From assembly GCA_017460955.1 (NCBI GenBank), contig JAFTZY010000069.1, positions 1-59,288 on the forward strand: 59,288 bases of DNA, in the 5' to 3' direction. The number at the start of each line of letters is the position of its first letter. Position 1 is the first letter of the stretch. A model generated the notes under the pieces. The model was not told where the DNA came from, made no database searches, and saw only the letters and a program-made list of their open reading frames with translations. Both the position numbers and the translations under genes were made by a program. Positions 1 through 59,288 of this stretch are shown here, piece after piece. The stretch is from Oscillospiraceae bacterium (GTDB lineage: Bacteria; Bacillota; Clostridia; Oscillospirales; Ruminococcaceae).

Positions 1-62
1 AGCAGCATTCCTATGATGTTCTTCTTCCCTTCGCTCATCGGTTCTCTTTTTCTTCTTGCCAT
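1..62 (-). CDS. IS256-family transposase, N-terminal fragment cut by the window edge
   Basis: Reading the minus strand from the ATG at 62-60 gives about 20 residues, beginning MARRKREPMSEGKKNI, which match the usual opening of IS256/Mutator-type transposases (basic start, then a Glu/Lys-rich helix). A good AGGAGG site lies just upstream. The rest of the gene is outside the window, so the DDE catalytic residues cannot be checked and it is unknown whether the element is intact. Its place beside the AT-rich restriction-modification island fits an acquired segment. The call rests on a short stretch. Confidence 0.55.
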   Translation of the reverse strand, partial: MARRKREPMSEGKKNIIGML

Positions 63-140
63 AAATTTTCAGCCTCCTGTGATATTAATTCTATTTTACC
101 ACAGTTTGCTGACTTTTTACAGACTTTTTTTCAGAGGCTC

Positions 141-169
141 GGGCGAGTTACCAATCCGGTAATTCGCCC
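141..169. terminator. inverted repeat between IS256 end and helicase remnant
   Basis: Two 12-base arms (141-152 and 158-169), complementary apart from one G-T wobble, flank a 5-base loop. No T-run follows on either strand, so this may be a weak terminator for the helicase remnant or part of the insertion-sequence end. Confidence 0.35.
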
Positions 170-177
170 TAAAATAC

Positions 178-980
178 TCAGCTCAATTCACTTTTCAACA
201 GTGCGATATCCTGACGGTTATCAATAGGCTTGATTCTTTCAAGTATTTTCTGTTCAACAGATTTAGACCAATAAATCTTCAGTCTTTTCTTAGCACGAGT
301 AATTGCAGTATAAAATATGCTGTGAGTTATAAGTTCATCTATTTCATCGGTTATAACTATTTTAACAGAGTCATATTCCAAACCTTGTGCTTTATGGATT
401 GAGACAGCATAAGCTATTTGAAACGGAACCGTAGTCTTTGAAGTTTCATCATCGTCCTCGTCAGTGCTTTTATTCTTAAAGACTTCAAACCGAATAATCG
501 AGTTTCCCTCCTGATTCGTTCCTATGATGTTGAAGTTACGATTATCCATATTTAATTCTATAAGAGGTTTATCAAGTTCGACATCAAATTGAATCGACTC
601 ATTTGCCTGACCTTCATTTAAAACAGCGAAATCTACGATTTTAGCTTTCATATTATTATGAATAACAGGAACTTCATCTTCATCACTGCTAAAAAACGAA
701 TCGGCAGCATCGTTGAATAGAATAGGATCACCGACTTTGTATCTTTGTATGCCACGATAAATCTCTTTACCGCTATTGTTTTCTTGCATGAAATGATTGA
801 TATTATTGATACCGTAAAGTCCTCCATAGTTTAAGCAAAGTATAATTTCATTTTTGGCTGCAGAAGTGAATATTGAAGTATCCAGTTCTGCCGAAAACTC
901 ACCTGCTTGTAATCTGTCGAAAACATCACTATCCTCATTATTGCCCTGCATTTTTCTGACATTATCCCATAGGAATCCTT
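178..980 (-). pseudogene. UvrD/RecD-like helicase, C-terminal half only
   Basis: The ORF of up to 257 residues from the ATG at 951 carries the C-terminal part of a superfamily 1 helicase of the kind often encoded beside hsdR. There is a motif V-like segment with IHKAQGLEYDSVKIV and a motif VI-like segment ITRAKKRLKIYW, both in the last 80 residues. Walker A, Walker B and the whole N-terminal ATPase half are missing. Helicase-like reading continues in frame a few codons upstream of the ATG (FLWDNVRK) to about 980, where it meets hsdR in another frame. This looks like the product of a deletion that joined hsdR to the middle of the helicase gene. The fragment is more AT-rich than hsdR. It is unlikely to have helicase activity. 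Confidence 0.75.
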
Positions 981-3900
981 CCTCAGCGACTTATACAGTT
1001 CTTTCGCCATAACGTCCTGAACCTTCTGATAAAACTCAGGATCATTGAATAACTTCTGGAAAGATTCATTATTATCAAGGAAGCATTGTGTAACGATCTC
1101 CTTGAATTTTTCGGGGAATAGGGAGTTGACAAACATCTCGGTGCTGTTGTCGCTGGCGTATTTCTTGAACTTCTTAACGTCTTTGTCATCCATGAACATA
1201 CGGTAGATACCTTCGATAATAACCCTGTCTGCATCGGTGAACTGACCGTCAAATCGTTCGTTGACCTTATCTATGATACTCTGTAAAGTGTCCTTTTTCT
1301 TGTTGGGCTTTTTTGGAGCAGTTGCTCCTGCTGGCATCCATACAACTTTCTTTTCATCGAGTATGATCGCTCCGGTATGCGTTTCTTTCAGGTTAGCATA
1401 TTCCAATCTGACCTTGTCATCTATATCAACGATATCCTTTCCTGATTTCGGAAGCAGTCTCAGAAGATTGGAAGTGTACAGATACTCAGCAAACAGGTCT
1501 TTATCGTGCAGTCTGACGATCTGGGTGATATACGCATAAGTCCTTGTAAACTTGCGGAGATAGTCACGGACTGCATACTGATCGTCATCGGAAAGATCTC
1601 TGTATCTGTCAATAACAGGTCGGAACATTTCTGCGAGCTTACCGAGTGCGGCTGCGTTCTGCCCTTTTCCCGTCTGCTTTGACATAAAGTCGTTGAATTT
1701 CTCGACATCATCATAATTGAACAGCATATACTCGTTCAGCTTGTTCCTGAGATCATACACCACATTCAGGTCTGTTGCACCCTCCATGGAAGATTCCTCA
1801 TAGAACGGCTGGAACGCTTTCTTGATGTCTTCCTCGGTGTTTTCAAAGTCAAGGACGAAGGTGCTTGCCTTTCCGAAGCAAGTACGGTTCAAACGGGAAA
1901 GCGTCTGCACGGCTGCTACGCTTTTCAGCTTCTTGTCCACATACATGGAATGAAGCAGCGGTTCATCAAAACCTGTCTGATACTTATTTGCTACAACAAG
2001 GATATTATTCTGACTGCTGTGGAACACCTTTCTGAACTTCTTGTCAGTTGTAATGCACTTGCCGTTTTCGTCAAGGTTCATAGTGGCTTCAGTAAACGGC
2101 TTTTCCATGGGCATTTCTTCCAGAGTAATTTCACCTGAAAACGCGATCATTACATCACAGCCTGCGGATTCCTGCGGATGATCTTTCAAATACTGCTTGA
2201 TTGCAAGATAGTAGCGTACTGCATTGGCTCTGCTGTCGGCAACGACCATAGCTTTGCCTTGGCCACCGATCTGGAATCTGCCGTTTGCAAGGAAATTCGC
2301 CATGAGCATTTCCGTCTTCTGCGTGATCGTATAGCCGTGTTTCTTGTAATACTTGAACAGCGCCTTGGATGCTGCTCCCTCTATCAGTTCGGGATTGTCC
2401 TCTGAGACTTTTACGAGCTTGAATGCTTCACGGATCGTGGTATAGTCCTGCAACACATCAAGAATAAATCCTTCTTCTATCGCCTGTTTCATGGAGTATA
2501 CATGGAACGGCATTTTTGTTGGTGTACCGTCAGCGCCGATATACTCTGTGCCGAAAACCTCGATTGTCGGACCTTTCGGTGTTGCGGTAAATGCAAAGAA
2601 AGACTGGTTTGCGTGTCTGCCCTGACCGACTACGCTATTGATAAATTCATCGGTGAGATCAACATCTTCAACCTCGATCTCCTGCTCGTCGGCATATTCT
2701 TTTACGGCTACGCCAATGTCGATAAGGCTTCTGCGGAGCATTCTTGCACTTTCACCGCTCTGTCCCTGATGTGCTTCATCAATGATGATAGCAAATTTCT
2801 TGCCCTTATAGCTGTCCATATCCTTGTAGCCGAACAGAAACTTCTGTACAGTGCTGATAATGATCTTCTTGCCGTCGTTGATCGCTTCTGCAAGGCTGTG
2901 GGAGTTTTTCTTATCGTCTATCGCTTCTACCAGACCGACTTTATGCTCAAAGCTGTTGATCGTATCCTGTAACTGTCCGTCAAGTACGACACGGTTTGTG
3001 ACTACGATAACGGAATCGAATATGCCTTCGTCGTTGGCATCGTGGATAGATGCAAGACGATAGGCGATCCACGCAATAGAGTTTGACTTGCCTGATCCTG
3101 CACTGTGCTGGATCAGATAATTATTTCCTGAACCGTTTGCCTTAACATCGGCAAGCACTTTTCGTACCACATCATACTGATGATAACGGGGAAACAGCAG
3201 CTTTTCTTTCAGCTTGCCTGTATCCTCGTCTTTTTCTTTTACATGGGAAACGAACCTGTACAGAATATCCATAAGAGAATCACGCTGTAAAACTTCTTCC
3301 CATAAATAATGCGTTGCATAACCGTTGGGATTATGGGGATTACCTGCACCGCCGCTGACTCCTGCACCGTTTGAACCCTGATTGAACGGCATAAAATAGG
3401 TACTTCCGTCTTTAAGCTGGGTTGTCATCCACACTTCATAGAGGTCAACTGCGAAATAAACGAGGAAACGATGATCGAGACGGAAGCAGAACTCTTTACT
3501 GCTGCGGTCGGTTTTATACTGCCTGATCGCACATTGATAGTCCTGACCCGTAAGCTGATTTTTCAGCTCCAGAGCCACAACAGGGATACCGTTCACAGAC
3601 AGCACCATGTCAATAGTATTGGTATTATTGGGAGAATAGCGGAACTGTCTTGTGCAGCCGAGGATATTTGCTTCATAGCGTTCCGTATCAACATCATTGA
3701 GCGATGTTTCAGGCTTGAAATAGCAGACTTTCAACTTGATGCCGAGGTCTTCGATGCCGTGGCGGAGAACATAGATCAAGCCCTGTTCGCTGATGCACTT
3801 TTCAAGGCGGAAATAGAGTTTTTCCTGTGCGTTCTCGCCGTAGTATTTGAGATACTTCGCCCACGCTTTCGGCTGTGTCTTTTCTATGAACTGACAAAGC

Positions 3901-4028
3901 ACGTCCATACAGATACACTTGTCAACATCGAATGCTGTACGGTCGATCTTGTCATATCCCCCCGCAGGTGAGAGGAAGAAAGTTTCGATATCCTGTTCAA
4001 AGCGTTTTTCTGTTGTTTCCAAGGTCAT
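831..4028 (-). CDS. hsdR: Type I restriction endonuclease subunit R with an abnormal C-terminal tail
   Basis: This 1065-residue protein is the DNA-translocating and cleaving subunit of a type I restriction enzyme. Visible parts are an N-terminal nuclease domain with VVALELKNQ (the ELK of the PD-(D/E)xK fold), Walker A SAGSGKS, a DEAH box (IIIDEAHQGQ) and the later SF2 motifs including FTATPKG and QTLSRLNR. Its ATG overlaps the hsdS stop by four bases (ATGA). The natural C terminus appears to end near ELYKSLRK. The last 40 or so residues are an out-of-frame reading of the adjoining helicase remnant, so the native stop was lost in a deletion at about 970-985. The core domains are intact, but the partner subunits HsdM and HsdS are both interrupted, so restriction is doubtful. 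Confidence 0.93.
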   Translation of the reverse strand: MTLETTEKRFEQDIETFFLSPAGGYDKIDRTAFDVDKCICMDVLCQFIEKTQPKAWAKYLKYYGENAQEKLYFRLEKCISEQGLIYVLRHGIEDLGIKLKVCYFKPETSLNDVDTERYEANILGCTRQFRYSPNNTNTIDMVLSVNGIPVVALELKNQLTGQDYQCAIRQYKTDRSSKEFCFRLDHRFLVYFAVDLYEVWMTTQLKDGSTYFMPFNQGSNGAGVSGGAGNPHNPNGYATHYLWEEVLQRDSLMDILYRFVSHVKEKDEDTGKLKEKLLFPRYHQYDVVRKVLADVKANGSGNNYLIQHSAGSGKSNSIAWIAYRLASIHDANDEGIFDSVIVVTNRVVLDGQLQDTINSFEHKVGLVEAIDDKKNSHSLAEAINDGKKIIISTVQKFLFGYKDMDSYKGKKFAIIIDEAHQGQSGESARMLRRSLIDIGVAVKEYADEQEIEVEDVDLTDEFINSVVGQGRHANQSFFAFTATPKGPTIEVFGTEYIGADGTPTKMPFHVYSMKQAIEEGFILDVLQDYTTIREAFKLVKVSEDNPELIEGAASKALFKYYKKHGYTITQKTEMLMANFLANGRFQIGGQGKAMVVADSRANAVRYYLAIKQYLKDHPQESAGCDVMIAFSGEITLEEMPMEKPFTEATMNLDENGKCITTDKKFRKVFHSSQNNILVVANKYQTGFDEPLLHSMYVDKKLKSVAAVQTLSRLNRTCFGKASTFVLDFENTEEDIKKAFQPFYEESSMEGATDLNVVYDLRNKLNEYMLFNYDDVEKFNDFMSKQTGKGQNAAALGKLAEMFRPVIDRYRDLSDDDQYAVRDYLRKFTRTYAYITQIVRLHDKDLFAEYLYTSNLLRLLPKSGKDIVDIDDKVRLEYANLKETHTGAIILDEKKVVWMPAGATAPKKPNKKKDTLQSIIDKVNERFDGQFTDADRVIIEGIYRMFMDDKDVKKFKKYASDNSTEMFVNSLFPEKFKEIVTQCFLDNNESFQKLFNDPEFYQKVQDVMAKELYKSLRKDSYGIMSEKCRAIMRIVMFSTDYKQVSFRQNWILQYSLLQPKMKLYFA

Positions 4029-4711
4029 ACCTCCTTTTTGCCCGTGACATATTCGTATATCAGGGATTTTTTATACTGCTGTAACTTCTCGATTTTCTGC
4101 TGTTTGAGGGCGATGAGCTTGTCTATCTGGGAGCATTTCTCATCAAGGAATGTTACAATATTATTTTGCTCCTCAACTGGTGACAGTGGAACTGCAACAG
4201 TATTAAAGTTTTGCGCCGGTAAACGCCATCTGCCAAGATTAGCGGCACCCTGTCCAAAGGCATAGAAAATCTTATTTCTATAATACATCTGAAAAACGTA
4301 AAGGAAATATCGTGGGTTCATCTCGGCATTACGCATTACAAATACACGATAATCAGGACTTGTTACACCTTCAAATTCTGAAATGCCTACGCCGCCGGTA
4401 AGTAAGTCCATATGGTTCATAGCAAAATCGCCGATATTGACTATCTGATAGTGAGCATAGGAATTTGCCATTTGTCCGCTGTTTTCATTGATATCTTTAA
4501 CCTTTATGCCACCCTGTGTTATAGATAATACTGTATCGGGTTCGTGACCAATAATGTCTTTCTTGATTTTAAATAATGATCTAATCGGCGCAACAGTCCA
4601 ATGCTCCGGTATCTCCCCGATCCACTCAACTCCGCTATCCTTCATAGCCGCATCAGGATCAAGCCCCTTTGTGACAGTCTCGGTGATAACGCTCTGCTTG
4701 TAGACTTTCAA
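4025..4711 (-). CDS. hsdS: Type I specificity subunit, C-terminal half (second target-recognition domain)
   Basis: The open frame from TTG at 4711 has 228 residues: the end of the central conserved helix (LKVYKQSVITE), the second target-recognition domain opening with MKDSGVEWIGEIPEHW, and the C-terminal conserved helix with CSQIDKLIALKQQKIEKLQQYK. It lies in the same reading frame as the upstream half and is separated from it by one TAG codon at 4724-4726 and four codons. Together they would form a normal HsdS of about 411 residues. The TTG start has no convincing ribosome site, so independent translation is uncertain. Half-length HsdS proteins can dimerise in some type I systems, so residual function is possible. 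Confidence 0.85.
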   Translation of the reverse strand: MKVYKQSVITETVTKGLDPDAAMKDSGVEWIGEIPEHWTVAPIRSLFKIKKDIIGHEPDTVLSITQGGIKVKDINENSGQMANSYAHYQIVNIGDFAMNHMDLLTGGVGISEFEGVTSPDYRVFVMRNAEMNPRYFLYVFQMYYRNKIFYAFGQGAANLGRWRLPAQNFNTVAVPLSPVEEQNNIVTFLDEKCSQIDKLIALKQQKIEKLQQYKKSLIYEYVTGKKEV

Positions 4712-4723
4712 CTTTTCTATCTG

Positions 4724-5257
4724 CTACTGTGCGTTGGAGATAAGTGTATCTATCTGGGAGCATTTGCGGTCGAGGTGGGCGGCAATGGCTTGCTGTTCTT
4801 CTTTTGAAGGGAAAGTGATGGGTATAACTGCCATTTCGTTACTCATGATTTTATAACCATTAATATCAGCTCTCCTACAATTGTGTGCAGAATAGCTTAC
4901 TGCATAGTGCAAGAATCCCAAATTATGTTCTAATGATTTTGGTATAAGTATTCCACATACATTAGTGATACTATATTTTCCTTTTCTCAAAAAAACTGTT
5001 CCGGCTTTCGCACCATCTGTTGTCCATGTCAAACTATCAACGGAATAATCATAAGTAGGTATATAACCAAGTATTCCATTATTAGCAGTTTGTGAGGAAT
5101 AAACAGGATAATAGTTTTCCTTTGAATCTTCTTCTATTTCTGTTTTAGCGATTACTCGACCTCTAGTAATAGTAAAGAGATTTTTTTTAAGAATGGTTTC
5201 CCATTTGTCAGGGATTTTTCCAATCCATTCAACTCCGCTATCTTTCATCTCACGCAT
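4724..5257 (-). CDS. hsdS: Type I specificity subunit, N-terminal half ended by an in-frame TAG
   Basis: This half contains the first target-recognition domain, opening with MKDSGVEWIGKIPDKW, and the start of the central conserved helix (CSQIDTLISNAQ), where TAG at 4726-4724 ends it. The following codons (QIEKLKVYKQS) continue the normal family sequence, so a CAG-to-TAG change is the simplest cause. I chose the ATG at 5257, which has an AAGGAG about 10 bases upstream and overlaps the end of hsdM. The first target-recognition domain and most of its fold survive, but the helix that spaces it from the second domain is cut short. Confidence 0.85.
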   Translation of the reverse strand: MREMKDSGVEWIGKIPDKWETILKKNLFTITRGRVIAKTEIEEDSKENYYPVYSSQTANNGILGYIPTYDYSVDSLTWTTDGAKAGTVFLRKGKYSITNVCGILIPKSLEHNLGFLHYAVSYSAHNCRRADINGYKIMSNEMAVIPITFPSKEEQQAIAAHLDRKCSQIDTLISNAQ

Positions 5258-7028
5258 TACCAAACAGCTCCTTCATCAGTGTTGTTTCCTCTTCCTCCAG
5301 TGCCTTGATATCCGCAAAGATATCCTCCGAGGACTGCGGTGCGGTAAACTTGTAGAAAAGCCTTGTGAACGGTATCTCATAGCCTACCTTGTCTTTCTTG
5401 CGGTCAGCGAATGCCAGCGGATTGTAGGGCAGGACGTTCTTTGCGATATACTCGTCAATATTCTCCGAAAGCGGAATGATCTCGCTGTCGCTTGCGCCCT
5501 TGACAGCCTGCGGCTTTCCCTTTTTCAGAATAGCCTTGCCGTTTTCATCTGCCTGTGCTGTCTCGACAGTAACCTTTGTAAAGCCGAAGAAATCATTATC
5601 AAAAGTTTTAGATTCCACAACAAGCTCACCGTTGGTATAAACTTCGTTTTCAAACTCCATGTAGGCTTTCATGATAAGCTCAATGCACTTGTCATCAAGG
5701 TCAACTCGCTTGTTGCCGATGTTCTTGCGGCGCTTTACGAAGCATTTTGAAGCGTCGATGAGCTGAACCTTTCCAAGACGGTGTGCAGGCTTGCCCTTTG
5801 TCAGCACCCAGATATAGGTAGAAATGCCCGTGTTGTAAAACAGATCTGTCGGCATCTGAATGATAGCTTCGACCATATCTTCCGTTATAACATAACGGCG
5901 TATCTCCGAAGCACCACTGCCTGCATCGCCCGTGAACAGGGACGAGCCGTTCTGAATGATCGCCATACGTCCGCTGCCATCTTTCAGCTTCTTGACGCCG
6001 TTGAGCATAAAGAGCATCTGTCCGTCCGAAATGGCAGGCAGTCCCTGACCGAATCTGCCGTCATAGCCTTTCTTGGCCTCTGCCTCAACTTCGGCTTTTT
6101 CACGTTTCCAGTCGATACCGAAAGGCGGATTGGAAATGATATAGTCGAACTCATAACCGCTGAATTTGTCATCGTTGAGTGTATCACCGTACATCATACC
6201 CGAAGCGTTACCGCCCTTGATAAGCATATCAGCCTTTGCGATAGCATATGTCTCAGGATTGAACTCCTCACCGAAACAAGTGAGGTCTGCTTCATCGCTG
6301 ATGTCGGTCAGGCGCTCCGTCAGACAGCCGAGCATCTGCGATGTACCCATAGCCATATCATATGCAGTCTTGGTACAGCCGTTCTCCTTGATATCGTCCT
6401 TTTCGGGAGCAATGAGCAGCTCGGTCATAAGGTAGATAATGTCACGGCTTGTGAAGTGAGCTCCGGCTTGTTCGTCATAGCTCTCGGAAAACTTCCTGAT
6501 AAGTTCCTCGAAAATGTAACCCATATCGGTAGAGGTGATCTTATCCGGTGCCATATCGCCCTTTGAGGAGATAAACTCCTGTATCACCACAAACAGAACG
6601 TTTCCGTCAGCCATTGTCCGCACCTGATCGGTGAACTTGAAGTTGGAAATAATATCCTTGACGTTTGAGGAAAAGCCTTGCAGATAGTTCTCAAAGTTGG
6701 ATTCAATATTATCGGGGTCTGATACCAGCTTTTTGAAATCGAACTTGCTTGTATTATAGAAGGAATAGCCCGAAGTCTTGCAGAGAATGCCGTCACGGGC
6801 TTCACCTTCGACTTTCATGCCTGCGAGCTTTTCGCCCATTTCCACTACCTTCTGTTTTGTCGGCGCAAGAGCATCGTCAAAACGCTTCAGCACCGTCATT
6901 GGCAGAATAACTTTGCCGAATTCGTGCGGCTTAAACAGTCCCACAAGATGTGTAGCAATCTCTCATATGAGATTTGCTTTCTCCTGAATATTGATGTTTG
7001 TCTGCTTCTGTAAAGAATTGATAGACAT
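5250..7028 (-). pseudogene. hsdM: Type I DNA methyltransferase subunit M, interrupted by TGA at codon 22
   Basis: The gene starts at the ATG at 7028, with AAGGAG seven bases before it, and reads 21 normal codons (to QEKANLI). It then meets TGA at 6965-6963 where the family has Trp, and continues EIATHLVGLFKPHEFG. The uninterrupted frame runs from a GTG at 6944 to 5250 (564 residues). It holds the methylase domain: NPPFGIDW (motif IV, adenine-N6 type) and a motif I region reading DMAMGTSQ instead of the common DPACGTGG, which may be a subfamily variant. HsdM would methylate adenine with HsdS as the DNA reader. The GTG at 6944 has only a weak ribosome site and would lose the first helix. Probably inactive or strongly reduced. 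Confidence 0.85.
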
Positions 7029-7039
7029 ACTCTCACTCC

Positions 7040-7564
7040 TTATATATAATGGGCATTCTGCTGCTCTTGCAGAGCCTGCTTGAAATTCGTCTTCGTGATT
7101 TTCAGCTCGTTAGAACCGAGCCTTATAACTTTTGGATAGCCGTTGCCATTCTCCAATTCGGAGATCGTGCTGCGGCTTTCTCCTTTTCCGGTTGTGCTAT
7201 GCGGCATCGAACCGACAATAACAAGCCTGTAATTGGGGTTATATTGCATTTTGGAGAACTGAAAGGTTTCTATAGACTTATAGTCAAGGCAGAACTCAAA
7301 CCTGTCTTTATCAAGTCCGAGATTTTTTACGATACCGAGCAGATCATGTTCTTTCACCTTTGAAGCGCCTATTACAACAATCGTACCATTTTTATGTGTA
7401 TCGTAAAAATCATCGCTGCTGGGTGCATCATTCTTCATAAGAGCAGATAAGCCCCAATCGGAAAGCAGACTTTCAAGTTCTCCTGTCCTGTTGGCGAGGT
7501 AAATCTTTTCGGTGACTGCATCTATGATTTCTTCAAGACGTTCTGTATCTAACACGATGATCAC
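7040..7564 (-). CDS. Conserved-looking protein of unknown function in the RM operon
   Basis: This is a 174-residue soluble protein starting with GTG, overlapping the stop of the preceding methylase fusion as GTGA, so translation is probably coupled. The N-terminal 50 residues are acidic and helical. From about residue 58 there is an alternating strand/helix pattern (TIVVIGASKVKEHD, then RLVIVGSMPHS), suggesting a small Rossmann-like or receiver-like fold. No catalytic motif, zinc ligands or membrane segment could be named. It sits between the methylase-specificity fusion and hsdM and ends 12 bases before the hsdM start, so it is part of one transcription unit. It may be a partner or regulator of the fused methylase; this is inference from position only. 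Confidence 0.7.
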   Translation of the reverse strand: MIIVLDTERLEEIIDAVTEKIYLANRTGELESLLSDWGLSALMKNDAPSSDDFYDTHKNGTIVVIGASKVKEHDLLGIVKNLGLDKDRFEFCLDYKSIETFQFSKMQYNPNYRLVIVGSMPHSTTGKGESRSTISELENGNGYPKVIRLGSNELKITKTNFKQALQEQQNAHYI

Positions 7565-9255
7565 CCCTCGCTGTCAAGCAGAGTTCTCTTTCGCTCCAAT
7601 ACTTTTTTCATTTTCCGTTTCAGTACAGCGTATTCATCAAGTGCCGCCTGGTATTTCTGGGCGATTGCCTTCTGCTTTTCAAGCGGTGGCAGAGGGATCA
7701 TGATATTCTTTACTGCTTCTACTGAAATTGTTTTAACGGCTGTTCCACCTGAAGCATAACTCAGTGCAGCTTCACCTGCGATACTATCAAAGAATGCCTG
7801 AATGTAATACGGATCAGCCTTGCTTTCGTCTATCTCGATAATGTAGAGATTTCCTGTTGCGATAATAGAATGATCATTATCGGAATTTACAACGGCGGAG
7901 CGGAAAGTAGGAGATGCCATTTTGGAGAGAACAACAGAATTATCAGGAATAACGAACTTTTCAAGTGCTTTCGGCAACTCTGTAATGTACTGCTGCCCTT
8001 CTTCGATATCTATTGAACCATTCGACACATTCGCAAGGGAAATGAACCTGTAATTGGAAGGCATAACAGATTTGATAGATTCCAGTAATTCGGGTTTTAC
8101 CTGTGACCCTCTTGCAATATTTTTGATGACATCTCCGAAACATACTCCGTTTTCTACAACAGGCTTTTCAAGATAATGTGAAGCCATGAGATTATAATCA
8201 TGCTCTCGCATATCTGCCGGAGAAACATCTATCGTTTTATCCCCGCCGTTTTTAAGACAGTCAAGTATAAACCGGATATTATCTTCAGAAAGTGTATTAA
8301 GTCTTCTGCTTTCTTTAGAAAAGCTGTTTTCTGCATTTACAAGTCGGATTGAAGTATTGTTATGACTGAATACTATCATAGTAGTTGGTATAGCAGTTTC
8401 GATGAATAGGGCAGGTGGAAGATTGATAACTGCTTCAATATAACCGTTCTCCGCAAAAAACTGACGCATATACATATCGGGCTTGTTAAACGCAGCTCCG
8501 TTCGTCATGATAGCTACTGCTTTGCCTGTTTCTTTCAGGGAGCGAATGATGATCGCATTGAACAGCCAGTCAGATGAGCATCTTGTAATATAAGAGCTGT
8601 CAATACCAAAGTGATCCTGCAATTCACGGCGGCACTCATCAAGATCGGATCCTCTGAGACCAAAAGGATAATTTGAAAAGATCTTATCATAACTTGAAGG
8701 ATAATGATATGTCAGTGCATTATTTATTACGAAGTTATAATTATCGCCGAGGAGAGCCCCTCTGAGAATTGCCACGTCATTTGAGTTGAAATTGATCTCA
8801 ACTCCGGTATATTCACTTACTTTTGTATCTTGCAAAGCATATATTGGAAAGGTTGCGCTTCCCGAACAGATATCAAGTACCTTGTCATGTTCCTTAATCT
8901 CAAGTATGCTGCTTGCAAGATTTGCTAAAGATACCGGGGTGCTCATTTCAAAGAATGAATTATCATAGAGAACAACTTCTTTTAATACGTCCGCATCAAA
9001 TCTGCCAATGAAACTCTGAACTGTTTCCCATAAGCCATTCAAGTTTCTGGAAAGAACCTCAGAAACATCGGGGGATACATTAGAGCTTTTAATGAATGTC
9101 TCCAATGAATCAGTGGAGACTGTCGGCGTTTTCCCAATTATGCTCAAAGCATAAGCTGTAGAAATAACAGCGCCACCATTATACGCTATTTTTCCACGAT
9201 AAGCCTCGCTCAGTTCAAACGAAATACCTCTAATCATATCAATTGTAGATTTCAA
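7561..9255 (-). CDS. N6-adenine DNA methylase fused to an HsdS-like specificity domain
   Basis: This 564-residue protein combines a methylase and a DNA-reading domain. After a helical N-terminal region, motif I appears as VLDICSGSATF near residue 125 and the catalytic motif as SNYPFG near residue 195 (NPPF with Tyr in the second place). From about residue 370 there is one HsdS-type target-recognition domain ending in the typical helix IPLPPLEKQKAIAQKYQAAL. No nuclease motif is visible, unlike type IIG enzymes. It starts with TTG behind a strong AGGAGG and is the first gene after the island promoter. It is uninterrupted, in contrast to hsdM and hsdS downstream. It could act as a separate methylase or as a modifier of the type I enzyme. 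Confidence 0.85.
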   Translation of the reverse strand: MKSTIDMIRGISFELSEAYRGKIAYNGGAVISTAYALSIIGKTPTVSTDSLETFIKSSNVSPDVSEVLSRNLNGLWETVQSFIGRFDADVLKEVVLYDNSFFEMSTPVSLANLASSILEIKEHDKVLDICSGSATFPIYALQDTKVSEYTGVEINFNSNDVAILRGALLGDNYNFVINNALTYHYPSSYDKIFSNYPFGLRGSDLDECRRELQDHFGIDSSYITRCSSDWLFNAIIIRSLKETGKAVAIMTNGAAFNKPDMYMRQFFAENGYIEAVINLPPALFIETAIPTTMIVFSHNNTSIRLVNAENSFSKESRRLNTLSEDNIRFILDCLKNGGDKTIDVSPADMREHDYNLMASHYLEKPVVENGVCFGDVIKNIARGSQVKPELLESIKSVMPSNYRFISLANVSNGSIDIEEGQQYITELPKALEKFVIPDNSVVLSKMASPTFRSAVVNSDNDHSIIATGNLYIIEIDESKADPYYIQAFFDSIAGEAALSYASGGTAVKTISVEAVKNIMIPLPPLEKQKAIAQKYQAALDEYAVLKRKMKKVLERKRTLLDSEG

Positions 9256-9309
9256 TTTGATCCCTCCTAAATCTTAGGTAATGTCTAACCTTCCTGCTTC
9301 CTTAAATAT

Positions 9310-9338
9310 ATCATACCACAAGTCGCTTAAGATGTCAA
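9310..9338 (-). promoter_or_regulatory. Promoter of the restriction-modification operon
   Basis: On the minus strand TTGACA (9338-9333) and TATGAT (9315-9310) are 17 bases apart, about 55 bases before the TTG start of the methylase fusion. The near-consensus boxes suggest constitutive sigma-A transcription of the whole island. Confidence 0.75.
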
Positions 9339-9656
9339 TAGCTTTCTTGGTAATTTGTAACCTAAACAGCTAATTCGTCGTTTTGCACAGTTTAACAACA
9401 ATTACATTATGCGTTCTGCACATTGAAATACATCTGTTTTGATTGGACATAATTTATAGCCGTCCTATGCCATTTGATACAAATAGAATATTAACAAACT
9501 TTACAAAAGAAAAGACAGATACCTCAACCATTGAAGTATCTGTCTTTCTTGTGTTTTAGCCCGCTGTATATGTCTTTACATAATAGTTGTTTGTAAAACT
9601 TCTATATTAGTACCGCCCTAAGTGCTCCGGGGGCTTTCTGTTTGGATGCAAGTGCA
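9339..9656. other. Intergenic region at the island boundary
   Basis: This AT-rich stretch has no credible ORF. It contains a strong hairpin at 9511-9547 (listed separately) and marks the change from the AT-rich island to the GC-rich chromosome. No attachment-site repeat was identified. Confidence 0.5.
9511..9547. terminator. Bidirectional rho-independent terminator
   Basis: Twelve-base arms AAAGACAGATAC (9511-9522) and GTATCTGTCTTT (9536-9547) are extended, after one mismatch, by TCAA/TTGA around a CCA loop. A- and T-rich flanks lie on both sides. It probably ends the minus-strand operon coming from 12,875 before it reaches the RM promoter. Confidence 0.65.
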
Positions 9657-10508
9657 TCATGCATCCGCATGCATGCTCGTCAGCTCCATAAATGCCATGC
9701 TGTCATACTCCGGGATCAGCAGATAGAATTCACCTCTGACGTCGCTGATCTCCACGCGGTAATACCGCGCAAAAAATGCCCCGAATTGATTGGCGGTGAT
9801 CCCGTAGGGCTTGTATACCGCCGCATCATACGGCTCCGGCTTTGTCCAGTCGGGAAAGCTCACCCGCTTGCGGCCCGGCGCGACGGAGCGCAGCGAGGAC
9901 AGCGGGATCTCCCACACGCTGCCCGCATCGGCAAGGCAGAGCTGTCCCTTCCGGATATAGGCAAATAGGCTGAGGTTGACATACTGTGTCATGCCGGAGT
10001 TCCGGCGTTTTGGCGCACCGTTCTTCATCACATAGCGCTCGGCGAGCACATCGATCTGCTTTGCATCGTCGGGGACCCCGAGTGTTTTCATGATGCTTTG
10101 CAAAAGCTTTTGTGCATGTGCATCATTCTGCTGATAGGCAGAGCCCGCTTCGGTGCGCTGTTTCCGGCGTTTTGAAATGAGCATCAGCACAAGCCATACC
10201 ACAAAGCAGACCGGACAGGCCCAGAAGATCCAGGGGGCGTTCCGATAGCCCTGTGCAAGGGGCGTCCCGTCCCCCCACGACTTGATGATCCCGAGCAGCA
10301 GGATCTCCCATGCAAACAGGCAGATCCCCTTGATAAGGGATAGCGGCAGCGGAAGGCTGCTTTTCTTTTCAAGCACCTCCCCCTCCTCCAGGATCTGCCG
10401 GATCTCCTCCTCCTGGTCGGCACGGATGCTCCTCGTGCAGAACACCTCGCCGTCGATCGCTGCATTTTCCTTGCTCTCCGTGATGTTGATCCCAAACAGG
10501 TTGGTCAT
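9657..10508 (-). CDS. Membrane protein of unknown function
   Basis: This 283-residue protein has a charged cytoplasmic N terminus, two hydrophobic helices (about residues 58-78 and 92-110) and a C-terminal soluble domain of about 150 residues rich in beta strands. No known motif was recognised. It is the last gene of the flavodoxin / radical SAM / nitroreductase unit, 40 bases after the nitroreductase, so it is probably co-transcribed. The two-helix plus soluble-domain layout resembles small PH-domain-like membrane proteins, but that is a guess. Confidence 0.6.
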   Translation of the reverse strand: MTNLFGINITESKENAAIDGEVFCTRSIRADQEEEIRQILEEGEVLEKKSSLPLPLSLIKGICLFAWEILLLGIIKSWGDGTPLAQGYRNAPWIFWACPVCFVVWLVLMLISKRRKQRTEAGSAYQQNDAHAQKLLQSIMKTLGVPDDAKQIDVLAERYVMKNGAPKRRNSGMTQYVNLSLFAYIRKGQLCLADAGSVWEIPLSSLRSVAPGRKRVSFPDWTKPEPYDAAVYKPYGITANQFGAFFARYYRVEISDVRGEFYLLIPEYDSMAFMELTSMHADA

Positions 10509-10548
10509 GCGCTCCTACCCCTTCCTATGCCGCCATAAGCGCCTGCGT

Positions 10549-11337
10549 TCATCCTTCCACCGTGACGGTGGCGATGTATTCCGTATCCTGTGGCGCAGAG
10601 ATCCCCGGGTCCGCCACGCTGAGTCTGCCGCCGGCGATGGCCATAAAGTGGCACAAAGCAATGCCCATGTCCACCTTCTGCACATCCCATGCACCGCCGC
10701 TGATCGAGTGCTTTTCATAGAAGTGATAGGCATTCCCGCGCCTTACGATCCGCCACGGCTGCTTGTTCACGGCGGAGGGCGCGAGTCTGACCGCCTCGAG
10801 CGCATCACGGATCAGAGGATCCTCGGTACTAAGCGGCGCGGAGAGATCCCCGTCAAAGAACAAGCCCTCGTCCTTGATCCGCTTATCCGCCTTGATCGCC
10901 GTGCGCATCCCGAGCTCCTTGATCGACCGCTTTTGTGCAGGGTAGCCAAGGGGGCTCACGCAGGGCATGAGCTCGCTCTCCAGGACCCCTGCTTCCCGCT
11001 CGAACACCTCGCGTTTCATCGTACCGGCGATCCACGTTGTCCCGATCCCGAGCGACCAGGCGTAGAGCACGAGCTGTTCAAAGGAAAAACCGAACGCCTC
11101 GGCACAGTGCGCCCCCTTTGGCACCTTGCCCGTGATATACAGCTGCTCGCCCTGGATCACAGGACTTGACAGACCGTGTACCTTCGCATCGAGCAGGACA
11201 AATTCCACGGGGATGTCATAGGGATTCGTGATCGTTGTAAGGTACTGTGTCAGCTTCTCTCTGTCCGCGTCGGTGACGGCCCTGCCGTCAAATGTGCGCA
11301 CGCTTTTTCTTGTCCGGATGAGCTCCATTGTATCCAT
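10549..11337 (-). CDS. Nitroreductase-family flavoprotein
   Basis: This 262-residue protein of the nitroreductase fold begins with MELIRTRKSVRTFDG, the FMN-phosphate binding Arg-Lys-Ser-Val-Arg motif of the family. Near residue 190 it has RLAPSAVNKQPWR, the second family signature, with Asn and Gln that usually contact FMN. The length and order (RKSVR first, PSAVNKQPW late) fit the TM1586-type branch. The substrate is unknown; family members reduce nitro compounds, quinones or flavins with NAD(P)H. It lies 36 bases after the radical SAM gene in the same operon, so it may supply or use reducing power with the flavodoxin encoded first. Confidence 0.87.
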   Translation of the reverse strand: MDTMELIRTRKSVRTFDGRAVTDADREKLTQYLTTITNPYDIPVEFVLLDAKVHGLSSPVIQGEQLYITGKVPKGAHCAEAFGFSFEQLVLYAWSLGIGTTWIAGTMKREVFEREAGVLESELMPCVSPLGYPAQKRSIKELGMRTAIKADKRIKDEGLFFDGDLSAPLSTEDPLIRDALEAVRLAPSAVNKQPWRIVRRGNAYHFYEKHSISGGAWDVQKVDMGIALCHFMAIAGGRLSVADPGISAPQDTEYIATVTVEG

Positions 11338-11373
11338 TGTTCCAACCTCCGTTTCTTATGTCAGGACGTAGCT

Positions 11374-12462
11374 TTATCTGAGCAGTGCCTCGACGAGATC
11401 GCGCTTTTCATACAGCACGCACCCGCCCTCGTGGTCATCACGCAGCAGATCGCCGCTTCGCAGTGCGGTAAACAGGGGGGAATGCAGTGCCTCCCGCAGG
11501 GAGGTGTTCCTCACATTCACATCCGAATAGGGCGAAAAGGGGCACGGCTCTGCGCCGCCGTGGGAATTGATGTGGAAAAATCCGCGTCCCGCCGCCACGC
11601 AGCCCCCGGAGCTCTTCTCATCCCCGGGGAAGGCGATGTAGACCATGTCGGGGCGTTCCTGCCGGAGCCGCCGGATCCCGTCCATGAGGAATTCCCGCTC
11701 GGCATCCCCCGGCGCGAGCTCCCGGCTGTCATCCGTCACCGGGACATATTCCACAAAGATCACTGCCTTGCACCCACGCGCTGCAAGGCTGTCCAGGAAG
11801 GCATCGGACGTGACCTCCCGGTAATTCTGCGTGGTGACCGTGACGGAGGCACCGAACACAAGTCCCCTGCTGTGCAGCGCCTCCATGTTGGCGATCAGCT
11901 TTTCGTAGATCCCCCCGCCCCGTCTGGCATCCGTGATCTCCCGGCTGCCCTCGATGCTCATGACCGGCAGAAGGTTGCGGCACTTGTCAAACAGCTCGAA
12001 ATAGCGCTCGCTCATGTAGGTGCCGTTCGTGAAGATGGGAAACAGGATGTTCTGCCGTTTCCCTGCCGCTTCGAGAATGTCGCGCCGCAGCATCGGCTCA
12101 CCGCCCGCCAGGATGATGAAGCTGATGCCGAGGTCATCCGCTTCGGCGAAAATGCGCAGCCATTCCTCACTCGTAAGCTGCCCGACCGGCTCCGAATCCA
12201 CGGTCGCATGGTTGCACCGGGAGTAGCAGCCCGCACAGTGCAGGTTGCACTGGCTGGTGATGCTGGCGATGAGGAAGGACGGGATGTGCTCGCCCTGCCG
12301 CTGTGCCGTCCTGCGCTTACCCGAGGCTGCACGGCTGGCAGCGGCGAATTTCAGCAGAAAAGCACTCTCACGCGGGTTTTTGAGCGTCGCCTTCAGCGCC
12401 TGCGTCACAACACCCTCGATGCCGTTTGAGAGGTATTCCTGCAGATCAAATCGCTCCTTCAT
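11374..12462 (-). CDS. Radical SAM protein
   Basis: This 362-residue protein has the CNLHCAGC cluster motif (Cys-x3-Cys-x2-Cys) at about residue 73, which binds the 4Fe-4S cluster that splits S-adenosylmethionine. A GGEP motif follows near residue 120. The C-terminal part has further Cys (GGCVAAGRGFFHIN, AEPCPFSPY, GGCVLYE) in the places where SPASM-like domains hold an auxiliary cluster, although the set looks reduced. Its ATG overlaps the flavodoxin stop (ATGA), so translation is coupled. Flavodoxins often reduce radical SAM clusters, so the pairing makes sense. The substrate is unknown; no obvious precursor peptide gene was seen nearby. Confidence 0.9.
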   Translation of the reverse strand: MKERFDLQEYLSNGIEGVVTQALKATLKNPRESAFLLKFAAASRAASGKRRTAQRQGEHIPSFLIASITSQCNLHCAGCYSRCNHATVDSEPVGQLTSEEWLRIFAEADDLGISFIILAGGEPMLRRDILEAAGKRQNILFPIFTNGTYMSERYFELFDKCRNLLPVMSIEGSREITDARRGGGIYEKLIANMEALHSRGLVFGASVTVTTQNYREVTSDAFLDSLAARGCKAVIFVEYVPVTDDSRELAPGDAEREFLMDGIRRLRQERPDMVYIAFPGDEKSSGGCVAAGRGFFHINSHGGAEPCPFSPYSDVNVRNTSLREALHSPLFTALRSGDLLRDDHEGGCVLYEKRDLVEALLR

Positions 12463-12875
12463 CCGGCCTCACCCAAAACCTTTCCGGCAAATGCCCCGAC
12501 TGCGGCAAGATCCTCACTGTCGGGCCTGCCCCTGTGCAGCATCTGAAAGCTGCCCTTGCAGTGAAATTCCGCATCCGATACGGTCACCCCTGCCTGCTCA
12601 CACAGCTTTCGGATCTGCGGATAGGACGACTCGATCAGCGCCGCTGTGCTGACATTCACAAGCGTGCCGATCCTGTCATGATTGTCTCGGATGAACTGCT
12701 TTACGCTGCCGTCCACGCCCGCCCAGTAGACGGAATTGCACAGGAACAGGACCTCCGTGCGCGCATCCAGCGGTGCTGTGACATCCTTTGCCTCGATGCC
12801 AAGTGCCTGCGCGATGGCATCCGCAAGCTTCTTTGTATTCCCGGATCTTGTATAATACCGGATCGCTGCTTTCAT
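12459..12875 (-). CDS. Flavodoxin-like protein
   Basis: This 138-residue protein opens with RYYTRSGNTKKLADAIAQ, the FMN-phosphate loop (T-x-S/T-G-N-T) of flavodoxins. A core strand LFLCNSVYWAGVDGSVKQFI lies where the isoalloxazine-contacting loop is expected. It is close to the family's usual short length of about 140. It is the first gene of a minus-strand operon with a strong promoter at 12,938-12,965. Given the downstream radical SAM and nitroreductase genes it is probably the electron donor of this unit. Confidence 0.85.
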   Translation of the reverse strand: MKAAIRYYTRSGNTKKLADAIAQALGIEAKDVTAPLDARTEVLFLCNSVYWAGVDGSVKQFIRDNHDRIGTLVNVSTAALIESSYPQIRKLCEQAGVTVSDAEFHCKGSFQMLHRGRPDSEDLAAVGAFAGKVLGEAG

Positions 12876-12937
12876 GTCGATTCCTCCTTATGGTCGGTAG
12901 AGCATGTGTCCCTTCCCTTTTGTATCTCTATAATCCC

Positions 12938-12965
12938 AGTATAGCAGAAAACTGAGAAATGTCAA
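12938..12965 (-). promoter_or_regulatory. Promoter of the flavodoxin-radical SAM operon
   Basis: Minus-strand TTGACA (12965-12960) and TATACT (12943-12938) are 16 bases apart, about 65 bases before the flavodoxin ATG. Confidence 0.7.
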
Positions 12966-13114
12966 TACAGAAATGCATCCTTTTGTTTAATTTCTTTATT
13001 TTTTCCTGGTTTTACAAAAATGGGGAGCTTTTCAAAAGTTAAAGACTTGTTAATAAATTCTGTGGTATCATCAAAGCATGGAGAGACCCGATACACGCCA
13101 GGGAGGAATGCACT

Positions 13115-15496
13115 ATGTTCTGGAGGATACTGAAAAAGGACCTAAAACGCAAGAAAACGATGAACCTGATCCTGCTTTTGTTCGTGATACTGTGCTCGCT
13201 GCTCGCGGCGGCAAGCGTCAACAACATCATCGCCGTGACCGGCGGGGTCGAGCACTTCATGGAGCTGTCGGATGCACCGGATGCGATCATCAGCATGCCG
13301 TTCGGCCAGACGCTCGATCAGGAGCTTGCCGCGCTCCCCGGGGTGGAGCGTGTGAGGACCGAGACGGTGTTCTACCTGACAGCGGATCATTTTCTGCTGA
13401 ACGGGGAGAAGCACAAGGAGCTTCTCAGCGGGACGGGCTTTATCTCCGACAGGGAATTCGGATGCCGGTATTTTGACACGGACGACCGGGAGATCACCGA
13501 TGTGCCTGCCGGGTATTTTTACTGTACCAAAAACTTCCTGCAGGGTGTTTCATTTGAAAAAGGCGATCTTCTGACGATCACGATCGGAGAGGATGCCTTC
13601 ACGTTTCGCTTTAACGGCGTTTATAAAACAGCCGCGCAGGACACGGCCAATGCCTCAAGCCCCCATGTGATCCTGCACAGCGCCGACTGGGACAAGCTGG
13701 ACAGCGCATTGGGGGACCTTAGCTTTATAAAGGAAAAGAAGGCCTATGTCAAGACCGATGATGTCGATGCCGTCACCGCGGCGGCGGGCGATGCGGAGGG
13801 CGTTTCCGTGTACACCAGGGACTTTCTGAAAAGCTTCTTTCTGTACGACATGATCACCGCCTACATCCTGCTTGCGGCGTGCGTGCTGCTCGTGGGCGCA
13901 GCCTTTGTGACGCTCCGCTTTGCTATCGGCTTTACGATCGCGGAGGAATTCAGGGAGATCGGCGTGATGAAGGCCGTCGGCATCCGAAGCGGTGCGATCA
14001 GGCGACTGTACCTTACAAAATATGCAGCGATCGCTGTGATCGGCTCGGTGATCGGGTATGCGGGTTCGATCCCCCTCAGCCGGTATCTTCTGGACTCCGT
14101 CTCGAGGAGCATCGTCTTTGGCGGGAGCGATCCCCTGCTCGGCGCGCTGGGGTCTCTCGCGGTGATCGTGCTGATCCTGGTGTTCGGCTACGGCTGCACG
14201 GGAGGCATCAACAAAATGTCCCCCATCGACGCCGTGCGCAGCGGGCAGACGGGCGAGCGCTTCGGGAAGCGCAGTCTCCTGCACCTCGGGCGCTCCAAGC
14301 TCCCTGCGACCGGCTTTCTCGCACTCAATGACGTGCTCAGCGCCCCGAAGCAGTTCGCGATCATCACCGTGGTCTTTACGCTGTGCGTGCTGATGATGAC
14401 CGTCATGTCCAACATGGCCGTCACGCTCTCGAGTGACAAGCCGATCCGCCTGTTTGCGATCCCGGAGGACACGGATGTGAGCCTGATGGACTTCGATGTG
14501 TCCGTCGATCCGGCATTCGACCGGGCGATGCAGGATGCGATCACGAAAAGCGACGGCTGGAAGGCGCTCGTGCAGGAGACGGAGCGGATGCTCGATGAAA
14601 ACGGGATTCCGGGGAAATGCACCGTGACGCTGGGCAGCATCTTCACAACGACCCACGGCAGCCGCGGTGCGGGTATTTGCTGCCTCGTCACACGAAACAC
14701 GCCCGCAGATGTATTTGTGTACGATGCAGGCTCAGCGCCCATGAAGCCCGATGAGGTCGCACTCACGTCCGCTGTCATGGAAAAGCTGGATGCACAGATC
14801 GGCGACCGGATCACCGTCAATACGGAGGGGACGGAGCAGGCGCTCATTGTCACCGGGACCTTCTCGACGTTCTTAAACGGCGGCATGGCGGCAAGACTTT
14901 CCGAGAATAGCGAGCTGGAGCTGGAGAAGATCGGTACGTTCATGGGGGCGCAGATCGAGTTCGACGGGGATCCCGACAAGGCGCAGGTCGCGCAGAACAT
15001 CCAGAAACTTAAGGACATCACCGGCAGCGACAAGCTCTACACGAATGCGCAGATGGTGGAGACGTTCACCGAAATGTCCGGGACACTCCGCAGCATCAAG
15101 CGGATGATGATGCTCATGACCGTGATCGTCACGGCCCTGATCGTGATCCTCATGGAGCGCAGCTTCATCTCGAAGGAGAAAAGCGAGATCGCCCTGATGA
15201 AGGCGGTCGGCATCGAAAGCCGCGCCGTCATCGCACAGCACACCCTGCGCTTTGTGATCGTAGCTGCCGCCGCGGTCCTCCTTGCATCGGCGGCCGTGCT
15301 CCCGCTGAGCCGCGCACTCATCACCTTCGTGTTTGCGCAGATCGGGAGCGTTTCGGGTACGGGGATCGCGTTCGATGCGCTCGAGATCTTCGGGGTGTGC
15401 CCGGCGATCCTGCTCTGTGTGACCGTCCTTGGCACGCTTCTGACCGCGCTGTATACCAAAACCATTCAGGCAAGCGATACCGCATCCATCGAATAA
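13115..15496 (+). CDS. FtsX-type ABC transporter permease
   Basis: This 793-residue membrane subunit starts at an ATG behind GGGAGGA. It has one N-terminal helix (about residues 15-35), a large external region, a first FtsX helix bundle (about 245-365), a central helix near 410, a second external region and a second FtsX bundle (about 670-785). Both bundles contain the typical GVMKAVGI / ALMKAVGI coupling segment. The double-FtsX layout fits MacB/SalY-like exporters that move lipids, peptides or antibiotics out of the membrane. The ATPase gene follows by 18 bases and a two-component system lies just downstream, the usual setting of bacitracin- or lantibiotic-responsive systems. The substrate cannot be told from sequence. 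Confidence 0.9.
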   Translation: MFWRILKKDLKRKKTMNLILLLFVILCSLLAAASVNNIIAVTGGVEHFMELSDAPDAIISMPFGQTLDQELAALPGVERVRTETVFYLTADHFLLNGEKHKELLSGTGFISDREFGCRYFDTDDREITDVPAGYFYCTKNFLQGVSFEKGDLLTITIGEDAFTFRFNGVYKTAAQDTANASSPHVILHSADWDKLDSALGDLSFIKEKKAYVKTDDVDAVTAAAGDAEGVSVYTRDFLKSFFLYDMITAYILLAACVLLVGAAFVTLRFAIGFTIAEEFREIGVMKAVGIRSGAIRRLYLTKYAAIAVIGSVIGYAGSIPLSRYLLDSVSRSIVFGGSDPLLGALGSLAVIVLILVFGYGCTGGINKMSPIDAVRSGQTGERFGKRSLLHLGRSKLPATGFLALNDVLSAPKQFAIITVVFTLCVLMMTVMSNMAVTLSSDKPIRLFAIPEDTDVSLMDFDVSVDPAFDRAMQDAITKSDGWKALVQETERMLDENGIPGKCTVTLGSIFTTTHGSRGAGICCLVTRNTPADVFVYDAGSAPMKPDEVALTSAVMEKLDAQIGDRITVNTEGTEQALIVTGTFSTFLNGGMAARLSENSELELEKIGTFMGAQIEFDGDPDKAQVAQNIQKLKDITGSDKLYTNAQMVETFTEMSGTLRSIKRMMMLMTVIVTALIVILMERSFISKEKSEIALMKAVGIESRAVIAQHTLRFVIVAAAAVLLASAAVLPLSRALITFVFAQIGSVSGTGIAFDALEIFGVCPAILLCVTVLGTLLTALYTKTIQASDTASIE

Positions 15497-15514
15497 GAAA
15501 AGGAGAGCTAAAGT

Positions 15515-16285
15515 ATGAAGACCGTATTACAGACAAAGGGACTTTGCAAGACCTACATCGTGAACAAGCGCCAGAACAATGTGCTCAAAAACATTGACCT
15601 GACGATCACCGAGGGGGAGATGGTGGCGGTCATGGGGCCGTCCGGCTCCGGGAAATCCACACTGCTCTACTGCGTATCCGGCATGGACCGGGTGACGGCG
15701 GGCGAGGTCGTTTTTAACGGCAGGGAGACGGCAAGGCTCTCCGACAAGGCACTCTCGGAGCTCAGACTCAATGAGATGGGCTTTATCTTCCAGCAGATGT
15801 ACATGATGAAGAATCTCTCGGTGCTCGACAACATTATCCTGCCGGCGGTCAAGTCGAAAAAGAACACTGAGAGCCGCAAGCAGATCGAGGAGCGTGGACG
15901 GCAGCTCATGCGCAGGCTCGGCATTGACGATGTGGGTGATAATGACATCAACGAGGTATCGGGCGGTCAGCTCCAGCGGGCGTGCATCTGCCGGAGCATG
16001 ATCAACGCCCCGAAAATGCTCTTTGCCGACGAACCCACGGGCGCCCTGAACCGTTCGAGCTCGGACGAGGTCATGAACGAGCTGTTGTCCCTCAACCGGG
16101 ACGGCACGACCATCCTGTGCGTGACGCACGATCCCAAGGTCGCCGCCAAGTGCAGCCGTGTGCTGTACATCGTGGACGGCGGGATCATGGGCGAGAAGGA
16201 GATGGGCCGCTTTGACGGCGGGGACAAGCGCCTTCGCGACCGCGAAAGAGAGCTCAACAACTGGCTGATGGAACAGGGCTGGTGA
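15515..16285 (+). CDS. ABC transporter ATP-binding protein (partner of the FtsX permease)
   Basis: This 256-residue ATPase of the MacB/LolD type has Walker A GPSGSGKST (near residue 39), a Q-loop in GFIFQQMYMMKNLSV, signature SGGQLQRACICRSM, Walker B MLFADEPTGALNRSS and the switch His in CVTHDPKVA. In the signature-proximal region it has Cys-Ile-Cys where relatives usually have Ala-Ile-Ala. The start is an ATG after AAGGAGAG. It forms an operon with the preceding permease and energises export or release of its substrate at the cytoplasmic membrane. Confidence 0.93.
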   Translation: MKTVLQTKGLCKTYIVNKRQNNVLKNIDLTITEGEMVAVMGPSGSGKSTLLYCVSGMDRVTAGEVVFNGRETARLSDKALSELRLNEMGFIFQQMYMMKNLSVLDNIILPAVKSKKNTESRKQIEERGRQLMRRLGIDDVGDNDINEVSGGQLQRACICRSMINAPKMLFADEPTGALNRSSSDEVMNELLSLNRDGTTILCVTHDPKVAAKCSRVLYIVDGGIMGEKEMGRFDGGDKRLRDRERELNNWLMEQGW

Positions 16286-16432
16286 GCGGGGAGCCCCCGC
16301 TGGCAGACGCACACCGGGTGCAGTACGGGCGGCAGTGCAGCACCTGCGGCGAAATGCAGTATACCGCACGCTCCCAATGCTTCGCAAAGAGAGCGTAGCT
16401 ATTATGGGTTTTGAGGGAAATGTGATTTTCTC

Positions 16433-16461
16433 TTGCAGTGCTCTCCCAAATATGCTACAAT
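16433..16461 (+). promoter_or_regulatory. Promoter of the two-component system
   Basis: TTGCAG (16433-16438) and TACAAT (16456-16461) are 17 bases apart, 19 bases before the response-regulator ATG. This suggests the regulator pair has its own start besides any read-through from the ABC genes. Confidence 0.65.
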
Positions 16462-16480
16462 AGCAGTAGGTGGTGATCGT

Positions 16481-17143
16481 ATGACGGATATTCTGATCGT
16501 GGAGGACGACAGGGAGCTGCAGACCCTGCTGACGGACTTTTTGCGTGTACAGGGGTACACGGTGTCGGCGGTGGACAGCGGCGAGCGGGCACTTGGGCTC
16601 TTTGCGCGGTATGGGGCAAGGCTCGTGGTGCTCGACATCAATCTGCCCGATGTAAACGGCTTTGCAGTATGCACAAAGCTCCGTGAGAGCGCCGACACGC
16701 CCATTCTCATCGTCAGTGCCCGGACCGACAAGGAGGATAAGCTGACCGGCCTTGACCTCGGGGCGGATGACTACATCGAAAAGCCCTATGACATCGACAT
16801 TCTCCTTGCCAAGATCAAGGGCATTTTCAAGCGCAGGTACCGGCGCAGTCTCCTCTCGGCAAGCGGCGTGTCGCTCAACCTTGCGGACCGCACCGCCGAG
16901 ATCGACGGGCACCCTGCGGAGCTGACCGCGAAGGAATTTGATCTGCTTGCGCTCCTGATCGAGAACCAGGGCAAGGCGCTCAGAAAGGAGTACCTCTTCT
17001 CGAGCGTCTGGGGCAGTGACAGCGATTCGGAGCTGCAAACGCTCCATGTCCACATCAACCGGCTGCGGCAGAAGCTGGGCGAGGATCCCAAAAACGCCAG
17101 ACGTCTGCTCACCGTCTGGGGCGTGGGGTACAAGTTCGTATGA
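16481..17143 (+). CDS. OmpR-family response regulator
   Basis: This 220-residue protein has an N-terminal receiver domain with acidic pair VEDD, phospho-acceptor Asp in VVLDINLPDVNG, Thr/Ser at IVSAR and Lys at EKPYD. A C-terminal winged helix follows, with LTAKEFDLLALLIENQGKAL and the recognition region HVHINRLRQKLGED. I chose ATG 16,481, after AGGTGGTGA, over an upstream in-frame ATG that lies inside the promoter. Its stop overlaps the histidine kinase start. It most likely regulates the neighbouring FtsX-type ABC transporter. Confidence 0.95.
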   Translation: MTDILIVEDDRELQTLLTDFLRVQGYTVSAVDSGERALGLFARYGARLVVLDINLPDVNGFAVCTKLRESADTPILIVSARTDKEDKLTGLDLGADDYIEKPYDIDILLAKIKGIFKRRYRRSLLSASGVSLNLADRTAEIDGHPAELTAKEFDLLALLIENQGKALRKEYLFSSVWGSDSDSELQTLHVHINRLRQKLGEDPKNARRLLTVWGVGYKFV

Positions 17144-18351
17144 GGGCGTTTCAAAGGCTGTGCATCGCAGCGGTCACACTGTTCCTGCTCCTCACGGCAG
17201 TACTGGACTGCCTCCTCCTCCGGGAGCAGCGGCAGGCCGACGGGCAGTACCGTGTGGAGGCCAAGCGCCTTGCGGATGAGATCACCGAAACCGGCAGTTT
17301 TGACCTCTCGCACTACCCCCACATCACGGGGGTGTACACGGGGGAGGACCTCTACATAAGCGATGCGCACTATGTCATCATCGAAGCCGGCGGGATGCTG
17401 TACCGCGTCGAGTACACGGCCGGCAGCAGCTGCGGGGTGCTGCTCGCTGTCAACGGCGCGGCGGGGCTCCTGCTCGTGCTTTTGTGCGGGGGACTTTTCT
17501 ACCTCTGGCGGAATATAATCCGGCCCTTTGGCAGCCTGCGCGAGGTGCCGCAGGAGCTTGCAAGGGGCAATCTTGCCGTGCCGATCCCCGAGCAGAAGGG
17601 ACGGTTTTTCGGGAAATTCACATGGGGCGTCAACCTCCTGCGCGAAAAGATCGAGAGCGACAGGCAGAAGGAGCTGTCCCTGCAGCGGGACAAAAAGCTC
17701 CTGCTCCTCTCGCTCTCCCACGACATCAAAACGCCCCTCTCGGCGATCAAGCTGAATGCCAGGGCGCTTGAAAACGGGCTCTACACCGATGAGGAAAAGC
17801 GTCTGGCCGCCGTCAGAAGCATCCATGCGCGTGCGGATGAGATCGAGCAGTTCGTCAGCGAGATCACCCGGGCGGCGGGGGAGGACTTCATGCACTTTGA
17901 GGTCACGCAGGGCGAGGCGTTCCTGCGCGGGATCATCGATAAGCTCCATGCCCGGTATGCGGCGCAGCTCGAGGCGGCGGGAACGGAATTTGTCATCGCC
18001 CCCTATGACGACTGCCTGCTCTCCTGCGATGCCGACCGCTTGGGGGAATGCCTGCAAAATCTGATCGAAAATGCCGTCAAATACGGCGACGGCAGGCGCA
18101 TCGGGATATGCTTTGACAGGATGGACGGGTGCGAGCTCATCACCGTTGCGAACACGGGCTGCACGCTCGATGAACGGGAGCTGCCGCAGATCTTCGGGAG
18201 CTTCCACCGCGGCCGGAATGCCGAAAAGATCCGGGGCAACGGCCTGGGGCTCTTTATCTGCAAACGCCTGATGACGCTCATGGGCGGTGAGGTCTATGCG
18301 GAGATACGGGACGGGTGCTTTTGCGCCACCCTTGTGGTGAAAAAAGCATAA
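17140..18351 (+). CDS. Sensor histidine kinase
   Basis: This 403-residue kinase has a first membrane helix at about residues 8-26, a short external domain of some 60 residues, a second helix at about 88-108, a HAMP-like linker, the phospho-acceptor H-box LSHDIKTPLSAIK, the N-box NLIENAVKYG and the G2 box GNGLGLFICKRL. Its start overlaps the regulator stop by four bases (ATGA). The short sensor loop between two helices resembles intramembrane-sensing kinases that work with BceAB-type transporters, so the adjacent ABC exporter may be part of the sensing complex. Confidence 0.93.
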   Translation: MRAFQRLCIAAVTLFLLLTAVLDCLLLREQRQADGQYRVEAKRLADEITETGSFDLSHYPHITGVYTGEDLYISDAHYVIIEAGGMLYRVEYTAGSSCGVLLAVNGAAGLLLVLLCGGLFYLWRNIIRPFGSLREVPQELARGNLAVPIPEQKGRFFGKFTWGVNLLREKIESDRQKELSLQRDKKLLLLSLSHDIKTPLSAIKLNARALENGLYTDEEKRLAAVRSIHARADEIEQFVSEITRAAGEDFMHFEVTQGEAFLRGIIDKLHARYAAQLEAAGTEFVIAPYDDCLLSCDADRLGECLQNLIENAVKYGDGRRIGICFDRMDGCELITVANTGCTLDERELPQIFGSFHRGRNAEKIRGNGLGLFICKRLMTLMGGEVYAEIRDGCFCATLVVKKA

Positions 18352-18468
18352 GGAAGCTCCTCTGTTTGTTACGAGTCGGTCGCCACAGCGCTCACCTCTG
18401 ACCGCGCTTCCTTTCATGTCCCTCCCTACGGGAAATGACATAAAAGAAAACAGGAAATCTCCCTTTCC

Positions 18469-18506
18469 TATTCCCTGCCGCATGCGTACAGGGAATATCT
18501 TTTTTG
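18469..18506 (+). terminator. Rho-independent terminator after the two-component system
   Basis: Arms TATTCCCTG (18469-18477) and CAGGGAATA (18489-18497) flank an 11-base loop and are followed by TCTTTTTTG. Confidence 0.8.
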
Positions 18507-18577
18507 TGTGATCTGCTGTGAAATCAAACTTCTGCTTTGTGAACAGTGCTGAAAAACAAAAATCTCTCCGCCAGTTG

Positions 18578-18606
18578 TTGACATTGTGTCAGAACTGTGC
18601 TATACT
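18578..18606 (+). promoter_or_regulatory. Promoter of the TetR operon with overlapping palindrome (likely operator)
   Basis: TTGACA (18578-18583) and TATACT (18601-18606) are 17 bases apart. The palindrome TGACA-TTG-TGTCA (18579-18591) covers most of the -35 box, a position where a bound repressor would block RNA polymerase. Autoregulation by the downstream TetR protein is the natural inference. Confidence 0.75.
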
Positions 18607-18648
18607 ATCTATAATGAAACGATGTCATAAAGCAAAGGAGGCAAAGCT

Positions 18649-19269
18649 ATGCCCAAGGGTTCACCCGAGCTGACTGCTTCGCGGCGGGAGGAGATCGTGA
18701 ATGCCTGCGAGAAGCTCTATAAAACCATGAGCTTCAAGGACATCACCCTGCGTGAGATCAGCGCGGAGACGAGCTTTTCCAGGCCGTCCATCTACAATTA
18801 CTTTCAGACGAAGGAGGAGATTTTCCTCGCCCTGATGCAGCGGGAATATGAGCAGTGGGCAGAGGAGGTTCATGCGCTCTCGACGGAGCATGGCACGATG
18901 TCCGCCGAGGATTTTGCGGACGCGCTGGCGAGGTCCCTCGAGAAGCGGAAGCAGCTCTTAAAGCTCCTCGCCATGAATCACTATGATATGGAGGAGCATT
19001 CCCGCCCGGAACGGCTGACGCAGTTCAAGGTCGCCTACGGTGCATCGCTCGATGCGGTGCGGGTATGCCTCGACAAGTTCTTTCCTCACATCGACAGAGA
19101 GCGGTTCATCTTTGTGTTCTTCCCGTTTTTGTTCGGGGTCTATCCGTACTCGGTCGCAACGGAAAAACAGCTGCATGCAATGCAAGAAGCAAACCTGGAT
19201 TTCAAGCTGCACAGCATGTATGAAATGGTCTATCAATGCGTGGTGCAGCTTTTGGGAGGTGCAATATGA
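18649..19269 (+). CDS. TetR-family transcriptional regulator
   Basis: This 206-residue protein has an N-terminal DNA-binding domain: helix-turn-helix FKDITLREISAETSFSRPS followed by the hallmark IYNYFQTKEEIFLALM. The C-terminal 140 residues form the all-helical ligand and dimer domain, which is not assignable to a ligand. The ATG follows AAAGGAGG. Its stop overlaps the aldo-keto reductase start (ATGA), so it is the first gene of a redox operon and probably represses it through the palindrome at 18,579-18,591. Confidence 0.93.
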   Translation: MPKGSPELTASRREEIVNACEKLYKTMSFKDITLREISAETSFSRPSIYNYFQTKEEIFLALMQREYEQWAEEVHALSTEHGTMSAEDFADALARSLEKRKQLLKLLAMNHYDMEEHSRPERLTQFKVAYGASLDAVRVCLDKFFPHIDRERFIFVFFPFLFGVYPYSVATEKQLHAMQEANLDFKLHSMYEMVYQCVVQLLGGAI

Positions 19270-20303
19270 AATACACAAAACTCGGAAACTCCGACCTGAA
19301 CGTGTCCCGCATCTGTATGGGCTGCATGGGCTTCGGCGATGCGGCAAACGGTCAGCATTCGTGGACGATCGACGAGGCGCATTCCCGGGAGATCATCCGG
19401 CGCGGACTGGAGCTCGGGGTGAACTTCTTTGACACCGCGATCGCCTACCAGTCCGGGACGAGTGAGCAGTATGTCGGCCGGGTGCTGCGGGATTTTGCAA
19501 AGCGGGATGAGGTGGTCGTTGCCACGAAATTCCTGCCGCGGACGCCTGCGGATATCGAGGCGGGGATCAGCGGACAGCAGCACATTGAGCGCATGCTGGA
19601 CAAGAGCCTCCAGAACCTCGGGATGGACTATGTGGACCTCTACATCTATCACATGTGGGACTGGAACACGCCGATCTATGACATCCTGGACGGATTAAGC
19701 CGCGTGGTCAGGGCGGGAAAGGCACGATACATCGGCATTTCCAACTGCTATGCGTGGCAGCTTGCCAAGGCGAATGCGCTGGCCGAGCGGGAGGGCTTTG
19801 CGAAGTTTGTGAGCGTGCAGGGGCATTACAATCTCATCTTCCGCGAGGAGGAGCGCGAGATGGCAATGCTCTGCGCCGAGGACAACATCGCGATGACGCC
19901 GTACAGCGCCTTAGCGAGCGGGAGACTGGCCCGGCTCCCCGGCGCGACCTCGAAGCGAGCCGAGCAGGACAGCTATGCAAAGTTCAAGTACGATGCCACC
20001 AAGGAGCAGGATGAGGTCATCATCCGCAGGGTGGCTGAAATCGCCGAGAGGCACGGTGTTTCCATGACGGAGGTCTCGCTCGCGTGGCTGCTCACAAAGG
20101 TGACTGCACCCGTCGTCGGTGCAACGAAGCTGCATCATATTGAAGGTGCAGCGATGGCGGTCGAGCTGACGCTGTCGGCGGAGGAGAACGCCTATCTGGA
20201 GGAGCCCTATGTCCCCCATGCGCTCGCCGGTGTGATGGCGCAGAACAAGCCGGCAAACCGGAACGACAAGCATGTCTGGGGTACGGGCAATCAGAAGATA
20301 TGA
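19266..20303 (+). CDS. Aldo/keto reductase
   Basis: This 345-residue NADPH-dependent oxidoreductase is a TIM barrel of the aldo-keto reductase superfamily. It has the signature GVNFFDTAIAY with catalytic Asp and Tyr (the latter in AIAYQSG), the barrel Lys in VATKFLP, the His-containing strand DLYIYHMWDWNTP, and late NADPH-phosphate contacts around VVGATKLHH. The chosen ATG at 19,266 overlaps the TetR stop. The substrate is unknown; a neighbouring CMD-cupin protein and two flavodoxins suggest detoxification of reactive carbonyls or quinones. Confidence 0.93.
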   Translation: MKYTKLGNSDLNVSRICMGCMGFGDAANGQHSWTIDEAHSREIIRRGLELGVNFFDTAIAYQSGTSEQYVGRVLRDFAKRDEVVVATKFLPRTPADIEAGISGQQHIERMLDKSLQNLGMDYVDLYIYHMWDWNTPIYDILDGLSRVVRAGKARYIGISNCYAWQLAKANALAEREGFAKFVSVQGHYNLIFREEEREMAMLCAEDNIAMTPYSALASGRLARLPGATSKRAEQDSYAKFKYDATKEQDEVIIRRVAEIAERHGVSMTEVSLAWLLTKVTAPVVGATKLHHIEGAAMAVELTLSAEENAYLEEPYVPHALAGVMAQNKPANRNDKHVWGTGNQKI

Positions 20304-20318
20304 GGAGGAAGTGAGCGT

Positions 20319-21437
20319 ATGAACAAGCTGCTCCCGATGCTGATCGCGGGCATGACTGCACTGACGGTATTTCTGCGTGCAAATGCTTCGGCACCAACCG
20401 CAGAGACAGGACCTGCGGGTTCTGTTTCCTATACGGCAGAGGATGTGCGGAATTTGCAGGGTTTTCTGCTTGAGAAGCCTGCGGAGGAAGAGCTGAAAGG
20501 CAAGCCCTACGATCTGAACGGCGATGACAGATGGGATGTGATCGACTTATGTCTGATGAAGCGTGAGGTTCTGAAAGATGTGCATGCCGAAGCAAATGCT
20601 GACACACTTGTTGTCTATTTCTCCCGCACCGGAAATACGGAGAAGATCGCGGCCTATCTGATCGAGCTGACTGATGCGGACAGCTATGTGATCGAAGCGG
20701 CTGTGCCGTATACGGATGCGGACATCCGGTATCAGAACGACTGCCGTGCCAACCGTGAACAGAACGACAAGGCGGTCCGTCCGGAGATCGCGTCCCCGCT
20801 TGCATCCCTTGACGGCTATGATACGATCTTCTTGGGCTATCCGATCTGGTGGGGAGAGGAGCCGCGTATCATTGACACCTTCCTCGAAAGCTATGACTTT
20901 TCTGAGAAAACGGTGATCCCGTTCTGCACCTCCGGCAGCAGCGGTATCGCCGCGAGCGAGCAGAATATCGCCGATCTTGTGCCGATCGGCAACCAGCTTG
21001 CAGGAAAGCGCTTTGCGGCAAGTGCGACAAAAGACGATGTGTCATCGTGGTATGATTCCCTCCCTTTGGAGGAAGCGGCGCAGAAGCTGAAAATCACGGT
21101 CGGCGATACCGTCCTGACGGCGACACTTGCCGACAATTCCTCGGCACAGGCTTTTGCAGCGCTTCTGAAGCAAGGCGCTGTCACAGTGGATATGCAGGAT
21201 TACGGCAGCTTTGAAAAGGTCGGAGCACTGCCGGAAACGCTGCCGCGCAATGACGAGCAGATCACGACGGAGCCGGGGGACATCATCCTGTATCTCGGCA
21301 GCAACATCACGATCTACTACGATGTCAATACATGGAATTTCACAAGGCTCGGACACATCGACAATATCACGCAGGACGAGCTGAAAGCAATTCTTGGCGA
21401 TGGAAATGTGCGTGTCACATTCTCGCTAACAACATAA
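20319..21437 (+). CDS. Secreted protein: dockerin-like module, flavodoxin and cyclophilin-like domain
   Basis: This 372-residue protein has three joined parts behind an N-terminal signal sequence (MNKLLPMLIAGMTALTVFL). Residues about 40-88 are a dockerin-like module: the helix of the first repeat (VRNLQGFLLEK) without its calcium loop, then a full second repeat with DLNGDDRWDVIDLCLMKR. Residues about 95-250 are a flavodoxin with the FMN loop SRTGNTEKIA and the conserved YPIWWGEEPRIIDTFLESYDF. Residues about 258-372 match the small cyclophilin-like domain often fused to such flavodoxins (ending with GDIILYLGSNITIYYD). It is co-transcribed with the TetR and aldo-keto reductase genes. A flavodoxin outside the membrane carrying a dockerin is unusual. 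Confidence 0.85.
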   Translation: MNKLLPMLIAGMTALTVFLRANASAPTAETGPAGSVSYTAEDVRNLQGFLLEKPAEEELKGKPYDLNGDDRWDVIDLCLMKREVLKDVHAEANADTLVVYFSRTGNTEKIAAYLIELTDADSYVIEAAVPYTDADIRYQNDCRANREQNDKAVRPEIASPLASLDGYDTIFLGYPIWWGEEPRIIDTFLESYDFSEKTVIPFCTSGSSGIAASEQNIADLVPIGNQLAGKRFAASATKDDVSSWYDSLPLEEAAQKLKITVGDTVLTATLADNSSAQAFAALLKQGAVTVDMQDYGSFEKVGALPETLPRNDEQITTEPGDIILYLGSNITIYYDVNTWNFTRLGHIDNITQDELKAILGDGNVRVTFSLTT

Positions 21438-21451
21438 TGGAGGGTTATATT

Positions 21452-22207
21452 ATGAGTGAAAAGATCGTACAGACCGCAGGCAGGGACCAGCTCGGAGCAT
21501 TTTCGCCCATGTTCGCGCATCTCAATGACGATGTGCTGTTCGGCGAGGTATGGAACGAGCAGGCGATCGACGTCAAGACAAAGTGCATCATCACCGTGGT
21601 GTCGCTGATGGCGTCCGGCATCACCGACAGCTCCCTTGCCTATCATCTACAGAACGCCAAGGCACACGGCGTCACCAAGGAGGAGATCGCGGCGATCATC
21701 ACGCATGCGACGATGTACGTCGGCTGGCCAAAGGGCTGGGCAGTGTTCCGGCTGGCGAAAGACATCTGGAACGAGGAAGCACCTGCCCGCACCGACAAGG
21801 ACAGGTATCAGAATGAGCTCTTCTTCCCCATCGGTGAACCGAACCCCTACGGCGATTTCTTTGTCGGGCAGAGCTACCTTGCACCGCTTTCCACTGCGCA
21901 GGTTCCCGTTTTCAACGTGACCTTTGAGCCCGCTTGCCGCAACAACTGGCATATTCACCATGCAAAAAGCGGCGGCGGTCAGATGCTCATCTGTGTCGGC
22001 GGACGCGGGTACTATCAGGAGTGGGGCAAGGAAGCGCAGGAGCTCACGCCCGGCACGGTCATCAACATCCCCGCCGAGGTCAAGCACTGGCATGGTGCTG
22101 CGCCAGATTCCTGGTTCTCCCACCTTGCACTGGAAATTCCGGGCGAGGACGGAAAGACGGAGTGGTGCGAGGCGGTCTCGGATGCGGATTATGGAAAGCT
22201 GCAATAA
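21452..22207 (+). CDS. Carboxymuconolactone decarboxylase-like domain fused to a cupin
   Basis: This 251-residue protein has an N-terminal AhpD/CMD-like helical domain (about 20-110, with KTKCIITVVSLMASG and HLQNAKAHGVTKEEIAAIITH) and a C-terminal cupin (about 150-230). The cupin's metal ligands are visible as NNWHIHHAKSGGGQ and later VKHWHG. This fusion is widespread in gut Firmicutes beside aldo-keto reductases and flavodoxins. A role in repair or detoxification of oxidised small molecules is commonly assumed but not shown. The ATG at 21,452 follows GGAGGG. Confidence 0.9.
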   Translation: MSEKIVQTAGRDQLGAFSPMFAHLNDDVLFGEVWNEQAIDVKTKCIITVVSLMASGITDSSLAYHLQNAKAHGVTKEEIAAIITHATMYVGWPKGWAVFRLAKDIWNEEAPARTDKDRYQNELFFPIGEPNPYGDFFVGQSYLAPLSTAQVPVFNVTFEPACRNNWHIHHAKSGGGQMLICVGGRGYYQEWGKEAQELTPGTVINIPAEVKHWHGAAPDSWFSHLALEIPGEDGKTEWCEAVSDADYGKLQ

Positions 22208-22224
22208 AAAATGGAGGTATCATC

Positions 22225-22704
22225 ATGAGCAAAGCATTAGTCACCTATTTTTCAGCAAGCGGTAAGACCGCAAGGGCAGCCAAAACCTTAGCAGAAGCGG
22301 CAGGTACCGACCTGTACGAGATCCGGCCGGCAGTCCCCTACACCTCTGCCGATCTCAACTGGCAGAACAAGCAGTCGCGCAGCAGCGTGGAGATGAGCGA
22401 CAAGTCCTCCCGCCCGGCACTTGCGGACACCGATGCCGATATCGCGGCATATGACACGATTTTCGTAGGCTTCCCCGTCTGGTGGTATACCGCACCGACG
22501 ATCATCAACACGTTCCTCGAGAGCTATGACTTCTCCGGAAAGACGGTCATCCTCTTTGCGACCTCCGGCGGCAGCGGCATCGGCGGAACAGCAGAGGCAC
22601 TGCGGGGCAGTGTCGCCGCGGATACCAGGCTCATCGAGGGCAAGGTGCTCCGCCATGCATCGACGGCAGAGCTGAAGGCTTGGGTGGAGTCCCTGCCTGT
22701 CTGA
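22225..22704 (+). CDS. Flavodoxin
   Basis: This 159-residue cytoplasmic flavodoxin has the FMN loop FSASGKTARAAK near the N terminus and the conserved VGFPVWWYTAPTIINTFLESYDFSG segment (shared with the secreted protein encoded two genes upstream). It then has FATSGGSGIGG. The start was chosen at 22,225 behind ATGGAGG, not at the much longer upstream frame. It is the last gene of the TetR operon. The close similarity of its core to the dockerin-borne flavodoxin suggests an in-operon duplication with one copy exported. Confidence 0.9.
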   Translation: MSKALVTYFSASGKTARAAKTLAEAAGTDLYEIRPAVPYTSADLNWQNKQSRSSVEMSDKSSRPALADTDADIAAYDTIFVGFPVWWYTAPTIINTFLESYDFSGKTVILFATSGGSGIGGTAEALRGSVAADTRLIEGKVLRHASTAELKAWVESLPV

Positions 22705-22718
22705 TGCTCTGCAAATGC

Positions 22719-22740
22719 CGTGAGCGGCTTCCTGCTCACG
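22719..22740 (+). terminator. Hairpin after the flavodoxin operon
   Basis: Arms CGTGAGC (22719-22725) and GCTCACG (22734-22740) flank an 8-base loop. There is no T-run, so termination is uncertain. Confidence 0.35.
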
Positions 22741-23109
22741 CACAAAATCTCTGCCCGTGACAGGCCGGCCTGTCTTATGGGCGGAGAGGATATCATGACG
22801 GATCAGGGCAGGCACCCGGCTTGCCGATCCGCTTCCCCGGGGGGGACTGATGAAACAAACGACCGCTTACACTCCATGCAAGGTTGGTGGGAACTGCGTG
22901 GAGCATCAGGATACTATCAAATCGATGGGGAGCAAATCCTGGCGTTTGAGCATCCGTCAAGTTATCAGAATGATCTGTATGTAAAGAAGGATTTCCTTCA
23001 AACACATTTAAAAACCAACCGGACCGGCAAAATCAAATTCAAATTCACATTGACATTGATCCGCGTATATTCTATCGGAATGAAAAGCAGTTAAGCCCTG
23101 AGATTTTGA
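22741..23109. other. Intergenic region without a supported gene
   Basis: One plus-strand frame (to 23,094) could encode up to 124 residues. Its first half is low-complexity GC-rich reading with no ribosome site. Its second half (around GWWELRGASGYYQIDG) resembles no family I know, and the base composition drifts to AT-rich. It may be debris around the insertion-sequence remnant. Confidence 0.4.
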
Positions 23110-23640
23110 AATGCTCCCCTTTTGTTAGACAATGTGGTATAATAGAGATATACCAAGTGTAAGTCTGAACTGACTCCCAAAAGTTAGACAAAGAACAATA
23201 GAAAACAGTGTGCAAAGCGACTGAGCGACGAGCTTGGTCGCTTTGCAGCATTATGCAGCGGATGAGGGACGGTACTCAAGAAGAACAGTCTTGTGATTGA
23301 TCTTATGTGTTTTTCGGAGCTCTGCCGTGCTGCGGCGATGACCGTACCGCGCATTGCTGTCATCATATATTTTGCGAATCCGTGCTTTGTTTTCGGCGTA
23401 CTTATCCGGCTTCGGATCCTCAAACGGCTTGCTGTAATAGTAGTAGGTACTGCGGGGAATCCCGGCAATGTCAGTGAGCAGACCTACTCTATGTTCATAC
23501 CTCAGCTCCCATATCACTTGTGCTTTTTCTCTTGCCGTACCCTCCCGACAACCAAGGCATTCAATCGTATCCCGCTTATCCGGTTCCCCCTTTGACATAA
23601 GAATGCCCCCCCGTTCATCAGATTTTGATCCGGTATAATT
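23110..23640 (-). mobile_element. IS3-family insertion sequence remnant
   Basis: The segment contains the first part of an IS3-type transposase on the minus strand (23,598-23,251) and, at 23,160-23,190, an end-like sequence with CCCAAAAGTTAGAC as in many IS3 elements. A related copy (CCCTTTTGTTAGAC) lies 50 bases before it. The catalytic half of orfB is missing, so the element is dead. Confidence 0.65.
23251..23598 (-). pseudogene. IS3-family transposase orfB, N-terminal fragment
   Basis: Residues about 25-100 of this 115-residue frame match the HTH_21 region of IS3 transposases: AGIPRSTYYYYSKPFEDP, then IRKIYDDSNARYGHRRSTAELR and INHKTVL. Homology stops abruptly after INHKTVL and the remaining residues are unrelated. 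The rve integrase core with its DDE residues is absent. This is an internal deletion derivative. Confidence 0.75.
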
Positions 23641-24027
23641 CTATTGTAGCCATATTCCGACAGATTTTACAAGGGCTGCTGTAAAACTTCCGTCATGGAA
23701 AACGGATTTCCCCGGAAATGCTCCCGCATTCTCCGAAGCCGCGTTTTTCATAAAAAAATATAATAGAAGACCAAATTTCAACGCATCATCACATTTTGTG
23801 GAAAACATCAAAAGCCGGAAGCGAAAAATGTGCAAAACGCTGAAATTTCATCTGGCTTTAATTTGCTATTGCAGAAAAAAGAGAAATGGTGTACAATAAA
23901 GGTACGGGCTGTTCCAGGATGTCGAAATCACGCGGATGTGCTTGATTATCCGCTGTATTCCGTCGCAGCATCCAGGTACAGTCCAAGAGAGAGAAAGAAA
24001 CAAAAGAGAGCAAGAGGCGGCCGATCC
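23641..24027 (+). other. Leader and upstream region of the acyl-decoration operon
   Basis: The region is AT-rich and holds a promoter (23,869-23,897) and a purine-rich leader of about 120 bases before the MBOAT start. Distant arms AAATTTCA and TGAAATTT lie around 23,776 and 23,840. No ORF with a ribosome site was seen. Confidence 0.5.
23869..23897 (+). promoter_or_regulatory. Promoter of the MBOAT-DHHW-FkbH-ACP operon
   Basis: TTGCAG (23869-23874) and TACAAT (23892-23897) are 17 bases apart. Confidence 0.6.
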
Positions 24028-25431
24028 ATGATCTTTTCCAGTCTGATTTTTCTATATCTATTCCTGCCGCTGTGCCTGATCTGTTACGCGGCGGTCAAGA
24101 GCATCCGGGACAGAAATATTGTCCTGGTCATTTTTTCCCTCCTGTTCTATGCCTGGGGGGAGCCGACCCGGATCATTTACCTGCTGCTGAGTGCGGCGGT
24201 CAACTATGTCTGCGGGCTCGGGTGTGCCTCCACGCGGGGACAGGGCATGCGGAAGGCCAGCCTTGCGTTCAGTCTTGTGTACAACATCGGCATGATCGGT
24301 GTGTTCAAATACAGCGGCTTTCTCATGGAGAACATCAACGCCCTGTTCGGCACCGGATTTCCCGTGCCGCATATCGTGCAGATGGTCGGCATCAGCTTCT
24401 ACACCTTCCAGGTCATGTCCTATGTGATCGACTGCTACTGGGAGACCGTGGAGCCGCAGCGAAGTCCCCTGCGCTTCCTCCTGTATGTCTGCCTGTTCCC
24501 GCAGCTCATCGCAGGACCCATCGTCCGCTACCGCACGATCGCCGAGGAGATCGGCAGCCGTGCCACGACCCTCGAGGACCTCTCCTCCGGACTGACGCGC
24601 TTTGTCGTGGGACTGGCCAAAAAGGTCATCCTTGCCGACCAGCTCTACCGCATCGTGGACGACTTTCTGGGCGGGGACCTGGATACACTGAGCATTGCGG
24701 GTACCTGGTACGGCGTGATCGTGTATTCGCTGTACATTTATTTCGACTTTTCCGGCTATTCGGATATGGCCATCGGTCTGGGCAGACTGTTCGGCTTTCA
24801 TTTTGACGAGAACTTCCGGCATCCGTTCCTGTGCAAGGACATCACGGAATTCTGGCAGCGCTGGCACATCTCCCTGGGGAGCTTCTTCCGGGATTACCTG
24901 CTGCCCCTGCCCGTGTTCGGCATCCGCAACAAGTACCTCAGTCTCGGCCTTGTGTGGCTGTGTACAGGCATCTGGCACGGTGCGAGCTGGAACTACATCC
25001 TGTGGGGCCTGTACTACGGCCTGTTCATCCTTATCGAGACGAGGATCGGCAAAAAGAAGATGCGCCGTATCCCGCTGTGGCTGCGCCATGTGTACAACAA
25101 GCTCGTCATCATCATCGGCTTTGGCATCTTCTATTTTGAGGATACTGCAAAGCTCGGGCTGTTCTTCCGGAACATCTCGCTTTTCAATGCCAACGGCTTT
25201 CTTTCGCAGACCGAGCAGATGTCCGCGGCGAACAACCTGTTCTTGCTCATCGCTGCCGTGATCTGCACCTTCCCGCTGCTCGAGCTGCCCGCCCGCATCG
25301 CACAGCGCTCCCCCGCTGCCAGGACGGCGGTCTCCGTGACCGGGACCGTACTGTGTGCGGCCCTGCTCGTGCTCAGCAGCATCCTGCTCGTGGATGCGAC
25401 CACACAACCTTTCCTGTATTACCGTTTCTAA
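24028..25431 (+). CDS. MBOAT-family membrane-bound O-acyltransferase
   Basis: This 467-residue polytopic membrane protein resembles AlgI/DltB/PatA-type enzymes that pass an acyl group across the membrane to a surface polymer. About ten hydrophobic helices are visible. The family core includes YFDFSGYSDMAIGLGRLFGF, the segment NFRHPFLCKDITEFWQRWHISL and the catalytic His in CTGIWHGASWNYILWG. I chose the ATG at 24,028, where the first helix starts, over an upstream frame with unrelated codons. The next three genes encode a DHHW protein, an FkbH-like protein and an acyl carrier protein, so the acyl donor is probably carrier-bound rather than CoA. Confidence 0.93.
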   Translation: MIFSSLIFLYLFLPLCLICYAAVKSIRDRNIVLVIFSLLFYAWGEPTRIIYLLLSAAVNYVCGLGCASTRGQGMRKASLAFSLVYNIGMIGVFKYSGFLMENINALFGTGFPVPHIVQMVGISFYTFQVMSYVIDCYWETVEPQRSPLRFLLYVCLFPQLIAGPIVRYRTIAEEIGSRATTLEDLSSGLTRFVVGLAKKVILADQLYRIVDDFLGGDLDTLSIAGTWYGVIVYSLYIYFDFSGYSDMAIGLGRLFGFHFDENFRHPFLCKDITEFWQRWHISLGSFFRDYLLPLPVFGIRNKYLSLGLVWLCTGIWHGASWNYILWGLYYGLFILIETRIGKKKMRRIPLWLRHVYNKLVIIIGFGIFYFEDTAKLGLFFRNISLFNANGFLSQTEQMSAANNLFLLIAAVICTFPLLELPARIAQRSPAARTAVSVTGTVLCAALLVLSSILLVDATTQPFLYYRF

Positions 25432-25489
25432 GAGCCTGTCTAAGTTCTCTGATCAGGAATACAGATCTTCAAACGAAGGAGGCGCCGAC

Positions 25490-26938
25490 ATGGCAGAATT
25501 CAGGGGAGTGGAACGGCAGACCGAGATCGACGTTGCCGTCCCCGATCCGGAGGCGGACCGCCGCCGGCTTGACCGCAGGCTCATGCACTTCCATGTGCTG
25601 ACCCTGCTTGCCGTCATCACCGTCCTCACCGGCTTTATGCTTTTCGGCAAGCGCCCGACGGAATCCACCGAGGAGAACCGTTCGCTTGCCAAAGCGCCAA
25701 AATTCAGCATCTCTTCCTACCTCGACGGGAGCTTTACCTCGGAATTTGCACAGTTTTTCAACGATACCGTCCCGATGCGCAGCACCTTCAAGGGCTTCAT
25801 CTCCGATTTCCGGGCAAGCCTGGGCGTCCCCTACGACGGGGATGTCGTTCTGGTCGGCCGGCCCCCCACGGAGGTACAGGTCACCGCGGAGCAGCCCGAG
25901 ACGCAGCCCGCTGCACAGAGCGTTGCCATTGAAACGCAGGCGCCCACACAGGACGAGCACGCCGAGACCCAGGCAGCGCCCCTCGCGGCGTCCGTTGCCG
26001 TTCCTACGGAGGCACCGACCGAAGCGCCCACTATGGAGGACCTTGAGGATGCCGACGGCGAGATCGCCAATAACATCCTTGTTGTCAAGGACCGCGGGAT
26101 CATGCTCTACGGCGGCAACCTTGCCAGGGGCGAGGAGTATGCGCAGACCCTGAACGAATACAAGGCCGCGCTCGGCAGCGATGTGCATGTGTATTCCCTG
26201 GTCGCCCCCACGGCGGTGAGCTTCTACCTGCCGAAGAAGTACGCTTCCTCCTCGGCAAGCGAGACGGAGAACATCGACCACATCAACAGCTTTTTGCAGG
26301 ATGTGACCCCCGTCGATGCGTACAATGCCCTGCTGCCCCATGCAGCCGAGGCCATATATTCCAGGACCGATCACCACTGGCAGCCGCTCGGCGCCTATTA
26401 TGCAGCCGAAAGCTTCGCCGAGGCCGCCGGTGTCCCCTTCCCGCCGCTCTCGGAGTATGAGACCGTCGTCAAGGAGGGGTATGTGGGGACGCTCTACGGC
26501 TATACCAATGTGGCCGCACTCAAAAACAATCCCGAGGATTTCACCTACTATGTCCCGCAAAACGACTACACCACGACCTATTACGACATCGACATGACCA
26601 ATGAGCGGGAGGCAAGTCTCCTGCTGAACCTCGACAACGTTGCCCCGTCGAGCTGGTACCTGGTGTTCATGGGCGGCGATGAACGCATCACCCATGTGAC
26701 CACCGACTGCCGTAACGGCCGGGTCCTCGCCATCATCAAGGACAGCTACGGCAATGCGCTCGTGCCGTGCCTGACCTCCTCCTTCGAGGAGATCTGGGTC
26801 ATCGACATGCGCTATTTCAAGCCCAATGCCGTCACCTTTTTACAGGAGCACGGCGTGACGGATCTGCTCTTTGCGATGAACACGTTCAGCGCGACGGGCG
26901 GCAATTCCGCCAAGCTCCGGACCATCAAAGATCAATGA
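25490..26938 (+). CDS. DHHW-family protein (AlgX/AlgJ-like partner of the acyltransferase)
   Basis: This 482-residue protein has one N-terminal membrane anchor (about residues 38-57) with the rest outside the cell. A Pro/Thr/Glu-rich linker (about 120-185) separates the membrane-near part from the SGNH-hydrolase-like domain. The family motif appears as SRTDHHWQPLGAYYAA, with Asp-His-His forming part of the catalytic site, and a later IIKDSYGNALVP contains the Ser. DHHW proteins usually complete O-acyl transfer to an exopolysaccharide or teichoic acid. The ATG at 25,490 follows AAGGAGG, 58 bases after the MBOAT gene. Confidence 0.88.
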   Translation: MAEFRGVERQTEIDVAVPDPEADRRRLDRRLMHFHVLTLLAVITVLTGFMLFGKRPTESTEENRSLAKAPKFSISSYLDGSFTSEFAQFFNDTVPMRSTFKGFISDFRASLGVPYDGDVVLVGRPPTEVQVTAEQPETQPAAQSVAIETQAPTQDEHAETQAAPLAASVAVPTEAPTEAPTMEDLEDADGEIANNILVVKDRGIMLYGGNLARGEEYAQTLNEYKAALGSDVHVYSLVAPTAVSFYLPKKYASSSASETENIDHINSFLQDVTPVDAYNALLPHAAEAIYSRTDHHWQPLGAYYAAESFAEAAGVPFPPLSEYETVVKEGYVGTLYGYTNVAALKNNPEDFTYYVPQNDYTTTYYDIDMTNEREASLLLNLDNVAPSSWYLVFMGGDERITHVTTDCRNGRVLAIIKDSYGNALVPCLTSSFEEIWVIDMRYFKPNAVTFLQEHGVTDLLFAMNTFSATGGNSAKLRTIKDQ

Positions 26939-26940
26939 CC

Positions 26941-26974
26941 CATATGAGGCAGGAGCACGATCCTGCCTCATATG
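26941..26974 (+). terminator. Perfect 14-bp hairpin between the DHHW and FkbH genes
   Basis: CATATGAGGCAGGA (26941-26954) and TCCTGCCTCATATG (26961-26974) form a perfect stem with a 6-base loop, starting two bases after the DHHW stop. There is no T-run. It lies just before the FkbH ribosome site, so it may set relative expression or protect processed mRNA rather than terminate. Confidence 0.6.
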
Positions 26975-26998
26975 TCCATCCCAAGGAGGGAAGCGCGT

Positions 26999-28792
26999 AT
27001 GCTCCAGGAACTATGCTATCCGTTTGACAGCGATGCCGTGCTGCGCTCGAGAAGAAAGCTGCTGCGGCGTCTCAGGGAGGAGGAGGCCGGCGGCACACCG
27101 CTTCGCATCGCGGTACTCGGCGGCTCGACCACGAGCGACATCGTGAAGATGCTCGAGCTCTTTCTGCGCAACCGCGGGATCATCCCCACGTTCTGGGAAT
27201 CCGAATATGCCCAGTACTGGAACGATGCGATGTTTGAGAATCCCTCGCTCGAAAGCTTTTCCCCCGAGCTCATCTTCCTCCACACCTCCGCCCGCAATGT
27301 GCAGGACTTCCCCCTCCCCGGGGACCCGCCGGAGGTCTGCGCGCACAAGCTCACGGAGACCTACCGGCATTTTAAGCAGATGTGGGAGCGGCTGCATGCC
27401 GTCTACGGATGCCCGATCATCCAGAACAATTTCGAGCTGCCGCTCACGCGCCTCATGGGCAACCGCGAGGCGGGCTGTCCGCAGGGGCGCATCGACTTCC
27501 TCACCCGGCTCAATGTGAAGCTCTATGATTATGCGGCATCGCATCAGAATTTCTACATCCACGACATCGCCTATCTGTCGGCCTGCTACGGGCTCGACAA
27601 ATGGCTCGAGCCGTCCTACTGGCACCTGTACAAGTACGCGCTGGCCGTGCCGGCGATCCCGGAATTTGCATACAACCTCTCCAACATCATCTGCTCGCTC
27701 ATGGGCAGGAACAAGAAGGTGCTGGCGGTCGATCTTGACAACACCCTCTGGGGGGGCGTGATCGGCGATGACGGGCAGGCGGGGCTGGAGATCGGACAGG
27801 AGACCAGCGTCGGACAGGCCTATGCACAGCTCCAGGGCTATATCAAGGCGCACAAGGACTTAGGCGTCCTGCTGGCGGTGTGCTCGAAGAACGACCATGA
27901 CAACGCCATCGACGGCCTAAATCATCCGGACGGCGTCCTGCGGCCGGACGATTTCACGATCATCCGCGCCAACTGGGAACCGAAATCCCAGAACCTTCTG
28001 GATATGGCGGACACGCTCGGGCTGCTGCCGGAGAGCTTTGTGTTCCTCGATGACAACCCTGCCGAACGGGAGATCGTGCGCACGCAGCTGCCCGGCACGG
28101 CGGTCGTGGATTTCGATTCCGTGGAGGACTGCATCCTCCGCCTCGACCGCAGCGGATATTTCGAGGTCACGCAGCTCACGCAGGATGATGCAAAGCGTGC
28201 GCAGATGTATAAGGCAAATGCAAAGCGAAGCGAGGCGCAGCGGCAGTTTGCGTCCTACACGGACTTCCTCAGAAGCCTTGCCATGCGGGCCGAGATCCGG
28301 GATTTTGACCCGGTCCACCTGCCGCGCATCACGCAGCTGACCAACAAGAGCAACCAGTTCAACCTGACGACAAAGCGCTACACGCTCTCCGAGATGGAGG
28401 CCGTGGCGGCAAGCAGCACCCACATCCGGCTCTACGGCAGGCTCACGGACAAATTCGGCGACAACGGCATCGTCTCCGTAGTCATCGGCCGCATCGAGGG
28501 GGACGCTCTGCACATGGAGCTGTGGCTCATGAGCTGCCGGGTGCTCAAGCGGGACATGGAGCATGCCATGCTCGATGCGCTGGTCGATGCGGCAAGGCAG
28601 CGCGGTCTGCGGCGCATCGTGGGGTATTATTTCCCCACTGCCAAGAACGGCATGGTCCGGGAGCTGTACGGGAGCTTCGGCTTTACGCTCGTCTCCTCGA
28701 AGGAGGACGGCAGCACAGTCTGGGAGCTGCCCACAGCCGGATATACATATCAGAACCATGTGATCGAAATTAAGAAGGAGGTAACAGTATGA
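26999..28792 (+). CDS. FkbH-like HAD-IIIC family protein
   Basis: This 597-residue protein has an N-terminal region of about 230 residues (SGNH-like, beginning with IAVLGGSTTSD), a central HAD phosphatase-type domain with catalytic DLDNTLWGGVIGDDG and later SKNDHDNA and FLDDNPAERE, and a C-terminal GNAT-like acyltransferase domain with the characteristic TNKSNQFNLTTKRY. FkbH proteins load a three-carbon unit (glyceryl from 1,3-bisphosphoglycerate) or related acyl group on an acyl carrier protein, and the carrier gene follows directly. The start at 26,999 has AAGGAGG nine bases upstream; an earlier ATG lies in the hairpin. It probably primes the acyl donor for the MBOAT enzyme. Confidence 0.93.
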   Translation: MLQELCYPFDSDAVLRSRRKLLRRLREEEAGGTPLRIAVLGGSTTSDIVKMLELFLRNRGIIPTFWESEYAQYWNDAMFENPSLESFSPELIFLHTSARNVQDFPLPGDPPEVCAHKLTETYRHFKQMWERLHAVYGCPIIQNNFELPLTRLMGNREAGCPQGRIDFLTRLNVKLYDYAASHQNFYIHDIAYLSACYGLDKWLEPSYWHLYKYALAVPAIPEFAYNLSNIICSLMGRNKKVLAVDLDNTLWGGVIGDDGQAGLEIGQETSVGQAYAQLQGYIKAHKDLGVLLAVCSKNDHDNAIDGLNHPDGVLRPDDFTIIRANWEPKSQNLLDMADTLGLLPESFVFLDDNPAEREIVRTQLPGTAVVDFDSVEDCILRLDRSGYFEVTQLTQDDAKRAQMYKANAKRSEAQRQFASYTDFLRSLAMRAEIRDFDPVHLPRITQLTNKSNQFNLTTKRYTLSEMEAVAASSTHIRLYGRLTDKFGDNGIVSVVIGRIEGDALHMELWLMSCRVLKRDMEHAMLDALVDAARQRGLRRIVGYYFPTAKNGMVRELYGSFGFTLVSSKEDGSTVWELPTAGYTYQNHVIEIKKEVTV

Positions 28793-29034
28793 ACAGAGAG
28801 GACGTATTGAAGCGGCTGACGCAGGTATTCCGGGACGTGTTCGATGACGAGGACATCGAACTGACGGAGAGCACGACCGCTGCCGACATTGAGGATTGGG
28901 ACAGCCTGGAGCACATCAACCTCATCGGTGCCGTGGAGAAGGCCTTCCGCATGCGCTTTACCATGAAGGAGGTCAGCGGCATGAAGAATGTCGGAGAGAT
29001 GGTCACCATCGTGTGTGAGCGGGCAAAACAATAA
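28789..29034 (+). CDS. Acyl carrier protein
   Basis: This 81-residue acidic helical protein has the phosphopantetheine attachment site WDSLEHINLIGAVEKAF (Ser in DSL). Its ATG overlaps the FkbH stop (ATGA). It is not near fatty-acid genes, so it is a dedicated carrier: FkbH would load it and the MBOAT protein would transfer the group to a surface glycan. It closes the four-gene operon. Confidence 0.93.
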   Translation: MNREDVLKRLTQVFRDVFDDEDIELTESTTAADIEDWDSLEHINLIGAVEKAFRMRFTMKEVSGMKNVGEMVTIVCERAKQ

Positions 29035-29040
29035 GCCAAT

Positions 29041-29073
29041 GCCGCCGTGCTGTCAGAAGCGCGGCGGTTTTTC
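29041..29073 (+). terminator. Rho-independent terminator after the acyl-decoration operon
   Basis: A GC-rich stem (CCGCCGTGC pairing with GCGCGGCGG with one mismatch) is followed by TTTTT. Confidence 0.8.
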
Positions 29074-29074
29074 C

Positions 29075-29103
29075 TTGACAGGGCAGGAAATATTTGTTAT
29101 AAT
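29075..29103 (+). promoter_or_regulatory. Consensus promoter of the DUF285-dockerin gene
   Basis: TTGACA (29075-29080) and TATAAT (29098-29103) are exactly 17 bases apart: a full sigma-A consensus 33 bases before the ATG. Confidence 0.85.
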
Positions 29104-29136
29104 TAGATATAACTTTATGTATCAGGAGGGATCCGT

Positions 29137-30726
29137 ATGAAACGAAGAATGCTTGCATCCATGCTGGCACTGTGTATGCTGGGACTGCCCGCCACATCGG
29201 AGCTGCCCGTGCTCCGGGAGGCGGTGCTGACGGCGCATGCAGAGGAAGGAGACTGCTACACCTTTGATGCGCAGACAGGGACACTTACGCTGCATGGGGA
29301 TGTCTCACGGGAGGCGCTGGATGCGCTCGACCCGGAAACGGTCCTCAGCATCACCGCACAGCCCGGCACCGTACTGCCGGAGGATTGCAGCAGATTGTTC
29401 GGCAAATACAATGAATACGGGGACATGCCCCTGTGGGCCAATCTCGTAGCCGCCGATCTGAAGTATGCGGACACCTCACATGTGACCGATATGAGCTATA
29501 TGTTCATGGGCTGCACAGGACTTACCTATCTTGATCTTTCCGGCGCTGACACATCGGGAGTCACGGATATGAAGGCGATGTTCGGCAGCTGCAGCTCCCT
29601 TACCGATCTGGATGTCACGGGCTTTGATACCTCAAATGTAACGGATATGAGCGGGATGTTCTCCGGATGCGAACACCTGACGACGCTGGATGTCTCCGGC
29701 TTTGACACCTCACAGGTGACAAATATGTCCGGGATGTTCAGGGACTGCCGCAGCCTGACTGCACTTGATGTCACGGGCTTCGATACCTCGCATGTGGCGG
29801 ATATGGGGGGTATGTTCTATAGCTGCACTGCGCTTGGCTCACTTGACGTGTCCGGATTCGATACCTCCTGCGTTACGGATATGAATTCCATGTTCCGGGA
29901 ATGTACTGCGCTCGCCGCTCTTGACCTTTCAGGCTTTAATACGTCCAGCGTAACGGATATGTCCTACATGTTCGACCATTGTGAAAGCCTTGTCTCCCTC
30001 GCTGCCGCAGGCTTTGATACCGCAAAGGTCACGGGTATGTCAGGGATGTTTGCCACCTGCCCCCGCCTGACGGCACTCAATGTCACCGGCTTTGATACCT
30101 CCGGCGTGACATCGATGGATCTCATGTTCCGTGACTGCCGGAGCCTGACAACGCTCGATGTTTCGGGCTTTGACACCTCGAATGTAACGGATATGTCCCT
30201 GATGTTTTCCGGCTGCTCCGGTCTGACCGCACTCGATGTGTCCGGCTTTTCCACGGCGAATGTCAGGGACATGTCCTACATGTTCCGGGATTGCATCGGA
30301 CTGAGCACACTCGATCTGTCAGGCTTTGATACCTCTGGTGTCACCTATTCGCCGGAGTTGTTCACAGGCTGCCTTTCCCTGCATACCCTGACCCTCGGCG
30401 AACGCTTTATGGAGATCACGGAAAATATGTATCTCCCCAACGGCTTAGGCTGGGCCAATACCGCCGCTCCCGAGACGAGCATCAGCGGTGACGGGGATTA
30501 TGCCGTCTTTTACAACGGGGGACAGAATACTTACGTCCGCATCCTCACGGACCTGCCGGGCGATGTGGATGCCGACGGCACCGTATCGGTGTCCGATCTC
30601 GTTTCCCTGCAAAAATGCCTTTGCAGGGAAAGGGATGTCCTCAACCGACCCATGGCTGACCTGAGCGGCGACGGGCGCATCAATGTCATCGACCTGACGC
30701 TCCTGCGGCAGCAGCTGCTGCGCTGA
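29137..30726 (+). CDS. Secreted DUF285 (BspA-like) repeat protein with C-terminal dockerin
   Basis: This 529-residue protein has a signal peptide (about 1-32, ending near LTAHAEE), a short N-terminal domain, and about twelve tandem 26-residue repeats from about residue 107 to 415. The repeats follow the pattern LTxLDVSGFDTSxVTDMSxMF with a Cys near the end, as in DUF285 surface proteins of the BspA kind. The last 55 residues are a type I dockerin with two calcium loops (DVDADGTVSVSD and DLSGDGRINVID). It may bind a host, plant or bacterial surface and be anchored through a cohesin. It stands alone between two terminators. Confidence 0.92.
   Translation: MKRRMLASMLALCMLGLPATSELPVLREAVLTAHAEEGDCYTFDAQTGTLTLHGDVSREALDALDPETVLSITAQPGTVLPEDCSRLFGKYNEYGDMPLWANLVAADLKYADTSHVTDMSYMFMGCTGLTYLDLSGADTSGVTDMKAMFGSCSSLTDLDVTGFDTSNVTDMSGMFSGCEHLTTLDVSGFDTSQVTNMSGMFRDCRSLTALDVTGFDTSHVADMGGMFYSCTALGSLDVSGFDTSCVTDMNSMFRECTALAALDLSGFNTSSVTDMSYMFDHCESLVSLAAAGFDTAKVTGMSGMFATCPRLTALNVTGFDTSGVTSMDLMFRDCRSLTTLDVSGFDTSNVTDMSLMFSGCSGLTALDVSGFSTANVRDMSYMFRDCIGLSTLDLSGFDTSGVTYSPELFTGCLSLHTLTLGERFMEITENMYLPNGLGWANTAAPETSISGDGDYAVFYNGGQNTYVRILTDLPGDVDADGTVSVSDLVSLQKCLCRERDVLNRPMADLSGDGRINVIDLTLLRQQLLR
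29460..30395 (+). repeat. About twelve 78-bp in-frame repeats
   Basis: The DNA coding for the DUF285 units repeats every 78 bases, with blocks such as GGCTTTGATACCTC recurring. Units differ enough at synonymous sites to suggest old duplications with conserved protein. Confidence 0.85.
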
Positions 30727-30740
30727 CGATCTGTGCTTTT

Positions 30741-30769
30741 GCTCCCCCGTGCGACCGGGGGAGCTTTTT
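30741..30769 (+). terminator. Rho-independent terminator
   Basis: GCTCCCCC (30741-30748) and GGGGGAGC (30757-30764) flank an 8-base loop and are followed by TTTTT. Confidence 0.9.
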
Positions 30770-30779
30770 GCCTCCCGAT

Positions 30780-30808
30780 TTGACAAGCGGCCCGCTTTCT
30801 GCTATAAT
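30780..30808 (+). promoter_or_regulatory. Consensus promoter of the ABC-F gene
   Basis: TTGACA (30780-30785) and TATAAT (30803-30808) are 17 bases apart. The leader to the ATG is about 25 bases, too short for the attenuator leaders typical of drug-inducible ABC-F genes. Confidence 0.85.
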
Positions 30809-30837
30809 AGGACAAGAAACGTTTTTGAGGTGATGCT

Positions 30838-32763
30838 ATGCTGCTCCAGGCAGTGAATGTCCATAAGATCTATAACGGCGTGCCGCTCTTTTCCGGGATC
30901 GATCTGCAGATCGAGGACCAGGACCGGATCGGGCTCATCGGTGCCAACGGCTGCGGAAAATCCACGCTGCTGCGCATCCTGCTCGGGGAGCTCCTGCCGG
31001 ACCACCTCGAGGAGGGTGACGGCCAGATCATCCGTGCCGCCAAGACCTCCGTGGGGTATCTGGCACAGTCGGCCGCGCTCGACTCCGCCCTCACCGTCCG
31101 GGAGGAGATGCGCAGCGTCTTTTCCGCGCTCATCGAGGCGCAGGAGACCATGCACCGCTATGAAGAGGAGATGCAGAGCGGCAGCATGGCACATGCCGGC
31201 GAATATGACCGGCTGTCCGCGTGGTTCCAGGCAAACGGCGGGTATGAGATCGACGTGCGCATCCGCACGGTGCTCTTCGGCATGGGCTTCCCCGAGGAGG
31301 TCTTTGACCGGCCGACATGCAGCTTCAGCGGCGGCGAGAAAACACGCCTTGCCCTGTGCAAGCTCCTGCTCGAGTCGCCCAACCTTCTCATCCTCGACGA
31401 GCCGACCAACCACCTCGATTTTGAGACCATCACCTGGCTCGAGGACTACCTCCAGGGCTGCCGCAGTGCGCTCCTGATCGTGTCCCACGACCGGTATTTT
31501 CTCGATAAGCTGTGCAGCTCCATCTGCGAGATCGAAAACGGCCGCCTGACCCGCTACAAGGGCAGCTATTCCGCCTATACCGTCCAGAAGGCGGCGGCCG
31601 TCGAGCGCCAGGAGAAGGAATACGCCCTCCAGCAGAAGGAGATTGCCAAGCTCGAGGACTATGTGGCCCGGAACATGGCCCGCGCCTCGACCTCCAAGAG
31701 TGCCAAGAGCCGCCAGAAGCAGCTCGACCGCATGGAGCGCATCGAGAAGCCCGTGACCCATGTCAAGCGTGCAGCGCTGCGCTTTTCCTACGAGGTCGAG
31801 CCGCCCCTGGATGTCCTGGAGGTGCGCGATGCCGACATCAGCGTCGGCGAGGGTTCTGCCCGGCGCACGCTCCTCGGGCACGTCTCCTTCGAGGTGCGTC
31901 GCGGTGAGAAGCTCGGCATCATCGGCGCAAACGGCATCGGCAAGTCCACGCTGCTCAAGGAGCTCCTGAACCTCCTCCCCCACGAGGGACTCATCCGCTG
32001 GAACAAGAACATCCGCACGGGATATTTTGACCAGGAGAGCACCAACCTCGACCCGGACAACACCGTGCTCGACGAGCTGCACGACCGCTTCCCCGCCATG
32101 CTCGACGGGGAGATCCGCAGCATCTTAGGACAGGTGCGCATCACCGGGGAGGACGTGTTCAAGCGCATTTCCGCTTTGAGCGGCGGTGAGCGGGCAAGGG
32201 TCTGCTTTGCACTTCTGATGCTCGAGAACGCCAATGTGATGCTCCTCGATGAGCCGACCAACCACCTGGACCTGCCCATGAAGGAGGTCCTTGAGGAGGC
32301 GCTCGATGCGTACACGGGGACGCTCCTGTTCGTCTCGCATGACCGGTATCTGCTCCGGCGTCTGGCCACGCAGCTGCTCGAGCTCACCCCGGAGGGCGTG
32401 ATCCTGCACCCCTACGGCTTCGAGGCCTATCTCGAGGTCAAGGCGAAGGAACGCGCCCAGGCAGCGGCGGCTATGCAGGCAAAGCAGCTGCTTGCCGCGC
32501 AGGAGAAAAAGCAGCAGGTGGCCTCCCACCGCTCGAAGGCGCAGCGCAGTGCGGATGCCGCCAGGCGCAGCCGCATCCGGGAGCTTGAGGCGCTCATCGA
32601 GTCGCTCGAGGAGGAGATCGCACAGCTCGAGACCCGCCTCACGGAGCCGGAGATCTGCACGGATTACCAGAAAATGCAGGAGGTCTGCGCGGCGCTCGAG
32701 GAGGCCCGTACCCGCTCCGAGGAGAGCTTCGAGGAGCTGTGTGCGCTCTCGGATGCGCAGTAA
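30838..32763 (+). CDS. ABC-F family ATPase (ribosome-associated)
   Basis: This 641-residue soluble protein has two ATP-binding cassettes and no membrane part. The first has Walker A GANGCGKST and signature FSGGEKTRLALCK with Walker B LLILDEPTNHLDFET. The interdomain linker is rich in Lys/Arg/Gln. The second has GANGIGKST, SALSGGERARVCFALL and MLLDEPTNHLDLPM. A C-terminal coiled coil (about 540-635) is rich in Glu and Arg. This is the layout of ABC-F proteins of the Uup/YdiF/EttA kind, which act in the ribosomal E site. The C-terminal coil is more like Uup/YdiF than EttA. Antibiotic resistance is possible but not shown by sequence. Confidence 0.93.
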   Translation: MLLQAVNVHKIYNGVPLFSGIDLQIEDQDRIGLIGANGCGKSTLLRILLGELLPDHLEEGDGQIIRAAKTSVGYLAQSAALDSALTVREEMRSVFSALIEAQETMHRYEEEMQSGSMAHAGEYDRLSAWFQANGGYEIDVRIRTVLFGMGFPEEVFDRPTCSFSGGEKTRLALCKLLLESPNLLILDEPTNHLDFETITWLEDYLQGCRSALLIVSHDRYFLDKLCSSICEIENGRLTRYKGSYSAYTVQKAAAVERQEKEYALQQKEIAKLEDYVARNMARASTSKSAKSRQKQLDRMERIEKPVTHVKRAALRFSYEVEPPLDVLEVRDADISVGEGSARRTLLGHVSFEVRRGEKLGIIGANGIGKSTLLKELLNLLPHEGLIRWNKNIRTGYFDQESTNLDPDNTVLDELHDRFPAMLDGEIRSILGQVRITGEDVFKRISALSGGERARVCFALLMLENANVMLLDEPTNHLDLPMKEVLEEALDAYTGTLLFVSHDRYLLRRLATQLLELTPEGVILHPYGFEAYLEVKAKERAQAAAAMQAKQLLAAQEKKQQVASHRSKAQRSADAARRSRIRELEALIESLEEEIAQLETRLTEPEICTDYQKMQEVCAALEEARTRSEESFEELCALSDAQ

Positions 32764-32840
32764 GTGCCGGATCTATCGGTTTTGTGGGATTCCCACAAGC
32801 CGGGCGCGGATTGCACTGCAAAGTTTAGGTATTTCGTATC

Positions 32841-32869
32841 TTGCACTTTTTTTAAAAATCGTGTATCAT
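32841..32869 (+). promoter_or_regulatory. Promoter of the Asp-Ala lipoprotein gene
   Basis: TTGCAC (32841-32846) and TATCAT (32864-32869) are 17 bases apart, with an A/T-rich spacer and a leader of about 85 bases. Confidence 0.65.
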
Positions 32870-32959
32870 TAAAGTGTTGAGCATGTGCCCGGATCCCGGG
32901 TACACCGTCTTAAAGCCGGACCGTGTTCCGGCGCAAAAACGAGAAATGAGGGTTTTATG

Positions 32960-33892
32960 ATGAAAATGAAGAAGTATCTTGCATGCCTTCTGGCTACCAT
33001 GATGGTCTGCGGCGCATTCGTTGCCTGCGGCGGCGGCAGCACCTCCACCACGGACAGCCCGGCTGATGCCGCACCGGAGAGTGCAGCCGATTCTGCTGCG
33101 GATGCGGACGCTGATGCTGATGCCGATGCAGACGCTGACGCTGATGCAGACGCCGATGCAGACGAGGATGACGATGAGGGCAATGCAGTAGAAGTGACTC
33201 CCGCAGAGGAGGTACAGTTTGAAGAGGCTTACACTGCCGAGGCCGGTCAGGCATATCTGGCCATCGTTGACGAGCAGTGGTGGATCCAGTACTGGGGCAG
33301 CGCCGAAAAGGACGGCTACATGCTCTCCTATGATGCAGGCCTGGCCGACATCACCGGCAACGGCTCCTACACCGTCAGCGTCAATGCCGACACCAACGGC
33401 TTCCGTTATGACACCACGGGCGATCCGAACGGCGAGTACACTCCCTCCGGTCTGGGCTTCCTGGCTGTTATGATCGAGGACGGCGAGAACTCCTGCCCGG
33501 GTGCCATCATCACCGTGGACAGCATTGTGATCGACGGCAAGGAGATCGAGATGACCGCCAAGAACTACACCTCCACCGATGACGGCGTTGTGACCCGTAC
33601 CAACCTGTACAACAGCTGGGTCAGCGAGCCCTCCCAGGATGCCCGCACCATCGACGGCGCACTGTATGATGCCGACGGCAATGCACTGGACATCTGCTCC
33701 GAGTACTCCGCACAGGTCGTAAACGTGGATGATTTCAAGTCCTGGACCAAGGTCGAGGTCAACTTCACCGTTTCCGGTATGGACGGCGATGCAGCACCTG
33801 CCGAGGACGGCGATGCCGATACTGAGGCTGATGACGCTGCTGCCGATGACGCTGCTGATGATGCAGCTGATGAGGACGAGGCTGCTGAATAA
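32960..33892 (+). CDS. Lipoprotein with Asp-Ala repeat linker, unknown function
   Basis: This protein of about 310 residues has a lipoprotein-type signal (hydrophobic helix ending FVACGGG, with Cys as the likely lipidated residue). An acidic linker follows, including some ten Asp-Ala pairs. A domain of about 200 residues (WWIQYWGSAEKDGYM, then GNGSYTVSVNAD) looks like a beta sandwich, and a second acidic Ala/Asp tail ends the protein. The middle domain resembles carbohydrate-binding or accessory modules of cellulolytic bacteria in general appearance, but no family was recognised. Two ATG codons are adjacent; 32,960 has the better spacing from GAGGG. Confidence 0.75.
   Translation: MKMKKYLACLLATMMVCGAFVACGGGSTSTTDSPADAAPESAADSAADADADADADADADADADADADEDDDEGNAVEVTPAEEVQFEEAYTAEAGQAYLAIVDEQWWIQYWGSAEKDGYMLSYDAGLADITGNGSYTVSVNADTNGFRYDTTGDPNGEYTPSGLGFLAVMIEDGENSCPGAIITVDSIVIDGKEIEMTAKNYTSTDDGVVTRTNLYNSWVSEPSQDARTIDGALYDADGNALDICSEYSAQVVNVDDFKSWTKVEVNFTVSGMDGDAAPAEDGDADTEADDAAADDAADDAADEDEAAE
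33106..33171 (+). repeat. Six-base tandem repeat coding Asp-Ala
   Basis: GAYGCN units are repeated about eleven times in frame, giving the Asp-Ala linker of the lipoprotein. Length change in steps of two residues is likely. Confidence 0.8.
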
Positions 33893-33908
33893 GCTATCCG
33901 CCAATACA

Positions 33909-33946
33909 CATGCCGGCATAAGGGGTGGACCTATGCCGGCATGTTT
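33909..33946 (+). terminator. Terminator after the lipoprotein gene
   Basis: CATGCCGGCATA (33909-33920) and TATGCCGGCATG (33932-33943) form a 12-bp stem followed by TTT. A second small hairpin (GGCACG-TTTG-CGTGCC, 33955-33970) lies just before the thioredoxin ribosome site. Confidence 0.7.
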
Positions 33947-33997
33947 GTATATACGGCACGTTTGCGTGCCATACTTTCAAAAAAGGAGGATGGGACA

Positions 33998-34318
33998 ATG
34001 ATCCAGACACTTGACACGAAGAATTTTGAGGAGGCCATCGGCGGTGCCGAGCCGATCCTGGTGGATTTCTGGGCGACCTGGTGCGGTCCGTGCCGCCTGC
34101 AGGGGGATGTGCTCCATGAGGTGGATGAGGCGCATCCGTCGCTGCGCATCGGCAAGGTGAACGTGGATGACTGCCGGGAGCTGGCCATGCGCTTTGGCAT
34201 CTCTGCCATTCCGACGATGATCCTGTTCAAGGACGGACAGGCCGTGGAGAGCGTAACGGGCCTGCGGGATGCCGCAGCGGTGACTGAGCTTTTCCGCAAA
34301 AACGGCGGTACGCTCTGA
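33998..34318 (+). CDS. trxA: Thioredoxin
   Basis: This 106-residue thioredoxin has the active site FWATWCGPCRLQ and the cis-Pro in SAIPTMILFKDG. The residue usually found as Met or Ile after CGPC-K is replaced (CRLQGDVL), so the helix after the active site is unusual. The ATG follows AAAAGGAGG. Its stop overlaps the next start (TGATG), tying it to the reductase-like protein that probably reduces it. Confidence 0.93.
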   Translation: MIQTLDTKNFEEAIGGAEPILVDFWATWCGPCRLQGDVLHEVDEAHPSLRIGKVNVDDCRELAMRFGISAIPTMILFKDGQAVESVTGLRDAAAVTELFRKNGGTL

Positions 34319-34527
34319 TGGTACGCCTGAACGAGGACAGGGAGATCGTACAGCAGATCCGTGAGGGACTCAAGGCGACCGGCGGCTACTGCCCGTGCCG
34401 TCTTGAACGCACGGAGGATACCAAGTGCATGTGCAAGGAGTTCCGCGAACAGATCGCCGATCCCGATTTTGAGGGCTACTGCCACTGCCTGCTGTACTAT
34501 AAAGACAACAGCGCATCCGGTACATGA
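34318..34527 (+). CDS. Ferredoxin-thioredoxin reductase catalytic-subunit-like protein
   Basis: This 69-residue protein carries the Cys pattern of the FTR catalytic subunit: CPCR (about residue 25), CMCK (about 39) and CHC (about 56). In that family these residues hold a 4Fe-4S cluster and the active disulfide. It is shorter than plant and cyanobacterial FTR beta chains but similar to the clostridial forms. It overlaps the thioredoxin gene by one base, so the two are translated together. The pair would let ferredoxin rather than NADPH reduce thioredoxin. No FTR variable subunit was seen. Confidence 0.88.
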   Translation: MVRLNEDREIVQQIREGLKATGGYCPCRLERTEDTKCMCKEFREQIADPDFEGYCHCLLYYKDNSASGT

Positions 34528-34540
34528 CCGGATGCGCTTT
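34511..34540 (+). terminator. Terminator of the thioredoxin operon
   Basis: GCGCATCCGGT (34511-34521) and ACCGGATGCGC (34527-34537) form an 11-bp stem containing the FTR-like stop codon, followed by TTTGCTTTT. Confidence 0.85.
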
Positions 34541-34557
34541 GCTTTTCCCGGGGAGGT

Positions 34558-34728
34558 CTACTGCTTTCGTGCGATCCGGTACTCGTCCCCGTCCCGGAAA
34601 TACGGACAGCGCTTGTAATGGCCCGCAAGCAGGCGGGAATACTCGTCCTCGTCCATATTGACCTCGCAGACATAGCATTGCCATTCCTCATCGTAGCTGT
34701 AGTAGGCGCAGTGCTCACAATCCTCCAT
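34558..34728 (-). CDS. Small DUF6472-type Cys-rich protein
   Basis: Reading the minus strand from ATG 34,728 (after GGAGGGGA) gives 56 residues, starting MEDCEHCAYYSYDEEWQCYV. The pattern continues with CEVNMDEDEYSRLL, HYKRCPYFRDGDEY and a short basic end. This matches a small family common in clostridia that has five conserved Cys, probably metal-binding. The function is unknown. The gene faces the thioredoxin operon, and the two share the region around the terminator. Confidence 0.85.
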   Translation of the reverse strand: MEDCEHCAYYSYDEEWQCYVCEVNMDEDEYSRLLAGHYKRCPYFRDGDEYRIARKQ

Positions 34729-34868
34729 GGATCTCCCCTCCTCCGTGCAGTGCTGCTTCTATTATACCAGATGGGGAGGGATTTTGCAAGAGCCAAGAGC
34801 ATAAAGCCACCCGCTTTTCACAGCGGATGGCTTCACGCCTTTATGTAGGGAATGTAGCTGGCAGATCC

Positions 34869-36659
34869 TTATGCCTCCGGCGTTTCCGGAGAAGCCTGCA
34901 GGGCATCATAGCCGCGCTCACCGGTACGGACCTTGACAACATCCTCCACATCGTAGATGAAGATCTTGCCGTCGCCGAATTTACCGGTATACAGGGACTT
35001 TCTGGCGGCCTCGAGTGCCGTTTCCACAGGCACCTTGGTGATGACTGCCTCGACCTTGACCTTCGGATGGAGGCTGGGCAGCTCCTGCTTGACGCCGCGG
35101 TAGTAAGCCGTATGGCCAAGCTGTGTGCCGTAGCCGAGCACCTGTGTCACGGTGATACCGTCGATGCCCACAGCAGCCAGATTTGCCTGGAGCTCCTCAA
35201 GCTTGCCCTGACGGCAGACGATCGAGAGCTTCGTGAGCTTGGCAGTCCCGGCATGTGCAGGCGCTGCCGGTGCGGGTGCGGGAGATACGGGGGAGGCGAT
35301 CTTGTCGCCGTCGGCACCGAGTGCATGGCGCACCTCCGTGCGGTCCACACGATGACGGTCGGCATCCCGTGTCATCTTCAGCATGGTGTCCGCAGCGGGC
35401 GCGAAGTCCGCATAGGAGCTTGCCAGACCGTGCTCGGTCAGATCCAGACCGATGATCTCCTCCTCCGCAGAGGCACGCAGACCGATGGTCTTTTTGATGA
35501 CAAGGAAGGTCAGGCTGATCGTGACGGCCGTCCAGGCACCCACGGTCAGGATGGCAAGACACTGCAGGCCGAGCTGGCCCATGCCGCCGCCGTAGAACAG
35601 ACCGTTTATCTCATTGCCGGGCACACTGCTCGTGGCAAACAGTCCCACGGCGAAGGTGCCCCAGATGCCGTTCATCATATGCACGGCCACTGCACCGACC
35701 GGGTCGTCCACATGGAGCACATGGTCGAGCAGCCATACGCCGAAGACCACCAGCAGTCCGGAGACGATGCCGACGATGGCGCTGCCGGCCGCATCCATCA
35801 CGTCACAGCCGGCGGTGATGCCGACCAGGCCCGCCAGGGAGGCGTTCAGACACATGGACACATCGGGCTTGCCGTACTTGAGCCAGGTGAAGATCATGCA
35901 GGTCACGGTGGCGATGGCGGGAGCAATGGTGGTCGCAACGAAGATGCTCGCGAGCTGTCCGCCGGAGGTGGCGGCAGCGCCGTTGAAGCCGTACCAGCCG
36001 AACCAGAGAATGAAGCAGCCGAGTGCGCCGATGGTCAGGTTATGACCGGGGATGGCCATGACCTTGGTGACCTTGCCGTCCTTGTCACGGCGGAATTTGC
36101 CGATGCGGGCACCTTCCATCGCTGCACCGATGAGGGCGGAGATACCGCCGACCATGTGGATGGCGCAGGAGCCTGCAAAATCATGGAAGCCAAGCTGTGC
36201 GAGCCAGCCGCCGCCCCAGATCCAGTGTGCCTCGATCGGGTAGATGACGCCGGAGATCACGGCAGAATAGATACAGTAGGATAAAAACTTGGTACGCTCT
36301 GCCATGGCACCGGACACGATGGTCGCGGTGGTGGCACAGAACACCAGATTGAATACGAAGTTTGGCCAGTCAAAGCCTGCATAATCCGTGAAGATCCCGA
36401 GGGTCGGAAGGCCTAAGAAGCCGCCGAGGGCATCCTCACCGAGGAGCAGTCCGAAGCCGAGCAGGATGAACACGACCGTACCGATGCAGAAATCCATCAG
36501 GTTCTTCATGATGATATTGCCCGCATTCTTGGCACGGGTGAAGCCCGTTTCGACCATGGCAAAGCCGGCCTGCATGAAAAATACGAGTGCGGCGCCGATC
36601 AGGTACCAGATACCGAATACCTCCGAATCGACCGCTTGTAATACGTCCTTGACATCCAT
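34869..36659 (-). CDS. amtB: Ammonium transporter fused to a PII regulatory domain
   Basis: This protein of about 596 residues moves ammonium through an Amt/Rh channel (about residues 10-420, eleven helices). The twin-His pore residues are visible as GHNLTIGAL and AVAVHMMNGIWG, and the Amt signature as FDFAGS-like FHDFAGSCAIHMVGG. After a Pro/Ala-rich linker, a C-terminal PII domain (about 495-590) has the T-loop with Gln and Tyr (TQLGHTAYYRG) and the nucleotide-binding TGKFGDGKIFIYDVEDVVKVRTGERG. In most bacteria GlnK is a separate protein; here the gate is tethered. The start at 36,659 fits the first helix. A long leader hairpin and consensus promoter lie upstream. Confidence 0.93.
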   Translation of the reverse strand: MDVKDVLQAVDSEVFGIWYLIGAALVFFMQAGFAMVETGFTRAKNAGNIIMKNLMDFCIGTVVFILLGFGLLLGEDALGGFLGLPTLGIFTDYAGFDWPNFVFNLVFCATTATIVSGAMAERTKFLSYCIYSAVISGVIYPIEAHWIWGGGWLAQLGFHDFAGSCAIHMVGGISALIGAAMEGARIGKFRRDKDGKVTKVMAIPGHNLTIGALGCFILWFGWYGFNGAAATSGGQLASIFVATTIAPAIATVTCMIFTWLKYGKPDVSMCLNASLAGLVGITAGCDVMDAAGSAIVGIVSGLLVVFGVWLLDHVLHVDDPVGAVAVHMMNGIWGTFAVGLFATSSVPGNEINGLFYGGGMGQLGLQCLAILTVGAWTAVTISLTFLVIKKTIGLRASAEEEIIGLDLTEHGLASSYADFAPAADTMLKMTRDADRHRVDRTEVRHALGADGDKIASPVSPAPAPAAPAHAGTAKLTKLSIVCRQGKLEELQANLAAVGIDGITVTQVLGYGTQLGHTAYYRGVKQELPSLHPKVKVEAVITKVPVETALEAARKSLYTGKFGDGKIFIYDVEDVVKVRTGERGYDALQASPETPEA

Positions 36660-36707
36660 ACATCTCAATCCTCTCTCTATGGGTTCGGGGCGGTACCATC
36701 CCCGCAA

Positions 36708-36764
36708 AACAGCAAGGGCACCGAAGCACATGCCCTGCGGCATCGCTTCAGCGCCCTTGCTGTT
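36708..36764 (-). promoter_or_regulatory. Leader hairpin of the Amt-PII gene (possible attenuator)
   Basis: On the minus strand a 12-bp perfect stem (36764-36753 with 36719-36708) is extended by 8 further pairs including two G-U, then an inner 5-bp stem with a GCAG loop. TTTT follows. It begins within a few bases of the predicted transcript start. Its 5' arm can also fold as CAGC-AAGGGC-GCTG, a hexaloop with A at position 1 and G at position 4, as in ANTAR target hairpins. Confidence 0.6.
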
Positions 36765-36773
36765 TCTGTAATC

Positions 36774-36803
36774 AGTATACTCCAAACGTCCCGTTTTGTC
36801 AAT
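36774..36803 (-). promoter_or_regulatory. Promoter of the Amt-PII gene
   Basis: Minus-strand TTGACA and TATACT are 17 bases apart, the -10 lying at 36779-36774. Transcription should start near 36,767. Confidence 0.8.
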
Positions 36804-36971
36804 TGGCAGCCTTGCTGCAAATTTCGCCCCGGCTGCTGTGGAATTTTAGACGGAGTCGCCAAGAGGGTCAGTTTTTCGCATGGTTTGCCTTATCTTTCAA
36901 ACCTCTCCCCCCCCTGCGGCTTTGAAAAATGATGTCGAATGCGGTTTTTTCCTTCCCGGGAAACCGGCCGC

Positions 36972-38018
36972 TCACTCCGGGAGGGTGTTATTGAACACCA
37001 TGTCATTGCCGCTGTGCTCAGTGAGGTCATTCCAGACAACGCCCGCTCCCTGCATGGAAAATTCACCGCTGCCGTCGGTGTATTCCACCGTTTTCTCAGG
37101 CTCGGCGTCCGGAGAGGCGTACTCCACATAGGTCTTGGAGGCGCTGCCGGTGCAGACCAGCTTCCCGTCCCGATAGGTCAGCGGATACTCCCACTCCACA
37201 TGCGCGGCGGCACTGTCCGACCACCAGATCGTGGCATGGAAATCCGTATCGGTCTGCTGCGTGATCTCCAGGGTCGCACGGCCGCAGCCCCATGTGCCGA
37301 CAAATTCCTCGCCCGGGCCGCGTCCGTCATCGAGGATGCCGCCCACGCCGAATTTCTGATAATGCGGCGTCGCACCGTTCCCGACATAGAGATCGGTCTT
37401 GACACTGCTGCCGTCATCGGCAAAGCCCAGGAAGTATTCGCCGCCGTTGTCATAGAGGCGGTACCAGTAATTGGTCGTCCCCTCGATCTCCTCGGCCTCA
37501 TAGCGGATCTCACCCGATGCTTCCAGGAAGCCCTCGGGACGGTAGCTCTTGAAGGTGCCGTCGGCTTCGAGATGGAGGAGCCCCTGCGCCGGGTCGCCGT
37601 CGATGTACCAGTCCCCGGCAATGGACGCAAAATCCGAATCCGGTGCGCCGTTCATTTCCTCCGTGGCCGCTTCTGTCTGTGCGGCGGCGGTTTCGGTGAC
37701 GGTCTCGGCCTCGGTTTCAGCGGCTTTTTCGGCCTCGGTTTCCTCGGGTGTCTCGGCAGCGGTTTCCTCGGCTGTCTCGGCCGCGGCTTCGGGGGAAGTC
37801 TCGTCAGCGGCTTCCTCGACTGTCTCGGCATCCGTTTCTTCGTCCGTTTCGTTCAATGTCTCTTCTGCGGTGTCTTCGCTGTTCTCTGCATCGCTTGCGG
37901 ACTGTGTGGCCTGTTGTGCAGCATCCTCTGCGGTGCTGCTGTTCTCGATAGTGCGCCCGCAGGCAGTCAGCATCAGGAGCGAGGTGAGCAGGGCAAGAAT
38001 TGTGATGTGTTGTTTCAT
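36972..38018 (-). CDS. Lipoprotein with long acidic Thr/Glu/Ala linker
   Basis: This protein of about 348 residues has a typical lipoprotein signal (MKQHITILALLTSLLMLTACGRT; lipobox LTAC). A linker of about 110 residues of Glu, Thr and Ala in short repeats (AEETAAETPEETEAE-like) follows. The C-terminal domain of about 220 residues has two related-looking halves beginning IAGDWYIDGDPAQG and FVGTWGCGRATLEI, like lipocalin or avidin-type strand starts (GxW). It may be a solute-binding or envelope-stress lipoprotein; no family name is justified. ATG 38,018 follows AGGAGG. Confidence 0.8.
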   Translation of the reverse strand: MKQHITILALLTSLLMLTACGRTIENSSTAEDAAQQATQSASDAENSEDTAEETLNETDEETDAETVEEAADETSPEAAAETAEETAAETPEETEAEKAAETEAETVTETAAAQTEAATEEMNGAPDSDFASIAGDWYIDGDPAQGLLHLEADGTFKSYRPEGFLEASGEIRYEAEEIEGTTNYWYRLYDNGGEYFLGFADDGSSVKTDLYVGNGATPHYQKFGVGGILDDGRGPGEEFVGTWGCGRATLEITQQTDTDFHATIWWSDSAAAHVEWEYPLTYRDGKLVCTGSASKTYVEYASPDAEPEKTVEYTDGSGEFSMQGAGVVWNDLTEHSGNDMVFNNTLPE

Positions 38019-38071
38019 AGCTTGTACAGCCTCCTGTTGATATTTCCGGCACGGGACCGGTTCCATTAGTT

Positions 38072-38100
38072 ATGATAGCACATCCGGCAGCAAAATGCAA
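38072..38100 (-). promoter_or_regulatory. Promoter of the acidic-linker lipoprotein
   Basis: Minus-strand TTGCAT (38100-38095) and TATCAT (38077-38072) are 17 bases apart. Confidence 0.6.
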
Positions 38101-38143
38101 TAACAAATTGGTATCAAATGGTTGCAGTTCCCGGGCGCTCCCC

Positions 38144-38172
38144 TTGACAGATGCCCCTTTTTGTTATATAAT
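38144..38172 (+). promoter_or_regulatory. Consensus promoter of the SufC/SufB-like operon
   Basis: TTGACA (38144-38149) and TATAAT (38167-38172) are 17 bases apart, 39 bases before the ATG. Confidence 0.85.
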
Positions 38173-38210
38173 ATTTATATAACTGATCCCAAATTCAAGG
38201 AGAACCCAAC

Positions 38211-38939
38211 ATGCTTGAACTGAAAAACATTGCCTTCAGTGCCGACAATGACGGCGCCAACAAGGAGATCATCCGGGACATCAGCCTGACGCTCGGACGG
38301 CACAAATTCATCGTCATCACCGGTCCGAACGGCGGCGGCAAGTCCACGCTGGCTAAGATCATCGCCGGGATCGTCCGCCCCGATGCGGGGCAGATCCTGC
38401 TCGACGGGGAGGACATCACCGAACGGAGCATCACCGAACGCGCCCGGCTCGGCATCGGCTTTGCCTTCCAGCAGCCGGTGCGTTTCAAGGGACTGACCGT
38501 GCTCGACCTTCTGCGCATTGCCGCCGGCAAGCAGCTTTCTGTTTCCGACGCCTGCTCCTACCTGTCCAAGGTGGGACTATGCGCCAAGGACTATATCCAC
38601 CGCGAGGTCAATGCCTCCCTCTCGGGCGGCGAGCTCAAGCGCATCGAGATCGCCACCGTGCTTGCCCGCAAGCCCCGTGTTGCCGTCTTTGACGAGCCCG
38701 AGGCCGGGATCGACCTGTGGAGCTTCCAGAACCTCATCACCATCTTCGAGCACATGCAGCAGGCGGACTCTGACCGCACGATCCTCGTCATCTCGCACCA
38801 GGAGCGCATCCTGAACATCGCCGACGAGATCATCGTCCTCGCGGACGGGCATGTCACCAAGCAGGGCACACGCGACGAGATCCTGCCGCAGATCCTGCAT
38901 ACGGAAGCGGCGGTCAGCACCTGCCGGATGGCAGAATAA
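38211..38939 (+). CDS. sufC: SufC-like Fe-S cluster assembly ATPase
   Basis: This 242-residue ABC-type ATPase without membrane partner has Walker A GPNGGGKST, a Q-loop FAFQQPVRFKGL, signature ASLSGGELKRIEIATVLA (the SGGExKRxE form typical of SufC), Walker B VAVFDEPEAGIDLWS and switch His VISHQERIL. It is followed after about 15 bases by a SufB/D-like gene and no sufS or sufU is present. This two-gene form matches the minimal ancestral SUF-like systems of anaerobes and archaea. It should drive conformational change in the SufB-like scaffold during cluster assembly. Confidence 0.9.
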   Translation: MLELKNIAFSADNDGANKEIIRDISLTLGRHKFIVITGPNGGGKSTLAKIIAGIVRPDAGQILLDGEDITERSITERARLGIGFAFQQPVRFKGLTVLDLLRIAAGKQLSVSDACSYLSKVGLCAKDYIHREVNASLSGGELKRIEIATVLARKPRVAVFDEPEAGIDLWSFQNLITIFEHMQQADSDRTILVISHQERILNIADEIIVLADGHVTKQGTRDEILPQILHTEAAVSTCRMAE

Positions 38940-38954
38940 GGGAGAGTGAGCAAT

Positions 38955-39881
38955 ATGGTAAAGATGGATCCGGTGCAGCTTCGGCTGCTGCGTGAGGTCG
39001 CAGACCTCCATGACGTTCCGGAGGGAGCGTACAATTTCCGTGCCAACGGGACCTCCGTGGGCAGGAGCACGACGGCGAATATCGACATCCAGAGCAAGAC
39101 CGATGTCAGCGGCATCGACATCCGCATCAAGCCCGGCACGAAGCACGAGAGCGTCCACATCCCGGTCGTGCTCAGTGAGAGCGGCCTGAAGGAGACGGTC
39201 TACAACGATTTCTACATCGGGGAGGACAGCGATGTGCTCATCGTAGCGGGCTGCGGCATCGACAACTGCGGCTCGCAGGATTCCGAGCACGACGGCGTAC
39301 ACCGCTTCTTTGTCGGGAAGAACGCCCATATCCGCTATGTGGAGAAGCACTACGGCTCCGGCGACGGGAACGGCAAGCGCATCCTCAACCCGGTGACGGA
39401 GGTCTACATGGAGGAGGGCAGCTCGGCGGAGATGGAGATGGTGCAGATCAAGGGTGTGGATTCCACGCAGCGCACCACGGTGGCAGAGCTGGCCGCCGGT
39501 GCAAGGCTCGTGGTGAGGGAGCGCCTGATGACGCACGGGAGCCAGAACGCCGAGAGCGTGTACAAGGTCACGCTCAACGGGGACGGCTCGAGCGCGGACG
39601 TGGTATCGCGCAGCGTGGCAAGGGACACCTCCTACCAGAAATTCGATGCATGCATCCTGGGCAATGCCGCATGCTCCGGGCACACGGAATGCGATTCGAT
39701 CATCATGGATGCGGGGCGGATCTTAGCGGTCCCCTCCCTTGAGGCCAACAACATTGACGCCGCGCTCGTGCATGAGGCGGCCATCGGCAAGATCGCCGGA
39801 GAGCAGCTTGTCAAGCTCATGACGCTCGGTCTGACCGAGGCCGAGGCGGAGGAGCAGATCATCAACGGATTCCTGAAATAA
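38955..39881 (+). CDS. sufB: SufB/SufD-like Fe-S cluster assembly scaffold
   Basis: This 308-residue protein is a right-handed beta-helix type SufBD protein, much shorter than classical SufB (about 470). The core shows repeating strands with IDIRIKPGTKHESVHIPVVL, VYMEEGSSAEMEM and the conserved end region GHTECDSIIMDAG followed by ALVHEAAIGKIAGEQLVKLMTLGLTEAEAE, which is diagnostic of the family. Cys residues in CGIDNCGS and CSGHTECD are candidate cluster ligands. I preferred ATG 38,955, with a ribosome site about ten bases upstream, to the GTG nine bases earlier. It is co-transcribed with sufC. Confidence 0.9.
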   Translation: MVKMDPVQLRLLREVADLHDVPEGAYNFRANGTSVGRSTTANIDIQSKTDVSGIDIRIKPGTKHESVHIPVVLSESGLKETVYNDFYIGEDSDVLIVAGCGIDNCGSQDSEHDGVHRFFVGKNAHIRYVEKHYGSGDGNGKRILNPVTEVYMEEGSSAEMEMVQIKGVDSTQRTTVAELAAGARLVVRERLMTHGSQNAESVYKVTLNGDGSSADVVSRSVARDTSYQKFDACILGNAACSGHTECDSIIMDAGRILAVPSLEANNIDAALVHEAAIGKIAGEQLVKLMTLGLTEAEAEEQIINGFLK

Positions 39882-39886
39882 CGAAG

Positions 39887-39919
39887 AATCGCCGTACCCC
39901 GAAAGGTACGGCGATTTTT
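39887..39919 (+). terminator. Terminator after the SufC/SufB-like operon
   Basis: AATCGCCGTACC (39887-39898) and GGTACGGCGATT (39905-39916) form a perfect 12-bp stem with TTT after it. It may also stop the facing dockerin gene. Confidence 0.9.
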
Positions 39920-39930
39920 GCATTGTGCTT

Positions 39931-40851
39931 TTACGGCTGCAGGAACTCACTGATGCTCTTGTAGGGGTTCTTCGCGCCGATGTAGGCCGCATACCGCAGG
40001 ATATAGGACGCATCCTTGGCGTTGACGGCACCGTCCTTGTTCACATCGCATGCATTGCGCTGGGCAAGGGTGAGGCCGGGCTTTCGCTTCGCGCCGATCT
40101 GGGCGGCGGTCATGAGCACGGCGGACGCATCCTTGGCGTTCACCGCACCGTCCCCGTCGGGGTCGCCCTCGGGGAGGGGGGCGGCGGTCACGATCTCGAT
40201 CGGAACAGCGGCGTTCCCGTAGGTCACGGCCTTCACTGTTCCGCCGACCTCCAGGCCGTCCATTCTCCATTGGTATTCGCTTTGTCCGGAGCCAAGGGAG
40301 AAGGATTTTCCCTCACTGTTTGTGAAAGCGGCATTCTGTATCAGAACACCTCCCTCCATCAGCTTCAGCTCTGTGACGGTCAGCTCCTCGGTGTGGAACA
40401 GCTCGTCATAACGGCCGATATTACGGATCACAGGCGTTCCCTCCTCGAGATCATTCTTATAGGCCGTAAGGGTTGGCGGCAGGCTCTCTTCTATGGAAAC
40501 CGGTCCCTCAAATATCAGCACATCACCGACCTCAACTTCCTTCTGGTCGGGGGCATAGTAGGTCGGGAAGAAGTGGCCCTCAAGCCCGTTCCCGATTCTG
40601 ACCACAGAAGGCACGGAATGCATATAGTAAGTATTGCTGTCTGCTGAATAGGTGAGATACACATCGCTCAACTTCAGTTGATCCATAGAAGGGTCTTTGG
40701 CTTCATATACGATCCAGCCCCTTACATGGACATCCTCCTGTGTATTCAGCTCCGGGTCGATGAGATACTCCGCCTGTGCGGTCATGACCGGCATAACGCT
40801 CACAGCGCACAGCACGGCGGCGATGGCAGCACTGATATATCTTCTTTTCAT
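39931..40851 (-). CDS. Secreted protein with C-terminal type I dockerin
   Basis: This 306-residue protein has a signal peptide (about 1-27, ending MTAQAE) and a domain of about 200 residues of unknown family, rich in strands. Its last 70 residues form a dockerin with two well-kept calcium loops: DPDGDGAVNAKDASAVLMTAAQIGA and DVNKDGAVNAKDASYILRYAAYIGA (each under-split here into loop and helix). The Ala-Ser pair after Lys-Asp would be the cohesin-recognition position. It should be displayed on a scaffoldin. The catalytic or binding role of the N-terminal domain is unknown. Confidence 0.88.
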   Translation of the reverse strand: MKRRYISAAIAAVLCAVSVMPVMTAQAEYLIDPELNTQEDVHVRGWIVYEAKDPSMDQLKLSDVYLTYSADSNTYYMHSVPSVVRIGNGLEGHFFPTYYAPDQKEVEVGDVLIFEGPVSIEESLPPTLTAYKNDLEEGTPVIRNIGRYDELFHTEELTVTELKLMEGGVLIQNAAFTNSEGKSFSLGSGQSEYQWRMDGLEVGGTVKAVTYGNAAVPIEIVTAAPLPEGDPDGDGAVNAKDASAVLMTAAQIGAKRKPGLTLAQRNACDVNKDGAVNAKDASYILRYAAYIGAKNPYKSISEFLQP

Positions 40852-40916
40852 AAGAAATCACTCCCTTCGTAGTCCGGGGTTTCACATCTGCACAGGAAAA
40901 TATTCCTGTTATTTAC

Positions 40917-40946
40917 AGTATAGCACAAAAGTGTATTGTATGTCAA
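40917..40946 (-). promoter_or_regulatory. Promoter of the dockerin protein gene
   Basis: Minus-strand TTGACA (40946-40941) and TATACT (40922-40917) are 18 bases apart. Confidence 0.65.
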
Positions 40947-41025
40947 TAGCAATTTATTACTAAAATCCCCCCCGTTTTTGGTAACTTTCACGAATTTCCA
41001 GGCATCCGTCCATACACTGCACATC

Positions 41026-41054
41026 TTGCTTTTTCCGCGCTCCTGTGCTATAAT
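41026..41054 (+). promoter_or_regulatory. Promoter of the SPFH gene
   Basis: TTGCTT (41026-41031) and TATAAT (41049-41054) are 17 bases apart, 30 bases before the ATG. Confidence 0.6.
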
Positions 41055-41084
41055 AGAAACAGATCATGCAAGGAGGCGATGAGC

Positions 41085-42095
41085 ATGGGGATCATCAGGG
41101 CAGTCGGCGCATCGGTGGACGGTGTGCTGGCGGATTCGTGGAAGGAATTTTTCTACTGCGATGCCATCCCGCACGGCACCATGATCGTGCGTGCCAGGAA
41201 GCGCACATCCGAAAACAGCGCCAATCACGGCGATGACAACATCATCACACAGGGCTCGGTGATCGCGGTCGCGGACGGACAGTGCGCCATCGTGACGGTC
41301 AACGGCAAGGTCACAGCTGTCCTCGACGAGCCGGGCGAGCACCGCTTTGAGGGCGGCACCGGCATGAAGGGCATGCTCCGGGAGATCGGCAGGCGCATCA
41401 CGTTCGGCGGCGATGCGGCGGCCGTTCACCGCGTCTACTATGTCAACCTCCTCGAGTGCATGGACCATCATTTCTCCGCCGCCGTCCCGGTCAAGGTCCT
41501 TGCCCCGGGCGGGACGGTCACGATCGTCTGCCACTGCGACGGGGTGTATTCCTTCCGGATCACGGACCCCTACCGGTTCTATGCGAATGTTTCGGGGAAT
41601 GTGACGACTGCCTTTTTCTACTCCCAGCTCGGCAGCCAGACGCAGTCGGAATTCACCGCCGCGCTCGCTCCCGCCCTGTCCGCTCTGTCGGCGCAGGGGA
41701 TGGAGCTGAGTGAGCTCCCGGCACACACGGAGGCGCTGTGTCAGGCGGTCCGGGAGGCCATGCAGGACGGTCCCCTCGCGCAGCGCGGGCTCGGTGTGGT
41801 GAGCATTGCCCTGAGCTCCATCCGGACGGACGGGCATGGCATGCAGCGCCAGGAGCGCCGGGAGGACCTTGCCTACATCAGCGGCGTGCGCACCGTCCCG
41901 CAGGAGGAAGCGCCCGCTGCTCCAAAGTCCGCCCCCGCACCGCCCGCTCCCGCTGCATGGGTGTGCCGGTGCGGGCAGTCCAACACGGGGAAATTCTGCA
42001 CCGAATGCGGCAGTCCCGCCGGCTGGACATGTGCCTGCGGCTGCGAAAACACGGGGAAGTTCTGTACGGAGTGCGGCAAGCTAAGAACAGGATGA
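41085..42095 (+). CDS. SPFH-domain protein with two C-terminal zinc ribbons
   Basis: This 336-residue protein is of the virion-core/YdjI-like SPFH type. An SPFH (band-7-like) domain covers about residues 20-250 (with GTMIVRARKRTSE and the strand-rich centre). A Pro/Ala linker follows, then two short zinc ribbons: CRCGQSNTGKFCTECGS and CACGCENTGKFCTECGK, each with four Cys. Such proteins form large membrane-associated or cytosolic assemblies and are linked to envelope stress. No membrane helix is present. Start ATG 41,085 is 8 bases after AGGAGG; the ATG six bases earlier is too close. Confidence 0.88.
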   Translation: MGIIRAVGASVDGVLADSWKEFFYCDAIPHGTMIVRARKRTSENSANHGDDNIITQGSVIAVADGQCAIVTVNGKVTAVLDEPGEHRFEGGTGMKGMLREIGRRITFGGDAAAVHRVYYVNLLECMDHHFSAAVPVKVLAPGGTVTIVCHCDGVYSFRITDPYRFYANVSGNVTTAFFYSQLGSQTQSEFTAALAPALSALSAQGMELSELPAHTEALCQAVREAMQDGPLAQRGLGVVSIALSSIRTDGHGMQRQERREDLAYISGVRTVPQEEAPAAPKSAPAPPAPAAWVCRCGQSNTGKFCTECGSPAGWTCACGCENTGKFCTECGKLRTG

Positions 42096-42100
42096 AAGAA

Positions 42101-42128
42101 GGACCGGGGATCATTCCCGGTCCTTTTT
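42101..42128. terminator. Terminator between converging genes
   Basis: GGACCGGG (42101-42108) and CCCGGTCC (42116-42123) are followed by TTTTT on the plus strand. The stop codon of the facing glycosyltransferase lies in the loop. Confidence 0.85.
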
Positions 42129-43745
42129 GTTGTCGGCCAGCTTGCTCCAGCCGTCCTTCACATTGCTCTTGACATTCTCCTTCAGGCCGTGCAGGCCGGA
42201 GCGGAGATTCTCCCCCTTCTCCTGCATCTTATCCGTCACGCCCCGGAGGTTGTCGCTGAGTGCCTGGGTCTTTTCCTGCAAATTCGCCTTCTGCTCGTGG
42301 TAGGTGTCGTGGATGTCCGTGATGCTCTCCTGCACGCCCTGGCGGATGGCCTCCTTCGTACTGTGGAGCTTCTGCTCGGCGGCCACATAGTTCTCGAGCA
42401 TCCCGTAATACAGGCCCTCGTAGATCGTCCACGGCATCTGCATCACGCTGCCCAGCGCGTCCATCGCCTCCGCAGTCCTGCCGAGCATCTGCTCGGAACG
42501 GCCCTGCCGGGGCTGGGGCAGGAGTCCCGCCCGGCGCTTCTCGAGCACGATCGCATAGCGATCCACGGCCTTCGCCACGCTATCCTCCCACGAGATATAG
42601 ATCTCCTCCATGGCGTGCTGTCCTGCCGTGTGCGCGGCCTCCGGATGGGCGGCGATGTCCCGGAGGAGCGCTGCCATGGCATGGGGATCCTCCCGGATGG
42701 TAAAGCCGTTGCGCCCGTCCGTGATGCCCTCGGCGGCGCAGGAGCCCTCGATGAGGACGCTTGCCAGCGCACAGGCGGCTGCCTCCCGCACGACGATGCC
42801 GTTGGTGTCGTAGGTGGACGGGAACAGGAAGAGGTCGGCACGGGTGTTCCAGCCGCGCAGGAGCTGCCGGTCATGGACGGGGCCGACGAAGATGATCTTG
42901 CCCGCCGGCAGACTGCCGCGGTGCTGCCGGATGCTCCCGTCCTCCTCCCGGATGTCCACGCTCAGGCCGAAGCGGCGGGCGGTCTCCTGGAGCGCCTCCT
43001 TGTCCCCGCCGGAGCCGACCATCACGCAGCGGTAGTCCACGCCGTCCCCGGACAGCTCCCGCATGGCGTCGAGGATGAGGGGCAGGCCCTTGTAGTTGAG
43101 GATGCGTCCGACGAACAGAAAGACCGGCACGCCCTCCGGGAGGTCGAAGCCCTCCACGGCACGCTGCACCGTGTCCGCATCGGCGCGTCCGCGCTCGAAA
43201 TCCACGCCGTTGGACACGACGCGGTAGTCCCCTTCATAGCCGAGGGAGCGCAGGTTCTGTCCCGCGCCCTCGCTGACGGTCCAGACCTCATCGCATGCGG
43301 AGATATTGGACACGAGCATTTTGATCGACTCCTTCCGGAGGTGGCGGCTCTTGACAGCGCGTGCGATGTCCACATCGAATTTGGTGTGATAGGTAAAGAC
43401 GATGGGGGCATAGGTCTCCTTGCGCAGGATGCGGGCAAGCACGGTGGAGACCATGGGACAGTGGGTGTGGATGATGTCCGGGGAAAAGCCTGCGAGTGCA
43501 TTCACGGCATGCATCTGCAGGGGATTGCCGGTGCGGTAGCCGTTGACGAGGGCGGTGGTATTGTAGCTTTTATAGGCGACGACCTCATAGGGATAGGCGT
43601 CGTAATCCGTTCCCGGGTAACGGGGGGTGCCGACCATGACCTCGGCAAGGTTTTCCTCCGTCATGATCCCGGCATAATTCTTGACCACATTGGCCACGCC
43701 GTCGATCACGGGCGGAAAGGAATCGTTGAGCAGTGCGACCTTCAT
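42111..43745 (-). CDS. GT4-family glycosyltransferase with amphipathic C-terminal extension
   Basis: This 544-residue protein has a GT-B fold of family 4: N-terminal DSFPPVIDGVANVV, FTYHTKFD near residue 120, VSNGVDFERG, FVGRILNYKG (second domain start) and the late donor-site PSTYDTNGIVVREAAACALASVLIEGSCAAEGI with the E-x7-E pattern. It resembles diacylglycerol or phosphatidylinositol glycosyltransferases. From about residue 455 it has an extra 90-residue tail of charged amphipathic helix (QKLHSTKEAIRQ, then ENVKSNVKDGW), similar in style to apolipoprotein or YtxH-like helices. The tail may hold the enzyme to the membrane surface. The acceptor is unknown; a glycolipid is likely. Confidence 0.9.
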   Translation of the reverse strand: MKVALLNDSFPPVIDGVANVVKNYAGIMTEENLAEVMVGTPRYPGTDYDAYPYEVVAYKSYNTTALVNGYRTGNPLQMHAVNALAGFSPDIIHTHCPMVSTVLARILRKETYAPIVFTYHTKFDVDIARAVKSRHLRKESIKMLVSNISACDEVWTVSEGAGQNLRSLGYEGDYRVVSNGVDFERGRADADTVQRAVEGFDLPEGVPVFLFVGRILNYKGLPLILDAMRELSGDGVDYRCVMVGSGGDKEALQETARRFGLSVDIREEDGSIRQHRGSLPAGKIIFVGPVHDRQLLRGWNTRADLFLFPSTYDTNGIVVREAAACALASVLIEGSCAAEGITDGRNGFTIREDPHAMAALLRDIAAHPEAAHTAGQHAMEEIYISWEDSVAKAVDRYAIVLEKRRAGLLPQPRQGRSEQMLGRTAEAMDALGSVMQMPWTIYEGLYYGMLENYVAAEQKLHSTKEAIRQGVQESITDIHDTYHEQKANLQEKTQALSDNLRGVTDKMQEKGENLRSGLHGLKENVKSNVKDGWSKLADNKKDRE

Positions 43746-43797
43746 AGCAGGTCCTCCTGTGTACTTATTTGCCCCTCCATAAGGGGCTGTTCCTTAT

Positions 43798-43826
43798 ATT
43801 ATACACAAATTTTGCATCGATTGCAA
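43798..43826 (-). promoter_or_regulatory. Promoter of the glycosyltransferase gene
   Basis: Minus-strand TTGCAA (43826-43821) and TATAAT (43803-43798) are 17 bases apart. A small GCCCC/GGGGC hairpin follows in the leader. Confidence 0.65.
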
Positions 43827-43847
43827 GTGCTTCTCACTGAAAATCAA

Positions 43848-43871
43848 AAAGCTGCACAAACGTGCAGCTTT
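43848..43871 (-). terminator. Terminator of the GS-like / ANTAR operon
   Basis: AAAGCTGCAC and GTGCAGCTTT form a 10-bp stem with a 4-base loop; TTTTTGATTTT follows on the minus strand. Confidence 0.88.
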
Positions 43872-43880
43872 CAAAGGGGC

Positions 43881-44450
43881 CTACAATTCATAGGTGGACA
43901 GGATCTTCTGGGCGACCTCCTTGCGGGTCGAGCGGGTATCCATGGCCTGTTTCTCGATATAGCGGTGCGCCTCGGGCTCGGTGAATTTCAGGTACTGCAT
44001 GAGCGCACACTTGGCACGGTTGATCATGCGCATCTCATCGATCTTCACCATGAGCTTGGAATTCTCGCGCTTTAAGCCCAGCATCCGCGAGCGGGTCGCC
44101 TCCACCAGACGGATGGACTGGTGGAGCATACTGCGGTTCATGGGTCTGGGTACCACGCATACGCCGTAATCCCCGACCTTGTCGGAGACGTCATCGGCTA
44201 TGTCCGCCTTGCACAGGAGGATGATGCCGGCATTGGTGTTCTCCGCTAAGGTGATGGACAGATCATGCCCGAACTCGTCCACCAGGGGCGTGTTGATGAT
44301 GATGAGGGAGTACTCCATGCTGCCCGTCAGGCGTCTGGCCTCACTGCCGCTCTGGGTGGAGGCAATGCCGGTATAGTGATACGAATGCAGAAAGCCTGCA
44401 ATGATCTCCATGCCCTTGTCCGAGCCGGAAACGATCAGCGCTCTGTCCAT
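43881..44450 (-). CDS. ANTAR-domain RNA-binding regulator with degenerate receiver
   Basis: This 189-residue protein has an N-terminal receiver-like fold in which the expected phospho-acceptor Asp is Asn (LIIINTPLV, N53) and the final Lys is Arg (VVPRPM). The C-terminal ANTAR domain (about 135-185) has INRAKCALMQYLKFTEPEAHRYIEKQAMD, then ARG/SER-rich STRKEVAQKIL. ANTAR proteins bind paired hairpins in mRNA leaders and prevent termination, often in nitrogen genes. It follows the GS-like gene by about 35 bases, an arrangement like clostridial glnA-nitR. Since it probably cannot be phosphorylated, control may come from protein contact, for example with the GS-like protein. ATG 44,450 has better spacing from AAGGAG than the ATG nine bases earlier. 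Confidence 0.9.
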   Translation of the reverse strand: MDRALIVSGSDKGMEIIAGFLHSYHYTGIASTQSGSEARRLTGSMEYSLIIINTPLVDEFGHDLSITLAENTNAGIILLCKADIADDVSDKVGDYGVCVVPRPMNRSMLHQSIRLVEATRSRMLGLKRENSKLMVKIDEMRMINRAKCALMQYLKFTEPEAHRYIEKQAMDTRSTRKEVAQKILSTYEL

Positions 44451-44484
44451 GCCATCCACTCCTTTCTATCCCGTGATGCAGCCG

Positions 44485-45780
44485 TTATTCGGCGAGGAAG
44501 TACTGCTGCTCCTCAAAAAGCGCCTTGTCCTCGGCGGCATTGTACAGCGCCAGCTGACGCTCCACATTCTGGTACACATTGCGCAGGATCTCCTCGGGCA
44601 GCTGACTGCGCACAAATTCCGTGCTGCGTGCCGCATCGTATGCCTCCTCGAGCGTGGCCGGGAGATTCTTAAAGCCGCTGCTCTGCGCCTCGGTCACCTG
44701 CATGGCAGGATCGAGCTTCAGGCTGCGTTCAATGCCGTCCATGCCCGCTGCCAGCAGCAGCCGGAAGGACAGGTAGGGGTTGCAGCAGCAGTCGGAGCTG
44801 CGGATGTCGATGCGTGCCGGCTCCCCGACGGCCCCCGGGATGCGCACGAGGGGATTGCGGTTCTCAAACGACCAGTTGATCTGGTTGGGCGCCCCCCTGT
44901 GCCGCAGGCGGGTGTAGGAATTGACGATGGGATTGAGAAAGAGCGTGAGCTCTGCGGCATGATCCAGAATGCCCGCCAGGAAGCTCTCCCCCTCCGGGCT
45001 CATCCGGCCCTGCCGGTCATGGGAGAAGAGGTTGTGCCCGTCCTTCTTGACCGTCAGAACGATGGTCAGGGCACTGCCGTAATTCCCCGTCAGGGGCTTT
45101 GGCATAAAGGACGCAAACAGGCCGTTCTGAGCGGCAATGGTCTTGACGACGGTCTTGTAGTGGACCATGTTGTCCGCCGCCTGCACGGGCTCGGAGCATT
45201 TGAAGTCGATCTCGTTCTGGCCGGGGCCGTACTTATGGCACGAGCGCTGGGGGTTGAGTCCCATCTCCTCGAGCGACAGGCAGATCTCCCGGCGGGCGTT
45301 CTCGCACTTGTCGAGCGGTGCCACATCCAGATAGCCGGCTCTGTCGTGCGGCGTCTTGGTGGGGTTGCCCTCCTGGTCGCAGTCAAAGAGGTAGAATTCG
45401 CTCCTGGTGCCAAATTCGCAGGAATACCCCTTGGCATACAGCTCGCTGATATAGCTTTGCAGCGCATAGCGCAGCTCCCCGGCATAGGGCGTGCCGTCGA
45501 GGTTCTGGATGTTGCAGAAGAACCGCACCACCCTGCCGGACTTCGGACGCCACGGCAGCACGGACAGTGTGGAGACGTCCGGCACCAGCAGCAGGTCCTG
45601 GAAGCAGTCGGAAAAGCCCGCTGCATCGAGCAGGATGCCGTGGGACAGTGCGCGGGGCAGCTCCCCGGGCATGATGGCGATGTTCTTGAGATTCCCCTGC
45701 ATGTCGCAGAAGGTCAGACGGATGAACTTCACGTCGTTCTCCGTCACAAAATTCAGTATTTCCTTCGGTGAAACATTCAT
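44485..45780 (-). CDS. Glutamine synthetase-like protein lacking several metal ligands
   Basis: This 431-residue protein has the GS type I fold: a beta-grasp N-terminal domain and a catalytic domain with FGTRSEFYLFD, GPGQNEIDF, FMPKPLTGNYGS, WSFENRNPLVRIPG and RSSDCCCNPYLSFRLLLAAGMDGI. Compared with active enzymes, key positions are changed: the first Glu of the ExE motif is Arg126, the Glu before GPGQNE is Lys183, the His of the GxxH motif is Thr239 and the Glu of the (E)xR motif is Asp325. These normally hold the two catalytic metals. I checked the first three in the DNA. It is probably inactive in glutamine synthesis and may act as a sensor, since it is co-transcribed with an ANTAR regulator. 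Confidence 0.88.
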   Translation of the reverse strand: MNVSPKEILNFVTENDVKFIRLTFCDMQGNLKNIAIMPGELPRALSHGILLDAAGFSDCFQDLLLVPDVSTLSVLPWRPKSGRVVRFFCNIQNLDGTPYAGELRYALQSYISELYAKGYSCEFGTRSEFYLFDCDQEGNPTKTPHDRAGYLDVAPLDKCENARREICLSLEEMGLNPQRSCHKYGPGQNEIDFKCSEPVQAADNMVHYKTVVKTIAAQNGLFASFMPKPLTGNYGSALTIVLTVKKDGHNLFSHDRQGRMSPEGESFLAGILDHAAELTLFLNPIVNSYTRLRHRGAPNQINWSFENRNPLVRIPGAVGEPARIDIRSSDCCCNPYLSFRLLLAAGMDGIERSLKLDPAMQVTEAQSSGFKNLPATLEEAYDAARSTEFVRSQLPEEILRNVYQNVERQLALYNAAEDKALFEEQQYFLAE

Positions 45781-45814
45781 AATAGCCTCCCGTATTTCCT
45801 GCGAAACCGATCTC

Positions 45815-45845
45815 TACAATTATACACCAATCCGGCCTTTTTGTA
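45815..45845 (-). promoter_or_regulatory. Promoter of the GS-like / ANTAR operon
   Basis: Minus-strand TTTACA and TATAAT are 17 bases apart, the -10 ending about 36 bases before the ATG. The short leader has no room for paired ANTAR hairpins. Confidence 0.65.
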
Positions 45846-45928
45846 AAGCGGTGCGGCGCAAAAACTTGCATTTGAAAGCGGACGGCTCACAGACCATGCT
45901 GCAAGCCGCCCCTCCGGCATCTTTTTTA

Positions 45929-46432
45929 TCAAGTACGCTCATAAGCGGCAAGGATCCGTCCGATGTACATCCTGTGCATCGCATCGCTGCCGTAGAACGT
46001 CCCGCGCACCTCGGGCGTCATAAGTGCCTCCGACAGGTCCTGCGCATAGACCTTCTCGCACACGAGCACGAGCCTTGCCTGTGCAAAGGTCACCGTGCCG
46101 TCGATCCCGACCGGCTCGAGCCCCGTCTCGGCTGCCTTGTCGCAGTCCCTGCCCGAATGACTCCCGCAGAAGGCCAGCGCCTTGCGGTATCCCTCCGGGA
46201 ACACACTGACCGTGAACAGCCCGTTCTTCTCCAGATACCCGAAGGTATGCCGGCTGCTGCGGACATATGCCGTCACGGACGGCTCCCCCCACAGCTCGCC
46301 GAGCGCCCCCCAGGAGCAGGTCATCGTGTTATAGTCCTCCGGTGTGCCGGCGCTCAGCAGGAACCAGTCCTTCCCGATGAGGGTGAAGGGGTTGATCGTC
46401 AGCTGTGCCGGGTCCTTTTTTGTCCATGCCAT
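45929..46432 (-). CDS. Flavin reductase-like FMN-binding protein
   Basis: This 167-residue protein has the flavin-reductase split-barrel fold: NPFTLIGKDWFLLSAG, then NTMTCSWGALGELWGEPSVTAYVRSSRHTFGYL (flavin contacts), SVFPEGYRKALAFCGSHSGRD and a C-terminal helix. It is typical of short flavoproteins in anaerobes that bind FMN and act on unknown acceptors. ATG 46,432 is seven bases after GTGAGG, better than the ATG two codons earlier. Confidence 0.85.
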   Translation of the reverse strand: MAWTKKDPAQLTINPFTLIGKDWFLLSAGTPEDYNTMTCSWGALGELWGEPSVTAYVRSSRHTFGYLEKNGLFTVSVFPEGYRKALAFCGSHSGRDCDKAAETGLEPVGIDGTVTFAQARLVLVCEKVYAQDLSEALMTPEVRGTFYGSDAMHRMYIGRILAAYERT

Positions 46433-46504
46433 AGCCATACCTCACTTTCTTCATGGATCATCCCTTTCAGGATATGCAGAGCAGCGCCGCTCCATACCCT
46501 GCGT

Positions 46505-46547
46505 ATCCCAAAAAAACAGCAACGAAGCCGTTGCTGTTTTCTGGGAT
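46505..46547 (-). terminator. Terminator after the efp / CD1247-like genes
   Basis: AACAGCAACG (46515-46524) and CGTTGCTGTT (46529-46538) form a 10-bp stem with an AAGC loop, extended by ATCCCA/TGGGAT. The minus strand has T-rich sequence after it. Confidence 0.85.
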
Positions 46548-46560
46548 CGTTGTTTCCGCG

Positions 46561-46995
46561 TCAGTCCTCAGCAGGACCGGGGGCGAGCTCTTCGATCTCG
46601 CGCTCATCGAAATCAAACTCCAGCTCCTCGCCGCAGTTCGGGCAGACGGTCTCGCCGTCCTCCAGTGTGCGCTCGTCGAGCAGGATGCACTTGCCGCAGG
46701 TCGGACAGATGGTCTCGTACTGCTCGTCCTCGCCGAACTCGTCCTCATCCTCCGGATAGAGGTCACAGGACTCGCAGTCCTCGTCGTCGAGCAGGAGCTC
46801 TTCGAGATCCCCGAGGTCCTCATCAAGAATGTCGCACAGCTCCTCGAGCTCTGCCACACGGTCCTCAAGCTCGGCATTGTATCTTGCCAGCTCCTCGAGT
46901 GCCTCACAGATCGCAGCATAGACCTTCCCCTCCTTGGAGGCGGTGTCCACGCCCTGTCCGTCAAGCAGACCCTTCAAATATGCAATCTTATCCAT
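46561..46995 (-). CDS. CD1247-type protein: coiled N-terminal domain plus zinc ribbon
   Basis: This 144-residue acidic protein begins MDKIAYLKGLLDGQG and continues with SKEGKVYAAICEALEELA, the pattern of the CD1247 N-terminal domain of clostridia. A coiled-coil rich in Glu and Leu (about 40-75) follows, then a Cys-pair region (CESCDLYPED) and a zinc ribbon CPTCGKCILLD with CPNCGEELEF. The function is unknown; it may bind nucleic acid or a ribosome-linked partner, as it follows efp closely. ATG 46,995 comes after GGGAGGG. Confidence 0.85.
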   Translation of the reverse strand: MDKIAYLKGLLDGQGVDTASKEGKVYAAICEALEELARYNAELEDRVAELEELCDILDEDLGDLEELLLDDEDCESCDLYPEDEDEFGEDEQYETICPTCGKCILLDERTLEDGETVCPNCGEELEFDFDEREIEELAPGPAED

Positions 46996-47026
46996 AGTCC
47001 ATTCCCTCCCTTGATGGGCAAGCGGC

Positions 47027-47584
47027 TTATGCACGCTCCATGTACTCGCCGGTTCTGGTATCGATGCGGATCATGTCGCCCTCGTCGATGAACAGCGGTA
47101 CACGCACCTCGGCACCGGTCTCGAGCGTTGCGGGCTTGGTGGCATTCGTGGCGGTATCACCCTTGAAGCCGGGATCGGTCTGGGTCACCTGGAGCTCTAC
47201 AAAGTAGGGCGGCTCCACGCCGAATACATTGCCCTTGTAGGACAGCACCTTGACCTCCATGTTCTCCTTGACGAATGCAAAGGACGGACCGAGCTTATCC
47301 TTCTCGATCGGCAGCTGCTCATAGGTCTCCATATCCATGAAATAGTACAGGCCTGCATCCTCGTACAGATACTGCATATCCTTGCGCTCGATGAAAGCGG
47401 TCGGGAACTTTTCCGTCGGATTGAAGGAGCGCTCTACCACGCTGCCGGTAATGACATTCTTGAACTTCGTTCTGACGAAAGCGGCACCCTTGCCGGGCTT
47501 AACGTGCTGGAACTCCACGACCTGCACGACATTGCCGTCAAGCTCAAAGGTCACACCGTTTCTGAAATCACCTGCTGTAATCAT
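47027..47584 (-). CDS. efp: Translation elongation factor P
   Basis: This 185-residue factor relieves ribosome stalling at polyproline. It has the three beta domains of the family, with [17 protein letters not shown] at the start, the modified-loop [14 protein letters not shown] carrying Lys at the tip, and the C-terminal [16 protein letters not shown]. The tip is Lys in a PGKG setting, so modification of the usual kinds cannot be excluded. ATG 47,584 after GGAGG was chosen. It is preceded by its own promoter and by pepP-aroQ-yqeG, as in many clostridia. Confidence 0.97.
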
Positions 47585-47645
47585 ACATAAACCTCCGTTG
47601 TTGCGATTCTCACCCTGCTCCCCATCTGGGAACAGTCCTATATAT

Positions 47646-47674
47646 ATTGTACACGAAATCCGTGATTTTTGCAA
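47646..47674 (-). promoter_or_regulatory. Promoter of efp
   Basis: Minus-strand TTGCAA (47674-47669) and TACAAT (47651-47646) are 17 bases apart. Confidence 0.65.
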
Positions 47675-47690
47675 GCGTTCTCGCAAAATA

Positions 47691-48764
47691 TTACAGGCAA
47701 ATCAACTTATTTGGAATATTTGTCAAATTTTCGCACCCGTTTTCAGTAATATGCACAAAATCCTCAATGCGCACACCGAATTTGCCGGGGAGATAGATGC
47801 CCGGCTCGACCGTCACGACATGCCCGGGTGCGAGCACCTGCTCCCTTTTGGGGGAGGCCACGGGGAACTCATGGATCTCAAGGCCCACGCCGTGTCCGAC
47901 GGCATGGCCGAAGTATTCACCGTACCCTGCCTCACGGATGACATCGCGTGCGGCGGCATCAAGGGCATCCCCGGTGATGCCGGGGCGTGCCGCGGCAAGT
48001 GCGGCATCCTGCGCGGCGCGCACGATGTGGTAGATCTCCCGCATCTCCTCGGTGGGTTCCCCCACGCAGACGGTGCGGGTCATATCGCTGTGATAGCCGT
48101 CCACGACCGCGCCGAAGTCCATGAGGACGAAATCCCCGGCGGCGATCCTCCGGTCATCCGGTACGCCGTGGGGCATGGAGGTATGCGCCCCGGTCAGGGC
48201 GATGGTCTCGAAGGACAGGTCCTCCGCTCCGTGGCGGCGCATGTAGAAATCGAGCTCGAGCGCCACCTCCCGCTCGGTCATGCCGGCATGGAGCTTGTGC
48301 AGGAGATTGTCGAGTGCTGCCTCGGCAAGCTGCTGGGCGGCCTCGATCCGCTCGAGCTCCGCCGGGGTCTTGACGGTGCGCAGATCATAGAGCGCCCCGC
48401 TGAGGGTGTCGTCTGCAAGGAAGGAAAATCCTGGCAGTGCCTTCTCCAATGCATGCAGCCGCTGCACGGTGAGGGACCGCGCCTCCACGGCGGCCGTTTT
48501 CGCGCCGTGCGCCGTAAGCTCTTTTTTGACGGCCGCATAGATGCCGCCCGTGAGCTCCTCGACCCTGCAATGCCGGACACTCTCGCGTGCCTTCTCGATG
48601 TAGCGGCTGTCGATGATGAGCACGGTCTCCTCCGGGAATACCAGCACATAGCCGGCGGAGGACTTCATGCCGGTCAGATACCGGCGGTTGATGTCATCGG
48701 TGACAAGGGCGCAGTCGGCCTTGCCCCGGAGCTTTTCCACAAGGGATGCGATCCGCTCTTCCAT
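47691..48764 (-). CDS. Xaa-Pro aminopeptidase family metallopeptidase
   Basis: This 357-residue M24 peptidase has an N-terminal creatinase-like domain and a pita-bread catalytic domain with metal ligands visible: [21 protein letters not shown] (two Asp), [16 protein letters not shown] (His), [10 protein letters not shown] (Glu) and RIEDFVHIT (Glu). It removes N-terminal residues before proline in peptides. ATG 48,764 is seven bases after GGAGG; the GTG six bases earlier overlaps the aroQ stop. Confidence 0.95.
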
Positions 48765-48766
48765 GC

Positions 48767-49201
48767 TCACGCCTCCCCGCTCAGTGCCCGGACGGCCAGA
48801 TCATAGCTCAGAAGGCCGAAGCCGGAGATGCTGCCCCGGCACACGGGGGCGATGACGGAATGACTGCGGAAGGCATCGCGTGCAAAGATGTTGCTGATAT
48901 GCACCTCGATGACGGGGATGCGGATGGCCTTGATGGCATCGGCAATCGCGTAGCTGTAGTGCGTATAGGCACCGGCGTTGAGCACGACGCCCGCGCATTC
49001 CTTCCGGCAGGCATGGAGCTTGTCGATGAGTGCGCCCTCATGGTTGGACTGGAAGATCTCGGCCTCCATGCCAAGGTCTGCCGCAAGCTCGATGAGGTGC
49101 GCATTGAGCGTCTCAAAATTCGTATCCCCGTAGATCCCCGGCTCCCGCTCGCCGAGCAGGTTGAGGTTCGGGCCGTGCATGATCAGGATCTTCTTTCCCA
49201 T
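48767..49201 (-). CDS. aroQ: Type II 3-dehydroquinate dehydratase
   Basis: This 144-residue enzyme of the shikimate pathway removes water from 3-dehydroquinate. It has the type II signature at the N terminus (ILIMHGPNLNLLGEREPGIYG, with the catalytic Tyr), FQSNHEGALIDKLH, VVLNAGAYTHYSYAIADAI and PVIEVHISNIFARDAFR with the conserved His. It overlaps yqeG by one base (TAATG) and pepP follows. Confidence 0.96.
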   Translation of the reverse strand: MGKKILIMHGPNLNLLGEREPGIYGDTNFETLNAHLIELAADLGMEAEIFQSNHEGALIDKLHACRKECAGVVLNAGAYTHYSYAIADAIKAIRIPVIEVHISNIFARDAFRSHSVIAPVCRGSISGFGLLSYDLAVRALSGEA

Positions 49202-49704
49202 TACGATTCCTCCTTAAAAAAAATCCGCGGCAGGAAGGGGATCTCGAGAATCCGCTTGATGCGGATGAACACATGTCCCTTCCAGGTCTCCCGCTCCATC
49301 GGCTGCACATAAATGCTGCGGATGCCAAAGCAATTGGCTCCCAGGATGTCCGTATACAGCTGGTCGCCCACCGCACAGACGCAGGACCTGTCAAGTCCCA
49401 TATCCGCTGCGGCTCTGCGGTACCCATCCCGGAGGGGCTTTGCGGCATCGCAGATACACGGGATGCCGATGCGCCCGGAAAACGGCTCCACGCGGGGCGG
49501 ATGGTTGTTCGACACCAGCCGCATCTCGATCCCCGCCTCCCGCATGCGCCCGATCCAGGCCATGACGCCGGGCGCGGGGTCGGGGTTGTCATGGGTCGTC
49601 AGGGTGTTGTCGATGTCGAGCAGCAGTCCCTTCACCCCCATTTGCCGGAGCAGCGCCGGGGTGATGTCGCAGACGCTCCTCACTGCCACTGTTGCACGCA
49701 GCAT
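49201..49704 (-). CDS. yqeG: YqeG-family HAD phosphatase
   Basis: This 167-residue HAD-IIIA phosphatase has motif I LLLDIDNTLTTHDNPDP, Ser/Asn motif RLVSNNHPPR, Lys in DAAKPLRDG and GDQLYTDILGAN (motif IV). Relatives act in nucleotide or phosphatidylglycerophosphate metabolism. ATG 49,704 after AAGGAGG was chosen over an upstream frame that crosses a terminator stem. Confidence 0.92.
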   Translation of the reverse strand: MLRATVAVRSVCDITPALLRQMGVKGLLLDIDNTLTTHDNPDPAPGVMAWIGRMREAGIEMRLVSNNHPPRVEPFSGRIGIPCICDAAKPLRDGYRRAAADMGLDRSCVCAVGDQLYTDILGANCFGIRSIYVQPMERETWKGHVFIRIKRILEIPFLPRIFFKEES

Positions 49705-49720
49705 ACGGCCTCCTTCCAGA

Positions 49721-49750
49721 AAAAACAAGGGTGTACACTGTACACCCTTG
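49721..49750 (-). terminator. Terminator of rpsU
   Basis: CAAGGGTGTACA (49726-49737) and TGTACACCCTTG (49739-49750) form a perfect 12-bp stem, with TTTTTTCT following on the minus strand. Confidence 0.9.
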
Positions 49751-49762
49751 CATTTCACGCTA

Positions 49763-49936
49763 TCAATACTTGCGCTTGCGAGCAGCCTCAGACTTCTTCT
49801 TGCGCTTTACCGAAGGCTTCTCGTAATGTTCTCTCTTACGAACCTCAGCGATCACGCCGTCCTTGGCACAGGATCTCTTAAAACGCTTCAGAGCGGTATC
49901 CAGAGATTCATTCTTGCCGACACGTACTTCTGCCAC
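49763..49936 (-). CDS. rpsU: 30S ribosomal protein S21
   Basis: Reading from GTG 49,936 (after GGGAGGG) gives 57 residues: [19 protein letters not shown], then [20 protein letters not shown] and a Lys/Arg-rich end [18 protein letters not shown]. This is the full S21 family pattern. S21 is a late-binding small-subunit protein near the platform. The gene has its own consensus promoter and a long leader (see 49,937-50,121). Confidence 0.97.
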
Positions 49937-49972
49937 TTAATTTTCCCTCCCTTTGCCACCAAGACAGAGGTT

Positions 49973-50086
49973 CTATTCCGCTGCATCCACCATGGCAGTC
50001 ACAGACGGGATAGTATACTCATCTTTCCGGTTACGGAAAGCAAGTTTACGAACCGTTTCCTCGTGAACAAATTCTATCACAAGCAT
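49973..50086 (-). CDS. Possible 37-residue leader ORF before rpsU
   Basis: From ATG 50,086 the minus strand reads MLVIEFVHEETVRKLAFRNR, then KDEYTIPSVTAMVDAAE and TAG. The predicted transcript start lies at or next to the A of this ATG, so it would be leaderless, and no ribosome site exists. A CTTTCCG-TAAC-CGGAAAG hairpin is inside it. It may instead be a non-coding regulatory leader. Confidence 0.35.
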   Translation of the reverse strand: MLVIEFVHEETVRKLAFRNRKDEYTIPSVTAMVDAAE

Positions 50087-50092
50087 AGTACC

Positions 50093-50121
50093 ATTATACC
50101 ATGGGAGGTCCATTTTGTCAA
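50093..50121 (-). promoter_or_regulatory. Consensus promoter of rpsU
   Basis: Minus-strand TTGACA (50121-50116) and TATAAT (50098-50093) are exactly 17 bases apart. The leader to the S21 GTG is about 150 bases. Confidence 0.9.
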
Positions 50122-50149
50122 TAGTGTTTCGGAAATTATGAAATTTTTG

Positions 50150-52558
50150 TTATTTTACAACAAAATTCACAAGCTTATTTTGTACATAAATCTGCTTGAG
50201 CATCTGCTTGCCCTCGATGGCGGCTGCGACCTTGGGTTCTGCGGCTGCCATGGCCAGCACGTCAGCCTGCTCGGCGCCGACCGGGATGTTCAGGCGGGCC
50301 TTGAGCTTGCCGCATACCTGCACGGCGATCTCGACCGTTTCGTCCTGGCACAGGCTCTCGTCATAGGTCGGCCAGGTCTGCTCGTTGAGCACGCCGCCGA
50401 AGCCGCAGATCTCATAGATCTCCTCGGTCAGGTGGGGTGCGAACGGATTGAGCAGCAGGCAGAGCGTGCGGTACTCGGCACGGTTGATGCTGCCGGTCGC
50501 GTAGATGTCGTTGACCAGTGCCATCATTGCGGCAATGGCGGTGTTGAACTTGAGCGCCTCGATGTCCTCGGAGACCTTCTTGACGGTCTTGTGGAAATTC
50601 GAGCGCAGCTCGGGGCGGTACTCCTCCCCGTCGCACAGGAGCTCCTGGAGTGCCCAGACTCTGTCGAGGAAGCGCTTGCAGCCTCGGATACTCGACGGGC
50701 TCCACGGTGCGGTCTTTTCAAAGTCGCCGATGAACATCTCATACAGACGCAGTGTATCGGCGCCGTACTGGCGGATAACGTCGTCCGGATTGATGACATT
50801 GCCGCGGGACTTGGACATCTTCTGGCCGTCCTCGCCGAGGATCATGCCGTGGGAGGTGCGGCGCATGTACGGCTCCTTGGTGGTGACAGCGCCGATGTCA
50901 TACAGGAACTTGTTCCAGAATCTCGAATACAGCAGGTGCAGCGTGGTATGCTCCATACCGCCGTTGTACCAGTCCACGGGCATCCAGTAGTTCAGGGCTT
51001 CCTTGGAGGCAAGTGCCTTGTCGTTGTGCGGATCGCAGTAGCGCAGGAAGTACCAGGACGAGCCCGCCCACTGGGGCATGGTATCGGTCTCGCGCTTGGC
51101 AGGGCCGCCGCAGCACGGACAGGTGGTATTGATGAAGCTCTCAAGCGTGGAGAGCGGGGATTCGCCGTTGTCGGTGGGCATGTAGCTTTCCACCTCGGGC
51201 AGGCGCAGCGGGAGCTCCTCCTCGGGAATGGCCACCCAGCCGCACTTCTCGCAGTTCACGAGCGGGATGGGCTCGCCCCAGTATCTCTGGCGGGAGAATA
51301 CCCAGTCACGCAGCTTGAAGTTGACCTTGCGGTGACCCTTGCCGGTCTCCTCGAGCCAGTCCTTGATCTTCACCTTGGCATCCTCAACGGAGAGGCCTGT
51401 GAGGAAGCCGGAATTGACCATCACGCCGGTCGCGCAGTCCGTGAAGGCAGCCTCCTCGATGTTGCCGCCGGCCACGACCTCGACCATGGGGATGCCGAAT
51501 ACCTTGGCAAATTCCCAGTCGCGCTCGTCATGTGCCGGAACGGCCATGATGGCACCGGTGCCGTAGCTCATGAGAACATAGTCGGAGATAAAGATCGGGA
51601 TCTCCTCCCCGTTCACGGGGTTGACGGCCCGCACGCCCTCGAGGCGCACGCCGGTCTTGTCCTTGTTCATCTCGGTCCGGTCGAAATCGGACTTCTTGGC
51701 GGCCTTCTCCTGGTAGGCGCGGATGGCGTCCATATTGGTCAGGCGGTCGGCCCACTTCTCGATCATCGGATGCTCCGGCGCGATGACCATGTAGGTGGCA
51801 CCGAACAAGGTATCCGGACGGGTGGTATACACGGTGAGGGTATCCCCGGCGGTGGTGGTGAAGTCCACCTCGGCGCCCTCGGAGCGGCCGATCCAGTTGA
51901 TCTGGGTGGTCTTGATGCGCTCGAGGTAATCGACCTCGGACAGATCGTCGATGAGCTTCTGGGCATACTCGGTGATCTTGAGCATCCACTGGCTCTTGAC
52001 CTTGCGCACGACCTCACCGCCGCAGCGCTCACAGCAGCCGCCGACGACCTCCTCGTTGGCCAGTACGACCTTGCAGGAGGTACACCAGTTGACAGCCATC
52101 TCCTTCTTATAGGCAAGCCCGTTCTTGAACAGCTGCAGGAAGATCCACTGGGTCCATTTGAAGTAATCGGGATCGGTGGTGTTCACCTCTCTGTCCCAGT
52201 CGAAGGACAGGCCGAGGGCCTTGAGCTGGCCCTTGAAGCGTGCCACGTTGTTCTGGGTGACGATGGCGGGGTGGATCTTGTTCTTAATGGCGAAATTCTC
52301 CGTGGGCAGACCGAAGGCATCCCAGCCCATCGGGAACAGCACATTGTAGCCCTCCAGGCGGCGCTTTCTTGCCACGATGTCCATGGCAGTGTAGGGCCGC
52401 GGATGGCCGATGTGCAGGCCCTGTCCGGACGGGTACGGGAATTCTACCAGCGCATAGAACTTGGGCTTGGTGTAGTCGTTCCCGGCATGGAAGGTGTTAT
52501 GGGCATCCCAATACGCCTGCCATTTCTTTTCGATCTTTTCGTAATCGTACTTGGTCAT
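50150..52558 (-). CDS. leuS: Leucyl-tRNA synthetase
   Basis: This 802-residue class I synthetase charges tRNA-Leu. It has the HIGH motif as [14 protein letters not shown] near residue 50, a zinc-like Cys cluster [22 protein letters not shown], the CP1 editing domain ([35 protein letters not shown]), a second Cys set around the leucyl-specific region (CEKCGWV, CPCCGG) and KMSKS ([11 protein letters not shown]). The C-terminal anticodon domain is present. No T-box leader was seen in the 40 bases before its start. Confidence 0.98.
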
Positions 52559-52598
52559 TGGTGTTCCTTCTTTCTATCATACCCCTCATAAGGGAGGT

Positions 52599-52943
52599 TT
52601 ACTTGGCTTGCAGACCGCGCTGCATATGGGCCAGGATGTCCTTCGAGAAGATCAGGAGGCCTGCTGCGGCAAAGTCGATGATCCCCTCGGTCAGGTACAG
52701 CCAGGTGCCGGGCAGTCCCCGGAGGTTGCCGGGAAAATACCGCAGGGCGATCAGGGCTGTGAGTGCTGCTACGATATAATTGGTATAGCGTATACCCAGG
52801 ATCAGCACCGCCGCAAAGCCGGCTGCCAGCAGCACGCTGATCCAGTTGGCCGCGGCAAAGCCGCCGATGATAAGGTTCAGAATGCTCTTGGCAAGGAGAT
52901 AGGCGGCGATGAGGAAGCAGAGGACCCGTCCGCGCTCTTTCAT
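52599..52943 (-). CDS. Small membrane protein, unknown
   Basis: This 114-residue protein has about four hydrophobic stretches (residues about 8-28, 33-50, 52-70 and 83-102). Its ATG overlaps the rsfS stop (ATGA), so it is in the rsfS operon. No family motif was recognised. Confidence 0.7.
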   Translation of the reverse strand: MKERGRVLCFLIAAYLLAKSILNLIIGGFAAANWISVLLAAGFAAVLILGIRYTNYIVAALTALIALRYFPGNLRGLPGTWLYLTEGIIDFAAAGLLIFSKDILAHMQRGLQAK

Positions 52944-53311
52944 TCCGACTCTCCTTCCTCCACGAGGAGCGAAGAGATGTCTACCTCTTCGGCATCCGCC
53001 CAGAGCTGCTCGAGACGGTAGAAATCACGCATATCCTGGTTAAAGACATGCACGATCACATCGGTATAGTCGAGGATATACCAGTTCGAGCCGTTCATGC
53101 CCTCCCGGTGATGGGGCTCCTCCCCCTTCTGGGAGAGCTGGAACTCCACCTCCTCGGCGAGTGTCTTGGTATGGGTGGTGCTCGTGCCGCTGGCGATCAC
53201 GAAATAATCGCCCAGGATCGTCAGGTCGGTCACATGGAGCACCTGGATCTTCTCGGCACGCTTGGCGTCGAGCGCCTGCACGGCCACCCGGATCTTTTCT
53301 TCTGCGGTCAT
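52940..53311 (-). CDS. rsfS: Ribosomal silencing factor RsfS
   Basis: This 123-residue protein of the RsfS/Iojap family binds L14 of the 50S subunit and blocks subunit joining when nutrients are short. It has the family core LTILGDYFVIASGTSTTHTKTLAEEVE, then REGMNGSNWYILDYTDVIVHVF and RDFYRLEQLWADA. ATG 53,311 follows AAGGAGG, 11 bases after the LCP gene. Confidence 0.95.
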   Translation of the reverse strand: MTAEEKIRVAVQALDAKRAEKIQVLHVTDLTILGDYFVIASGTSTTHTKTLAEEVEFQLSQKGEEPHHREGMNGSNWYILDYTDVIVHVFNQDMRDFYRLEQLWADAEEVDISSLLVEEGESE

Positions 53312-53322
53312 GGTCTGCCTCC

Positions 53323-54555
53323 TTAACGGTTACCAGTCTGGTAGGTGTTGCTGTATTTGTTGCTCAATGCAGGACCGTCCGCCTGTCCGTCATCGATCTC
53401 CTGGAAGCTTGCGGCGGTATCGTCATATGCCGTACTCAGGTAGCTGCCCTCGGGCACCCATTCCACGATGGCGCTGTGCTCGGGCGTAAGGGGGTACTGC
53501 TGGGTGCGGAAGTATTCATTGAGGATGTCGATGGCTGCGGACTTGTGAACGGACCAGATCGACTGGCCGTCGGCCATGGCGGACTCGCCCGGCAGCATGA
53601 AGATGTGGACATTGTCCATGCCGACAGTGCCGGCAAGGTCGGCAAGGCGGCTGAGGTCCTCAACGCTCATGTCCGTGCCGATGAGCTCCTTGTCATAGAT
53701 CTCGTTGATGGCATTGAACATCTGGAAGGTGCCCATGCTGATGGCCTTCTTCATAGCGGCAGCCAGGAAATAGCGCTGTGCCTGGACACGGCCGATGTCG
53801 CCGTACTCATAGCCGTAGCGGAAGCGCAGGAACCACTCGGACTGCTCGCCCGTCAGGGTCTGCTGTCCCTCGTAGAGGATCTTGTCGGCCTCAAAGACCA
53901 CGGAATAGGGCATATCGATTGGCACGCCGCCCACGATGTCGATGATCTCCACGACATTGTCGCAGGTGGTCGTCACATAGGCATCCACGGGGATGTCAAA
54001 GCTCTCCTGCACGCAGTTGACCACGCGCTGGATGTTGCTGACCTCCGGGTCGCCGCAGGCATAGACGCTGTTGAATTTGTTGGTGCTGGCCGTGGTATAG
54101 GCCGGCACATAGGTGTCACGCGGGATCTGAAGGATGTTCATCGAGGCAGTGCGCAGGTTGAACTGGATGAGGTAGTTGACATCATGCAGGTTGCCGCTGC
54201 CGTTGGTGGGCGTATCAAAGCCCAGGAACAGGATGGTGAACTGTCCTTCGATGGTCTGGTTGAGGTCGAGGCCGTCGTTGTTGAGGTCGGCGTCCTCCTT
54301 CATGTTGATCTGCTCGGTATCCATGCGGGAGATCTCTCCCTCGATATACTTCACAGGGGTCTTGGACTTGAAATACTTGGTAATGGACATCTGCTGCACA
54401 TCCGACGTGCTGCTTGCCTGATACGAAATGATGGGGACATTGAACACCATCAGCAGCATCAGCATGATCGTCACCAGAATGGCGGCGAGCTTCACGGCGA
54501 TGTTGACGGCAAGGCTGGCTTCCTTGCCCCTGCGCTTTCTTCTCTTCTTACTCAT
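53323..54555 (-). CDS. LytR-CpsA-Psr family cell-wall glycopolymer ligase
   Basis: This 410-residue protein has a basic cytoplasmic start, one membrane helix (about residues 15-40) and an extracellular LCP domain. Family residues are visible: LFLGFDTP, ILQIPRDTYVPAY (conserved Arg and Asp), STNKFNSVYACGDP, VNCVQESFDIPVDAYVTT, DIVGGVPIDMP, LTGEQSEWFLRFRYGYEYGDIGRVQAQRYFL (Arg set). It attaches polymers such as teichoic acids or capsule to peptidoglycan. ATG 54,555 was chosen over an upstream frame lacking a ribosome site. Confidence 0.93.
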   Translation of the reverse strand: MSKKRRKRRGKEASLAVNIAVKLAAILVTIMLMLLMVFNVPIISYQASSTSDVQQMSITKYFKSKTPVKYIEGEISRMDTEQINMKEDADLNNDGLDLNQTIEGQFTILFLGFDTPTNGSGNLHDVNYLIQFNLRTASMNILQIPRDTYVPAYTTASTNKFNSVYACGDPEVSNIQRVVNCVQESFDIPVDAYVTTTCDNVVEIIDIVGGVPIDMPYSVVFEADKILYEGQQTLTGEQSEWFLRFRYGYEYGDIGRVQAQRYFLAAAMKKAISMGTFQMFNAINEIYDKELIGTDMSVEDLSRLADLAGTVGMDNVHIFMLPGESAMADGQSIWSVHKSAAIDILNEYFRTQQYPLTPEHSAIVEWVPEGSYLSTAYDDTAASFQEIDDGQADGPALSNKYSNTYQTGNR

Positions 54556-54801
54556 ACCTGTACATTCCCTTTCCGGCATTTGCCCTCTTATAACATGGCT
54601 CCACAAGTGACCCGAGCAGATTTTTGAGCAGATCTGCGCCGTGTCAAAGTACAAAATCCGCAGGAATACAGACTGCCGGCACAAATGCAGACTGCACGCT
54701 CCCCTTACGATGGGGAGTGTACTTGCTGTATTGCAAGGATTTTGGACACACGGTGCAAAGATGCCCGAAAAGCTGCCGCGGCATCTTGTAAAGACAGGTT
54801 C
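54556..54801 (-). other. Intergenic region between yqeK and the LCP gene
   Basis: It holds a GATGCC/GGCATC stem just after yqeK and a CTCCCC/GGGGAG hairpin, with TTGACA on the minus strand near 54,645 but no good -10 at the right distance. It may be a structured 5' leader; no known riboswitch signature was found. Confidence 0.4.
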
Positions 54802-55398
54802 TCATTTTCCTGACGTGCTCCCCTTGCCGATCTGTGCGGCAAGCAGGTACGCATTGTATGCAGCGATCGTGTATTGCGGCAGCAGTCCGCCCTTTTTCAG
54901 GACACTCGAAGCGGCATCACGCAGCGCCTCGAGCATGGCGGCCTGCAGGTCCTCGTGAGCCAGGCGCCGCATTTTCCCGACGCCCTTGTAGTCCCGCTCG
55001 TCCGAGATCATATCGGCAATATAGATGATCTCCTCGAGCAGGGACATCCCGGCCCTGCCAACGGTGTGGAACCGCACGGCATTGAGAATGTCCGCATCCT
55101 CCACATCGAACTGTGTCTGTAGGAAATAGGCACCTGCGATGCCGTGCCAGAGCTTTCTGGAATGCAGCTCGGCAAGATCCGGCGCGAAATCCCCCGCGAG
55201 CATCAAAGCTTTTTGCTCCTCGTAGGGCATCTCCTTGCAGATGTCATGTACAAGTCCCGCGAAATAGGCCTTCTCCATATCGGCTCCGTACTCCTGTGCG
55301 AGCTGCCGGGCAGCCCGTGCGACATTGCACGAATGCTTGAACCGTTTCGGGGAAAGATGGTGCTCAAGATAAGCGATCTTATCCTTTACCTGGTACAA
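54802..55398 (-). CDS. yqeK: YqeK-family HD phosphohydrolase (symmetrical Ap4A hydrolase)
   Basis: This 198-residue HD-domain protein has H in KHSCNVARAA, HD in GLVHDICKEMP, HG in LWHGIAGAYF and FHTVGRAGM; these hold the metal pair. YqeK enzymes split Ap4A to two ADP. It starts with TTG 55,398, 13 bases inside the end of nadD, as usual for this pair. Confidence 0.92.
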   Translation of the reverse strand: MYQVKDKIAYLEHHLSPKRFKHSCNVARAARQLAQEYGADMEKAYFAGLVHDICKEMPYEEQKALMLAGDFAPDLAELHSRKLWHGIAGAYFLQTQFDVEDADILNAVRFHTVGRAGMSLLEEIIYIADMISDERDYKGVGKMRRLAHEDLQAAMLEALRDAASSVLKKGGLLPQYTIAAYNAYLLAAQIGKGSTSGK

Positions 55399-56003
55399 TC
55401 CGCTTCACTTCCTGTGTACAAATTTTTCACTCCTATATATTGTACTATTTTTTCGGGCAAATAGCAAGAATATTTTCGACATTTTTGTACGTTTTCCCGA
55501 ATTTTTGTGGAAGATATGGCAAAGCTTTCCGCCAATACCGGATAAATTTCGCCATATTGACGCAAATTCTCCGCGCATTGGAGCAGTGTTTCGTATTCTC
55601 CGGGCTCCCTTGCGATCCCTGCAAGGGCGGCGTCGTGCAGAATATCCTGCCAGCGGTACCACTTCTGGAACGAGCGCAGCATATCCCCGCCGACGAGCAG
55701 GAAGAAGCGGTCATCGGGGCGCTGTGTCACAAAATGGCGCACAGTATAATAGGTATAGCTCGTGCGCTCCTGCCGCAGCTCATAGTCCTCCGCCCGCATC
55801 CACGGGTAGTCGGAGGCAGCCAGACGGCACATCTCCAGCCGGTCCTCCTCGGGGGCATAGGCCGCCATGGAGCGGTGGGGGGAGATCTTCGAGGGAATGA
55901 GCCAGACCTCGTCGAGGGAGAGCGCATCATGGACGCACTCGGCAAGGTGCATATGGCCCAGGTGGGGCGGATTGAAGCTTCCGCCGAACAGTCCGATGCG
56001 CAT
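55386..56003 (-). CDS. nadD: Nicotinate-nucleotide adenylyltransferase
   Basis: This 205-residue enzyme makes nicotinate adenine dinucleotide in NAD synthesis. It has GLFGGSFNPPHLGHMHLAE (with the HxGH-type motif), PSKISPHR, FLLVGGDMLRSFQKWYRW and the closing ISSTKIREN. ATG 56,003 overlaps the yhbY stop (TGATG). Confidence 0.95.
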   Translation of the reverse strand: MRIGLFGGSFNPPHLGHMHLAECVHDALSLDEVWLIPSKISPHRSMAAYAPEEDRLEMCRLAASDYPWMRAEDYELRQERTSYTYYTVRHFVTQRPDDRFFLLVGGDMLRSFQKWYRWQDILHDAALAGIAREPGEYETLLQCAENLRQYGEIYPVLAESFAISSTKIRENVQKCRKYSCYLPEKIVQYIGVKNLYTGSEADCTR

Positions 56004-56302
56004 CACCGTGCCTTGGCAAGGTCGATGACGGGCTCCTGCGGGTTGCGCCTGAAGAGCACGAAGCGGCTGCCGATGACCTGTACGACGTCCGCGCTGCACG
56101 CCTGTGCAAGCGCCTCGGCGGCCTCCCTTGCAGTGAGCATGGAATTGTCGAGCACGCGCAGCTTGATGAGCTCCCGCTTTTTGAGGGCATCGTTCACCTG
56201 TGTGATGAGATTGTCGGAAATACCGCCCTTGCCCACCTGGAAGATCGTCTCATACCCCGAGGCGATCCCCCGCAGATAGGCTCTTTGCTTACTTGTCAGC
56301 AT
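56003..56302 (-). CDS. yhbY: YhbY-family RNA-binding protein
   Basis: This 99-residue CRS1-YhbY (CRM) domain protein begins MLTSKQRAYLRGIASG. It has the GKGGISDN loop (the GxxG RNA-binding motif variant), ALKKRELIKLRVL and VVQVIGSRFVLFR. It associates with pre-50S particles in other bacteria. Its start overlaps the end of rdgB. Confidence 0.93.
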   Translation of the reverse strand: MLTSKQRAYLRGIASGYETIFQVGKGGISDNLITQVNDALKKRELIKLRVLDNSMLTAREAAEALAQACSADVVQVIGSRFVLFRRNPQEPVIDLAKAR

Positions 56303-56879
56303 CTGCTTCACCGTACCTTTCCCGGAACACCGCATAGAGCTGCCGCAGCGCGGCACCGCGGTGACTGATCTGATTTTTCTCCTCGCTTGTCATCTCGGCA
56401 AGCGTTTTCTCCCCGTATTCAAACACGGGATCGTATCCAAAGCCGTTCCCGCCTCGTGCCGAAAAGTCGATGCGGCCCTTACAGTCGGCGGACAGGGTGC
56501 CGCTGCCGTTTTCATCCATGTAGCAGATCGTGCAGCGGAAATACGCCCCGCGTTTCTCCGCCGGGACATCCTGCATGGCCGCAAGGAGCTTCTGACACTC
56601 CTGTCCCTTCGGGGCATAGCGTGCCGAGTGAACGCCGGGAGCGCCGCCCAGTGCCTCCACGCACAGGCCGCTGTCGTCGGCGATCACGGGGCAGTGTACG
56701 ATGTCATACACGGCCCGCGCCTTGATATAGGCATTGTCCGCGAAGGTCGCACCGTTCTCCTCCGGGTCGGTATCCGCACCGGCCTCCCACTGGGAGATGA
56801 CCTCGATCCCGAGCGGGGAGAGGATCTCCTGCGCCTCACGCAGCTTGTTCTGATTGTTCGTTGCCATGACCACGCGCAT
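56289..56879 (-). CDS. rdgB: XTP/dITP diphosphatase
   Basis: This 196-residue HAM1/RdgB house-cleaning enzyme removes non-canonical purine triphosphates. Motifs are ATNNQNKLREAQEIL, NGATFADNAYIKARA, ADDSGLCVEALGGAPGVHSARY and GGNGFGYDPVF with SHRGAALRQL. It starts 3 bases after ftsY. Confidence 0.96.
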   Translation of the reverse strand: MRVVMATNNQNKLREAQEILSPLGIEVISQWEAGADTDPEENGATFADNAYIKARAVYDIVHCPVIADDSGLCVEALGGAPGVHSARYAPKGQECQKLLAAMQDVPAEKRGAYFRCTICYMDENGSGTLSADCKGRIDFSARGGNGFGYDPVFEYGEKTLAEMTSEEKNQISHRGAALRQLYAVFRERYGEADADK

Positions 56880-56882
56880 CGC

Positions 56883-58241
<1,359 letters not shown>

Positions 58242-58257
58242 TGCAATCTCCTCTCTG

Positions 58258-59288
58258 TCAGTTGGCGGCCTCGTCGGGGATGTCCTCGGGCTGTTCGAGT
58301 CTGAGCAGCCGGGAGATCCCGTCCTCCTGCATGGTCACGCCGTACAGCACGCTTGCCTCCTCCATGGCGGAGCGGCGGTGCGTGACCAGTACGAACTGGG
58401 TGTGATCGGTGTATTGATGTAGATAACGCGCATACTTGCGGACATTGGCCTCGTCGAGCGCGGCATCGATCTCATCGAGGATGCAGAACGGTGCCGGCCG
58501 CAGCCGCAGGATGGCGAAATAGATGGCGATCGCCACAAAGCTCTGCTCGCCGCCGGACAGCGAGATGAGGTTCTTGATGACCTTGCCGGGCGGTGCGACA
58601 TTGATCTCGATGCCGCTGGTCAGCACGTTCTCCGGCTCGGTCAGGCGCAGCTCCGCCTTGCCGCCGCCGAACAGATCCCGGAAGATCTCCTTGAAATTCT
58701 GGTTGATGATCGCAAAGCTCTCGGTGAAGAGCCGGCACATCTCCTCGGTCAGCTCTCCGATGAGCCGCTCGAGCTCCTGCTTGGATTTGCGCACATCCGC
58801 CATCTGCGCGGACAGGAATTTGTAGCGCTCGGAGACCTCCCGGTACTCCTCAATGGCATCGACATTGATGCTGCCAAGCGCACGGATCCTCTGCTTGAGC
58901 TCGGTGAGCTGCCGCTTGGCCGCCTGCATATCCTCAACGGGCTGTGCCAGTGCCTGCGCCTCGGAGCGCGTGAGCTCGTAGACCTCCAGGAGCTTGGCGA
59001 CCAGGCCGTCATGCTCACCCGTGAGGTTCGTCTCCCGCTCGGTCAGGCGCGTGACCTCGGCGGAGAGCTTTTCCTTGGCAGCATGGTATTCCTTCAGGCC
59101 GTCCTGCATCTGACGGATGCGGATGCTGTGCGCATCGTGCGCCTGGGTAGCCCTGCGTGCCGCCTCCTCGCCGTCCGTGATCTCCTGCTGTGTCCGCTCG
59201 AGGAGCTGCTCGCGCTCGGCGGCTGCCTTCGTTTTCTCGGCGATCGCCGTCCGGTAGCTCTCGAGCTCCGCACGGTACTGCTCATCGC
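58258..59288 (-). CDS. smc: Chromosome segregation protein SMC, C-terminal part
   Basis: The frame runs in from the window edge. It covers the end of the coiled coil and the C-terminal head: LGSINVDAIEEYREVSERY, FRDLFGGGKAELRL, signature NLISLSGGEQSFVAIAIYFAIL, Walker B FCILDEIDAALDEANV and the switch THRRSAMEEASVLYGVTMQEDG. SMC with ScpAB compacts chromosomes. The N-terminal head is outside the window. Confidence 0.96.
   Translation of the reverse strand, partial: DEQYRAELESYRTAIAEKTKAAAEREQLLERTQQEITDGEEAARRATQAHDAHSIRIRQMQDGLKEYHAAKEKLSAEVTRLTERETNLTGEHDGLVAKLLEVYELTRSEAQALAQPVEDMQAAKRQLTELKQRIRALGSINVDAIEEYREVSERYKFLSAQMADVRKSKQELERLIGELTEEMCRLFTESFAIINQNFKEIFRDLFGGGKAELRLTEPENVLTSGIEINVAPPGKVIKNLISLSGGEQSFVAIAIYFAILRLRPAPFCILDEIDAALDEANVRKYARYLHQYTDHTQFVLVTHRRSAMEEASVLYGVTMQEDGISRLLRLEQPEDIPDEAAN

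Follow-up and report, generated by a model that had tools for sequence, protein, structure and literature searches.

Which signal governs an ANTAR protein whose receiver has lost its phospho-acceptor, and what part is played by the glutamine synthetase (GS)-like protein encoded beside it? Both genes lie on a contig of an Oscillospiraceae bacterium (JAFTZY010000069.1 of GCA_017460955.1, 59,288 nucleotides, here called the window), and are laid out as follows:

45819..45847, minus strand: predicted promoter of the pair, from sequence, TTTACA-17-TATAAT (11/12 matches)
44485..45780, minus strand: GS-like gene, 431 aa, type I (GSI) fold with a degenerate active site (open reading frame, profile and structure matches)
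43881..44459, minus strand: pseudo-receiver ANTAR gene, 192 aa from a GTG (open reading frame and ANTAR profile), with an ATG at 44450 as the likelier start
43847..43872, minus strand: intrinsic terminator after the ANTAR stop (fold prediction, 11 pairs, fold z -3.54)

The ATG at 44450 is preferred because Met4, which it encodes, is invariant in a 40-row alignment. The layout supports the two-gene unit with a common terminator proposed in an earlier, sequence-only reading, and the 25 nt between the genes hold no terminator-like site; from promoter, terminator and spacing we infer that the genes are co-transcribed. The predicted leader of about 31 nt has no room for an attenuator of the pair's own, and such an element was ruled out. 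Comparison with relatives, which the same reading had called for, finds the pseudo-receiver ANTAR gene adjacent to its partner gene in 79/80 named loci, the remaining one being cut by its contig end. Across 61 genomes, 42 of the 43 receiver-ANTAR genes have a GSI gene directly upstream and the 43rd lies at a contig edge, while viral contigs yielded no relatives of the pair.

The upstream protein has the GSI fold and both Pfam domains of a type I enzyme (Gln-synt_C 271.5 bits, Gln-synt_N 51.2, each above its cut-off), and matches solved GS structures with a TMq of 0.86-0.89 among the 50 Foldseek matches listed. Its score against the NCBIfam GlnA model is 303.6 bits for a cut-off of 429.15. Four of the eight Mg/glutamate-binding residues named for the GS of Methanothermococcus thermolithotrophicus (MtGS) are changed, Arg and Lys replacing two Glu ligands, in keeping with the pseudoenzyme first suspected here. 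In the window protein and its counterparts at 80 further loci (n=81), the position of B. subtilis Glu132 is Lys in 73 and Arg in 8, that of Glu189 is Lys in 80 and Thr in 1, His245 is retained in 2, and the flap is without Glu in 80; Glu134, Glu196, Arg298, Arg321 and Arg335 are retained in 81/81, as is the loop glycine; Arg298 and Arg335 belong to the glutamate site. The change of two metal-site Glu to Lys or Arg is found in Ruminococcus relatives. Glutamine synthesis presumably falls to the genome's two GSIII enzymes.

The downstream protein belongs to the ANTAR family (56.7 bits, Pfam cut-off 27.3), and its Response_reg match reaches only 22 bits, under the cut-off of 30.2. None of the hallmarks of a response regulator (phospho-Asp, acidic pair, Lys) is intact in its receiver, which has Asn at the phospho-site, SGS for the acidic pocket and Arg instead of the end Lys. 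Both the missing acceptor and the Arg had been predicted and are confirmed, the Asn being residue 53 when counted from Met4 and 56 from the GTG. In the window and 79 relatives the phospho-site is Asn in 64/80 and Asp in 5/80, and the acidic-pocket residue is Ser in 75/80. The fold resembles those of Rv1626, EutV and AmiR, and the model of the protein matches the AmiR chains of 1qo0. The whole genome encodes just two ANTAR proteins, this one and a standalone protein of 64 aa on contig C47, whose gene adjoins gdhA and an AraC gene that has its own candidate attenuators.

A survey of 147 genomes of the class places 64 of 88 ANTAR matches behind a GSI gene. Its GSI set comprises 94 among the matches listed, with GSI-beta-like (~475-530 aa) and ~640-aa GS matches left out; L319 (a fragment) and L348 and L349 (a distant GS family) were dropped from the counts, L346 and L347 were set aside, as their GS lies at a contig end and the ANTAR gene on a different contig of that genome, and the paired L318, with an unreadable flap, was counted as altered. 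Among the matches listed, all 27 unpaired GSI are catalytically intact, whereas 34 of the 72 ANTAR-paired GSI have lost the flap Glu or a ligand. In 14 more of the 72 the flap is shortened; these 14 retain every ligand and the flap Glu, and may still be active. Catalytic decay in the class affects the flap in many families and metal ligands in some. The phospho-Asp is absent from 66/73 GS-paired ANTAR proteins vs 3/20 unpaired ones (kinship uncorrected; 24 are unpaired, of which 20 sequences were examined), and 3 of these 20 carry a receiver of the GS-pair type though no GS gene is their neighbour. That phospho-Asp loss tracks GS pairing fits the earlier suggestion that protein contact may stand in for a kinase. 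Fisher's test on the class counts of paired against unpaired GSI gives 9.7e-10, or 5.9e-9 if L346 and L347 are taken as unpaired, kinship again being uncorrected. On the tree, pairing and the pocket described below can be compared over 5 supported independent lineage pairs, of which about 3 agree and 0 oppose (p 0.25); for pairing against degeneration the tree is uninformative (0.2 of 5 lineage pairs).

The ligand is suggested by what the degenerate protein has kept. In MtGS, archaeal 2-oxoglutarate binding is described for Phe18, Arg20, Ala34, Arg88, Val94, Arg174, Arg175 and Ser191 (PMC10799026, PMC11957540), and the equivalents aligned in the window protein are F19, R21, A35, R78, V84, R163, R164 and S180. 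Aligned to the MtGS positions, this set (FRARVRRS) is present in 81/81 look-alikes, against a background of 165/431 alignment columns constant in at least 79/81. B. subtilis GS has Tyr at 18, Glu at 34 and no Arg88; the equivalents of Arg174, Arg175 and Ser191 are present there as well, and therefore four pocket positions discriminate. Among the matches listed for the class, FR[AS]RVRRS occurs in 65/72 ANTAR-paired GSI, including 45/48 of those with altered flap or ligands, vs 7/27 unpaired GSI; 7 of the 72 paired proteins thus break the set and 7 of the 27 unpaired ones retain it. On the strength of this pocket the degenerate GS is likely a 2-oxoglutarate sensor, and the same residues may alternatively be conserved for subunit packing.

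The output would lie upstream of genes for ammonium uptake and assimilation. The features concerned in the window, with two comparable sites from other loci, are:

36774..36802, minus strand: predicted promoter of amtB-PII, found by eye, TTGACA-17-TATACT
36707..36765, minus strand: predicted ANTAR attenuator within the leader of amtB-PII (scanner, one hexaloop hairpin), with an A1/G4 hexaloop exclusive with the terminator
34869..36659, minus strand: amtB with a fused P-II domain, predicted target
L223, 2390-2471, minus strand: A1/G4 hexaloop exclusive with a terminator
L230, 1502-1551, plus strand: A1/G4 hexaloop exclusive with a terminator

In the amtB-PII leader the hexaloop hairpin CAGC(AAGGGC)GCTG at 36749-36762 overlaps the 5' arm of the terminator, whose T tract is short. 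A search for paired hexaloops before nitrogen genes had been advised; ANTAR-type hairpin/terminator attenuators do precede amtB-PII and, elsewhere in the genome, glnN (GSIII) and asnA, but the pairing was not borne out, as the amtB, glnN and AraC leaders carry one A1/G4 hexaloop each. A strict dual-hexaloop search gave none in the window. A scanner that asks for a single hexaloop in overlap with a terminator gave one site in the window (the amtB leader), sites in 19/30 amtB loci and 0 in shuffled DNA totalling 178,996 bp; one set of 26 scanner matches comes from partly overlapping loci, several being counted twice. A clear second hexaloop accompanies 4/27 attenuators. Pattern matches on contigs C20 and C81 were discarded, the scanner finding no attenuator there, and 0/4227 Rfam families reached threshold in the window.

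A model (R1) was seeded from scanner output, so that its 98.1% pairing is partly by construction and its GSIII matches are the independent part. In the 61 genomes it gave, after removal of antisense copies, 31 matches at E<=1e-4, of which 23 precede amtB (16 seeds, 7 non-seeds) and 5 precede GSIII (no seeds). At E<=0.01 there are 83 matches, 41 of them placed by the script at neither amtB nor GSIII (3 at E<=1e-4, 10 to 1e-3 and 28 weaker). The whole-genome search missed the glnN leader, which scores 30.2 bits when its own locus is searched, and gave a weak, unassigned match at C69:14069 (E 0.149) in the window's own genome. Strong attenuators occur in 26/61 genomes, 23 of them with the GS-ANTAR pair; the three without a detected pair are G006, G013 and G029 (83, 83 and 59% complete). 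Conversely, 17/40 pair-bearing genomes have no attenuator match at E<=1e-4. In 8 genomes the gene order is GS-like, ANTAR, attenuator, amtB, and within the genus amtB is present in 23/26 genomes with the pair vs 3/11 without. In relatives the one-hairpin attenuator is also predicted at the 5' end of gltB transcripts.

We propose a model that likely fits these observations, and in which we place slightly better than even confidence: a kinase-free nitrogen switch, in which a 2-oxoglutarate-binding degenerate GS contacts a pseudo-receiver ANTAR antiterminator of ammonium-assimilation genes. The GS-like and ANTAR proteins would form a complex in which the GS-like member keeps its partner inactive as long as nitrogen is abundant and 2-oxoglutarate scarce. 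At high levels 2-oxoglutarate would bind between the subunits of the GS and release the ANTAR protein, which could then bind the hexaloop hairpin that opens the transcript and block the terminator, allowing transcription of amtB-PII, glnN and asnA. The net effect would be that nitrogen shortage switches on the genes of ammonium uptake and assimilation. In this model the complex, the ligand and the direction of control are all inferred, the direction partly by analogy. More broadly, and with a confidence just short of even, Clostridia may possess a nitrogen control of their own kind, in which a GS turned 2-oxoglutarate receptor has kept the pocket while catalysis decayed, the receiver goes unphosphorylated and a one-hairpin attenuator provides the output.

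The same two-protein switch could instead be set by glutamine (or glutamate) in the old substrate site, a reading that we consider unlikely. It draws on the conserved glutamate site and on an established precedent, the feedback-inhibited GS (FBI-GS) that binds GlnR (PMC9249791). In B. subtilis GS, Glu304 and Arg62 carry the glutamine feedback (PMC9249791); the flap Glu, corresponding to Glu304, is missing as counted above, Arg62 is found in 0/81 look-alikes, and an SRF-type, GlnR-like tail is present in 0/80 ANTAR partners. Glutamine, the ligand named in the sequence-only reading, is therefore unsupported, since Glu304 and Arg62 are missing while the 2-oxoglutarate pocket is complete. Somewhat less probable still is a GS-like protein that serves as a constant scaffold or chaperone of the ANTAR protein, the signal coming from elsewhere, for example from AmtB's fused P-II domain. 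A GS that works through binding to a regulator has a precedent (GlnR; PMC9249791) and the target gene itself encodes a P-II domain, but eight constant pocket positions beside a changed active site suggest that a ligand has been kept.

Two further readings concern the C47 protein and an enzymatic role. That the standalone C47 ANTAR protein reads the attenuators, and the pair has other targets or none, gains something from there being only two ANTAR proteins and from the attenuator candidates beside the C47 gene; it is improbable, as standalone ANTAR proteins occur in 5/61 genomes, far fewer than have strong attenuators, and attenuated amtB directly follows the pair in the 8 genomes noted above. 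The GS family includes enzymes for other ligations, and the second NCBIfam match of the GS-like protein is gamma-glutamylputrescine synthetase (232.9 bits, cut-off 650). An enzyme for a different substrate, its operon merely controlled by the ANTAR gene, would also agree with the possibly active 14/72 paired GSI; yet almost every one of the 81 look-alikes has Lys or Arg in place of the two metal-site Glu, a change expected to abolish ATP-dependent ligation, and we regard this reading as very improbable.

The preferred model, a 2-oxoglutarate-sensing GS that acts on an ANTAR protein, shares parts with several known systems. AmiR of P. aeruginosa has a pseudo-receiver (PMC8934654), and the NasS-NasT complex of P. 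denitrificans dissociates on ligand binding (PMC3795266); in AmiC-AmiR and NasS-NasT, as proposed here, a ligand-sensing partner acts on the ANTAR protein by contact, but there sensing falls to an amide receptor in one case and to a nitrate-binding protein of the NrtA type in the other, whereas the partner here is no binding-protein-type sensor and has the fold of a GS, degenerate at its active site. GS-GlnR and GS-TnrA of Bacilli likewise set a GSI beside a nitrogen regulator with GS as contact sensor (PMC9249791); that GS is active, uses Glu304 and Arg62 to respond to glutamine and attaches to the C-terminal tail of a repressor that binds DNA (PMC9249791), while the window pair is without Glu304, Arg62 or the SRF tail and its output belongs to the RNA-binding ANTAR family. 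The 2-oxoglutarate-activated archaeal GS of M. thermolithotrophicus and M. mazei share all eight pocket positions by alignment, but are active enzymes, and the available portions of their descriptions mention no ANTAR partner (PMC10799026, PMC11957540). In target RNAs of the EutV/NasR type, too, nitrogen genes are preceded by a hairpin with an A1/G4 hexaloop that is mutually exclusive with a terminator; those RNAs are described as needing two hexaloops a short linker apart (PMC3369931), where here there is one, at the very 5' end. The likeness to clostridial glnA-nitR noticed earlier is real in gene order: in C. acetobutylicum and C. thermocellum (Clo1313_2031/2030) a GSI gene lies beside a receiver-ANTAR gene, a neighbourhood already published for C. 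thermocellum, and those GS are described as enzymes with an antiterminator, in passages silent on catalytic state, 2-oxoglutarate pocket and targets (PMC4676874, PMC9888227). Among the matches listed in open PMC full texts, none reported a GS pseudoenzyme with an ANTAR protein or a link between 2-oxoglutarate and ANTAR proteins. What is new here is the pairing-linked loss of the phospho-Asp, the intactness of unpaired GSI, the kept 2-oxoglutarate pocket and the hexaloop attenuators.

To our knowledge, nitrogen sensing in many Clostridia, including gut and rumen fibre degraders, is poorly known. If the model is true, all parts of a kinase-free system can be named: 2-oxoglutarate as signal, an ex-enzyme GS as sensor, a pseudo-receiver as transducer and an attenuator as output. 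It would further suggest a receptor role in bacteria for a pocket known in archaeal GS, and living species would offer a gradation between active enzymes and dedicated sensors.

The GS-like protein and the receiver-ANTAR protein form a real, conserved two-protein module, whose genes and signals lie in the following order:

45847-45819, minus strand: good predicted promoter of the pair
45780-44485, minus strand: GS-like gene, 431 aa
44459-43881, minus strand: receiver-ANTAR gene, 192 aa, 25 nt downstream of the GS-like gene
43872-43847, minus strand: strong terminator behind the ANTAR gene

Family and fold searches agreed on a type I glutamine synthetase (GSI) fold for the first protein and an ANTAR domain for the second, its receiver falling below the family cut-off, and the predicted structure models reached pLDDT 84.9 (GS-like) and 90.8 (ANTAR protein), with the shortened flap region of the former (287-295) at pLDDT <50. 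The ANTAR gene is directly downstream of the GS-like gene in 79 of 80 named loci, the remaining locus being cut by a contig end. Across the own genome and 60 relatives, 48 ANTAR matches are spread over 40 genomes, five of them standalone and 43 receiver proteins; 42 of the 43 receiver-ANTAR genes stand directly behind a GSI gene; the 43rd lies at the end of its contig, and a GSI lies at the end of a different one. Among the GSI matches listed for the class (147 genomes), 64 of 88 ANTAR matches fall 200-900 nt behind one. The other two GS genes of the genome are type III (GSIII) by frame length, the one on contig C49 also by Pfam.

The active site was mapped by alignment with B. subtilis GS (4lnf, whose chain index plus one gives the Glu304, Arg316 and Arg62 numbering in the excerpts of PMC9249791), taking as reference the eight Mg/glutamate-binding residues named for the archaeal MtGS. 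Four of these eight are altered in the window protein (E132 to R, E189 to K, H245 to T, and E304 gone with the shortened flap), and E134, the loop glycine, R298 and R335 are retained. Throughout the 81 look-alikes, made up of the window protein and those of 80 named loci, position 132 is K (73) or R (8), position 189 is K in 80 and T in one, His245 is retained in two and the flap is without Glu in 80, while E134, E196, R298, R321 and R335 are retained in all. Because positive residues are kept at two lost acidic ligands, this residue pattern argues for use rather than decay of the GS-like protein. In the window receiver the phospho-Asp is replaced by Asn, the pocket acids by Ser and the end Lys by Arg; the phospho-Asp site is N in 64 and D in five of 80 family members, and in the class survey Asp occupies it in 7 of 73 GS-paired versus 17 of 20 unpaired ANTAR proteins (Fisher 1.7e-10, with kinship ignored and distant receivers hard to align). 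Residues P58, L59, D61 and E62 of the ANTAR protein are a candidate docking site, since they are invariant in a 40-row family alignment.

The class comparison set combines class GSI with order-level pairs from outside the window's genus, among the GSI matches listed. All 27 unpaired GSI have every ligand, the full flap and Arg62. The 72 paired GSI fall into three groups: 24 with ligands and a full flap, 34 missing a ligand or the flap Glu, and 14, which may still be active, that combine a shortened flap with all ligands and the flap Glu. Arg62 is retained in 19 of the 72. On a FastTree tree that carried long-branch warnings, degeneration needed four changes and pairing seven. One class genome, G095, has three genes in tandem (C1:2277616-2280980; L325, L286): a GSI that is intact, one with a shortened flap, and an ANTAR gene. 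This array is possibly a snapshot of the enzyme/sensor split.

According to excerpts of PMC10799026 and PMC11957540, archaeal GS contacts 2-oxoglutarate through Phe18, Arg20, Arg88, Arg174, Arg175 and Ser191 and has small residues at 34 and 94, and B. subtilis GS has Tyr at 18, Glu at 34 and no Arg88. Transferred through M. mazei and B. subtilis alignments, the contacts correspond to F19, R21, R78, R163, R164 and S180 of the window protein and positions 34/94 to A35 and V84. These eight positions are identical in all 81 look-alikes, where 165 of 431 columns are constant in at least 79. The complete pocket set (A or S at 34) occurs in 65 of 72 paired versus 7 of 27 unpaired class-set GSI, and in 45 of the 48 paired ones with altered flap or ligands. 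Six of the seven unpaired carriers have an ANTAR gene elsewhere in the genome (G062 twice, G165, G118, G141, G196), and the seventh, in G095, is in tandem with a paired GSI. These pairing-pocket statistics are weakened by kinship: of five supported independent lineage pairs on the tree, about three agree and none opposes (p 0.25). From its residues, the GS-like protein is predicted to bind 2-oxoglutarate. A second, diverged GS-like/ANTAR pair occurs in six genus genomes (G019, G021, G018, G005, G027, G023; L210-L214, L216), with pocket Arg20 changed to Lys, E132 to S/A and E333 to T; in G018, G021, G023 and G027 its contig also carries a GSIII gene at a distance of about 7 kb.

The window also holds a candidate output site:

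36707-36765, minus strand: predicted amtB-PII leader attenuator, preceded by TTGACA-17-TATACT and separated from the pair by 7 kb

This is the single window site at which our scanner placed the 3' strand of a hexaloop hairpin inside a terminator arm; it marked sites in 19 of 30 amtB loci versus none in 178,996 bp of shuffled DNA. In this genome, like layouts precede glnN on C49 (30.2 bits; missed by the whole-genome search with R1, our RNA model of the leaders) and asnA on contig C40 (E 0.0024). Across 27 attenuators the covarying hairpin pairs gave 17 double-changed cells versus a shuffled mean of 4.0. The relatives' loci (1,046,195 bp, partly overlapping) yielded 26 scanner matches. With the genes assigned by eye, 15 of these precede amtB, and others precede GSIII, an asparagine-synthase-like gene, AraC regulators and, in two order relatives, the GS-like gene itself. 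R1, built from 21 leaders and searched in 61 genomes, gave 95 matches at E<=0.01, or 83 once antisense copies were removed; at E<=1e-4 there were 31, comprising 23 before amtB (16 seeds), five before GSIII (no seeds) and three others (an asnA-GSIII leader in G043, a seed before an asparagine-synthase-like gene in G023, and one in G006). An attenuator also stands at a gltB-like gene in G019, and the order GS-like, ANTAR, attenuator, amtB recurs in eight genomes. By hand tallies that ignore kinship, the pair is present in 23 of 26 genomes with a strong attenuator versus 17 of 35 others, and amtB in 23 of 26 genus genomes with the pair versus 3 of 11 without. The three own-genome leaders all have the terminator as their minimum-energy fold (z -8.73, -7.97 and -6.61), and therefore read-through would need an activator.

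Glutamate-synthase-type genes diverge from GSIII (or asnA-GSIII) at L258 and L253, and one attenuator stands on each side. Behind the amtB terminator (36681-36705, minus strand) a T-box-like string, TGGTACCGCC, sits within a small inverted repeat, and similar strings occur in amtB leaders L104, L108 and L110; an Rfam search of the window reported no T-box. A standalone ANTAR protein of 64 aa (L003:4785-4976, plus strand) is encoded on contig C47 of this genome, between gdhA and an AraC/receiver gene, upstream of which are two attenuator candidates (L003 5764-5809 and 5949-5986, minus strand); three relatives have such candidates at their standalone-ANTAR loci, too (L226, L227, L228). Elsewhere in the window, at 831-9255 (minus strand), are type I restriction-modification-like genes, identified by eye:

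831-4028, minus strand: HsdR-like gene
5250-6944, minus strand: HsdM-like gene
7561-9255, minus strand: second methylase/specificity-like ORF

We infer from these data a GS-like/ANTAR complex, the identity of its ligand and the direction of control, in that contact with the GS-like sensor would control the ANTAR protein. This direction would fit the C. thermocellum type I GS deletion, in which nitrogen genes are reportedly raised despite high glutamine. It is modelled on NasS-NasT (PMC3795266) and AmiC-AmiR (PMC8934654), in both of which, as the excerpts describe them, the ANTAR protein is controlled through sensor contact. Excerpts on the C. thermocellum enzyme give it an ANTAR neighbour by locus number (PMC4676874, PMC9888227) and report lowered amino acid secretion upon its deletion (PMC9888227). 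The architecture is similar to that of AmiC-AmiR, the sensor here comes from the GS family, its pocket resembles that of archaeal 2-oxoglutarate-regulated GS, and the predicted output is an ANTAR-type attenuator with one hexaloop. There is a fair chance that this module is a class-wide nitrogen-control system.
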